Virus record (IMG/VR): IMGVR_UViG_3300032220_000640 | Span: 1-36,829 of that record | Source: a virus | Reading direction: 5' to 3' (one strand) | Length of the DNA stretch: 36,829 bases | In this document: positions 1 through 36,829 of the stretch, in pieces | Layout: each line of letters opens with the position of its first letter | How positions within the stretch are numbered: position 1 is the stretch's first letter | Position numbers and translations under genes: made by a program | Notes under the pieces: generated by a model | Database searches by the model: none | What the model was told of the DNA's origin: nothing | The model's input: the letters and a program-made list of their open reading frames with translations, nothing else

Positions 1-123
1 ATCCAACGACGACTCCAATTCCAGAAATTGGATCTCAAGGCAATCAACCGCCTACCGTTATGTCTCCAGAAGATGCTCAAAAACATCCAGATTCAAGATA
101 TCTAATTCGTGGAGATGTCAATC
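1..123. repeat. Terminal direct repeat, left copy
   Basis: Identical by eye, base for base, to 36707-36829. The reading frame entering at position 1 is the same one that leaves the window at its end. This means the molecule is circular or terminally redundant, or that an assembler left an overlap on a circular contig. The sequence alone cannot decide which. Confidence 0.97.
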
Positions 124-164
124 CTCCGCAATTAGTTACCAATCCATATTATAAAGGTAAATAA
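1..164 (+). CDS. 3' end of split gene (internal virion-type protein)
   Basis: This is the C-terminal part of the gene that starts at 35821. The open frame enters at position 3 (Pro-Thr-Thr-Thr) and ends with TAA at 162-164. Joined across the 123-base repeat, the full product is about 349 residues. The tail reads RGDVNPPQLVTNPYYKGK. The next gene begins two bases later. See the entry at 35821 for a description of the whole protein. Confidence 0.9.
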   Translation, partial: PTTTPIPEIGSQGNQPPTVMSPEDAQKHPDSRYLIRGDVNPPQLVTNPYYKGK

Positions 165-166
165 TT

Positions 167-892
167 ATGGCCGATTGGAGCGCATTTAAACCAGTTGCTA
201 GAACTCCGCCCCTTCGCCAACAACAAGTTCTTCAAGGGATGCAAGCCCAAGACGTAACTATGGCTAAAGGCCGAGCTGATTTAGCTCAAGCTCCGGTTGA
301 CAAAGCTATTGCTGAAACTAACCTTTTAAAAGCACAACGAGAACTTCAAAATACTCCTAATGCTCCAAATCTTACTAAAGAACAATCAGATTCTAGATCT
401 TATTACACAGCCATGAAATATGGTGAAGCTGCGTATCAAAGAGCTATAGCTGAAAAATACGATCCTAATACTGCATCAAATATTGCTGCTATGGCAATTG
501 AATCTATTATTCCTGGAGATGTAGGAATTGCCCTTTCAAATAAATTTAGAGACCCAGTTTCTCAAAGAGGAAGGACGGGTGAAAGAACTTATACTCAAGG
601 GTATCAAAGAGCTTTTTCTGGAGCAGCAGTTGGAGAAAAAAAAGAACTTCCTGAAATAAGAGCGCATCTTTATCCAGGAGCATTTTCTTCAAAAGATCCT
701 AAATATTTAAATGAGATGAAAGCTTATAGGCTTGCTCAAATGTTAGCGCAGCGAGAAGCCGGAGCTTTGCCACCTGAACGCAAAATTACTCCTCAAGATA
801 AACTTAAGGCAAACCCACAGCTTCGCGATGATTATGATAAAAAATACGGGCTTGGGGCTAGTGATGCCGTTTTAGGAAAGCGTAAAAAATAA
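167..892 (+). CDS. Hypothetical protein, probable internal virion protein
   Basis: A 241-residue protein that I do not recognise as a named family. It is mostly polar and helix-forming, rich in Ala, Gln, Lys and Glu, with no signal peptide and no obvious membrane segment. The C-terminus is basic (GKRKK). It lies between two other internal/ejection-type genes, two bases after the previous stop and directly abutting the next start (TAA then ATG), so it is almost certainly co-translated with them. Codon use is strongly A/T-ending, unlike genes after 2470. A virion-internal or ejection role is inferred from position only. Confidence 0.6.
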   Translation: MADWSAFKPVARTPPLRQQQVLQGMQAQDVTMAKGRADLAQAPVDKAIAETNLLKAQRELQNTPNAPNLTKEQSDSRSYYTAMKYGEAAYQRAIAEKYDPNTASNIAAMAIESIIPGDVGIALSNKFRDPVSQRGRTGERTYTQGYQRAFSGAAVGEKKELPEIRAHLYPGAFSSKDPKYLNEMKAYRLAQMLAQREAGALPPERKITPQDKLKANPQLRDDYDKKYGLGASDAVLGKRKK

Positions 893-946
893 ATGCCTAA
901 CGCTTTTGACGAATTTGATACTCCAAACGCTTTTGACGAATTTGAT
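893..946 (+). repeat. Tandem 24-base repeat encoding PNAFDEFD twice
   Basis: The run AACGCTTTTGACGAATTTGA occurs twice, 24 bases apart, within the first 18 codons. It gives a duplicated acidic-aromatic motif at the N-terminus that could act as a capsid-incorporation tag; that role is inference. Confidence 0.8.
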
Positions 947-2470
947 TCGCCAATTGTTGCTCCCGTTGCGGTACCCGCAAGGAAGTTAAGTTTGGCTGAA
1001 CAAACGGCAATGCGCGAAGCCCAAGCTCGCAATGCCCGTGTCATGCGTATTATCCCTGGCACGGGATTTTTGTCTCCAGAAAAAGGGCTGCGCTCTAACC
1101 AACAATCCCAAGCTCTTTTGCAGGGTCTTTCATTCAATACATCTGATGAAATAGCTTCGGCGCTTGCCGCAGCCAGAACAGGAATATCAAACTTAAGGGG
1201 GCGCGGTCCTGGATTTAGCGCCAGAGAAGCTTACGACGCTCGTATGCGCCAAGAGCGCGAACAAATGGGTCAGTTTCAAGCTGAACGTCCAAACGAATCT
1301 ATGTTTCTTAACGTAGCTGGCGCACTTGCTAACCCGCTTACACGGCGTAATGCTGGCTATATAGCTGCTGGAAAAACTGTCCCTCAAGTCATGGGCCGTG
1401 CAGCATTGGTTGGGGGCGTTCAAGGAGCCGCCGCCGGAGCCGGAGCCGGTAATGACCTTGAATCTCGTATTAAAGGGGCAATTGGTGGGGGCGTTGCTGG
1501 CGGGGCTGCAACTGGGCTTGTAAGCGGCGTTGGGCAAAAGTTGGCTCAAGGCTTGGCGGGGCGTGCGGTTAGACGTGCCCAGCCAACTTTTGACGCTCTT
1601 GAGAAAAAAGCATCTGATTTATATTTGCAAGCCGATCAAGCCGGATTGATTATTAAATCGTCTAGCATAAATAAATTTGCAAATAATTTAGTTACAGACA
1701 TTACATCAAAGGGTCTTAGGCGACGACTTCATGCCAACGCTATGGGAGCGTTAAACGAACTTAAATCTATAAAAAGTGATATGTCTCTTAAAGAAGCTGA
1801 ACTTACTAGGCGCGTAATAAAAGATTACGTTCAATCATCAAAAAATAAATCTGATAAAAGAATGGGTTATCTTATTCTTGATAAATTTGATGATTTTGTA
1901 GATAACCTTTTACCCACAGACACCGTTGCTGGATCTAATGCTAGGCCAGCCGTAGATTTGCTTAATAAAGCTAGAGGCGTTTATAAAGTTAACGCTAAAG
2001 GTGAAACTATTGAAGATTTAATTACTAAAGCTAAAAATAATACTGGTCCACTTGGAATTAAATTAGAGCAAAACATTATATCTGAGTTTAAAAAACTAGC
2101 TAACACTAGAGGTATTAGTAGATTTAGCGAAGAAGAACAAAAAGCAATTAGAAATGTTGCTAACGGTTCTGTAACTAGAAATGTAATTTCTACCTTGGGA
2201 AAACTTGCTCCTAGTTTTAGTTTGGTAGGCTTGAGCGGACTTGCATCAGCGGCTTATGGTAATTTTGGTCCGTTAATTGGTGGCGCAATAACGGCAGGTA
2301 TGGTTGGCATTCCATCAAAAATTGCCGCTACAAAAGCTACTGTTAATGCCGCTAGGTTAGCCGCAGCTTTGGCAAAAGGCGCTAAGGCACCCGTAGCTAG
2401 TGCCCGTCCTGCGGCAACGGCTGGAACAATAGCTGGAGCATATGTCGCTCCTCGCACTAGGAGCAAATAA
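893..2470 (+). CDS. Probable internal/ejection virion protein with FDEFD repeats
   Basis: A 525-residue protein. It opens with two tandem copies of PNAFDEFD (residues 2-9 and 10-17). Short N-terminal NxFDxFD-type repeats occur in other podophage internal proteins; that is from memory. Around residues 165-215 there is a long Gly/Ala-rich stretch (GGVQGAAAGAGAG, then GGGVAGGAATG) that looks like glycine-zipper membrane-interacting sequence. The C-terminus (about 440-520) is again hydrophobic and Ala/Gly-rich. This pattern fits a DNA-ejection protein that inserts in the cell envelope. The first third is GC-richer than the AT-rich middle (about 1600-2250), so the gene itself looks mosaic. It overlaps the next gene by one base (TAATG). 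Confidence 0.6.
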   Translation: MPNAFDEFDTPNAFDEFDSPIVAPVAVPARKLSLAEQTAMREAQARNARVMRIIPGTGFLSPEKGLRSNQQSQALLQGLSFNTSDEIASALAAARTGISNLRGRGPGFSAREAYDARMRQEREQMGQFQAERPNESMFLNVAGALANPLTRRNAGYIAAGKTVPQVMGRAALVGGVQGAAAGAGAGNDLESRIKGAIGGGVAGGAATGLVSGVGQKLAQGLAGRAVRRAQPTFDALEKKASDLYLQADQAGLIIKSSSINKFANNLVTDITSKGLRRRLHANAMGALNELKSIKSDMSLKEAELTRRVIKDYVQSSKNKSDKRMGYLILDKFDDFVDNLLPTDTVAGSNARPAVDLLNKARGVYKVNAKGETIEDLITKAKNNTGPLGIKLEQNIISEFKKLANTRGISRFSEEEQKAIRNVANGSVTRNVISTLGKLAPSFSLVGLSGLASAAYGNFGPLIGGAITAGMVGIPSKIAATKATVNAARLAAALAKGAKAPVASARPAATAGTIAGAYVAPRTRSK

Positions 2471-2898
2471 TGCCTTTCAACGGATCTGGTACGTTTGTCG
2501 TTACAACGAGCGGTATTCCCGTCGTAACGGGCACGGTCATCTCATCAACCATGTTCAACAGCCTGATGACGGAGCTATCGACCGGGCTGTCGTTGACGTT
2601 GACTAAGGATGGGCAATCCACGCCGACGGCGAACATCACCTTGGGCGGTTACAAGCTGACCAATGTCGGGGTTCCAACGCTCACTTATGACGCGCTCAGT
2701 TTTGGGCAGGTAGCGACCATCTCAACGCTCACCCTGACGAACGCGCTCACGGCGGGGAATGGTGGTACTGGATTGACCTCTGCCGGTACAGTAGGGAATG
2801 TGCTAACGAGTAATGGAACAACGTGGGTATCTTCTGCTAATGCCGGCGCACCGGCTGGTGCTTCGATCTACACAGCTAATAACTTTGGAGGCTTCTGA
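2470..2898 (+). CDS. Short fibre-like tail protein
   Basis: A 142-residue protein starting MPFNGSGTFVV, an opening commonly seen in phage fibre proteins. Residues about 95-120 carry AGNGGTGLTSAGTVGNVLTS followed by NGTTWVSS, the Gly/Thr-rich 'GNGGTG...GTVGNVL.SNGT.W' pattern typical of trimeric tail-fibre shafts. There is no large receptor-binding domain after it, so this is either a short adaptor fibre or a truncated fibre. Starts and stops overlap its neighbours by one base (TAATG upstream, TGATG downstream), indicating tight coupling. GC content rises abruptly at this start. Confidence 0.65.
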   Translation: MPFNGSGTFVVTTSGIPVVTGTVISSTMFNSLMTELSTGLSLTLTKDGQSTPTANITLGGYKLTNVGVPTLTYDALSFGQVATISTLTLTNALTAGNGGTGLTSAGTVGNVLTSNGTTWVSSANAGAPAGASIYTANNFGGF

Positions 2899-3344
2899 TG
2901 GCCGTTACATCCACCCCGATTTTCGCGCAGACGCCATATGCTAAGTCGCTGACGCTGGCCGCGCAGACTGCATCTACGACTCGCGCCCCAACTGGCACAG
3001 CAGGCTTGGCTGCGGCCAACATCGTAGCGTTTGTGCCTGTCTCAACCAACGGCCTGCGGATTGACAGCATCCAGGTTAACAACTGCGGCACGGGCATTTC
3101 GACCGCCAACGCTGCCCAGCTTGTTGATATCTGGCTGTGGGACGGCACGACGGCGTTCCTGATCGCTGAAATCCCGGTGCTTGCCACTACGCCTAGCACG
3201 ACCGCTGCGGCGTTCAACACGACCTTCACCTTCCCGCAGCCGTTGAATCTGCCTGCGGCGTTTGCTTTGTATGCCAGCACAACGGTTACGACCACGGCGG
3301 CTGGTACGGCGCTGCAAGTGACGGCCTACGGCGGGGCGTACTAA
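2898..3344 (+). CDS. Hypothetical tail/virion beta-rich protein
   Basis: A 148-residue protein, very rich in Thr, Ala and Val with almost no charge, consistent with an all-beta virion protein. The central region reads GLRIDSIQVNNCGTG then DIWLWDGTTAFLIAE, reminiscent of small beta-sandwich tail or decoration proteins. There is no signal peptide. Coupled by one-base stop/start overlaps on both sides. I cannot assign a family; a tail-associated structural role is inferred from context and composition. Confidence 0.55.
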   Translation: MAVTSTPIFAQTPYAKSLTLAAQTASTTRAPTGTAGLAAANIVAFVPVSTNGLRIDSIQVNNCGTGISTANAAQLVDIWLWDGTTAFLIAEIPVLATTPSTTAAAFNTTFTFPQPLNLPAAFALYASTTVTTTAAGTALQVTAYGGAY

Positions 3345-3799
3345 TGACCTCGGTTGCGGCGGCTTTTGATTATCGTACGATTGTCAGCCCCAGCCTTGTT
3401 GGGGTTCTGATAAATAATGCCGTTGAGCCGACTACGGTAACCAACGTGGCGGCAACCGGGACCATCATCTACGAGGTCAACTCTCAGTCGGTGGTGTACT
3501 CGACGGCCAGCGCCACGGCCAACTGGACCCTGAACATCGTCTATTCAAAGGCGATGCCGCTGAATGCGTACTTGGGTATCGGTCAGAGCGTGACGATTGC
3601 GCACATGGTCACGCAGGGGGCGACGGCCTACTACAACAACGTGTTGCAGATTGATGGCGTGACGGTTACGCCAAAATACCAAGGTGGGACGGCCTACGCT
3701 GCGGGTAATGCCAGCAGCATTGATGTGTACACCTACACTGTAACCAAGACGGCAGATCGGACGTACACGGTCTTCGAGTCGCAGACAAAGTTTGCTTAA
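3344..3799 (+). CDS. Hypothetical tail-associated protein
   Basis: A 151-residue, Thr/Ala/Val-rich, probably all-beta protein. The segment LGIGQSVTIAHMVTQGATAY followed by YNNVLQIDG and later YQGGTAYAAGNASSIDVYTY resembles small tail proteins I recall from marine and freshwater phages, where it follows fibre genes. No catalytic motifs. It overlaps the previous stop by one base and is followed by a five-base gap before the sulfotransferase gene. Confidence 0.55.
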   Translation: MTSVAAAFDYRTIVSPSLVGVLINNAVEPTTVTNVAATGTIIYEVNSQSVVYSTASATANWTLNIVYSKAMPLNAYLGIGQSVTIAHMVTQGATAYYNNVLQIDGVTVTPKYQGGTAYAAGNASSIDVYTYTVTKTADRTYTVFESQTKFA

Positions 3800-3804
3800 G
3801 CCGC

Positions 3805-5565
3805 ATGGAACTGCACTTTCTCGCTGGACTGCCCCGCTCGGGGTCCACCCTACTCGCCGCCATTCTCAACCAGAACCCGGCGGCTAAGGTCAGTTCCACC
3901 AGCGAGTTAGTCAATATCCTTGATGTTTTGGCCAACCTCTGGGCGAAGGCGCACACGCTCAGCATCCGTGACCCAGAGCGCACGCGGCTGATCGAGGTGA
4001 TGCGCGGCGTCATCAATGCCGAGTACAAAGACGCTCCCGCCGTCGCCATCGACAAGAGCCGGGAGTGGCCGCGACCAGACATCATGCAGTCCATGCCGAT
4101 GGTGCTGGGCCGTCCTATGAAGATCATTGCGACTGTGCGCGACGTGCCGGATTGCGCTGCCTCGTTTGCACGCATTGCCAAGCCCGAAGACCTGAACTCG
4201 TTCCTAGTGGACAGCAGCTTCATCCAGCACCTGCAAGGCTCGTATGTCAGCCTGCAGAGCGGCTACGCGGCGTATCCAGAGGCGTTCCTGTTTGTTGAGT
4301 ACGAAGACCTGTTGGCTGACCCGCAGGCGCAGCTTGACCGCGTTCATGCTTTTTTGGACCTGCCGCCCTTTGTTTACAACTTTGAGAACATCGACGGCAG
4401 CACGGTTGCGGAAGACGACGCGGCGCTGTGGAACGCGCCAGGGCTACACGACGTTCAACCCAAGCTGGAACGGCAGCATAATCAAAGCGCCCGCGACGTA
4501 CTGGGCAAGCGATACGCCCAGTTTGCACAGCCTGCGTTCTGGCGTGCGGATCCAGGTCAGCCGGAGATACACACCCTTGACCTACAACTTGCTGCGTCTC
4601 GGGTAGGCAACTTTGCTGAAGCGTGGAAACTATCAGAACAGCTCGTTGCGGAAGAACCTGAGAACGACCGCGCCGCCTATAACCGTGGCTGGTATCTGCT
4701 GCGGCAGGGCAAGCTGCAACAGGGCTTTGCGTTGCTGGATCGTGGCCGCAAAGAAGGCGTATTTGGCAATCGTAACCCCGGCACGCCGCAGCCGCTGTGG
4801 GATGGCAAGTCCCAAGGCACCGTGCTGCTGTACCTCGAAGGCGGGCTAGGCGATCAAATCCACCAAGTTCGCTATGCCAAGAATATCGCGGCGCGAGGCT
4901 GCAAGGTGGTCGTAGCCTGCTCGGATGCGCTGGTGTTTATGCTCAACCAGGTTAAGGGCCTGTCTGCCATCGTGACCCATGACTCGGTTCTCGGGGTTTA
5001 CCACGACTTCTGGACGCCGGGGATGAGCGCCCTAGTGCCGCTGGGCTACGAGTACCGGAACGTCTGCGGCAGCGCGTATATCCCCAAGCCCTTTGTTGAG
5101 CGTGAATTTCGCAAGCGGATTGGTCTGCGTTGGTCTGGCAATCCCAGGTTCGAGCATGAGCAGCACCGCGTTTTCCCACCGGAGCTGATGTTCGAAGCCG
5201 TGAAGGGCATTGACGCTGACTTCGTGTGCCTCCAACGCGACAACGACATGGAGGTCTGCCCCGACTGGGTGCGTCAGGTGCCGCTGGATGACTGGCTAAA
5301 GACCCAGGAAGCCGTCGCCTCTTGTGACCTGGTGATCACCTCCTGCACGTCGGTGTCGCACCTAGCTGCGGCGATGGGCGTTGAGACTTGGGTCGCCCAG
5401 CCGATCATGCCGTACTACCTGTACGCAAGGCCGGGAGACAAGACTGCATTTTATGATACGATGCGGCTATACAGGCAGGAAGTCTTTGCTGACTGGGTTG
5501 CCCCGTTCGAAGCTATGCGTCGTGATTTGAAGCAAGAGGAAGTTTCCCATGCCAATGTGGGTTAA
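3805..5565 (+). CDS. Sulfotransferase-TPR-glycosyltransferase fusion
   Basis: A 586-residue multidomain enzyme. Residues 1-240 are a sulfotransferase: the 5'-phosphosulfate loop is GLPRSGSTLL (8-17) and the 3'-phosphate motif is RDVPDCAASFARI (112-124), both characteristic of PAPS-dependent sulfotransferases. Residues about 255-325 form a TPR-like helical linker (AYNRGWYLLRQGKLQQGFAL). Residues about 335-560 look like a GT9/heptosyltransferase-type domain: EGGLGDQIHQVRYAKNIAARG (345 onward) and CDLVITSCTSVSHLAAAMG (507 onward). Predicted roles are transfer of sulfate and of a sugar to a glycan, but substrates are unknown. It sits among tail genes, and its last 17 bases overlap the next gene. 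There is no signal peptide, so it would act in the cytoplasm. No obvious Shine-Dalgarno precedes the start. Confidence 0.85.
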   Translation: MELHFLAGLPRSGSTLLAAILNQNPAAKVSSTSELVNILDVLANLWAKAHTLSIRDPERTRLIEVMRGVINAEYKDAPAVAIDKSREWPRPDIMQSMPMVLGRPMKIIATVRDVPDCAASFARIAKPEDLNSFLVDSSFIQHLQGSYVSLQSGYAAYPEAFLFVEYEDLLADPQAQLDRVHAFLDLPPFVYNFENIDGSTVAEDDAALWNAPGLHDVQPKLERQHNQSARDVLGKRYAQFAQPAFWRADPGQPEIHTLDLQLAASRVGNFAEAWKLSEQLVAEEPENDRAAYNRGWYLLRQGKLQQGFALLDRGRKEGVFGNRNPGTPQPLWDGKSQGTVLLYLEGGLGDQIHQVRYAKNIAARGCKVVVACSDALVFMLNQVKGLSAIVTHDSVLGVYHDFWTPGMSALVPLGYEYRNVCGSAYIPKPFVEREFRKRIGLRWSGNPRFEHEQHRVFPPELMFEAVKGIDADFVCLQRDNDMEVCPDWVRQVPLDDWLKTQEAVASCDLVITSCTSVSHLAAAMGVETWVAQPIMPYYLYARPGDKTAFYDTMRLYRQEVFADWVAPFEAMRRDLKQEEVSHANVG

Positions 5566-5920
5566 GGTTTCTAACGATGTCGTCGTTCAGTGCTGGGACA
5601 CGCCACCCCCTACCGGTGAAGACGGCTGGCGCGATGCCATTGAGGTTCGCCCACCCGTTACGCAATATCACGAGGTCTACGGCCAGCACTATTTTGACCT
5701 GACAAAGACGCCCGTTGAGATCGTCTGGCCGATTGAGGCTGTCTCGATTGAGGACCGCAAAGCTGACATGCTGGCTTATGCCAAGCTGTTGTCTGAGAAG
5801 GGCGAACCCGGCACCTCCGAGGCGGATTTTGATCCGGTTGCCGCGCAGGCACTGTACGCTACCCGCGTTGCCGCCATTGAAGCCGCACAGACGCACGACG
5901 ACCTAGACGCGGTGCCGTAA
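5549..5920 (+). CDS. Tail-fibre-assembly-like small protein
   Basis: A 123-residue protein. The N-terminal half (WVKVSNDVVVQCWDTPP) looks like a small beta domain of phage fibre-assembly or tail accessory proteins. The C-terminal half (IEDRKADMLAYAKLLSEKGE...) is helical and is of the kind found in proteins after fibre genes. It begins inside the end of the preceding enzyme gene. AGAGGAAG about six bases upstream supports ATG 5549 rather than ATG 5555. Function is inferred from resemblance and position. Confidence 0.5.
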   Translation: MPMWVKVSNDVVVQCWDTPPPTGEDGWRDAIEVRPPVTQYHEVYGQHYFDLTKTPVEIVWPIEAVSIEDRKADMLAYAKLLSEKGEPGTSEADFDPVAAQALYATRVAAIEAAQTHDDLDAVP

Positions 5921-5921
5921 G

Positions 5922-7058
5922 ATGCCCACGATTTTCACCAGAGGCGCAGCGTCTGCCAGAGGCTTTGGGCTGTTTGGTACGGTTGCGGGCGGCGCTAGCG
6001 GTGGTTTGTGGTCGTGGGGGGATAACGGCAATGGACAACTTGGCCTTGGCAATATACTCAGCAAATCTTCTCCCAATCAAGTCGGCGCACTGACAACGTG
6101 GGCTACGGTATCGGGGGGTTATGGGGCCACGTTAGCCGTCAAAACAGATGGTACATTGTGGTCTTGGGGAAGAAACAGTTTCGGCCAACTTGGCTTAGGC
6201 AATATAACTAACTATTCATCACCCAAACAAGTTGGCGCATTAACAACGTGGTCTAAGGTATCAACGACATACGTACATTCGTTAGCCATTAAAACAGACG
6301 GCACTCTTTGGTCGTGGGGAAAAAACAACTTTGGTCAACTTGGCCTTGGCAACATAACCAATTACTCCTCGCCCAAACAAGTCGGTGCATTAACAACGTG
6401 GTCTAAGGTGGAAGCTGGAAATTATTTTTCGTTAGCCATTAAGACCGACGGTACGTTGTGGTCGTGGGGAGACGGATCTGTTGGCGATCTTGGCCTTGGT
6501 AACACGACCAGTTATTCTTCACCCAAACAAGTTGGCGCACTGACAACGTGGGCTAAAGCGGTGTCGGGGGGCGGGAATTTTTCGTTAGCTATTAAGACCG
6601 ACGGTACGTTGTGGTCTTGGGGGTTTAACAATCAGGGCCAACTTGGCCTTGGCAATATAACCAACTATTCCTCACCTAAGCAAATCGGTGCATTGACAAC
6701 GTGGGCTACGGTAGCACCGGGAACTGCAAGTGCCTTTTCGGTAGCCGTCAAAACCGACGGTACTCTCTGGTCTTGGGGATACGGTGGTCAAGGTCGGCTT
6801 GGCCTTGGCAACATAACCAACTACTCTTCGCCAAAGCAAGTCGGTGCCCTGACAACGTGGTCTAAGGTAGCGATTGGCAATGGTTTTGGGTTAGCTACCA
6901 CAACTTCGGGTGCGCTTTGGTCGTGGGGGCGAAACGACGTCGGTCAGCTTGGCCTTGGCGACGTCACCAACCGTTCGTCGCCCGTGCAGGTCGGCGCACT
7001 GACAACGTGGTCTGTGGTGACATCGGGTTCAATTTTTGCGTTAGCCATTAAAACCTAA
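5922..7058 (+). CDS. RCC1-repeat seven-bladed propeller protein
   Basis: A 378-residue protein with a 28-residue lead and seven RCC1-type repeats of about 50 residues, each starting LWSWG and containing GQLGLGN..., SSP.QVGALTTW and AIKTDGT. Seven repeats match the seven blades of an RCC1 beta-propeller. Positions after each LWSWG (for example GDNGNG, GRNSFG, GKNNFG, GFNNQG, GYGGQG) and after LTTW vary, while the cores are almost invariant. RCC1 folds are binding platforms. Given its place between tail accessory genes and lysis genes, a tail tip or receptor-binding role is the simplest inference. No signal peptide. Confidence 0.88.
   Translation: MPTIFTRGAASARGFGLFGTVAGGASGGLWSWGDNGNGQLGLGNILSKSSPNQVGALTTWATVSGGYGATLAVKTDGTLWSWGRNSFGQLGLGNITNYSSPKQVGALTTWSKVSTTYVHSLAIKTDGTLWSWGKNNFGQLGLGNITNYSSPKQVGALTTWSKVEAGNYFSLAIKTDGTLWSWGDGSVGDLGLGNTTSYSSPKQVGALTTWAKAVSGGGNFSLAIKTDGTLWSWGFNNQGQLGLGNITNYSSPKQIGALTTWATVAPGTASAFSVAVKTDGTLWSWGYGGQGRLGLGNITNYSSPKQVGALTTWSKVAIGNGFGLATTTSGALWSWGRNDVGQLGLGDVTNRSSPVQVGALTTWSVVTSGSIFALAIKT
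6006..7055 (+). repeat. Seven tandem RCC1 coding repeats of about 150 bases
   Basis: Seven in-phase units begin TTGTGGTCGTGGGG or close variants. Each contains CTTGGC(C/T)T(T/A)GGC and ends near ACAACGTGG. The units are highly similar at DNA level, with variation confined to short loop codons, so unequal recombination could change blade number or order. Confidence 0.9.
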
Positions 7059-7067
7059 GTGATCCCC

Positions 7068-7241
7068 ATGACCACAGCGAACGAAGTCGGCAGTAAGCTA
7101 TCCACGCACGAGGCGGTGTGTGCCGAACGCTACGCCAGTATTAACGCTCGGCTGAGACGGTTGGAGAGTATTCTGCTGGCGGCGGCTGGGTCCATCATCG
7201 TCGCGCTGGGCGCTATAGCGTGGCAGGTGGCGCAGACATGA
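7068..7241 (+). CDS. Small single-span membrane protein, possible holin or lysis accessory
   Basis: A 57-residue protein from ATG 7068 (a GTG at 7059 could add three residues). A polar, charged N-terminal helix contains RYASINARLRRLESI. One hydrophobic segment, LLAAAGSIIVALGAIAWQV, follows near the C-terminus. The gene lies directly before the endolysin and overlaps it by four bases (ATGA), the classic place for a holin or related lysis protein. The N-terminal amphipathic helix plus single span also resembles small phage membrane proteins of unknown function. Confidence 0.6.
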   Translation: MTTANEVGSKLSTHEAVCAERYASINARLRRLESILLAAAGSIIVALGAIAWQVAQT

Positions 7242-7657
7242 GCCGGAAGATCGAAGACCTTCATCCGACCGTACAGGCCAAGTGTCGTGCGCACATGGCG
7301 GCGTGTGAGGATGCGGGCATCTCTTTGATCATCACCTCGACATACCGCAGTCCCGAAGAACAGGCTGTGCTGTACGCCCAAGGCCGCACCACCCCCGGCA
7401 GGGTCGTCACCAAGGCTAGGCCCGGTAAGTCGATGCACAACTACCAACTGGCCTACGATGTCGTGCCACTGCGCAACGGCAAGCCCGTTTGGGGTACGAC
7501 GGGCGAAGATGCTACACTCTGGCAGCAGGTGGGCGCTCTAGGCGTGGCGCAGGGGCTTGAGTGGGCGGGCAACTGGAAGCGGTTTAAAGAGTTCCCTCAC
7601 TTCCAATGGACGGGCGGCTTGACGCTGGCAGAACTACAGGCGGGTAAAACACCATGA
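7238..7657 (+). CDS. Endolysin, M15-type peptidase
   Basis: A 139-residue protein from ATG 7238, chosen because it overlaps the previous stop as ATGA; a GTG at 7220 is less likely. It resembles the D-alanyl-D-alanine carboxypeptidase / L-alanyl-D-glutamate peptidase (M15, VanY-like) family. SMHNYQLAYDVV supplies the zinc-binding His and Asp, EW the likely catalytic Glu, and FPHFQW the third zinc ligand (His). It would cut the peptide stem of peptidoglycan at lysis. There is no signal peptide, so export needs a holin; candidates flank it at 7068 and 8595. Confidence 0.88.
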   Translation: MSRKIEDLHPTVQAKCRAHMAACEDAGISLIITSTYRSPEEQAVLYAQGRTTPGRVVTKARPGKSMHNYQLAYDVVPLRNGKPVWGTTGEDATLWQQVGALGVAQGLEWAGNWKRFKEFPHFQWTGGLTLAELQAGKTP

Positions 7658-8007
7658 TTGAAGATCTTGTCTCTCGCGTCTTTGCCATGCGGAACGCCGC
7701 GCATCTGGCGCATTGGTCCACCAAGTCCTACGCTGAACATAAGGCGCTGGGTAAGTTCTATAGTGAGCTGATCGGCAAAATCGATTCCATCATTGAAGCC
7801 TACCAGGGTTGGTTTGGCTTGATTGGCGAAGTGCGTATGATCGTAATGTCCAAGAAGGATATTGCTGAAGCGATCCGCACCGATCTCACCTGGATGGGCA
7901 CCAATCGGGATAAGATCTGCAAGAAGAATACGATGATGGAAAACCTCATTGACGATCTGATGCAGCTTTACTCCACAACCCATTACAAGCTCGTAAACCT
8001 GAAATAG
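7654..8007 (+). CDS. Ferritin/Dps-like helical protein of unknown function
   Basis: A 117-residue, mostly helical protein. Residues 12-50 (RNAAHLAHWSTKSYAEHKAL then FYSELIGKIDSIIEAYQG) strongly resemble the first two helices of Dps/ferritin-like proteins, including the His/Trp/Asp/Glu pattern. The rest is shorter than Dps (about 160). It resembles phage proteins of a ferritin-like DUF family (I believe DUF5856). Whether iron-binding residues form a complete site is unclear. Starts by ATGA overlap with the endolysin, so it is in the lysis operon. Confidence 0.55.
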   Translation: MIEDLVSRVFAMRNAAHLAHWSTKSYAEHKALGKFYSELIGKIDSIIEAYQGWFGLIGEVRMIVMSKKDIAEAIRTDLTWMGTNRDKICKKNTMMENLIDDLMQLYSTTHYKLVNLK

Positions 8008-8015
8008 GAAACGAC

Positions 8016-8585
8016 ATGAACCGTATCGCTATCCTTGCCGCTCTAGCGGTTTCCGTGTCGGCCCCGGCTCCGGCCTACGCCAGCAGCTACCAAATCTGCC
8101 ATCAGGACTTTGCGCTCTGCGCCGCCTCACCGGCTACGCTGACGGGCAAGATGATCACCGTGAACGTCCAAAGCGGCGGCACGGCCCAGTTCGCTGAAGC
8201 GGTTGCGGTCTGTCCCGTCCTTCGTGGCCCAGCCATTGCCGATGTGGCCGGTGGCAACATGAAAGGCTCCTGCGATCAGCCTGGTCCTAGTCAAGTCTGG
8301 AGCCTCTACCAGTACCGGGACAAGTTCCCGCAGGCCCCAAACTGGTCACGTAGCGACCCGGCTGTCATCCGCACGTTCGTCACCAGCCCCGGCAACGGCC
8401 TGAGCAACATGTTCAGCTTCGCCTGCACCCTAGAGCCTAAGCGTGTGAACGGTGTGCGCCTTGCTAAATGTTATGGCCCTGTGCATGAAAGTGTTGCTGG
8501 GAAGCCAGTGCTTGACGGTACGACTGTTGTGACTCAAGCCCCTGTGGGCGCGACCTATCCGGTTGGCGGTCCCATTCCTCAATAG
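8016..8585 (+). CDS. Exported protein with signal peptide, unknown function
   Basis: A 189-residue protein with a clear signal peptide: MNRIAILAALAVSVSAPAPAYA, with cleavage probable after AYA (about residue 22). The mature part has several cysteines (CHQDFALCAASP, CPVL, GSCDQPG, FACTLE, KCYGP) that could form disulfides in the periplasm. AGGAA sits about five bases before ATG. It lies between the ferritin-like gene and the holin-like gene. An envelope role at lysis or in superinfection exclusion is possible, but no family is recognised. Confidence 0.6.
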   Translation: MNRIAILAALAVSVSAPAPAYASSYQICHQDFALCAASPATLTGKMITVNVQSGGTAQFAEAVAVCPVLRGPAIADVAGGNMKGSCDQPGPSQVWSLYQYRDKFPQAPNWSRSDPAVIRTFVTSPGNGLSNMFSFACTLEPKRVNGVRLAKCYGPVHESVAGKPVLDGTTVVTQAPVGATYPVGGPIPQ

Positions 8586-8594
8586 GAGAACACT

Positions 8595-8756
8595 ATGTTT
8601 GGTATCCTACGCGGTAAGAAGACCTACGTCGTGGCGGCTTTGTCGATCCTCGGCGCAGGCGCGAGTTATGCCACGGGCGACGCTACTGCCATGCAGGCAG
8701 TGCAACTGGCTGTCACGGCGCTTCTGGGTGCGACCCTGCGCAGCGGTATGCGCTAA
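8595..8756 (+). CDS. Holin-like small membrane protein
   Basis: A 53-residue protein with AGGAG seven to eight bases before ATG. The sequence begins MFGILRGKKTYVVAALSILG and continues through ASYATGDATAMQAVQLAVTA to LLGATLRSGMR. It has two short hydrophobic helices separated by a polar turn with a basic start and end, the form of many small phage holin-like proteins that begin with a KGKKTYI.AAL motif. As last gene of the rightward lysis block it converges on the minus-strand nuclease gene and overlaps its stop by four bases. Confidence 0.6.
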   Translation: MFGILRGKKTYVVAALSILGAGASYATGDATAMQAVQLAVTALLGATLRSGMR

Positions 8757-9076
8757 CCCGCAAGATCTTCGCTCAACAGCGGCAGGAAATCCTTCATACG
8801 GATGATGACTCGCCACTCTTGGCCGTTTTGTCTGAAGGCTACGACGGGCACCTGATCCTCTGGCGTGCAGGCTTCAATCTGGCGTACCCATTGCATAATC
8901 GCCAGCGTCTCACGGCGCTTAACCTCAATGCGGTACTTGCCGATCTCAATGTCATCCGCACCATCCCGCGCCTGGCCTAGCTTCCGCTTTACGATGAAGC
9001 CTAGGTGATCGGTCAGCATCGCGGCCAACTCGTTCTCACCGCGTGCGCCTTTGTTGCGTGCCATGCGTCCGGTCAT
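8753..9076 (-). CDS. Holliday-junction-resolvase-like PD-(D/E)XK nuclease
   Basis: A 107-residue protein. NKGARGENELAAML gives the conserved basic/Glu helix, DGADDIEIGKYRIEVKRRE gives the Asp...Glu-x-Lys catalytic core, and QWVRQIEACTPEDQVPVVAF follows as the usual third element. This is the archaeal-Hjc-like PD-(D/E)XK pattern seen in phage resolvases. Likely role: resolving branched DNA before packaging. GAGG five bases upstream favours the first ATG (9076) over one four codons inside. Last gene of the leftward replication operon. Confidence 0.72.
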   Translation of the reverse strand: MTGRMARNKGARGENELAAMLTDHLGFIVKRKLGQARDGADDIEIGKYRIEVKRRETLAIMQWVRQIEACTPEDQVPVVAFRQNGQEWRVIIRMKDFLPLLSEDLAG

Positions 9077-9082
9077 GTTGCC

Positions 9083-9655
9083 TCACTCGGCCATATATTC
9101 GCCCGCTAGGGCAATGAAGTCAGGGCGCTCGGTCATTGGCTCCCAGAACGCTGGGTCGCACCAGATTATGCGGTTATTCGGGAACGCGCCAATCTGGCCG
9201 TTTTCCATTTCCATGACGTGCAGGTGCTTGTGCTGCTCGCCATACTCAGACAACGCCGACCCCTCAAAGTCGATGCTAAACCTGTATCGTGCCAGGATAC
9301 GATCAGGCAGGATCAGCGCCTTCATGCGTTTATGAAAATCAAACTCGTGAACACCAAAGGTACTTGAGAAATTGTCCCACGGCTGGATATACGTCATGTC
9401 TACCAACACGCCCTTGGTCCTGGGTGCCTCGGGGATCTTCCAACAGAACGCCTCAATGGGTGCTAGAAACCCGGCACCCGCCACAGCTTCATCCGACATC
9501 ACGCACTGGAAATACAGGCTTCGGCCTTGAATCACCCGCAAGCCGTGGATGAAGCAAGCGTAATAGTCGCCATGCCCGTCCTGTAAATTACGGGTGTATT
9601 CCCGGCGTATAAATCCTGGGAACCATTTCTCGCAACTACCGATTATGAATGACAT
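9083..9655 (-). CDS. Hypothetical protein
   Basis: A 190-residue soluble protein, rich in aromatic residues, that I do not recognise. It has several His/Asp/Glu clusters (for example GVHEFDFHKRM and GEQHKHLHVMEMENGQ) but no diagnostic motif. It starts within the end of the preceding small gene (about 20-base overlap) and ends seven bases before the resolvase start, so it belongs to the recombination operon. A DNA-metabolism role is only inferred from context. Confidence 0.6.
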   Translation of the reverse strand: MSFIIGSCEKWFPGFIRREYTRNLQDGHGDYYACFIHGLRVIQGRSLYFQCVMSDEAVAGAGFLAPIEAFCWKIPEAPRTKGVLVDMTYIQPWDNFSSTFGVHEFDFHKRMKALILPDRILARYRFSIDFEGSALSEYGEQHKHLHVMEMENGQIGAFPNNRIIWCDPAFWEPMTERPDFIALAGEYMAE

Positions 9656-9809
9656 ATCGTCCCGTTTTTGGATCGCGCTTAGAAGTTTTGGCTTTTAATT
9701 GTAGGATTTGCTGTTCAAGGATGCTGATCCAGACTTTGCGTGACTCAGCCACAGATCGATGCTCGGCAAGTTCGCGCTCTAGCATTTTGACATCTTTAAA
9801 AATCCACAT
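9636..9809 (-). CDS. Small coiled-coil protein
   Basis: A 57-residue protein starting MWIFKDVKM, with GAGAGG about seven bases upstream deciding this start over one five codons earlier. Most of it is a predicted coiled coil (LERELAEHRSVAESRKVWIS, ILEQQILQLKAK), followed by a basic tail. Sits between the Cas4-like nuclease and a hypothetical gene. No family recognised. Confidence 0.55.
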   Translation of the reverse strand: MWIFKDVKMLERELAEHRSVAESRKVWISILEQQILQLKAKTSKRDPKTGRYVIHNR

Positions 9810-9820
9810 CGTCAGTCCTC

Positions 9821-10837
9821 TCAAAACGGGATTTCATCGTCAAACGGGATGCCGGGTACTTTGCGCCGGCCCGCAGCCTGGGACTGTCGAGATGCCAGCG
9901 CCAAGCTCGGCACATAGCCAATGCCCTGCGTGAACGTCTCGCCCGTCGTTTTGTCCTTATATTCAATATGGTTCACGCCACCGTCAACAGCCTCGGCATT
10001 AGGCACTAGCGGCGGGATCATCAGATGCCCGTCACAGCCGTTTAGCTGGTCCTGGTAGGTGAGTAGCTTGCTATGCAGGCCACAGTGCCAGGTGCCCCCC
10101 TCCTGCGCCGTAGAATGGCAACAGGTTCGGCAGTTGACCTCGGCAACCTTATCCTTGTGGCAAAGGTCGTAGCCGTCGCACATTTTGCAGAGCCAGTTAC
10201 TCGGATCTTCGCTGGCCTTGGTTAGCGGCAAGGTAGATGTCACCACCCTGCCGGCGCGGTCTATGGAACGGTTGAACGCGCCTACGTCGTAGTGAACCCA
10301 TTCGCTGTGGATCGTGTCGCTGTTCTTGTTTACGGCGACGTACATGGCACGCTCTAGGTTCAACAAGCCCATATAGGTTTGCACTTGGGCGTAATGCTCG
10401 GGCTTCTCTGCCTTCAGGCCCTTGGCTATCAGCCCAGTGAAAGCCTTGTCGTTCATGGTCTTGGCTTCAAACACAGCCCAGGTCTTCGGAGCCTCGGGAA
10501 AACCACGACCCACGCCATCGACTGAACCCCCGAAATGCCCGAAAGCATCGCGGCACTGAATCTGATTGCCGTCTTCTTCAGTATGTAGGTCCACGCCGAT
10601 AGCGCGAAGCTCGTTGATAATCCGTTCCTCCTCACGTTTACCCGTCTCAAATAAACGCAGCAGCCGACCAGGAAACTCAGGCTTAAACGCCCACCTGAAC
10701 GTCAGCCACAGGTATCGGTCGCAATGGTGCCCGATCAGAGACGCACCAAGATGCTCGCGGAAATCGTCCTTCCGCTCGGCGTGCCACGCATAGATGGCAT
10801 TGGCCGTAGTCTTCTCAGGATCAGGCACCACAGGCAT
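9821..10837 (-). CDS. Cas4/RecB-like PD-(D/E)XK exonuclease
   Basis: A 338-residue protein. GASLIGHHCDRYLWL near the N-terminus is the upstream element with a Cys. GGSVDGVG (Asp), AVFEAKTMNDKAF (Glu-x-Lys) and HYAQVQTYMGLL (Gln...Tyr) are the motifs of the Cas4/RecB nuclease fold. A cysteine-rich C-terminal half (CKMCDGYDLC, CRTCC, WHCGLH) could bind an Fe-S cluster or zinc. In phages such nucleases pair with a single-strand annealing protein or Sak4-type ATPase, which is exactly what lies upstream here. Likely role: DNA end resection for recombination. Confidence 0.78.
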   Translation of the reverse strand: MPVVPDPEKTTANAIYAWHAERKDDFREHLGASLIGHHCDRYLWLTFRWAFKPEFPGRLLRLFETGKREEERIINELRAIGVDLHTEEDGNQIQCRDAFGHFGGSVDGVGRGFPEAPKTWAVFEAKTMNDKAFTGLIAKGLKAEKPEHYAQVQTYMGLLNLERAMYVAVNKNSDTIHSEWVHYDVGAFNRSIDRAGRVVTSTLPLTKASEDPSNWLCKMCDGYDLCHKDKVAEVNCRTCCHSTAQEGGTWHCGLHSKLLTYQDQLNGCDGHLMIPPLVPNAEAVDGGVNHIEYKDKTTGETFTQGIGYVPSLALASRQSQAAGRRKVPGIPFDDEIPF

Positions 10838-10839
10838 GT

Positions 10840-11295
10840 CTACCGCTCCCAGGCGCGCTTTTCGGGAACGCCGATCTTAGGCGCTGCCTTGGGAGCTTGG
10901 GCCGATCCCGCTGGGGAATAGCCCACGATGCGGTTACGGGTTGGCTCCTTGCGGTCCAGGTCCAGCGACAGCGTAAACGGCACGTCGTGGGTTTCTTCCG
11001 TGTTCTTGGCGTTGGGCACGCCACAAGCCTTGAGCAGCGCGTTCAGGTGACCGCGTGCGATCTCCTGAGTCTTGTCGGACTTGTTGATAATGTTGAGGCG
11101 TTCCCAGTGCCGGCGACCGCTATGGTCACCGTCCACGATCTGCATGGTCAGTTCGATATACTGCCCATCGCCCGCTTTGGTGTCCTTCAGCTCGCTGTTG
11201 GTGACGATAGCAACGTAGTCACCGGGAGGCATAGGATCAAAAGACGTAGGCGCGGACATCTCATAGCCGCTAAGGTCAAAGTTAATCTCAGGCAT
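10840..11295 (-). CDS. DUF669-family protein, probable ssDNA-binding
   Basis: A 151-residue protein from MPEINFDLSGYE, the start chosen because its ATG lies one base after the upstream stop; a longer version from 11358 would overlap the ATPase gene. The core PPGDYVAIVTNSELKDTKAG then GQYIELTMQIVDGDHSGR, and HLNALLKACG, is typical of phage DUF669 proteins. These lie next to Sak4-like ATPases and are considered ssDNA-binding partners. The C-terminus is Ala/Pro/Lys-rich and flexible. Confidence 0.8.
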   Translation of the reverse strand: MPEINFDLSGYEMSAPTSFDPMPPGDYVAIVTNSELKDTKAGDGQYIELTMQIVDGDHSGRRHWERLNIINKSDKTQEIARGHLNALLKACGVPNAKNTEETHDVPFTLSLDLDRKEPTRNRIVGYSPAGSAQAPKAAPKIGVPEKRAWER

Positions 11296-11296
11296 T

Positions 11297-12028
11297 TCAG
11301 GCTCCGATTGAAGATTCAAAGGCATCCCAGGAAAGCGGGATCGAGTCAGGCAACGCATAGCGATTCTTCGCCATGTACGCAGGCCGTTCGTTCGTGAACA
11401 GCAGGCGTTCTCCGGTGGTAAAGCCCCGGTTTGTGGTCTTGTTAAAACCCACGTCGTCTTTCTTCACCATAACTTTGTAGTTGGCGAACAGCAGCGCATC
11501 TGCCCACTCACGGATCACCGCGCTAGACCGCTCCTGTAGCTTCGGTTGATAGCGGTCGTAGGGTTCGACCTCTGGGCTATCAAACCGCTTAATGGTGGTG
11601 TGCGCGAGCAAGATCACGACCATCTTGCGGTGCAGTCTCAGCGCGTCCAGGCCTTCAAGAACCTGCCGCCAGCGATCCGCTGCGATGATGGCACCCTTGC
11701 CATAGGCTAGATCCTTGGCGTCATGTGCCGCCTCGACCTCACGCCAAATGATGTTCTCCAACCAATCCAAACTGTCGATCACGACGGTATAGAAGTCGTG
11801 GTCCTCATCATGCAGCGTGGCGATAGCTGACATCACGTTGGCAAAGGTTTTGGCGACGGGGAAGTGCGCAACGGACAGAGAGCCTAGCCCGTCTTCGGTT
11901 AGGATAAAGATCGGGTTAGGCGCTCCGGCGGCGAAGGTGGATTTACCGATACCCTCGACGCCATAGACGACCAATCTAGGGGCGCTGATGCTCTCGTTCT
12001 TGCTGATGGATTTTAGGTCAAAGCTCAT
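11297..12028 (-). CDS. Sak4-like RecA-fold ATPase (AAA_24)
   Basis: A 243-residue protein. Walker A is GVEGIGKST near residues 23-31, Walker B is FYTVVIDSLDW near 79-89, and a later VVILLAHTTIKRF resembles the RecA-fold sensor strand. The length and organisation match phage AAA_24/Sak4 proteins, which promote single-strand annealing or strand exchange with a phage SSB. Starts by ATGA overlap with the upstream gene and is followed one base later by the DUF669 gene, forming a recombination cassette with the Cas4-like nuclease. Confidence 0.82.
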   Translation of the reverse strand: MSFDLKSISKNESISAPRLVVYGVEGIGKSTFAAGAPNPIFILTEDGLGSLSVAHFPVAKTFANVMSAIATLHDEDHDFYTVVIDSLDWLENIIWREVEAAHDAKDLAYGKGAIIAADRWRQVLEGLDALRLHRKMVVILLAHTTIKRFDSPEVEPYDRYQPKLQERSSAVIREWADALLFANYKVMVKKDDVGFNKTTNRGFTTGERLLFTNERPAYMAKNRYALPDSIPLSWDAFESSIGA

Positions 12029-12423
12029 TTCGGGTTCCGTTCAATCAAAATGCCGGTTTTGGCTGGCTTGGTGTCTATGTATTCAGCGATCCGTTTCCAT
12101 AGGCTCGGGTTCACGGCGCGAATCTTTCTAATTTTCGGCTCATCCAGTTCGAGCTTGGTTCGGACTATCTTGAATTGGTCAGGCCAGTCAGCGGTTTGAT
12201 CCGCAATTTCTGCCAAGTCGCCTCGGTAGGTCAGCTTGCCAACCACGATAATCTTTAGGCCGTCTGGCAGATGGTGCGTCTCGCGACCATCTTCTTTGGC
12301 TCCCGTTATATCTATAATGTCGTTCTCGATTGCAATTCGGGCTTCGTTGGCTTTGCGCTCGGCGTCCCTTGCTTTGTTCCAGGATTTTGCTAGGGCGATC
12401 AGCTGGGTTTCTGTGTTGCTCAC
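12025..12423 (-). CDS. Hypothetical protein, first gene of replication operon
   Basis: A 132-residue protein starting with GTG (MSNTETQL), supported by GGAG eight bases upstream. The N-terminal half is a charged helix (ALAKSWNKARDAERKANEAR), the rest alpha/beta. It resembles small phage proteins commonly encoded just before Sak4-like ATPases, but I cannot name a function. Overlaps the ATPase gene by ATGA. Transcription probably begins in the divergent gap 12424-12541. Confidence 0.6.
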   Translation of the reverse strand: MSNTETQLIALAKSWNKARDAERKANEARIAIENDIIDITGAKEDGRETHHLPDGLKIIVVGKLTYRGDLAEIADQTADWPDQFKIVRTKLELDEPKIRKIRAVNPSLWKRIAEYIDTKPAKTGILIERNPK

Positions 12424-12541
12424 GTTAATGCTCCGGTTTCCAATAGCCCTAACTAATCCTTGTCGTTCTCATTTTGCAAACTGTTTTTTTCTCAGTGACA
12501 AACAATCCGGCTTGGGCTTATGCTCGCAGCAGGAGAACATC
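12424..12541. promoter_or_regulatory. Divergent control region
   Basis: A 118-base gap between divergently transcribed genes. Rightward candidate: GTGACA (12495-12500), 18 bases, TATGCT (12519-12524), with AGGAG at 12531-12535 before ATG 12542. The palindrome TTTGCAAA lies near 12473-12481 and could be an operator. The leftward -10/-35 boxes are weak by eye (TTGTCA at a plausible distance). The region must hold promoters for both sides, but exact boxes are uncertain. Confidence 0.4.
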
Positions 12542-12775
12542 ATGGGTCACATCAAGGGGCGGCAAGAGCCAGCCTATAGCGTCGTCAAGCGCCTAGGTGG
12601 GGTAGCAGCGACGGCTCGTATCATACAGGTCAATGCCAGCACGGTTAGCCGCTGGATTTTGTCTGGTCCTGGCACCACTGGGGGCAACATCCCGCAAAAA
12701 TATTGGCCCGAATTACTCCTTTGGGCAAGCCATCGCGGTATAGATATTAGCCTGCATGATCTCGCTGGCCTGTAG
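12542..12775 (+). CDS. Cro/YdaS-like helix-turn-helix protein
   Basis: A 77-residue protein. AGGAG seven bases before ATG 12542 fixes the start, although the frame is open further upstream. Residues about 11-40 (YSVVKRLGGVAATARIIQ, then VNASTVSRWIL) are a helix-turn-helix of the Cro/YdaS type. It lies next to the divergent gap, so it may bind the TTTGCAAA palindrome and switch replication genes. It ends two bases before the primase-helicase. No partner CI-like repressor is present. Confidence 0.72.
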   Translation: MGHIKGRQEPAYSVVKRLGGVAATARIIQVNASTVSRWILSGPGTTGGNIPQKYWPELLLWASHRGIDISLHDLAGL

Positions 12776-12777
12776 CC

Positions 12778-14685
12778 ATGAAAAACAGCGAGTTTCTGTC
12801 CGCCATCTACGGTGAGACAGCGGGAACCTATGGCTGGTCAACAAGCTTCCGCGCCGATCCTGGTGAGGTAGACGGCTCTGCATGGGCTGGCTCTGCATGG
12901 CGCGGATCGCCTGCACAGCGAACCCTGATTGACGCACGCGGCAGCGATAACAACTTTTTCTGCGTGGCATTGATGCGCGGCGACAAGCCCAGGCGCACCA
13001 AAGATCAGTTTGAGCGCCTGGCCGTCCTCTTGGCTGACGATGCAGACCCTAACGAGTTGATGGGTTCGCCTAGCTACGTCATTGAGACATCCAGCGGCAA
13101 CCATCAGATCGGCGTGCTGCTAGATTCCGCAGATCCTGACACACACAACCGCGACCTAGTTGACGCGGTGTTGCAAAAGATGGTCGCGGCCAAGTTGATG
13201 AAGGCGGACGCCAGCGGTAACAACATAGTCCGCTATGGTCGCCTGCCAGCCGGATCTAACACCAAGAAGAAGGCGAACACGTTCTCTGTGCGGGTGCATT
13301 CCTGCGATTTGCAAAGCGTCTACAGCCTGGACGATGCAGCGGCCATGTTCGGGATCGATCTCTCGGAATTGCGACCCATCGGCAAGCCCCCCCTAAAGGG
13401 GGGGACTATTGCGCTCGACAGTGGGCGACCTGCCGTTGACATGGTGAGCCAGTGGAAAGCCCTGTTGGATCCAGAGCCAGCAGACCGCAGCTACCACGAC
13501 CCGTTGTTGAAAATCACAGCCACGATGCGCGGTGCCGGGATGGAAGCTGGCGCGGTGGTCAACATGGTTCGCTCCGTCATGCTGGCGATCAAGCCGGAAG
13601 ACCCGCACGAGTTTGAGCGATGGCATCAGCGTTACGGATCTGAGCTGGCCCGTATGGTTGGCGGTGCGGAGAAATTTGCGCCCCCGCCGCCTCGCGAAGC
13701 CCACAGCCTGCTAGAAACCCACGCCCAAGTCGTCGAGTCAGCCAAGAACGCAACGTGGTTGGTCAAGGGCCTTGTGCCGGCAGACAGTATGGGAATGCTG
13801 TTTGGCCCGTCGGGAGCGTTCAAGTCTTTCGTGGCGTTGGATCTGTGCCTGCACCTGGTTCACGGCATGGACTGGGCCGGCAAGCGAACCAAGGGTGGCC
13901 CGGTGGTCTACATGGCCGCAGAAGGTGGCTCTGGCCTAGCGAAGCGCGTCACGGCCTGGCACGAACATAACGGCATGGCTGAAGTGCCTGACACGTTCCA
14001 ATATTGCCGGGTGCCGCTTTTGATGTCGGACCCTAGCGAGGTCGCCAGCCTTCGCGCTGCCATAACTGCTTTACCGATAGAACCGTGTCTGGTGGTAGTT
14101 GATACGCTATCGCAGACCTATAACGGCGATGAGAACTCCGCGTCAGACGTGGCCGCATATCTGCGCCTGATCAACTCCGAGATCCGCGCTACGTTTAAGT
14201 GTTCGGTCCTGGTGGTCCACCATACCGGCCACAGCGCCGCAGAGCGTCCTAGAGGGTCTTCCGCGCTCACATCTAACCTGGACTACCTGCTCGGCGCTTA
14301 TCGGCCTGAAGGCGGTCGTATGGAGGCGCGGCTGGGCGTCCACAAGATGAAGGACGGCGAGAAGCTGGATGACCACTATTTCGAAATGAAGCGCCTAGTC
14401 ATGGGACGCGATGAAGACGGCGACGAAGTGTCTAGTTTGGTCGCGGATTATGTTGAAGCTGCGGATGAGATCGCAGCCAACATGGCGAAATCCAAATACG
14501 CCGGAATCATCATGTCGATGGTTCATGCCGGCAAGCCGGTGACCGAGGACGCGATGCTTGATGCTGCTGCCAGCCTGTCCACATCGCGCCCGGCTGTGCG
14601 TAAAGGGTTAGCTTACGCCCGCAGCCAGTTAGAAATTGGGCGGATCATCCGGCCCTTGGGCAACGGCCTTTGGATCAAGACCTAG
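12778..14685 (+). CDS. Primase-helicase (RepB-primase-like plus RepA-type ATPase)
   Basis: A 635-residue replication protein. The N-terminal part resembles RepB/PrimPol-type primases: LAVLLADDADP (81-91, acidic metal site), VIETSSGNHQ (101-110) and VRYGRLPAGSN (151-161). After a Pro/Gly linker near 200-212, the C-terminal part is a RecA-fold RepA-like helicase: Walker A FGPSGAFKS (342-350), EGG at 382-384, Walker B CLVVVDTLSQ (437-446), and VVHHTGHS (479-486). It would prime and unwind DNA at the phage origin. Its 3' end overlaps the convergent gene at 14629-14889 by 57 bases. The linker DNA contains a striking C7-TAAA-G7 hairpin. Confidence 0.82.
   Translation: MKNSEFLSAIYGETAGTYGWSTSFRADPGEVDGSAWAGSAWRGSPAQRTLIDARGSDNNFFCVALMRGDKPRRTKDQFERLAVLLADDADPNELMGSPSYVIETSSGNHQIGVLLDSADPDTHNRDLVDAVLQKMVAAKLMKADASGNNIVRYGRLPAGSNTKKKANTFSVRVHSCDLQSVYSLDDAAAMFGIDLSELRPIGKPPLKGGTIALDSGRPAVDMVSQWKALLDPEPADRSYHDPLLKITATMRGAGMEAGAVVNMVRSVMLAIKPEDPHEFERWHQRYGSELARMVGGAEKFAPPPPREAHSLLETHAQVVESAKNATWLVKGLVPADSMGMLFGPSGAFKSFVALDLCLHLVHGMDWAGKRTKGGPVVYMAAEGGSGLAKRVTAWHEHNGMAEVPDTFQYCRVPLLMSDPSEVASLRAAITALPIEPCLVVVDTLSQTYNGDENSASDVAAYLRLINSEIRATFKCSVLVVHHTGHSAAERPRGSSALTSNLDYLLGAYRPEGGRMEARLGVHKMKDGEKLDDHYFEMKRLVMGRDEDGDEVSSLVADYVEAADEIAANMAKSKYAGIIMSMVHAGKPVTEDAMLDAAASLSTSRPAVRKGLAYARSQLEIGRIIRPLGNGLWIKT
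13387..13404. other. C7-TAAA-G7 perfect hairpin inside the primase-helicase gene
   Basis: Seven C, TAAA, seven G form a seven-pair GC stem with a four-base loop. It codes for the linker between the primase and helicase domains (KPPLKGG). It could slow the ribosome between domains, act as a DNA structure in replication, or be neutral. Confidence 0.75.
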
Positions 14686-14889
14686 CTCGCGGAGCCTTTT
14701 GTTTCGCTCCCGCGTGACTGCGCCCAACCGGCTGATCGCCTGGTAGAATATGCGGTCGCCTCGGCTCTTTTGCGGACCACCGACCTTGCCGCCGACCTTG
14801 CCCATGCGAGAAGCCTGTTTTTTGCGTTCGTCAGCGGTCAGCGTACCCCAACCGACAACGCCAGGGACTTTTACGATCTTATCTTTCAC
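14629..14889 (-). CDS. Hypothetical small basic protein
   Basis: An 86-residue protein starting with GTG. It is Lys/Arg/Gly-rich: ADERKKQASRMGKVGGKVGG resembles the basic 'GGKAGG' segments of small nucleic-acid-binding phage proteins. The start overlaps the end of the zinc-ribbon gene (14879-15007). Its last 57 bases overlap the convergent primase-helicase gene. Last gene of the leftward small-gene operon. Function unknown; DNA or RNA binding is possible from charge. Confidence 0.55.
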   Translation of the reverse strand: MKDKIVKVPGVVGWGTLTADERKKQASRMGKVGGKVGGPQKSRGDRIFYQAISRLGAVTRERNKRLRELGLDPKAVAQGPDDPPNF

Positions 14890-15007
14890 GGGGTCTGCAT
14901 CCTACACAATGAAATGGGGATTTTGGATTGTACCATTCGGCTGTTTGGCCTTTGAACAGGTAAATTCCGCAGCGGCATTTGGTGGCGAACGGGATCGGCC
15001 TAATCAT
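14879..15007 (-). CDS. 42-residue zinc-ribbon-like mini protein
   Basis: A very small gene read as ATG 15007 to TAA 14879. The product has a Cys-x-Cys pair (C11, C13, in KCRCG) and a Cys-x-x-Cys pair (C34, C37, in FHCVGC) 20 residues apart, ending RPRER. Two cysteine knuckles at this distance suggest a single-zinc ribbon. It starts by ATGA overlap with the DnaA-like gene, and the next gene starts inside it. The coupling on both sides supports it as real. Role unknown; small ribbons often bind RNA polymerase or nucleic acid. Confidence 0.6.
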   Translation of the reverse strand: MIRPIPFATKCRCGIYLFKGQTAEWYNPKSPFHCVGCRPRER

Positions 15008-15249
15008 CTGGCGATCCTTTGTTCGTGCGCTCTGACGCCGTGAATAACCGTCGTGTGATCGCGGCGCAGAAATTTAGCTATCTGGGGATAGGTGTATCGC
15101 GGGCGTCCGTTTATTTTGACCTCGCGCAAGGTCCACATCAGCTCTTGTCGCAACACGGCGATCTTGTGCAGGCGTTCGCGGCTTTTGATGATTTCTAGGT
15201 CTATGTTCCGTTTCACCTCAAAATCGCGGGCAATGTCTTTCATCGTCAT
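15004..15249 (-). CDS. Stand-alone DnaA domain-IV-like DNA-binding protein
   Basis: An 81-residue protein matching the C-terminal DNA-binding domain of DnaA and nothing else of it. An N-terminal helix (KDIARDFEVKRNIDLEIIKS) is followed by KIAVLRQELMWTLREV. The signature YTYPQIAKFLRRDHTTVIHG and VRAHEQRI aligns with DnaA domain IV (consensus SLPEIGR.FGGRDHTTVLHA.RKI). The AAA+ ATPase domain is absent. It could bind DnaA boxes of host or phage and compete with or recruit DnaA. Starts and ends by ATGA overlaps. Confidence 0.82.
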   Translation of the reverse strand: MTMKDIARDFEVKRNIDLEIIKSRERLHKIAVLRQELMWTLREVKINGRPRYTYPQIAKFLRRDHTTVIHGVRAHEQRIAR

Positions 15250-15602
15250 TTTGTTACGACTCGATAAATTGGAGAAAGGCGGGCATGAGCGGAAACAGAT
15301 CTCGCGTTACGAACGCCAACAATTTTAATGCGGGCGGATTTAGCCCATTCGGACAGAGTGGTTCTTGCCATTGCGCCCCAAGCGTTTTGATGGTGCGGCG
15401 CAGCGATGCCAGTCTTAATGGCGAAAATACGTAAGTCTTCGCCAATAAATTCATCCCCCGGCGATAACGACGCCATGAACATCACGGCGGCAGTGCGGTA
15501 GCTTTCGCGCCAGTCAAGCGACTGGTTGAACATCACGCGCTCGGTGCCTTCGTCGCGGGCTTCCGCGGATCTTACGCGGTCAAATAACGGTAAATCGGTC
15601 AT
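15246..15602 (-). CDS. Hypothetical protein, possible winged-helix
   Basis: A 118-residue protein from MTDLPLFDR; the start overlaps the upstream stop as ATGA. The C-terminal half (GDEFIGEDLRIFAIKTGI, HHQNAWGAMARTTLSEWAK, RSVSAHARLSPIYRVV) matches a pattern I recall in small phage replication-associated proteins: an early 'HH.NAWG' element and 'SAHAR....YRV' at the end, probably a winged helix. No enzyme motif. It precedes the DnaA-like gene, so a replication-linked role is reasonable inference. Confidence 0.6.
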   Translation of the reverse strand: MTDLPLFDRVRSAEARDEGTERVMFNQSLDWRESYRTAAVMFMASLSPGDEFIGEDLRIFAIKTGIAAPHHQNAWGAMARTTLSEWAKSARIKIVGVRNARSVSAHARLSPIYRVVTK

Positions 15603-15790
15603 GCAGCGGCTTTCTCTGTGTGACGCCACACTTCGCGGCGATTGGTTTCCGTTCGGGTTCGCATGACGATAAGCCCAGGCACGACGTGAGAGCGATTCTC
15701 GGCGAAAGCTATGGCGTCCGCTTCATTTTCAAACGAGATGAGCGGAGCGGAGCCTTTGGCCGGCCAGATTTCAAACGCGGTGCGGATCAT
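15599..15790 (-). CDS. Hypothetical small protein
   Basis: A 63-residue protein (MIRTAFEIWPAKGSAPLISF start) of probable alpha/beta fold. Joined to both neighbours by ATGA overlaps. No recognisable family. The NEADAIAFAENR segment is the common helix of small phage beta-alpha-beta proteins of unknown role. Confidence 0.55.
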   Translation of the reverse strand: MIRTAFEIWPAKGSAPLISFENEADAIAFAENRSHVVPGLIVMRTRTETNRREVWRHTEKAAA

Positions 15791-16041
15791 GCCGGCAGCG
15801 CCCCTAGTTCATCCAGGATCGTGAGCGCAGACGCGCACCTGGAGGCGTTGGATAAGGACGCGAAGTCTTTGTAGGGCTTGCCGCTAATCCAAACGCGATA
15901 GCCGTCCAGGCACGCGGTAATGTCAACGACGTGGCGTTCTATTGGCGCGTCAAAGCCGTAAGTGCCAGCGGGTGCTTGGGCTGGGACAATTAGGTTTTTG
16001 GCTAGGTCGTAGATTTCGGCTGTCACTGGTCTTTCTCCCAT
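15787..16041 (-). CDS. Hypothetical small protein
   Basis: An 84-residue soluble protein. The start at ATG 16041 lies inside the preceding gene (19-base overlap) and the end overlaps the next as ATGA. It has a beta-like middle (HVVDITACLDGYRVWISGKP) and a helical end. No family recognised. Confidence 0.55.
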   Translation of the reverse strand: MGERPVTAEIYDLAKNLIVPAQAPAGTYGFDAPIERHVVDITACLDGYRVWISGKPYKDFASLSNASRCASALTILDELGALPA

Positions 16042-16202
16042 GAGAATTTGCGTAGCAGGCTGTCGGCCTTGCTGTGCTTGGCGGCGTTGTGCAGTTGCGA
16101 CTTAAGCAACCGGTTCTCGGGGTCGGCTACGTCGTTAAAGCTGCGGAATTGCAGCGTTCCGGTTTTGATGTCCCGGCGCTTGCGGACCCAGGCGATAGTC
16201 AT
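16023..16202 (-). CDS. Hypothetical 59-residue basic protein
   Basis: Begins MTIAWVRKRRDIKTGTLQFR and ends in a polar helix (KADSLLRKFSWEKDQ). It starts by ATGA overlap with the 42-residue gene upstream; GGAG lies 9 bases before ATG (CCCAAGGAGCCGAA). Highly basic. Function unknown; its reality rests on coupling, ribosome site and in-frame continuity. Confidence 0.5.
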   Translation of the reverse strand: MTIAWVRKRRDIKTGTLQFRSFNDVADPENRLLKSQLHNAAKHSKADSLLRKFSWEKDQ

Positions 16203-16327
16203 TTCGGCTCCTTGGGAGCTGCTGAAAGCCAGGCGCGGTAGGTGAAATAGATGCGCGTCGGGGACCGGGCGTACTGCCGATAGCGGGCTTCATCCATGAT
16301 GGATCGGAGACGGTCCAGGACGCTCAC
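16199..16327 (-). CDS. Hypothetical 42-residue protein
   Basis: GTG start at 16327 preceded by a strong GGAGGG six bases upstream. The product begins MSVLDRLRSIMDEARYRQYA and ends PKEPK. Basic, with Tyr-rich middle. Overlaps the upstream stop (GTGA) and the downstream start (ATGA). No family. Confidence 0.5.
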   Translation of the reverse strand: MSVLDRLRSIMDEARYRQYARSPTRIYFTYRAWLSAAPKEPK

Positions 16328-16503
16328 GGCTTACCCTCCAGAGCGCGGGCCTGATCTTCCAGGTCTACTTCCGGCTCGGGAGGGGCCCACGAGGCCTCGT
16401 ACAGGTCGGCTAGGTGCTCGACCTCGCGGCGGGGCGTCTCATCCTCGATCCAGCGGCGCTTGGCTTCTATGAGCCGGGCGGATCGTAGGTCTTCCTGTTT
16501 CAT
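16324..16503 (-). CDS. Hypothetical 59-residue protein, paralogue of the middle of the 16722-17678 gene
   Basis: Starts MKQEDLRSARLIEAKRRWIE. Its first 36 residues are almost identical to an internal segment of the 16722-17678 gene (starting at 17009), a result of the 144-base direct repeat. The rest (PEPEVDLEDQARALEGKP) is different. Charged, helical, no family. GGAG about ten bases upstream is weak for spacing. Ends by GTGA overlap with the next gene. Confidence 0.55.
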   Translation of the reverse strand: MKQEDLRSARLIEAKRRWIEDETPRREVEHLADLYEASWAPPEPEVDLEDQARALEGKP

Positions 16504-16548
16504 AACGTGATGCTCCGCACGGTTAGCTCCAAACGTGGTTGAGGATTG
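16405..16548. repeat. 144-base direct repeat, copy 1
   Basis: Matches 16911-17054 with about eight mismatches by eye (offset 506). It covers the first 33 codons of the MKQEDL gene, its leader, and the last eight codons of the 28-residue membrane peptide. Confidence 0.9.
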
Positions 16549-16609
16549 CCCCAGCGGCTATGACCGCTAGGTAGATCGCGAGCGCGAGCGGGATGGCTTG
16601 GCGGGTCAT
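16523..16609 (-). CDS. 28-residue single-span membrane peptide (paralogue 1)
   Basis: ATG 16609 to TAA 16523. MTRQAIPLALAIYLAVIAAG then AILNHVWS: one hydrophobic span, almost no charge apart from Arg3. A second copy at 18436-18522 differs at 11 of 87 bases but only three conservative residues. Most changes are synonymous, so selection preserves the peptide, which argues it is a real gene. Overlaps the upstream gene as ATGA. Likely inserted in the inner membrane; function unknown (possible toxin-like, exclusion or lysis-timing peptide). Confidence 0.62.
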   Translation of the reverse strand: MTRQAIPLALAIYLAVIAAGAILNHVWS

Positions 16610-16725
16610 GACATCACCTGTTCGCGTATGATGTCGGGTTCGCAGTTGCAATCGCCTTTCCCGGCCAGTTTGTCGCACCAATCGTCATGAATTATTTTGA
16701 CAACGAAAACACCCGGCTTGTTCAT
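16606..16725 (-). CDS. Hypothetical 39-residue Cys-containing protein
   Basis: ATG 16725 to TGA 16606. MNKPGVFVVKIIHDDWCDKL, then GKGDCNCEPDIIREQVMS. The pattern HDDWC...G.C.C.PDI with three cysteines looks like a recurrent small phage protein and could bind a metal. ATGA overlaps at both ends join it to the fused 318-residue gene upstream and the 28-residue peptide downstream. Confidence 0.55.
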   Translation of the reverse strand: MNKPGVFVVKIIHDDWCDKLAGKGDCNCEPDIIREQVMS

Positions 16726-17678
16726 GGGTTAATCGCGTTGGCTTTGCGGGCATGGGCTTGCGCGGCGTTCCGCGTGGTGAAGATCAGGCACGTGATCCCG
16801 GACACCATGTCCCGGACGGCGTACTGGCCTTTGGCCTCTCTGATAACAGCGTAGCGGCTCATCTCATTCTCCTTCAGGGGTTGAGGTGGGGTCCAGTTGG
16901 ACTCGTATAAGTCGGCTAGGTGTTTGACTTCGCGGCGGGGCGTCTCATCCTCGATCCAGCGGCGCTTAGCTTCTATGAGCCGGGCGGCTCTCAGGTCTTC
17001 CTGTTTCATAACGTGATGCTCCGCACGGTTAGCTCCAAACGTGGTTAAGGATTGTTTCTCAAAGATAGCTAACAATTGCCGTAAGGCATGGGGTTCTGCG
17101 TAGTCCCAACTGGTAAAATCCGGCACCTTTTGGGCAACGGCAAAACAGTTTTCGCAGAACATTGGCAAAACGTATTCTGGTACGCGATTGTAACGCTCAA
17201 CCGCGTGATACAAATGCCGCTGATCCCTGACCAAATTACGCAATGTCTTGTCTATAAATTCCCAGCGTTCCTCTGGTGGCCATCTTTCAGTAGATAACCC
17301 AGTGCCCTTAAATATCAGGTTGTCACAGGTTCGGCAGCACAACCCAACGCCAAGGGCGACGCTGTAACGGGTCGCGGCTGGGTCAATCTGGATAGCTTCG
17401 ACGCCACAACAAGCAGATTGCCGGTGATGCTTCTCGGCGTACACGGCTTCAATCAACCGCTCTAGCGTCAGGTGTCGAAAGGCTGGGTCAACCTTCATGT
17501 CGTGGATCAGGCCGATAGGATGGTGCGTGTACTTCCGATTGTAGTGGTAAATTTCTTGGGCAAACTCTGAATGAGCGCCCTCACTGAAGCCCATCATTTC
17601 GCCCAGCAGCGGAGCTTCGTGTTCCCAGTACCTTTTCTCATAGATTTCTTGCAGATATGGCGGAGATCCCCACGACAT
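16722..17678 (-). CDS. Three-module fused protein, unknown function
   Basis: A 318-residue continuous frame that looks like three cistrons joined. Module A (17678-17010) is a 223-residue Cys/His-containing part (SACCGVEAI, GLCCRTCDNL, MFCENCFAVA), possibly zinc-binding. Module B starts at ATG 17009 with MKQEDLRAARLIEAKRRWIE, a near copy of the separate gene at 16324-16503. Module C starts at ATG 16862 with MSRYAVIREAKGQYAV and is preceded by AAGGAG seven bases upstream, an intact ribosome site inside the frame. The A-B junction is translated from the residual 3' end of a 28-residue membrane gene in a different frame. ATG at 17678 overlaps the upstream stop (TGATG). Internal starts may also give separate B and C products. 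Confidence 0.6.
   Translation of the reverse strand: MSWGSPPYLQEIYEKRYWEHEAPLLGEMMGFSEGAHSEFAQEIYHYNRKYTHHPIGLIHDMKVDPAFRHLTLERLIEAVYAEKHHRQSACCGVEAIQIDPAATRYSVALGVGLCCRTCDNLIFKGTGLSTERWPPEERWEFIDKTLRNLVRDQRHLYHAVERYNRVPEYVLPMFCENCFAVAQKVPDFTSWDYAEPHALRQLLAIFEKQSLTTFGANRAEHHVMKQEDLRAARLIEAKRRWIEDETPRREVKHLADLYESNWTPPQPLKENEMSRYAVIREAKGQYAVRDMVSGITCLIFTTRNAAQAHARKANAINP
16911..17054. repeat. 144-base direct repeat, copy 2
   Basis: About 94% identical by eye to 16405-16548. Its upstream edge (minus strand) lies inside the last codons of the former 28-residue gene, which mark the recombination joint. Confidence 0.9.
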
Positions 17679-17944
17679 CACACGTCCTCCGTCAATTGCA
17701 GAAGTTCGCGTTCGTGGTGTATCCGGGTAAGCTCCCGATCTTGGCGCTCGCGTTCGCGTTCTTCCTTAGCATCGATCCGGCGCTTCTCTGCGATCTCGGC
17801 TTCCATCGAAGCAATGATGGTCCTTGCCAGCACTGCAAAGGCTTGCGCCTCAGCTGGCGTGGCGACGCCTGCGCGGATGTCTTCCATCTCGCACATAAGC
17901 GCGTCGCGCAGGCCAGCGGTAGAACGTTCAAAGGTCTTAGGCAT
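17678..17944 (-). CDS. Hypothetical helical protein
   Basis: An 88-residue protein from MPKTFERSTAGLRDALMCEM, the start supported by GGAAAG just upstream and an eight-base overlap with the previous gene. 'TAGLRDAL..EMEDIRAG..TPAEAQAFA.LA..I' is a pattern I recall from small phage and plasmid proteins of unknown role. The second half is a long charged coiled coil rich in Glu and Arg. Confidence 0.6.
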   Translation of the reverse strand: MPKTFERSTAGLRDALMCEMEDIRAGVATPAEAQAFAVLARTIIASMEAEIAEKRRIDAKEERERERQDRELTRIHHERELLQLTEDV

Positions 17945-18434
17945 CTTTCCGATCCTTCCATTTTGCCGCAATCCCAGCGACTTCCTCAGACGTAAAGACA
18001 TCACAGACGCGCCGACCGTCTTTCAATTGCACCGCTATAGCCCGCTCAAACGAGGCAAGGCGTAGCTCTCCGCGTGCTTGTCCCTCGCGTTGTGAGGCGC
18101 TGGTTTCTAGCTGTTCCCTGGTAGCCTCGCGAATCGGGGTCATGCCAAACAGGGTGTAAGCATCCCAGAACGCTTGGCGTGCCTGCCTAGCGGCCACGCG
18201 ATCAGCTACGTCGGGGTCATTAATGGTCGCCATCACGCGGCCAGTTGCCATAGTCATGGCCGAGGCACGCTGCGCGGTGAAGAACGAGCGGATCACTTGT
18301 TGTGCGCCCAGGCGCATCAGGTGATCTTTCAGATTGGCATCTCTGCGACTTGCGAGCCATGCCGCTGCGATGTCTGGCTGATCCTGGTTGTGATCAAGGG
18401 CGCTCTTCGCCCATGTTCTAAGGTCCAGTCTCAT
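17937..18434 (-). CDS. Hypothetical protein
   Basis: A 165-residue, Ala/Arg-rich helical protein from MRLDLRTWAKSALDHN; GGAG six bases upstream decides this start. No hydrophobic span and no recognised motif. Lies in the leftward operon, one base after the stop of the 28-residue membrane peptide and overlapping the following gene by eight bases. Confidence 0.58.
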   Translation of the reverse strand: MRLDLRTWAKSALDHNQDQPDIAAAWLASRRDANLKDHLMRLGAQQVIRSFFTAQRASAMTMATGRVMATINDPDVADRVAARQARQAFWDAYTLFGMTPIREATREQLETSASQREGQARGELRLASFERAIAVQLKDGRRVCDVFTSEEVAGIAAKWKDRKDA

Positions 18435-18435
18435 G

Positions 18436-18522
18436 TCAGCTCCAAGCGTGGTTGAGAATTGCGCCAGCGGCGATGATTGCAAGGTAAATCGCGACGGCGA
18501 GCGGGATGGCTTGGCGGGTCAT
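18436..18522 (-). CDS. 28-residue single-span membrane peptide (paralogue 2)
   Basis: ATG 18522 to TGA 18436. MTRQAIPLAVAIYLAIIAAG then AILNHAWS. Three conservative changes from paralogue 1 (L10V, V16I, V26A by eye), with at least seven silent differences. Starts by ATGA overlap with the gene upstream. Same likely location and unknown role as paralogue 1. Confidence 0.62.
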   Translation of the reverse strand: MTRQAIPLAVAIYLAIIAAGAILNHAWS

Positions 18523-18764
18523 TCTGCATACCTTTCGGGGTCTTCGATGTGTTCGGCCAGCTCATCCCAATTGATGGCTTGCGTGTTCATCATGTCGCGC
18601 AGGAAGCCGGCCATTGCGCCTGTTGCTTCCAAGGCTTCTTTGATCTCGTCCGTCACCATCAGTTCGAGGGTTTCGGCTGTCGTAGGTTCGTGAATGTCAT
18701 CTGCGAACCAGACGTTGACTAGCCACGTCTCGCGATTGGACCATCCGTTGTATTTGTGGGTCAT
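18519..18764 (-). CDS. Hypothetical protein (NGWSNRETWLVNVWF motif)
   Basis: An 81-residue protein from MTHKYNGWSNRETWLVNVWF. The shared leader AACAGGAACCAAGCCAATG fixes this start over one 34 codons earlier. The 'NGWSNRETW.V.LW' opening is a familiar hallmark of a widespread family of small phage and plasmid proteins of unknown function. Acidic, helical C-terminus. Coupled to the 28-residue peptide downstream by ATGA. Confidence 0.68.
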   Translation of the reverse strand: MTHKYNGWSNRETWLVNVWFADDIHEPTTAETLELMVTDEIKEALEATGAMAGFLRDMMNTQAINWDELAEHIEDPERYAE

Positions 18765-18780
18765 TGGCTTGGTTCCTGTT
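18762..18780 (-). promoter_or_regulatory. Start-associated leader, copy at 18764
   Basis: AACAGGAACCAAGCCAATG on the minus strand: ribosome site plus start shared with four further genes upstream. See findings. Confidence 0.75.
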
Positions 18781-18783
18781 AGG

Positions 18784-18987
18784 TTAACCGAGGCGGGCGA
18801 TAGCGTAGTCGCAGCACATGTCTGCGAACGCTGCATCAACGCTGGATTTAGCTTGGCGGTCATCAAGGTCTAGGCTTTCGACCATCTCAAACACAAGCGC
18901 GTTCAATACGACCAGCTGGTCGGCGCTGAATCCGTCGGTGTTATCCATGCGAGCTGCGAACTGGCGATCAAAGTTTTGGCGGGTCAT
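18784..18987 (-). CDS. Hypothetical small acidic protein
   Basis: A 67-residue helical protein (MTRQNFDRQFAARMDNTDGF start). Preceded by TTGGAGGCATAACCAATG, a ribosome site sharing the CCAATGACC end of the neighbouring leaders. Its first four residues MTRQ match the 28-residue membrane peptides, the rest does not. No family recognised. Confidence 0.55.
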   Translation of the reverse strand: MTRQNFDRQFAARMDNTDGFSADQLVVLNALVFEMVESLDLDDRQAKSSVDAAFADMCCDYAIARLG

Positions 18988-18990
18988 TGG

Positions 18991-19236
18991 TTATGCCTCC
19001 AAGATGCTAGTGACAAACGCATAGCCTTTGACGGTAGAGCCGCCGGCTTTGATGCTAGGCCAGTCCAGCTTTGCGCGTAGGGCTTCAGCGGCGGCGTAGT
19101 GGTTCGCGTCACTGTTGAGCGCGTAGTTCCAGTTGTGCGTGAGCTTGTGACCGCCGGGTGTCGTGGCGATGATACGCAAGCCGCGATGGTTAGTCGGGCC
19201 GACGTAGTGAGTCTCGATTGATTGATTGATGTTCAT
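18991..19236 (-). CDS. Hypothetical small protein
   Basis: An 81-residue alpha/beta protein (MNINQSIETHYVGPTNHRGL start, then RIIATTPGGHKLTHNW, NHYAAAEALRAKLDW, GYAFVTSI). The 'HY.GPT...G.RI.A...GG' plus 'HYAAA.AL..KL.W' combination recalls small proteins of rhizobial and other proteobacterial phages. Preceded by the shared leader. Function unknown. Confidence 0.6.
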   Translation of the reverse strand: MNINQSIETHYVGPTNHRGLRIIATTPGGHKLTHNWNYALNSDANHYAAAEALRAKLDWPSIKAGGSTVKGYAFVTSILEA

Positions 19237-19251
19237 GGCTGGGTTCCTGTT
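19234..19251 (-). promoter_or_regulatory. Start-associated leader, copy at 19236
   Basis: AACAGGAACCCAGCCATG on the minus strand; one base shorter than the consensus. Confidence 0.7.
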
Positions 19252-19261
19252 TGTGTTTGCG

Positions 19262-19291
19262 ATTATGGCGCTGTGATTGCGATGGATGCAA
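19262..19291 (-). promoter_or_regulatory. Possible internal leftward promoter
   Basis: In the 63-base gap between two small genes: TTGCAT (19291-19286), 18 bases, CATAAT (19267-19262). The -10 is good and the -35 weak. It could boost the distal part of the operon. Confidence 0.28.
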
Positions 19292-19299
19292 GGGGAATG

Positions 19300-19539
19300 T
19301 TAGGCGCTGAATGTGACGCGGAGGGTCTGGGCGACGGCGGCGACGGCGTTAACGAATGCCGTCTGGATGTCGTCGTCGTTGGGCGGGTTGTCGCCCCGGT
19401 AGCGGCCCCCGTCCCGGTCATATCTGATGCGGGCCGAGATGTGGTCGTTGAGGGCGTTCATGAAGTCGTATGCGGCATCAGTGGCGCGGCGCACAGCGGG
19501 GTCGATGGTCTGGTCGATGTGGTCGGGGTGCGTGGTCAT
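19300..19539 (-). CDS. Hypothetical small protein
   Basis: A 79-residue polar protein (MTTHPDHIDQTIDPAVRRAT start), with a helical first part, a central GGRYRGDNPPNDDD loop and a helical C-terminus. Preceded by the shared leader AACAGGAGCCTAAGCCAATG. No family recognised. Confidence 0.55.
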   Translation of the reverse strand: MTTHPDHIDQTIDPAVRRATDAAYDFMNALNDHISARIRYDRDGGRYRGDNPPNDDDIQTAFVNAVAAVAQTLRVTFSA

Positions 19540-19556
19540 TGGCTTAGGCTCCTGTT
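19537..19556 (-). promoter_or_regulatory. Start-associated leader, copy at 19539
   Basis: AACAGGAGCCTAAGCCAATG on the minus strand; overlaps the stop of the upstream gene by two bases. Confidence 0.75.
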
Positions 19557-19818
19557 ATGGGAAGGTTGGCGTTAAGGATTGCAGACGCAAGAACTCGACG
19601 TTGTGCATCCGAAACTCTTTCACGAAGCCTTGAAAGGCTGACATGGCTGACTGTGGCGTCTCGTTCCACAACGGATAAAACCGAACCTTGCCATTGTGTC
19701 GATAGTAGACGTGATAACGAGCGCGTTTGTTGGCGGCGCGTTCCATGCGGTGGACGCGAAGAGTTTTGTCAATCAAGGCGCGTACCATGCTGCGAATGTG
19801 TGTGGCTTTGTCGGTCAT
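19555..19818 (-). CDS. Hypothetical basic protein
   Basis: An 87-residue, strongly basic protein from MTDKATHIRSMVRALIDKTL; the shared leader sets this start over a position 14 codons earlier. A helical N-terminus is followed by a beta-like RARYHVYYRHNGKVRFYPLW. Charge suggests nucleic-acid contact, but no family is recognised. Confidence 0.55.
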   Translation of the reverse strand: MTDKATHIRSMVRALIDKTLRVHRMERAANKRARYHVYYRHNGKVRFYPLWNETPQSAMSAFQGFVKEFRMHNVEFLRLQSLTPTFP

Positions 19819-19834
19819 GCGCTTGGCTCCTGCT
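19816..19834 (-). promoter_or_regulatory. Start-associated leader, copy at 19818
   Basis: AGCAGGAGCCAAGCGCATG on the minus strand. Confidence 0.72.
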
Positions 19835-19908
19835 AGGTTACACGCCTTCGGGTCCGCCACTGTTTCCAGCCGGACCCTTGGGCGCGTGGGGACGCTATGT
19901 ATTAAGCG

Positions 19909-20076
19909 TTAGAAGTTCCAAGGGGTCGCGCCGGCAGCTTTGGCGAGCCGGCGAGCTTGCGCCTTGCCTGTGACAGGCTGATCCGCTTCCCAGACACGGA
20001 AGCCATTTGATGTGACAGCGAATGTCAGCGTGGCGCTGCGCGTCTTCGTTCCGTTGGTGTAATGGGCTTCGATCAT
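19909..20076 (-). CDS. Hypothetical 55-residue basic protein
   Basis: ATG 20076 to TAA 19909: MIEAHYTNGTKTRSATLTFA, then SNGFRVWEADQPVTGK and a basic helical end (QARRLAKAAGATPWNF). A beta-hairpin-plus-helix form like the 18991 protein (both start with a '.EAHY.'/'ETHY.' strand), so the two may be distant relatives. Preceded by the best match to the shared leader. Confidence 0.55.
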   Translation of the reverse strand: MIEAHYTNGTKTRSATLTFAVTSNGFRVWEADQPVTGKAQARRLAKAAGATPWNF

Positions 20077-20234
20077 TGGCTTGGCTCCTGTTTGCGATGA
20101 ACCATTGATAGCACCGCAAGCATGATTGTGTGATCACGAATTGTTACAGATTGTAACAGACCGTAATTGGTTTCATTTGTAACCAACTCAAGCAAATTTG
20201 GGTGCGGTATTTGGGTACCGTTTCGCGTGAACAT
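20073..20234 (-). CDS. Hypothetical 53-residue protein, first gene of the leftward operon
   Basis: ATG 20234 to TGA 20073, with a strong GGAGGG five bases upstream and a perfect TATAAT about 20 bases before that. The product begins MFTRNGTQIPHPNLLELVTN and ends VHRKQEPSQ. It ends by ATGA overlap with the next gene. No family recognised. The coding region contains three palindromes (20142-20158, 20167-20186, 20205-20220), so it may be as much a regulatory zone as a gene. Confidence 0.5.
   Translation of the reverse strand: MFTRNGTQIPHPNLLELVTNETNYGLLQSVTIRDHTIMLAVLSMVHRKQEPSQ
20074..20092 (-). promoter_or_regulatory. Start-associated leader, copy at 20076
   Basis: AACAGGAGCCAAGCCAATG on the minus strand; lies inside the end of the 53-residue gene (codes for KQEPSQ). 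Confidence 0.75.
20142..20158. promoter_or_regulatory. 17-base perfect palindrome, possible operator
   Basis: TGTTACA-GAT-TGTAACA. Perfect seven-base arms. A further imperfect site, TTGGTT-N8-AACCAA, follows at 20167-20186, and GTGATCAC is at 20130-20137. These look like binding sites for dimeric regulators but lie within a predicted small gene. Confidence 0.5.
20205..20220. promoter_or_regulatory. Operator-like palindrome CGGTA-N6-TACCG (site 1)
   Basis: CGGTATTTGGGTACCG, followed by TTTC. Same arms, same six-base spacer and same flank as the site at 20251-20266, 46 bases away. Confidence 0.6.
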
Positions 20235-20249
20235 TTGGCCCTCCAAAAC

Positions 20250-20267
20250 ACGGTATTATAGTACCGT
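20250..20267 (-). promoter_or_regulatory. Leftward promoter -10 inside operator palindrome (site 2)
   Basis: ACGGTA-TTATAG-TACCGT on the plus strand; the minus strand reads a perfect TATAAT at 20260-20255 centred in the palindrome. No convincing -35 is seen 16-18 bases upstream, suggesting activator dependence or a different sigma contact. A protein bound here would block transcription of the leftward operon. Confidence 0.55.
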
Positions 20268-20281
20268 TTCATCACAATCAT

Positions 20282-20394
20282 GTCCCATGACCCTTTCTCC
20301 TCACAAGCATAAGGCCTCATGGGACGCTATGGGTCGCTATGGGTCGCTATGGGACACTTTTCTCCACCTTTGGGACAAACGTCCCAACGTCCCA
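20282..20394. repeat. Six TGGGAC/GTCCCA hexamers
   Basis: GTCCCA at 20282, 20381 and 20389; TGGGAC at 20320, 20350 and 20371. Both orientations are found within 113 bases. Possibly primase or initiator sites. Confidence 0.7.
20321..20350 (+). repeat. Three tandem 10-base repeats GGG(A/T)CGCTAT
   Basis: GGGACGCTAT, GGGTCGCTAT, GGGTCGCTAT in tandem, followed by a partial copy GGGACAC. Confidence 0.8.
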
Positions 20395-20444
20395 AACCCC
20401 TGTAAGGGGTTGGGATGGGATGGCCTATGGGATGGGATGGGATG

Positions 20445-20478
20445 GGGTCTAAAACAGGGTCTAAAACAGGGTCTAAAC
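20445..20478 (+). repeat. Iterons: three tandem copies of GGGTCTAAAACA
   Basis: Exact 12-base copies begin at 20445 and 20457, with a shortened third copy (GGGTCTAAAC) at 20469. Spacing of 12 bases is about one helical turn, as in initiator-binding iterons. Confidence 0.75.
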
Positions 20479-20803
20479 GATGCCCTAGAATGACCTATGC
20501 CGGCCTATCCTGGTGCATCCCAGGCGATCACACACGACCCCGCCGGCACCCATCGTCACGCACCTATGTATAGAGACGCCTAGCCCTAGCCCTAGCTGGC
20601 TCTATGCCCACTCCCAGCCCTATGCCGCTGCGCCACGCGTCCAAGCTCTATGGGCCGCGCTCTAGGCCACGCTAGGCCACGCTAGCCGCTCGCATGGATG
20701 GGATCCCGATCATGCCCATAGGGGCCGACCGACCGACCCCGCCCCCGGTCCGACCCCGGTGGGGGGGGTGGCTGTATATACATAGGCCCCCCTCATAAAT
20801 TTT

Positions 20804-20832
20804 TTGCCCAAAATGACTTGATGCCTTATATG
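20804..20832 (+). promoter_or_regulatory. Rightward sigma70-like promoter before packaging genes
   Basis: TTGCCC (20804-20809), 17 bases, TATATG (20827-20832). Each box has about four of six consensus bases, with ideal spacing, in an abruptly AT-rich patch after very GC-rich DNA. It would start transcription about 17 bases before the small terminase ATG. Confidence 0.5.
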
Positions 20833-20855
20833 CAAAGCAACGGAGAACTGGGCTG

Positions 20856-21164
20856 ATGGGCGTTGACGTAGCGAATAAGGGCAGCTTTAGCCTAACGGGT
20901 CGCAGGAGCCGTGGCCGTATCAAGGGCAGCACAACGAAGAGCACGATAGAGGCGCGTCAGATGATTGCTAGTTTCATCGATGGCAACTCGGAGCGCCTGC
21001 AATCCTGGCTGGATGAGATCTACCAGGAGGACGGGGCGCGTGCAGCCTTTGGTGCGTTTACGGACTTGATCGAGTATCATGTTCCCAAGCTGGCTCGAAC
21101 GGAGCATGTTGGTGCCAATGATGGTCCTATTGAGATCCAGATGAGTTGGGCGGAACCTAAGTGA
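20856..21164 (+). CDS. Terminase small subunit (probable)
   Basis: A 102-residue protein. After a basic lead with GRIKGSTTK (the 'GR.KGS.NK' DNA-binding opening common to small terminases), residues 30-85 are helical (IEARQMIASFIDGNSERLQS, ARAAFGAFTDLIEYHVPKLA). GGAG lies ten bases before ATG. It is the first gene of the rightward structural block. The large terminase follows two genes later. It would recognise the packaging site, perhaps in the repeat-rich DNA just upstream. Confidence 0.7.
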   Translation: MGVDVANKGSFSLTGRRSRGRIKGSTTKSTIEARQMIASFIDGNSERLQSWLDEIYQEDGARAAFGAFTDLIEYHVPKLARTEHVGANDGPIEIQMSWAEPK

Positions 21165-21171
21165 TGGCTGC

Positions 21172-21828
21172 ATGAGGGTCGAAACCATAGGCGATTCCAC
21201 GCTGTATCTGGGCGATGCGCGGGATTTTCTTAACGACGCCGGGACGTTTGGCGCTGTCGTTTCCGATCCGCCATACCCGAACAACGCAGGCCACTTTCTT
21301 GAAGGCATCGCTGCTGCTGAAGAAATTTGCCGCCAACCCATCGCGCCGCATTGGATCGTTTGTTGGACGGAAATCGAACCGCCGCCAGTCGCATTGCCTT
21401 TGGTCGCCGTTCACGTCTGGCATCGGACTAATTCTAACCGGCCCGACAACTATGAGCCGTTCTTTGAATTTCATGCGGACGGTCGCAAGCGCGCCAGTCG
21501 GGTTCTGCCCTATTGCGTGATTGCCGTGGGCATGACTGGCATCGAGGCGAGCGGGCACCCTACAGAGAAACACGTCGGCCTGATGCGCGACTTGGTTAAG
21601 CGCACGGCAGGAGTGGTTTTTGATCCGTTCATGGGATCGGGCACGACAGGGGTGGCCTGCATCCAGTTAGGCCGCGCCTTTGTCGGCTGCGAAATCAACC
21701 CCGCATATTTCGACATCGCTTGCCGCCGTATCGCCAAGGCTTACGAGCAACCCCGGCTGTTCGATGAGCCAATTGCCAAACCAATCCAGCTTGGATTAAA
21801 TAACTTGGTTCAAGTAGGAATTGATTGA
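21172..21828 (+). CDS. Orphan DNA methyltransferase (N6-adenine/N4-cytosine type)
   Basis: A 218-residue protein. Catalytic motif IV is SDPPYP (residues 31-36) and the AdoMet-binding motif I is DPFMGSGTTGVACIQLGR (about 150-167), with GHPTEKHVGLMRDLV before it. The DPPY-first order is the beta-class arrangement shared with CcrM-like enzymes. There is no recognisable partner endonuclease nearby, so it is an orphan. Likely roles: protecting phage DNA from host restriction or marking packaging/regulatory sites. It lies seven bases after the small terminase and overlaps the next start by TGATG. Confidence 0.85.
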   Translation: MRVETIGDSTLYLGDARDFLNDAGTFGAVVSDPPYPNNAGHFLEGIAAAEEICRQPIAPHWIVCWTEIEPPPVALPLVAVHVWHRTNSNRPDNYEPFFEFHADGRKRASRVLPYCVIAVGMTGIEASGHPTEKHVGLMRDLVKRTAGVVFDPFMGSGTTGVACIQLGRAFVGCEINPAYFDIACRRIAKAYEQPRLFDEPIAKPIQLGLNNLVQVGID

Positions 21829-22139
21829 TGGCTTACAGTCGCAATGAGATGCTGCAAAACCAGTTTGCACAACTACAAGCCACCAATCAGAACATGGGCC
21901 AGCAGCTCATGCCCAATAAAACCACGGCGGATATGGATGGCGTGTCGCCCTATGCGCTGGATAATCCGGACCCGCAGATGCCGCAAATGACGCCAACGAT
22001 GCCGCAGCGTGACCCGGCTCCGGTGCCGGCTCCGCCAATGGGCATGAATCCGCGTCCTATGGGTCAGCCATACCAACCTAACCAAATGAAACAGATGTAC
22101 CCTGGCATGTTTGGAATGGGTCAGCGTCGAGGCTACTAG
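21828..22139 (+). CDS. Met/Pro/Gln-rich low-complexity protein
   Basis: A 103-residue protein (MAYSRNEMLQNQFAQLQATN start). From about residue 45 it is an unusual Met-Pro-Gln series (DPQMPQMTPTMPQ, PAPPMGMNPRPMGQ, NQMKQMYPGMFGMGQ), about 15 Met in all. Probably disordered. ATG 21828 overlaps the methylase stop (TGATG). Similar Met-Pro runs occur in the 35821 protein, so the two may share a virion-related role. No known function. Confidence 0.55.
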   Translation: MAYSRNEMLQNQFAQLQATNQNMGQQLMPNKTTADMDGVSPYALDNPDPQMPQMTPTMPQRDPAPVPAPPMGMNPRPMGQPYQPNQMKQMYPGMFGMGQRRGY

Positions 22140-23477
22140 GTGGCAGTTCGTGAAGTAACGCTGAACTATGCGCCTCGTAGGGCGTTTATGCCGTTTCATA
22201 ATCGTACGCAGCGGTGGGCGTGTTTGGTGGCTCACAGGCGTGCGGGAAAGACGGTTGCGGCTGTTAACGAGGTTATCAAGGCTGCGGCGTTGTCTAAGGG
22301 GCCGAACCCGCTTTATGGGTATATTGCGCCGTTTCGTAGTCAGGCTAAGAGCGTAGCTTGGGACTATATGAAGGACTTTGCGCGTCCTATTATGAAGTCT
22401 GCCAATGAGGCGGAACTTACCATTGAGCTTTTGAACGGTGCCAAGATCCGGTTGTTTGGGGCGGATAACGCTGATGCCATGCGTGGTCTGGGTTTTGATG
22501 GCATTTATATGGATGAGTATGGGGATTTCAGGCCGAGTGTCTGGGGTAACGTTATTCGTCCTACGTTGTCGGATAAGCAGGGGTGGGCGGTATTTGGGGG
22601 GACGCCGAAGGGTAAGAACCAGTTCTGGGATGTGTACCAGACGGCTCGGTTGGACCCGAACGAGTGGTTTAGTTTGACGCTGAAGGCCAGTGATAGTGGC
22701 TTACTGGCGGATGAGGAGTTGGAGGCTGTTAAGCGCCAGATCTCTGAAGACCAGTACATGCAGGAGTACGAGTGCAGTTTTGAGGCGGCGATTCTGGGGG
22801 CGTACTACGGCGTTGAGATGCGTCATGCGACCGAGCAGAACCGCGTTGGCAGGGTGGAATACGACCCCAGTTTGCCGACCTATACGGCGTGGGACTTGGG
22901 GTACCGAGATGATACGGCGATCTGGTGGTATCAGGTGCTACGCAACGAAGTGCATGTGATCGACTTCTACGCGGTGTCTGGGGCGGACATTGATAAGCTG
23001 TGCAAGAAGATCAAGGGCAAGCCGTATCACTATGAGCGGCATTTCCTGCCACACGACGCCAAGGCCAAGACGCTGGCAGCGCAGGGTAAAAGCATCATTG
23101 AGCAGTTAGGCGCTCAGTTGGGCATTGAGAACATGGCTATTGTGCCCGATCTTGGTGTGCAGGATGGCATCCAGGCGGTGCGTACAACGCTTACAAAATG
23201 CTGGTTTGACGAGGAACGGTGCCGCGATGGCATTGAGGCTTTGCGCCAGTATGAGCGGGAATACGACGAAGATAAGAAGGCGTTCAGATCAACGCCAAAA
23301 CATAATTGGTGCAGTCACCCGGCAGATGCGTTTAGAATGCTGGCAGTTGCATGGCAAAACGCGCCAGTTTCGAACCCAGCTAACGCATATCGCCCACTTA
23401 TCGTTGGCCCTGGGAACGAAGCCACTCTAGAGGATATGTGGGCTAGTAATAAGAGAGCGCGGAGAACAAGGCTATGA
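22140..23477 (+). CDS. terL: Terminase large subunit
   Basis: A 445-residue protein starting with GTG right after the previous TAG. ATPase: Walker A HRRAGKT (residues 29-35) and Walker B GIYMDEYG (about 120-127), with GGTPKGKN as coupling motif (about 152). Nuclease: AWDLGYRDDTAIWW (about 248-261) supplies the first acidic site, and HPADAFRML near 407-415 the last. Length and motifs are those of a Terminase_6-type packaging motor. It drives DNA into the procapsid through the portal and cuts the concatemer. Confidence 0.93.
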   Translation: MAVREVTLNYAPRRAFMPFHNRTQRWACLVAHRRAGKTVAAVNEVIKAAALSKGPNPLYGYIAPFRSQAKSVAWDYMKDFARPIMKSANEAELTIELLNGAKIRLFGADNADAMRGLGFDGIYMDEYGDFRPSVWGNVIRPTLSDKQGWAVFGGTPKGKNQFWDVYQTARLDPNEWFSLTLKASDSGLLADEELEAVKRQISEDQYMQEYECSFEAAILGAYYGVEMRHATEQNRVGRVEYDPSLPTYTAWDLGYRDDTAIWWYQVLRNEVHVIDFYAVSGADIDKLCKKIKGKPYHYERHFLPHDAKAKTLAAQGKSIIEQLGAQLGIENMAIVPDLGVQDGIQAVRTTLTKCWFDEERCRDGIEALRQYEREYDEDKKAFRSTPKHNWCSHPADAFRMLAVAWQNAPVSNPANAYRPLIVGPGNEATLEDMWASNKRARRTRL

Positions 23478-23797
23478 GCGGCGTTTCAAATCCATATCGC
23501 TATTTTTATGAGCATGTTGCAGCCAGTCAAACTGCGCAGGTGCTTGGCACTACGGGCGCGGTTGGCGATTACATTCATCGTTTGGTTTGTACCGTGACGA
23601 CTGGCGCAACGGGCAACGTTGTAATTGTAGACGGCACCGGAGCGGGTATTCTGACGCACACCATTATCCCGGCCAGCGCGTCTGTCGTTCCAGGTGTTTA
23701 TAACGTCGAGCTGAACGCGGTTTCGGCTAACGGTGCGTGGAAGATTACGACCGGGGCCGGCGTTGAAGTCATGGCTGTCGGCATCTTTACGGCTTAA
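23474..23797 (+). CDS. Hypothetical small beta-rich virion protein
   Basis: A 107-residue, Thr/Val/Gly-rich, probably all-beta protein (YEHVAASQTAQVLGTTGAVG then HRLVCTVTTGATGNVVIVDG). Overlaps TerL by ATGA. The pattern fits small head or head-tail decoration proteins seen near terminase genes, but I cannot name a family. Confidence 0.55.
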   Translation: MSGVSNPYRYFYEHVAASQTAQVLGTTGAVGDYIHRLVCTVTTGATGNVVIVDGTGAGILTHTIIPASASVVPGVYNVELNAVSANGAWKITTGAGVEVMAVGIFTA

Positions 23798-23801
23798 GGC
23801 G

Positions 23802-23951
23802 ATGAGAAAGCCCGGTCTGTATGCCAACATTCTAGCAAAACAAGAGCGGATCAAAGCTGGCTCTGGCGAGCGTATGCGTAAGCCGGGTGATCCCGGTGCG
23901 CCGACTGCTGGTGCGTTTAAGGAATCCGCGAAGACTGCAAAGAAGGACTAA
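23802..23951 (+). CDS. Small basic protein of the portal operon
   Basis: A 49-residue, strongly basic protein: MRKPGLYANILAKQERIKAG, then SGERMRKPGDPGAPTAGAFK. The opening 'KPGLYANI.AK..RI.AGSGE.MRKPG..GAPTA' is a recurring small protein placed between terminase and portal in many phages. Start chosen by AAGG just upstream and by this family pattern. Probably disordered; role unknown. Confidence 0.7.
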   Translation: MRKPGLYANILAKQERIKAGSGERMRKPGDPGAPTAGAFKESAKTAKKD

Positions 23952-23952
23952 G

Positions 23953-26232
23953 ATGCCCGCTGCTTACGACACGCAAAAGGTGCCGACCGTTCAGAAATGG
24001 CTAAATGTCATTTCTAGCTACAATGGCGAGTTTAAAAAGTGGGAAGCGCGGACGGTCAAGATCATCCGCCGGTACCGAGATGACCTGCGTAACAGCGGCA
24101 CGACGGGCTATGAAGCGGCTCGGTTTAACATCCTGTGGTCAAACGTGCAGACCTTGGTGCCGGCGGTGTTTTCGCGAATGCCCAAAGCCGATGTAAGCCG
24201 CAGGTTTAGCGATAACGACCCTGTTGGCCGGGTGGCGTCCCTGCTCATTGAGCGGGCTTTGGATTACGAGATTGAGCATTACCCTGATTTTCGGGCTGCT
24301 ATGAAGAACTCGGTTGAGGATCGGTTCCTTGGCGGGCGCGGTGTGGCCTGGGTGCGGTACGACCCGCATATCAAGAAGCAGGACATGCCAGAAAACGGAT
24401 GGCAGATCACTGAGGACGTTGAGGAAGAAGACTACGGCGACATCCAGAACCAGACCGCTGGTATGGAGGAAGAGCCTGAAGAAATTGAGTACGAATGCGC
24501 CCCCACTGACTACGTTCATTGGAAAGATTTTGGGCATACGCCGGCACGCACCTGGGAAGAGGTAACGGCTGTCTGGCGTTGGGTCTATATGTCCCGCGAG
24601 GCGCTTATTGAGCGGTTTGGCGAGGAAGTTGGCCGCAAGATTCCGACCAATGAAAGCCCTGAGGGCCTGACCAAATACGGTCAAACGGGCAAATCCAACG
24701 ACAAAGCTAAAATTTGCGAGCTGTGGGACAAGGAAACCGGCAGGGTCTATTGGATCAACGAATCCACGCCTGAATTGCTGGATGAGAAAGACGATCCGCT
24801 GGATCTGGAAGGGTTCTTCCCCTGCGCCAAGCCACTTTACGCCACAACGACCACCGACAACCTGATTCCGATCCCTGATTTTATTCTGTATCAGGACCAA
24901 GCCAACGAACTGGACATCCTGACCGACCGTATTGACGGTCTAATCAAGGCGCTTCGCGTTCGCGGTATTTATGATGCTAGCCAGCCCGCTTTGCAGCGTT
25001 TGCTGACCGAGGGCGACAATAACACGCTGATTCCGACCGATAAGTGGATGGCATTCAGCGAAAAGGGCGGTCTGAAGGGCTCAATTGACCTTCTGCCCCT
25101 TGATACCATCGCTAGTACGCTGATCCAGTGCTACCAGGCGCAGTCTAACGTTAAGGGCCAAATCTACGAAATTACGGGCATTTCGGACATCATTCGGGGC
25201 CAATCGGCTGCGTCCGAGACGGCTACAGCCCAGCAGATCAAGGGTCAATACGCGGGCCTGCGGCTTGGTGCGATGCAAGAAGGCGTAGCAATGTTTGCTA
25301 CGGAACTGTTGCGTCTGAAGGCTCAGATCATCTGTGGCAAATTCCAGCCGGAAACGATCCTGGCTTATGCTGCGGCGCAGCAAATGAGTCCAGAGGATCA
25401 GCAGTTGATCCCGCAGGCTATGGAACTGCTCAAGAGCGAACCGCTGCGTGCGTTCCGCATTGAGGTTGCCTCTGACAGCCTAGTGAAGCTGGATGAGCAG
25501 CAAAACAAGCAAGAGCGTATGGAGTTCATTGGTGCGTTCTCCAACTTCCTGCGTGAGGCTGTAACGGCTGGTCAACAGGTTCCTGAGCTGACGCCGCTGA
25601 TTATGCAGGTGCTGAAGTTTGGCGTGGCTGGCTTCAAAGCTGGTCGCCAGATTGAAGGCACTATCGATGTTGCGATGCAACAGCTTGTTCAGAACCAAGC
25701 GCAGGCCAAGGCTAACCCGCAACCCGATCCAGAAGCCGCCAAGATGCAGATGGAGCAGCAGGCAGCTCAAATGGAACTTCAAGCCAAAATGCAGATGGAG
25801 CAGGCCAAGGGCCAAGCTGATATGCAAATTGAGCAGATGAAGGCTCAAATGACGGCGCAACTAGAGCAGTCGCGCCAGCAGCACGAAGCCCAGCTCAAGA
25901 TGCAGGAATTGGCTACCAAGGAGCAATTTGATCGCTGGAAGGCGGATCTGGACGCGGCGACCAAGATTATGGTGGCGCGTATCTCGTCTAACCCTGGCGC
26001 AGATATTCCGCTTCTGGAAGTGCAGCAGGCTGCGGCTGATACGTTGACCAACGAGCTTGGCGATAACGTTCGTAACGCTATGGGCCAGATGGCTGAAGCG
26101 CATAACAACATGGCGAACATGCACGGTGAATCTATGCAGAAGCTGCAAGAGACGATTCAAGCCCTATCAGCGCCCAAGCGTATTATTCGTGGGCCGGATG
26201 GCCGTGCAGCCGGCGTAGAAATTCAGACGTAA
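23953..26232 (+). CDS. Portal protein
   Basis: A 759-residue protein from MPAAYDTQKVPTVQKWLNVI; the ATG follows the previous TAA by one base. The N-terminal third has NILWSNVQTLVPAVFSRMPK and DRFLGGRGVAWVRY, typical of podophage portal (head-tail connecting) proteins. The middle contains DQANELDILTDRIDGLIKAL and ITGISDIIRGQSAASETATA, a strong portal-family landmark (the 'GISDI.RG......TA' loop). The C-terminal 200 residues are a long Gln/Met/Lys coiled coil (MQMEQQAAQMELQAKMQMEQ and similar), likely the barrel that extends into the capsid. Confidence 0.85.
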   Translation: MPAAYDTQKVPTVQKWLNVISSYNGEFKKWEARTVKIIRRYRDDLRNSGTTGYEAARFNILWSNVQTLVPAVFSRMPKADVSRRFSDNDPVGRVASLLIERALDYEIEHYPDFRAAMKNSVEDRFLGGRGVAWVRYDPHIKKQDMPENGWQITEDVEEEDYGDIQNQTAGMEEEPEEIEYECAPTDYVHWKDFGHTPARTWEEVTAVWRWVYMSREALIERFGEEVGRKIPTNESPEGLTKYGQTGKSNDKAKICELWDKETGRVYWINESTPELLDEKDDPLDLEGFFPCAKPLYATTTTDNLIPIPDFILYQDQANELDILTDRIDGLIKALRVRGIYDASQPALQRLLTEGDNNTLIPTDKWMAFSEKGGLKGSIDLLPLDTIASTLIQCYQAQSNVKGQIYEITGISDIIRGQSAASETATAQQIKGQYAGLRLGAMQEGVAMFATELLRLKAQIICGKFQPETILAYAAAQQMSPEDQQLIPQAMELLKSEPLRAFRIEVASDSLVKLDEQQNKQERMEFIGAFSNFLREAVTAGQQVPELTPLIMQVLKFGVAGFKAGRQIEGTIDVAMQQLVQNQAQAKANPQPDPEAAKMQMEQQAAQMELQAKMQMEQAKGQADMQIEQMKAQMTAQLEQSRQQHEAQLKMQELATKEQFDRWKADLDAATKIMVARISSNPGADIPLLEVQQAAADTLTNELGDNVRNAMGQMAEAHNNMANMHGESMQKLQETIQALSAPKRIIRGPDGRAAGVEIQT

Positions 26233-26235
26233 GCA

Positions 26236-26589
26236 ATGGCACTCGGCGGCTGGGATACTGGCATTTGGGATATTGCCGTTTGGGACGGTCCCCTCTTTAC
26301 GGTCAGTGATGACACCCATGACGGCAAATATTTAAAAAAACAGTTTGACGAAGAAAAGCGCCGTTATGACCAACGCCGTAAGGACATCATCGCGGCCTAT
26401 GAGCGGGTTGTTGAGGGTAAGCCTGATGTTGCCGAAGAGATTGTTAGGCCGTTTGTAAAAGAGGAAACGGAAAAGTTATCTAGTCCGCAAATTGATTTTG
26501 ATAGGTTGCTCGCCAACATTGATGAAGTTGAGCGCTTGTGGGCAACTTTCTTGGAAATGGATGACGAAGATATTTTGGTGATGATGTGA
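26236..26589 (+). CDS. Hypothetical structural-region protein with WD repeats at the N-terminus
   Basis: A 117-residue protein. It opens MALGGWDTGIWDIAVWDGPL, three WD pairs at intervals of five to six residues. The same kind of element occurs near the end of the tail protein at 32150 (GLWDIGYWDDAIWG). The remainder is a charged helix (KRRYDQRRKDIIAAYERVVE) with an acidic C-terminus. No family; the shared W-D element suggests interaction with a virion partner. Confidence 0.5.
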   Translation: MALGGWDTGIWDIAVWDGPLFTVSDDTHDGKYLKKQFDEEKRRYDQRRKDIIAAYERVVEGKPDVAEEIVRPFVKEETEKLSSPQIDFDRLLANIDEVERLWATFLEMDDEDILVMM

Positions 26590-26945
26590 GCAAATACAAA
26601 GCCATATTCGATAAACAGGGCCTTCTGGCAGAATTTGAAAACGGGGAAATGGTCTATCTGCGAGAGGAATACAGCCCGCCTGAAAAGTCAGATTTGGCTT
26701 CCCCAATGATTATGCGGGACATTCAGCCTTATCAGAACATGATCAACGGCGGCATCATCACAAGCCGCAGCGAGCATCGTGAATTGCTCAAAAGGCATAA
26801 CTGTGTTGAAGTCGGCAATGAAAAGATGCAAACGAAAATTGCCGCTACACCAAACAACCGCCGGGAACTTATATCAAGGCAACTTGGTGATATGAGTGAC
26901 AAGCAAGCTAACAAGGTTCTGAAGCAGCTAAAAAATGGCATTTAA
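26586..26945 (+). CDS. Hypothetical protein of the portal-scaffold interval
   Basis: A 119-residue protein starting with GTG (MSKYKAIFDKQ), coupled by GTGA. The core RDIQPYQNMINGGIITSRSE HRELLKRHNCVEVGNE is a family I recall between portal and scaffold genes of podophages ('PY.SMI.G..I.SR..HRE.LK...C.EVGN'). Basic helical C-terminus (DMSDKQANKVLKQLKNGI). Function unknown. Confidence 0.6.
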   Translation: MSKYKAIFDKQGLLAEFENGEMVYLREEYSPPEKSDLASPMIMRDIQPYQNMINGGIITSRSEHRELLKRHNCVEVGNEKMQTKIAATPNNRRELISRQLGDMSDKQANKVLKQLKNGI

Positions 26946-26954
26946 GGAATGACT

Positions 26955-27893
26955 ATGGACACCCAAGAGTCAGCCGAATTCTCTGAGGAAAAGGTTGATC
27001 GACGCGACCTGCTTTCTGAGCAGTTTGACGAGATTGGAAGCGAATCTTCCGAACCGGCAATCCAGTCCGCGCCTGCCGAAGAACAAGAAGAAGAACCTAT
27101 TTGGTCAAAGCCGCCTTCTAGCTGGAAGCGCGACTACCACGAACCCTGGCAGAGCGTAGATCCCAAGGTCCGCGAATACGTTTGGCAGCGCGAAGAAGAA
27201 ATGCGCTCCGGCATTGAGCCTATGAAGGCCAAAGCTCAGTTTGCTGACCAAATGAATAAGGCTATGGAGCCTTACCTACCGACCATTCAGGGGCTTGGTA
27301 TTGACGCCCCTACCGCTATCCAGGCGCTTATGCAGGCGGATTATACGCTGCGTAACAGCGCACCTAACGAAAAACGAGCCTATCTGGCACAGCTTGCAAG
27401 CCAGTATGGTATCAATCTCGGTGATGTCGAATATGACCAACAAGTCAATCCGATTGACCCGGCGATCTACGAACTCAGAAACGAACTTAATAACGTTCGT
27501 GGAGAAGTCGTAGGGTGGAAAAGGCAGCAGGAAGAAGTCCAGAATCAGACTCTGCTGTCTGAAATTGAACAATTCGCCACCCAAGCGGATTATTTTGAAG
27601 ATGCACGCCCGACCATGATTCAGCTTTTAAACGCTGGTATGGCTACGGATCTTCAAGACGCATACGAGAAGGCAATTCGCTTTGATCCGAACCTTTCTGA
27701 GCAAGTGCAGCAAAGCCGACAAGCTGAAGCTGACGCGGCCAGAAGGAAAGCCAGTAATACAGCGGCTAAATCGGCCAAAGCGGCGGCGGTTAGCGTAAGA
27801 AGCTCCACACCCGGATTTCAACCGACTACCAAAGCGCAAGACAGGCGTTCCATGCTGCTCGAACAATTTGACAGTGTGAGTGAACGCTTTTGA
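26955..27893 (+). CDS. Scaffolding protein (probable)
   Basis: A 312-residue acidic, helical protein directly before the capsid gene, the usual scaffold position. AAGGA six bases before ATG 26955 supports this start over ATG 26949. Acidic N-terminus (SEEKVDRRDLLSEQFDEIGS, EEQEEEP), WSKPPSSWKRDYHEPWQSVD in the middle, then long helices, ending with a basic Ala/Lys/Ser tail. 'P.SW......W..L.P..R......E' is a common phage scaffold landmark. The near-C-terminal SMLLEQFDSV echoes the N-terminal DLLSEQFDEI. Confidence 0.72.
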   Translation: MDTQESAEFSEEKVDRRDLLSEQFDEIGSESSEPAIQSAPAEEQEEEPIWSKPPSSWKRDYHEPWQSVDPKVREYVWQREEEMRSGIEPMKAKAQFADQMNKAMEPYLPTIQGLGIDAPTAIQALMQADYTLRNSAPNEKRAYLAQLASQYGINLGDVEYDQQVNPIDPAIYELRNELNNVRGEVVGWKRQQEEVQNQTLLSEIEQFATQADYFEDARPTMIQLLNAGMATDLQDAYEKAIRFDPNLSEQVQQSRQAEADAARRKASNTAAKSAKAAAVSVRSSTPGFQPTTKAQDRRSMLLEQFDSVSERF

Positions 27894-27917
27894 TGAACCC
27901 TTGATAAGGAGCTAACT

Positions 27918-28919
27918 ATGGCTTTTGCCAACAGCTCGATCAGCGACATCATTGCGACTAATATCCAAAGCCGCACTGGTGAGCTGGCCGATAACGTCAC
28001 GAACAACAACGCCCTTCTGCGGCGTTTGAAAGACCGGGGGAACGTGAAAACGTTCTCGGGTGGTAACGTGATTTTGCAAGAAATCATGTACAACGACTCG
28101 ACCACGAACAACACAAATAGCTACAGCGGCTATGAAGTGCTGAACGTGTCCCAAAACTCGCCCATCTCTGCGGCGCAGTTCTCCATCACGCAATACGCTT
28201 CGGCGGTAACCATCTCCGGTCTGGAAATGATCCAGAACACGGGCAAGGAAGCCATCATTGACCTGCTTGATGGGCGTATGAACGTTGCAGAAGCCCAGCT
28301 TGCCAACCGTATCGGTGGCGACATCTATCTGGACGGCACCGGCAACAGCGGTAAGAACATTACCGGCCTGGCTGCGGCTGTCCCTGATGCGCCGTCTTCC
28401 GGTACTTATGGCGGTATCAACCGTGCGACCTTCACGTTCTGGCAATCCGTTTCTTTTTCGGGCGTGACAAACGGTGGTTCAGCTACGTCTGCCTCGAACA
28501 TCCAGCAGTATATGGATTCCGTGGCCGTCCAGTTGATCCGTGGTACTGACAAGCCGGATCTCATCGTTGCGGACAACAACTACTACCGTCTGTACCTTCA
28601 GTCGCTGCAATCCATCCAACGCATCTCGGACTCCGGTTCGAGCATGGCTGGCGCTGGCTTCGCTTCGCTAAAGTATTACGGTGCTGGTATGGCGTCGGAC
28701 GTTGTGCTTGATGGTGGTATCGGTGCTGCCTCCACGGCGAACCACATGTGGTTCCTGAACACCAAGTACCTTCAGTTCCGGCCCCATGTGGACCGCAACT
28801 TCGTGCCAATTGGCGGTGAACGCCAAGCGGTTAACCAAGACGCCATTGTGAAACTGATTGGCTGGGCGGGTAACATGACCTGCTCGGGCGCTCAGTTCCA
28901 AGGCGTTCTGATCGCTTAA
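27918..28919 (+). CDS. Major capsid protein
   Basis: A 333-residue protein with AAGGAG seven bases before ATG. Opening MAFANSSISDIIATNIQSRT and the N-terminal helix LADNVTNNNALLRRLKDRGN, then GGNVILQEI, QYASAVTISGLEMIQNTGKE and GRMNVAEAQLANRIGGDIYL. This matches podophage/siphophage HK97-fold capsid proteins of similar length. It forms the icosahedral shell. Position after scaffold and before a decoration protein agrees. It ends in FQGVLIA, a typical end of the group. Confidence 0.85.
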   Translation: MAFANSSISDIIATNIQSRTGELADNVTNNNALLRRLKDRGNVKTFSGGNVILQEIMYNDSTTNNTNSYSGYEVLNVSQNSPISAAQFSITQYASAVTISGLEMIQNTGKEAIIDLLDGRMNVAEAQLANRIGGDIYLDGTGNSGKNITGLAAAVPDAPSSGTYGGINRATFTFWQSVSFSGVTNGGSATSASNIQQYMDSVAVQLIRGTDKPDLIVADNNYYRLYLQSLQSIQRISDSGSSMAGAGFASLKYYGAGMASDVVLDGGIGAASTANHMWFLNTKYLQFRPHVDRNFVPIGGERQAVNQDAIVKLIGWAGNMTCSGAQFQGVLIA

Positions 28920-28933
28920 GGGAGCATAGGAAA

Positions 28934-29470
28934 ATGGCTTATACTTTTGACGAACCCAAAGCCGGCCTACTCCAAATCGCTAACACCGATACTGGTGTTA
29001 CGATGGCGAACGGCTCCTCGGCTATCCCGACTCCTCCTGCCGTTCTCGGCATGGTGTGTCGGGCTTTTGACCCGACTTACGGCGAAGGTGAATTTATCCT
29101 TCTCGTAGGTGTTGCCTCTACGGTTGTCGGTTCTCTAGTGACCTACAGCACCACAACTTACCAAACTGCGCTTTCGCCCGACACGGCGAACCTGGCGCAG
29201 CCTGTAGCTGTGGCAATGGCGGCAAATACCGCTGGCCTCTTTGGCTGGTATCAAATTGAGGGTCTTGCCGTTGTGAAGAAAACTGCGGTTGCAGTAAGCC
29301 CCAACGTTCCTGTTTTCCAGTCTGCCACTGTTGGGCGCGTTATGCCCACTGCGACTGCTGGCAAGCAAGTTCTAGGCGCTCGTAGTGCTAATTTGGCTTC
29401 GGTTGCCGCTGGCGTTTCGACCATTATCGTGTCGATTAACCGTCCGCACATGCAAGGCCAAATCACCTAG
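28934..29470 (+). CDS. Head decoration or stabilisation protein (probable)
   Basis: A 178-residue, Ala/Val/Thr-rich, beta-type protein (MAYTFDEPKAGLLQIANTDT start; GEGEFILLVGVASTVVGSLV; AAGKQVLGARSANLASVAAG...). Size and place after the capsid gene fit a decoration protein, possibly of the DUF2190 type. Ends with a one-base overlap (TAGTG) with the next gene. Confidence 0.6.
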   Translation: MAYTFDEPKAGLLQIANTDTGVTMANGSSAIPTPPAVLGMVCRAFDPTYGEGEFILLVGVASTVVGSLVTYSTTTYQTALSPDTANLAQPVAVAMAANTAGLFGWYQIEGLAVVKKTAVAVSPNVPVFQSATVGRVMPTATAGKQVLGARSANLASVAAGVSTIIVSINRPHMQGQIT

Positions 29471-30315
29471 TGATTCTATCGTCAAACCTTGATGAGAAAA
29501 TTCCAGTCGTGTGTAACACGGAGGATGATGTCATTTTCAGCAACATAACTGCTGCTGTAAAACGTCATCTTCCGTGGCTTGGGATGACCGAGCCTCACGA
29601 CAAGGTGGCTGTAATAGTAGGGGGGGGTCCTTCCATGAAGGGCCTCCTTCCGCTTATCTCAAAGCACAAATCGGCTGGGCATACCGTCTTTGCCGTTAAC
29701 GGGGTTATTCCAAGCCTTTTGAGCGTGGATGTTACGCCTGACTATTTTGTCCTTTTGGACGCCAGGGAAGACAATCTTTCCTTTTTGCACCCTGACCTAC
29801 CAGTTCATAACCTGATCGCTTCCCAGTGCCCTCCCAGCGTCTTTAAGGCGCTAGAAAAACAAGAAATTACCCTTTGGCACACTGCTTATCCTAAAATTGC
29901 AGATTACATTGGTGACCGTGAGTGCGCCCTTATAGGCGGCGGGACTACGGTTGGCCTTCAGGCCATGAGCATTGCCTTTGCAATGGGCTATCGCCAGATC
30001 CACCTATTCGGTTTTGATTCCAGCTATTCCCACGTTGGGGAAGGCCATGCCTACGCGCAGTCGGTTAACGACAATGACCCTCGCGACACATACAGGGTTG
30101 GCAAACGCGAATACGTTGCAGCGCCCTGGATGGCTCGCCAAGCGGTAGAGTTTCAAGAAGCTGCTCGCCAATTGGCTGATGCTGACGCTGAGATCTACGT
30201 TCACGGTCACGGGCTTCTGCCGGCAATTGCACGCGCCATGTCACAGCCACCAGAAGAAATCTCTGAAGTGGATAAATACAAAGCGATGTTTTATGTTAAA
30301 CGAAACTTGGCTTAA
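29470..30315 (+). CDS. DUF115 / Maf-like (MptE-type) protein
   Basis: A 281-residue protein starting with GTG. KVAVIVGGGPSMKGLLPLI (about 45-63) is the nucleotide-binding GGGPS loop; LIGGGTTVGLQAMSIAFAMG then YRQIHLFGFDSSY is the second hallmark of the DUF115 (6-hydroxymethylpterin pyrophosphokinase-like, flagellin Maf) family. In bacteria, relatives add nonulosonic acid sugars to flagellin. In phage genomes such genes are seen near structural genes with unknown substrate. Here it is placed between capsid and head-tail genes, so virion or cell-surface glycan modification is possible. Confidence 0.8.
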   Translation: MILSSNLDEKIPVVCNTEDDVIFSNITAAVKRHLPWLGMTEPHDKVAVIVGGGPSMKGLLPLISKHKSAGHTVFAVNGVIPSLLSVDVTPDYFVLLDAREDNLSFLHPDLPVHNLIASQCPPSVFKALEKQEITLWHTAYPKIADYIGDRECALIGGGTTVGLQAMSIAFAMGYRQIHLFGFDSSYSHVGEGHAYAQSVNDNDPRDTYRVGKREYVAAPWMARQAVEFQEAARQLADADAEIYVHGHGLLPAIARAMSQPPEEISEVDKYKAMFYVKRNLA

Positions 30316-30329
30316 AAAGGACACTCAAC

Positions 30330-30713
30330 ATGGCTATCCCCTCTCGCGTTCTGGCTTCTGGCAACTCTGGTCTAGCTACTATCTCCATTTGCGGCGACGG
30401 CGCTACGGGCCTAGTTGCCGTTGGCAGCACCCAAGCGACGGCTCTTCAGCTCTCGGCTGTCTTCAATGCAATCACCACCTCTTCCGCTTCTACGGGCCTA
30501 AAACTGCCTCCGTGCGAAGCCGGCGCTATGGTGTATATTTATAATCTTAGCGGCCAAACCCTTCAGATTTACACCAATGAAACCACTGGTGTGACGATGA
30601 ACGCGGCTGTTGCTGGCGCTACCGGGGTTGCCGTGGGCAACACCAAGACTGCAATTTGCTTTGCCACTTCCGCAACGACTTGGGCGGTCACAGCCGCATT
30701 GAGTTCAACGTAA
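30330..30713 (+). CDS. Hypothetical small virion protein
   Basis: A 127-residue protein, Ala/Thr/Gly-rich with very few charges (MAIPSRVLASGNSGLATISI start; ITTSSASTGLKLPP; MVYIYNLSGQTLQIYTN). Likely all-beta, similar in style to decoration or fibre-tip proteins at 2898 and 23474. No family. Lies 14 bases after the DUF115 gene. Confidence 0.55.
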   Translation: MAIPSRVLASGNSGLATISICGDGATGLVAVGSTQATALQLSAVFNAITTSSASTGLKLPPCEAGAMVYIYNLSGQTLQIYTNETTGVTMNAAVAGATGVAVGNTKTAICFATSATTWAVTAALSST

Positions 30714-30722
30714 GGATTAAAA

Positions 30723-31298
30723 ATGCTTGATAGCGATGTCTCAAATGCAGATGCCCATCTGCATGTGGATTTTTACGAATATGATCGCGACCCCTACAAG
30801 GGTCAGCCGTTTGTAAGAATTATGGTCCCTGGCGACAAAACCAACGTCATCGACCAGCCTGTCCGAGATCATCATAAAAAGCGATTCCCTCGTCAGTGGC
30901 TTGCCTATCAGATGAAGGATCAGATCGACACTCCTCTGATTGGCACGCCGCTTGAAAAATGGAATGCCGAACAGCCTGACGCTTTTGATGAAATTCAAAT
31001 GCGTGAGATGCAGATCCTGAAGTTTCAGACTGTTGAGCAAATCGCTACAGCGTCTGATGCACAGCTTCAGCGGGTTGGCATGGGGGCGGCTGGACTTCGC
31101 GAGAGAGCGCGTGGATACCTTACTGGTAAAAACACTAGCCAAGCCGCTAAGGATTTGGAACAGACCCGCAAGGAGCTAGACGAACTCAAGGCTCAAATGG
31201 CTGAATTGCTGGGGCAGCGTAAACCGCTTGGACGCCCGCGAAAAGAGGACGTGAATGTCAAGTACGATGCTGCAACTGGTGACGCAGGTCACCAATGA
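30723..31298 (+). CDS. Hypothetical structural-region protein with AT-hook-like tail
   Basis: A 191-residue protein. The first half (DFYEYDRDPYKGQPFVRIMV, RFPRQWLAYQM) is a conserved small fold I recall from podophage head regions. The second half is a coiled coil (DLEQTRKELDELKAQMAELL) followed by KPLGRPRKED, a GRP-core AT-hook-like sequence that could contact DNA. Its last 44 bases overlap the next gene in another frame. Confidence 0.6.
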   Translation: MLDSDVSNADAHLHVDFYEYDRDPYKGQPFVRIMVPGDKTNVIDQPVRDHHKKRFPRQWLAYQMKDQIDTPLIGTPLEKWNAEQPDAFDEIQMREMQILKFQTVEQIATASDAQLQRVGMGAAGLRERARGYLTGKNTSQAAKDLEQTRKELDELKAQMAELLGQRKPLGRPRKEDVNVKYDAATGDAGHQ

Positions 31299-32160
31299 GT
31301 TAGGCGTTCCTACACCGACTTCGGTTGCTGGGAATCCAAATCAGGACGTGGTTCAGATCTTGGCGCTTATGAACGCCACAGGGTATGAACTTCTGCGTAA
31401 GGCTGATTGGCGCGAACTAACTAAGCCGTACTCGTTCTTCACGGACTACACGACGACCACGGGGACTTACAGCACATCTTCCCGTGTGATTACGGGAATC
31501 CCGTCTACCGCCGGCCTTGACACGACATACATGGTGGTTGGGACGGGATTCCCGAATGCGACATTCATTGAGAGCGTTGACTCTTCAACGCAGGTTACGA
31601 CCACCAATTTTTCAACGTCCAACGTTACCAGTGGAACTGTCTATTTCCAAAAGGTGAAGTACGATTTCCCTGACGATTACGATTCCATCGTGCCTCGCAC
31701 CCAATGGGATAAATCGAAGCATTGGGAGATGCTTGGACCTGAGAGCGCCCAACAATGGGAATGGCTCCTAAGCGGGTTTATCAGCACCGGCCCACGCATT
31801 CGGTGGCGGCTGTTTGGAAATTATTTCCAAATTTGGCCGGGGTATTCCAACGCGGAATTTCTAGGCTACGAGTATCGCAGCAAGGGCTGGGCAACGGCGT
31901 CTAACGGCACTGTCAAAAACAGCTTTACGGCAGATACCGATACCTGCATTTACCCTGATCGGCTGATGGTTCTCAGCACCAAGCTGAAATACTTCCAGGC
32001 CAAGGGCTTTGACACCACCGCGCTTTATCGCGATTACATCATAGAGTTTGAAACGTCGGTGGCGCAGAACACGTCTGCGGCCAACCTGTCTTTTGCTCCG
32101 CGTCCTGGTAGCGTTTTGATTGGCTGGGATAACATCCCTGATAGTGGCTATGGCAGCTAG
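31255..32160 (+). CDS. Head-tail/tail tubular A-like protein
   Basis: A 301-residue protein. Residues 5-50 (LQLVTQVTNELGVPTPTSVA, LMNATGYELLRKADWRELTK) are the helical start characteristic of podophage tail tubular A or head-tail adaptor proteins. The rest is beta-rich with DFPDDYDSIVPRTQWDKSK. GAGG upstream supports ATG 31255, within the previous gene. It would form the adaptor ring below the portal. Confidence 0.68.
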   Translation: MSSTMLQLVTQVTNELGVPTPTSVAGNPNQDVVQILALMNATGYELLRKADWRELTKPYSFFTDYTTTTGTYSTSSRVITGIPSTAGLDTTYMVVGTGFPNATFIESVDSSTQVTTTNFSTSNVTSGTVYFQKVKYDFPDDYDSIVPRTQWDKSKHWEMLGPESAQQWEWLLSGFISTGPRIRWRLFGNYFQIWPGYSNAEFLGYEYRSKGWATASNGTVKNSFTADTDTCIYPDRLMVLSTKLKYFQAKGFDTTALYRDYIIEFETSVAQNTSAANLSFAPRPGSVLIGWDNIPDSGYGS

Positions 32161-33715
32161 ACGGAACGCGCTGGTTCAACGTGCGGCGGCTGATGTTCAA
32201 TCGCTGCCGGCACCCGTAGGCGGCTGGAATGCTCGCGATTCACTTGCGAACATGGAGCCAACAGATGCCGTCGTGTTGGAGAACATGTTCCCAACGGTGT
32301 CGAGCGTTGTCTTAAGGGGCGGCTATACCAAATGGGCGACTGGCATGGCGGGCCAAGTCCAGACCATTATGATCTATTCTGGCGGTAACACGACAGAGGT
32401 CTTTGCCATAACGAGCGGCGGGGCTTTGTACGATGTCACGGCCACTGGACCTGTTGGCGCACCCATTCTAACCGGGTTTTTAAGCGGCAAGTGGGAATAC
32501 ACCAATATCGCTACGTCAGGCGGCAACTTCCTGATGGCGGTTAATGGCGCTGATTATGCCCTGTTGTACGACGGCACGTCTTGGTCATCCATAACCAGCG
32601 TTTCTGCACCCATTGCCATTACCGGGGTTGATACCCGCGACCTTCACAACATCGTCCTGTTCAAGAACCGCATCTGGTTTATCCAAAAGGAAACGCTGAA
32701 GGCTTGGTATCTGCCTACCAGCTCCGTTGGCGGAGCAGCGGAACAATTCAGTCTGCAATCGGTTGCCAGAGATGGCGGCTATCTTGTCGATCTGGATGCG
32801 TGGACCATTGATGCTGGCTACGGCGTTGATGACAACCTGGCCTTTGTCACCGACTCCGGCGAAGTCATTATCTATCGCGGCACCGATCCAGCCAGCGACG
32901 CTACCTGGGCGCTGATTGGCGTCTGGAAGCTCGGCGCTCCTGTCGGTGAGCGGTGTATGCTGAAGTGGGGCGGCGATCTGTTGATCCTCACCTACGACGG
33001 CCTAGTGCCTATGGCGGCATCCCTGCAAAGCTCCCGGCTAGATCCTCGCGTATCGCTGTCCAACAAAATTCAGGGGGCCATTACAGCGGCCACGACGGCC
33101 TATGGATCTGCTCCGGTTGGCTGGGAGATTGTTTACAACGCCAAGACCAACGCACTCTGGATCAACGTTCCCGTAGCTGTGGGAAGCCAGCAGCAATATG
33201 TGATGAACACCATCACGAAGTCTTGGTGCAATTTTACGGGCTGGTCAGCGAACTGCTGGGCCATCGTAAACAACGATCCGTACTTCGGAAGTGATGGCTA
33301 TATAGGCAAAGCTTGGGATGACAGCTACGCTGACGACGACACTAATATCGCGACAAACACCCTTCAAGCGTTCAACTATTTTGGGTCCAGAGGCGTCAAG
33401 AAGTACTTTACCCGCGCCAGAGCCAGCATCTTTACGGATGGCCTGCCGGCAATCTTTGTCGGCATGAACGTTGACTTTGATACCGCCAACACAACTGCGC
33501 CCCTGGCGTTCATCCCATCTGCCACCGGGCTATGGGACATTGGCTACTGGGATGACGCGATTTGGGGCGCTGGAAATATCATTACGAACACCTGGCTGGG
33601 CATTACCGGGATCGGTTATTGCGGCGGGATTCAGATGGTAACTGGAAGCCAGCAAACTCAAATTGAATGGGCTTCAACAGATGTGGTATATCAAAGCGGA
33701 TGGGCGGGCGTATAA
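32150..33715 (+). CDS. Tail tubular B-like/tail protein
   Basis: A 521-residue protein from MAARRNALVQ, the ATG overlapping the previous stop region; an earlier start 10 codons up is less likely. The N-terminal LPAPVGGWNARDSLANMEPT followed by DAVVLENMFPTVSSVVLRGG is the landmark of podophage tail nozzle-like proteins ('P.GG.N..D.......A..L.N..P......RGG'). The rest is beta-rich, ending near GLWDIGYWDDAIWG, similar to the N-terminus of the 26236 protein. It would build the lower tail tube. Confidence 0.7.
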   Translation: MAARRNALVQRAAADVQSLPAPVGGWNARDSLANMEPTDAVVLENMFPTVSSVVLRGGYTKWATGMAGQVQTIMIYSGGNTTEVFAITSGGALYDVTATGPVGAPILTGFLSGKWEYTNIATSGGNFLMAVNGADYALLYDGTSWSSITSVSAPIAITGVDTRDLHNIVLFKNRIWFIQKETLKAWYLPTSSVGGAAEQFSLQSVARDGGYLVDLDAWTIDAGYGVDDNLAFVTDSGEVIIYRGTDPASDATWALIGVWKLGAPVGERCMLKWGGDLLILTYDGLVPMAASLQSSRLDPRVSLSNKIQGAITAATTAYGSAPVGWEIVYNAKTNALWINVPVAVGSQQQYVMNTITKSWCNFTGWSANCWAIVNNDPYFGSDGYIGKAWDDSYADDDTNIATNTLQAFNYFGSRGVKKYFTRARASIFTDGLPAIFVGMNVDFDTANTTAPLAFIPSATGLWDIGYWDDAIWGAGNIITNTWLGITGIGYCGGIQMVTGSQQTQIEWASTDVVYQSGWAGV

Positions 33716-34143
33716 AAAGCGGCGATGAGGTTGGTCATTGGGTGGCTGACAAACTGAGGACGGTTTATTCCCCAGAAAGTTCTGCTGCAATTGGCTTGAT
33801 TAAAGACGATAAAATTGTTGCCGGAGTCATCTACGAGAATTGGAACCGCAGATCGGTAGTGACGCATATAGCTATTGATGGAAGGTTAACTCGCTCTTTT
33901 CTTTATGCTATTTTTCACTACCCGTTTGTTACCTGCGGGGTCAATAAGATCATATCTGCCGTTAACGACACGAACACCAAGAGTGCCTTAATGGTTACAA
34001 ATATGGGATTCATAGCCGAGGGCAGACTTAAAGATTGTTCTCCAGACGGAGATATAATCCTTTACACGATGCAGAAATCGGATTGCAGGTTTCTAGGGAA
34101 ACGATATGGGCAAGAACACTCCGAAGCCGCCAGCGCCAATTGA
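33700..34143 (+). CDS. GNAT-type acetyltransferase-like phage protein
   Basis: A 147-residue protein from ATG 33700 (MGGRIKSGDEVGHWVADKLR); an ATG at 33667 would extend it by 11. AIGLIKDDKIVAGVIYENWN, then THIAIDGRLTRSFLYAIF, GVNKIISAVNDTNTKSALMV and LGFIAEGRLKD-like MGFIAEGRLKDCSPDGD fit the phage GNAT acetyltransferase pattern. Target unknown; such genes are typical accessory members of podophage structural blocks. Overlaps the tail gene upstream and the S74-type gene downstream. Confidence 0.72.
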   Translation: MGGRIKSGDEVGHWVADKLRTVYSPESSAAIGLIKDDKIVAGVIYENWNRRSVVTHIAIDGRLTRSFLYAIFHYPFVTCGVNKIISAVNDTNTKSALMVTNMGFIAEGRLKDCSPDGDIILYTMQKSDCRFLGKRYGQEHSEAASAN

Positions 34144-35821
34144 TTACGCTGCTGCGGCTACCGCGCAGGGGCAAGCCAACTTGGCTTCTGCCCTTCAAAC
34201 CTCATATTTAAGCAACCCTAACATTGTCAATCCGTATGGTTCTTCCACGACGACGTGGGGAGAAGCCAAGGACGCTCTTGGCAACGTAATTCCCGGCCAG
34301 ACGCAAGCCACTGTCAGGCAAGAACTGAACCCTAACTCTGCGGCTGCGTTGGCATCTCAACAAGAGGTCGAGAAGCAACTTTCTGCTCTAGCCCTTCAAG
34401 GCACAGGCGTAGCGGCCAAACAGCTTGCCACGCCATTTAATTACGATCCGTCTAAGTCGTTTCTGAACACGGCTGGCGCTCAAGCCCAAACTTACACGCC
34501 TTCTGGCGCTTTGGGCGCGTTGAACTACGGTCCCAAAGTTGGCGAATATGGTATGGCCGCTGGGATTAATGCCGATGATTACGGCAGAGCTGCCAGCATT
34601 AACGCTGGTGCTTATAATGCTGCTGGGATTGATGCCAACGCTTACGGCAAAGCTGCCGGAATTAATGCTGGTGATTATGGTCAAGCTACGGGCCGCTTGG
34701 ATTTGTCGAACGTAGCCCGAATGCCCGTAAACGCCGGCATGACAGGGCAGAACGCTATCCTGTCGCGTCTTGCTCCGCAGATCCAGCAATCAGAAGCGGC
34801 CACTGCGCAACGCCTAGCCAATCAGGGCATTACGCAAGGCAGTGAAGCCTATCGCAATGCAATGCGTAGTCAGGGCCAGCAAGCCAACGACCTTTACACC
34901 CAAGCCGCGCTGCAAGGCATCAACCTGGATATAGGCGCAAACCAGCAGGGTTATGGCCAAGCCCTATCTTCTGCGGGGCTTTATAACCAAGCTATTGCCC
35001 AAAACTATGGTCAAGGTCTATCGGCTCAACAGCTCGCTAACCAAGCTGTTAACCAGAACTTCGGTCAGGGGCTGTCGGCTCAACAAATTGCCAACCAAGC
35101 TGCCGGCCAGAACTTTGGGCAAAATCTTTCGGCTCAAGAACTTGCTAACGCGGCTATCGGCCAGAACTTTGGTCAAGGCGTCACGGCTCAACAGCTTTCC
35201 AATCAAGCTATTGGACAGAACTATGGTCAAGCTGCTGCGTCAGCGGGCTTTCAAAATGCTGCACAGGCGCAAGCGGCTAATCAGCAAATGGCACAAGAAT
35301 CTGCCAATCGAGAAGCCCAGAACCAGATCTTCAACCAGCAAATGTCCTCAGCCAATTTCCAAAATGTAGCGCGCCAGAACGATTTGCAAATGCAGCTTGG
35401 CCTCTACAACCAGCCCCTGAACCAAGTTAACGCGCTGATGGCTGGCTCGCAGATCCAGAACCCGACCTTCCAAGCTTACACTGGCGCCAACGTTAATGCG
35501 GCTCCTGTGTTCCAGGCTTCACAACAGACGGGCCAAGATGCTCAACAGGCTTATGCGCAGCGGGTTGGAGCGTATAACGCTGGTATGGGCGCTCTTGGAC
35601 AAATTGGAGGGTTAGCGGCTCAAGCGGCAATAAGCGACATCCGCCTGAAGTCCAAGATCGTCCGCGTTGATACCCACCCGCTCGGGATCGGCATCTACGA
35701 GTACGACATTGATGGCCGTCGCGAGCGTGGCGTCATTGCTCAAGAAGTTGAGCGCGTGTTGCCGTCAGCGGTTATCGAACATCCCGATGGCTACAAAATG
35801 GTTGATTACGGAGCCTTGTAA
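34106..35821 (+). CDS. Repeat-rich virion protein with S74 intramolecular-chaperone C-terminus
   Basis: A 571-residue protein. Residues about 148-200 hold short repeats (AAGINADDYG, AAGIDANAYG, AAGINAGDYG). Residues about 285-380 hold 18-residue repeats such as NYGQGLSAQQLANQAVNQ. The C-terminus begins at SDIRLKSKI (about 511) and contains GIYEYDIDG, GVIAQEVERVLP and YKMVDYGAL: the Peptidase_S74/endosialidase-chaperone domain, with Ser of SDIRLK as probable self-cleavage residue. In this place it may be a fibre-like or internal structural protein requiring self-processing. It overlaps the next gene by TAATG. Confidence 0.78.
   Translation: MGKNTPKPPAPIDYAAAATAQGQANLASALQTSYLSNPNIVNPYGSSTTTWGEAKDALGNVIPGQTQATVRQELNPNSAAALASQQEVEKQLSALALQGTGVAAKQLATPFNYDPSKSFLNTAGAQAQTYTPSGALGALNYGPKVGEYGMAAGINADDYGRAASINAGAYNAAGIDANAYGKAAGINAGDYGQATGRLDLSNVARMPVNAGMTGQNAILSRLAPQIQQSEAATAQRLANQGITQGSEAYRNAMRSQGQQANDLYTQAALQGINLDIGANQQGYGQALSSAGLYNQAIAQNYGQGLSAQQLANQAVNQNFGQGLSAQQIANQAAGQNFGQNLSAQELANAAIGQNFGQGVTAQQLSNQAIGQNYGQAAASAGFQNAAQAQAANQQMAQESANREAQNQIFNQQMSSANFQNVARQNDLQMQLGLYNQPLNQVNALMAGSQIQNPTFQAYTGANVNAAPVFQASQQTGQDAQQAYAQRVGAYNAGMGALGQIGGLAAQAAISDIRLKSKIVRVDTHPLGIGIYEYDIDGRRERGVIAQEVERVLPSAVIEHPDGYKMVDYGAL
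34949..35254 (+). repeat. Tandem 54-base (18-residue) coding repeats
   Basis: Four well-matched units at 35003, 35057, 35111 and 35165, flanked by degenerate units. Consensus N(Y/F)GQGLSAQQLANQAIGQ; predicted extended helical or fibrous structure. Confidence 0.85.
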
Positions 35822-36829
35822 TGCCTGACATCAGCCTCACAGATTATAGCTCCCAGCTTGCCGCCAATGCGCGGCAACAGCGAATGGCTGAATTGCTCCA
35901 ACAGCAGTCTATGGAGCCTATTCAAATAATGACCGCTGGTGGCGCTCAGGTTCCAATTCCGTTTACGGCTGCGCTGGCTAAAGTGTTGCAAAGCGGCTTG
36001 GGCGCGTACAAGGCGTCTCGGGCTGAGAAGGGTGCGGCTAAGATTAAGGCTGCTCAAGGGACCGAAGCTAGGGATTATATTAAAGGCACAAGAACTGGTT
36101 CTCAAATTAGCTTACCTGGCGTCACAACGCCTGCCGATCTGAATCGGTCTGCTGCTAATTTGGATACCGATCCAGGTCTTAAATATAAAATTGCAGCCAT
36201 GCTAGATCGGGGCAATCCTGCGGCGCAAGGCGGTCCTGCTCCTCAAGGCACTCCTGCAATGCCTACTCCGCCCATGCCTACGCAACTCGCTATGCCCGCT
36301 CAAACGCCTATGGGTGGGCAACCGCCTATGGGTGGACCGCCTATGCCTGCTCAACCAACTATGAGTATGTTTCCTCAATCGGGTCCTCGTGCGCCTTTAA
36401 TTGCTCCGCAATTGACTCGCGACATAACGACGGAAGAACAAGAGGCTCGGTATGAAGAAGCTGCTAACAGCGACAATCCACGCTTAGCAGCTTGGGGTCA
36501 GCGCCATCTTGATGAGATTGACACCATTAAGGCTGAAGAACGTAAATTAATTACGGTTGGAGCCGGGGATCAAATTGGACGAATAGCTGGCGGTAAATTT
36601 ACTAAACTAGTTTCAGCCCCCCAAGTGCCTAAAAGAAAAAGCGCATATGATTCATTTGGAAATGTCATTGTTAGTTGGGAAGAACCCCCAGAAGGGGGAA
36701 TTACTGATCCAACGACGACTCCAATTCCAGAAATTGGATCTCAAGGCAATCAACCGCCTACCGTTATGTCTCCAGAAGATGCTCAAAAACATCCAGATTC
36801 AAGATATCTAATTCGTGGAGATGTCAATC
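35821..36829 (+). CDS. Probable internal virion protein, 5' part of gene crossing the join
   Basis: Starts with TAATG overlap and stays open to the window end; with 124-164 it makes about 349 residues. N-terminal helices (MPDISLTDYSSQLAANARQQ, AALAKVLQSGLGAYKAS) are followed by a Met-Pro-Gly-Gln low-complexity part (about residues 140-195: PAMPTPPMPTQLAMPAQTPM, GGQPPMGGPPMP) and a polar C-terminal half. The Met/Pro part resembles the 21828 protein. Base composition falls to AT-rich after about 36400. No recognised family; position beside ejection-type genes suggests virion content. Confidence 0.75.
   Translation, partial: MPDISLTDYSSQLAANARQQRMAELLQQQSMEPIQIMTAGGAQVPIPFTAALAKVLQSGLGAYKASRAEKGAAKIKAAQGTEARDYIKGTRTGSQISLPGVTTPADLNRSAANLDTDPGLKYKIAAMLDRGNPAAQGGPAPQGTPAMPTPPMPTQLAMPAQTPMGGQPPMGGPPMPAQPTMSMFPQSGPRAPLIAPQLTRDITTEEQEARYEEAANSDNPRLAAWGQRHLDEIDTIKAEERKLITVGAGDQIGRIAGGKFTKLVSAPQVPKRKSAYDSFGNVIVSWEEPPEGGITDPTTTPIPEIGSQGNQPPTVMSPEDAQKHPDSRYLIRGDVN
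36707..36829. repeat. Terminal direct repeat, right copy
   Basis: Exact 123-base copy of 1-123. Confidence 0.97.

Follow-up and report, generated by a model that had tools for sequence, protein, structure and literature searches.

A phage gene lying among virion genes encodes, in a single polypeptide of 586 residues, a predicted sulfotransferase, a short TPR segment and a predicted GT-B-type glycosyltransferase, and genes of this family are closely linked to genes for RCC1-repeat beta-propellers. We propose, with a probability of roughly one half, that the product acts in the cytoplasm late in infection and adds both sugar and sulfate to the phage's own virion adhesins, either RCC1 propellers or fibres. 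To our knowledge there is no precedent for such a post-translational modification system acting on phage particles. In the window, i.e. the whole stretch of 36,829 nucleotides that was analysed, the first 123 bp (1-123) recur exactly at the end (36707-36829) as a direct terminal repeat, which makes it very likely a complete phage genome of 36,706 bp that was assembled as a circle; its last ORF runs across the repeat junction, and terminase, portal and major head genes are present. The features considered here are as follows.

2470-2898, plus strand: short tail-fibre-like or virion protein (weak PHROG matches)
2898-3344, plus strand: small protein of the fusion's gene block that close relatives also keep next to the fusion
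3344-3799, plus strand: small protein of the fusion's gene block (weak PHROG match, virion structural protein)
3805-5565, plus strand: ST-TPR-GT fusion protein, 586 aa (ORF, Pfam, conservation, structure model, fold matches)
3805-4554, plus strand: predicted sulfotransferase domain, residues 1-250 (PF13469/PF00685, conservation, TPST1/2 fold match)
within 3805-4554, plus strand: sulfotransferase motifs, namely the 5'-PSB loop P10-R-S-G-S-T15 and the 3'-PB residues R112 and S120
4573-4755, plus strand: two TPR-like helical hairpins, residues 257-317 (four helices in the model; TPR_16 below cut-off; profile match to consensus TPR)
4810-5553, plus strand: predicted GT-B glycosyltransferase domain, residues 336-583 (model, Foldseek matches, invariant motifs)
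within 4810-5553, plus strand: glycosyltransferase motifs GG-x-G-D350, W443 and CTSVSHL (H519)
5549-5920, plus strand: next gene, overlapping the fusion gene by 17 bp and resembling a small gene, F3, of related loci
5922-7058, plus strand: RCC1-repeat beta-propeller with 7 repeats, candidate substrate (PHROG regulator of chromosome condensation, E 3e-66)
29470-30315: MptE-like/DUF115 protein beside head genes (Pfam E 1e-21; NCBIfam PseD flagellin-modification domain E 1e-11)
33667-34143: acyl-CoA N-acyltransferase (PHROG 4470) gene within the structural region

Domain architecture of the fusion protein

An intact ORF of 586 codons occupies 3805-5565 on the plus strand, exactly where a sequence-only reading had placed a sulfotransferase, TPR and GT9-like glycosyltransferase protein of 586 residues, and this domain assignment is borne out by Pfam, the structure model and fold comparisons. 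The same reading had located the gene among tail genes, which agrees with its start, in a run of virion genes, 5 bp past the gene ending at 3799, a gene with weak virion-structural PHROG matches. Comparison with the three closest relatives gave dN of 0.008-0.024 and dS of 0.32-0.48, with dN/dS of about 0.02-0.05 in all domains, indicating that this is no chance ORF. Structure prediction, suggested by the sequence-only reading as a check, yielded a confident model (pLDDT 93.2, pTM 0.77) with sulfotransferase and GT-B folds from an alignment of 75 sequences that includes distant GT-only and ST-only homologues; an earlier model from 19 close homologues only was poor (pLDDT 58). Among predicted viral structures, no counterpart covered the full length of the protein (best TMq 0.53).

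In the N-terminal half, GLPRSGSTLL lies at residues 8-17 and RDVPDCAASFARI at residues 112-124, and the first 190 residues match Sulfotransfer_3 (E 3e-17) and Sulfotransfer_1 (E 8e-14), each passing its curated cut-off. P10, R11, R112 and S120 are present in 100% of 38 sequences and S12-T15 in 92-97%, contrary to the possibility, raised beforehand, that the homologues are all inactive at the P-loop; T32, W88 and H215 join the first four as invariant family-wide. The nearest Foldseek matches were the human and tick tyrosylprotein sulfotransferases (TPST1/2, fold E 5e-8), PKS and heparan sulfotransferases being also among the matches, and a PDB profile search of the family returned TPST with E 7e-14. 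We assign the first half, from the model, as a PAPS-dependent sulfotransferase with the P-loop sulfotransferase fold, predicted to transfer sulfate. TPST1/2, the best match in both structure and sequence profile, shares the PSB and 3'-PB motifs with the phage protein. In TPST the catalytic Glu sits after the PSB loop, whereas profile alignment puts a variable residue and, at the second Glu, the invariant Thr32 in place of its Glu-Glu site in the phage protein, which also has no Golgi anchor of the TPST kind. Candidates for the sulfotransferase base are the invariant T32, the D83/K84/R86 region and H215. Sulfotransferases of cyanophages and OM43 phages (e.g. S-SRM01, S-SKS1) possess a homologous Sulfotransfer_3 domain (PHROG 27463) but are stand-alone proteins of ~260-280 aa without TPR-GT, and the function of phage sulfotransferases has been called unclear (PMC10580990).

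The TPR segment was detected by Pfam as a sub-threshold TPR_16 match (E 1e-4, residues 262-313), and in the PDB profile search the family profile matched consensus TPR proteins with E 1.6e-11. For the C-terminal half, no Pfam model, GT9 included, matched the window protein (last 250 residues) or any GT-bearing row of the 75-member alignment, so the glycosyltransferase call rests on predicted structure and homology. The predicted structure matches TibC, SPINDLY/OGT, WaaC and WaaF in Foldseek, and homologous proteins are annotated 'tetratricopeptide repeat-containing glycosyltransferase family protein'. G347, G349, D350, W443, T500, G525, Y537 and W564 are invariant across the family and H519 nearly so. 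The second half, which could have turned out to lack a nucleotide-sugar fold, is modelled as a GT-B-type, GT9-like glycosyltransferase domain of predicted activity. Given strong purifying selection and the (nearly) invariant P-loop and GT motifs, neither half of the fusion looks dead.

Three known systems resemble the C-terminal part. By its described architecture, FlmG of Caulobacter is likewise a soluble cytoplasmic enzyme in which TPR is directly followed by GT-B, but its 596 aa comprise TPR and GT with no sulfotransferase domain mentioned, and it is an O-glycosyltransferase whose substrate is flagellin (PMC7591256). The sugar attached by enzymes of the FlmG type is a nonulosonic acid. TibC and the bacterial autotransporter heptosyltransferases match the GT-B fold (E 3e-5) and have a candidate catalytic Asp in the N-lobe in common with the phage protein; TibC heptosylates adhesins (PMC4358343), a protein substrate of the type proposed here, but lacks the TPR and sulfotransferase domains, and its four-Cys iron finger is absent from the fusion, where C514 is the only conserved Cys of the GT region. 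SPINDLY/OGT (GT41) share the fold and the order of TPR then GT-B, but have a long TPR superhelix against only two hairpins in the phage protein, which carries an extra N-terminal sulfotransferase.

The additional resemblance to WaaC and WaaF, which are LPS heptosyltransferases, favours the main rival explanation, namely that the enzyme sulfates host LPS or capsule and adds a heptose or similar sugar to it in the manner of GT9, so that the receptor is altered and other phages are kept out. It is well established that some phages change the surface polysaccharide of their host. Yet the fusion sequence shows no membrane segment, it contains a TPR domain, and its gene sits in the structural block instead of in an early or lysogenic accessory locus; we consider this explanation unlikely.

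The phage family and its linkage to RCC1 genes

The sequence-only reading had called the combination unusual and proposed a search for the same architecture. The fusion proved to be no one-off: one IMG/VR scan returned 237 contigs encoding relatives, of which the best 80 matched over essentially the full length with 57-98% identity, and a second scan, with a 49%-identical protein from a contig binned as Phycisphaerales as query, added 80 more loci. Among genome contigs, full-length matches occurred only in three metagenome-assembled bins, with an RCC1 gene adjoining in at least two; the other matches were only to free-standing sulfotransferases, ~30% identical and mainly from Rhodanobacteraceae. 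A stand-alone sulfotransferase of ~270-280 aa is kept in many genomes of that family (Dyella, Rhodanobacter, Luteibacter; L085-L144). Literature searches turned up no relevant report of the fusion, or of RCC1 together with sulfotransferase, in phages, and this large family is widespread in uncultured phages and undescribed in the literature searched.

A tree of 73 GT sequences brings the fused proteins together in a single group (support 100/99), from which a single origin of the fusion is deduced. Among phages, the unfused relatives are TPR-GT proteins, and many of them extend further at the C-terminus; in BUCT-ZZ01 this extension resembles a methyltransferase. A split form, a TPR-GT gene with a separate sulfotransferase gene a few genes away, is found in Synechococcus phage S-SRM01 and marine virus AG-345-E08, and S-SRM01-like phages hold both genes in one RCC1-containing block. 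At one locus (L345, 4807-7340) ST-TPR-GT is directly followed by a second, free-standing sulfotransferase gene; L348 and L358 give two similar longer matches.

For five query groups, the loci with an RCC1 gene within ~5 kb numbered 79/80, 75/80, 72/80, 47/47 and 13/13. When the linkage was recounted after clustering GT proteins at 70% identity, RCC1 was found within ~5 kb in all 15 fused clusters and in 39 of 41 unfused ones, on the same strand in all linked clusters but one and immediately upstream in 40 of 56. The window has one RCC1 gene, two genes downstream of the fusion, and none immediately upstream; in 57 of 80 related loci the small gene F3 comes after the fusion (and RCC1) genes. Against a background of 25 RCC1-bearing records among 50,697 phage records, all GT-half records (BUCT-ZZ01, S-SRM01 twice, AG-345-E08) were the four best RCC1 matches, and simple counting puts the chance of GT/RCC1 co-occurrence in three distinct genomes at ~1e-10. 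Conversely, starting from RCC1, ~25 of 30 loci carried a sulfotransferase and/or GT gene; RCC1 proteins also occur in other phages without the GT half. Linkage to RCC1 and fibre genes across the five groups counts against modification of LPS or capsule. As regards the proposed virion role, the RCC1 linkage could mean a shared accessory zone instead of an enzyme with its substrate. GIY-YIG and apparent HNH-like homing endonuclease genes lie near ST-TPR-GT/RCC1 in several relatives (L043, 3827-4429; L021, 535-1038).

Within the RCC1 repeats, no candidate acceptor motif was found. Tyrosine sulfation of a conserved YSSP was considered and proved unsupported: Tyr precedes SSP at 56% and 44% in two groups only, at 5% in another sulfotransferase-bearing group and at 4% in a mostly sulfotransferase-less group.

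Bacterial relatives and partner genes

Plasmid matches to the GT half came from 82 records, mainly of Azospirillum and Burkholderiaceae. Seven bacterial neighbourhoods, not chosen at random, were inspected. The GT-half relative adjoins the pseudaminic acid synthase gene (pseI) in A. brasilense Sp7, a gene for an FHA-type protein in Pseudanabaena, GT25 in Komagataeibacter, and a tail-fibre-named gene plus an acylneuraminate cytidylyltransferase in A. lipoferum; in Caballeronia an FhaC-type secretion gene adjoins the GT gene, annotated as a methyltransferase-domain protein. The remaining two have unrelated-looking neighbourhoods. By analogy with FlmG (PMC7591256) and TibC (PMC4358343), such settings would be those expected for protein glycosyltransferases, and the placement of some relatives beside flagellin-glycosylation-type and adhesin-secretion genes again disfavours LPS or capsule as the target.

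A protein target need not belong to the virion. The FlmG-like architecture (PMC7591256), the pseI neighbour and the MptE/PseD-like gene of the window, a member of a flagellin-modification family, would all suit FlmG/Maf-like modification of a host flagellin or adhesin that blocks secondary infection or alters motility. The MptE-like gene, however, occurs in just 1 of 30 related phage records and was rejected as a constant partner, the fusion gene is closely linked to virion genes, and late expression would leave little time for turnover of the host surface, making this explanation quite improbable.

Several relatives carry further genes of possible relevance, whereas the window has the fusion and RCC1 genes without these other partners, its MptE/PseD-like gene lying elsewhere in the genome. 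GT25 (PF01755), which Pfam places in LPS biosynthesis, is present in some relatives and in 3 phage records only, the best being AG-345-E08; an HldE-like adenylyltransferase is also present in some (TIGR02199, E 2e-49, just below cut-off). Both could feed LPS chemistry and to that extent suit the LPS/capsule explanation, but 129 phage records have HldE-like genes, which are thus widespread among phages at large and weak evidence for a heptose donor. In AG-345-E08, 2OG-Fe(II) oxygenase genes lie beside TPR-GT, and the locus looks like a hydroxylation-glycosylation cassette; its TPR-GT gene is flanked by at least two such oxygenase-like genes, with RCC1, sulfotransferase and GT25 (L148, 3564-8495). 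The presence of GT25, HldE-like and oxygenase genes in some relatives also speaks for modification of virion proteins.

As to PAPS, 24 of 30 relative records encode a protein resembling APS kinase, though only remotely, which often carries a nucleotidyltransferase domain as well; in L032 (10529-11311) and its relatives the P-loop kinase is fused to an NMN-adenylyltransferase-like domain. Homologues of the long form, ~40% identical, occur in Stenotrophomonas, Xanthomonas and Clavibacter phages, those of the first two being full-length, and the Stenotrophomonas and Xanthomonas phages gave no match to the window protein in the ST/GT search. Since the long form thus occurs in phages without a matching sulfotransferase, PAPS supply by this kinase was kept as weak support. 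The window genome has no APS-kinase match, so PAPS would have to come from the host.

That the kinase-nucleotidyltransferase need not supply PAPS, with homologues in phages lacking a matching sulfotransferase, and that the fusion gene lies among virion genes, might also suggest that one or both domains are no polymer transferase, the protein instead being a part of the virion or a tail component that binds carbohydrate, or having a small molecule or a DNA base as its substrate. This is the least probable of the explanations considered, as the cofactor motifs of both domains are kept over large divergence and the split versions are two free-standing enzymes.

A proposed route to sulfated virion glycoproteins

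Taken with the RCC1/fibre linkage, the structural-block position and the protein-glycosyltransferase relatives, modification of virion proteins fits better than modification of host glycans. In the mechanism we propose, the two-headed enzyme would be made probably late in infection, and its short TPR would hold a protein substrate for the GT-B domain, which would move sugar from a nucleotide-sugar donor to Ser, Thr or comparable side chains of virion proteins that resemble adhesins; the likeliest acceptors would be the RCC1 beta-propellers or fibres encoded nearby. Sulfate from PAPS would next be passed by the sulfotransferase domain to the added sugar or to the same protein. The working mode would be that of FlmG or TibC plus a sulfotransferase, and the tail or adhesion apparatus would end up coated with sulfated glycans carrying negative charge, which may influence how the particle binds its receptor, how stable it is, or how well it withstands recognition and digestion. 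The domains, folds, conserved cofactor motifs, purifying selection and RCC1 linkage were computed; expression time, catalysis, donor sugar, substrate, reaction order and biological effect are what we infer. More tentatively, and with odds somewhat against it, a 'sulfoglycosylation cassette' (sulfotransferase and TPR-GT-B, sometimes with GT25, HldE-like protein and hydroxylase) may exist in several unrelated tailed-phage lineages, dedicated to sulfated glycans on virion RCC1 adhesins.

Phage sulfotransferase genes have repeatedly been reported as auxiliary genes of unclear purpose (PMC10580990). The RCC1 gene context of this sulfotransferase/glycosyltransferase family is a new result, and the fusion to a protein-type glycosyltransferase together with the tight RCC1 link leads to the testable claim that these genes serve the adhesion proteins of the particle, not host metabolism. 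If true, sulfated virion glycoproteins would alter the sequence-based reading of receptor binding, particle stability and host range.
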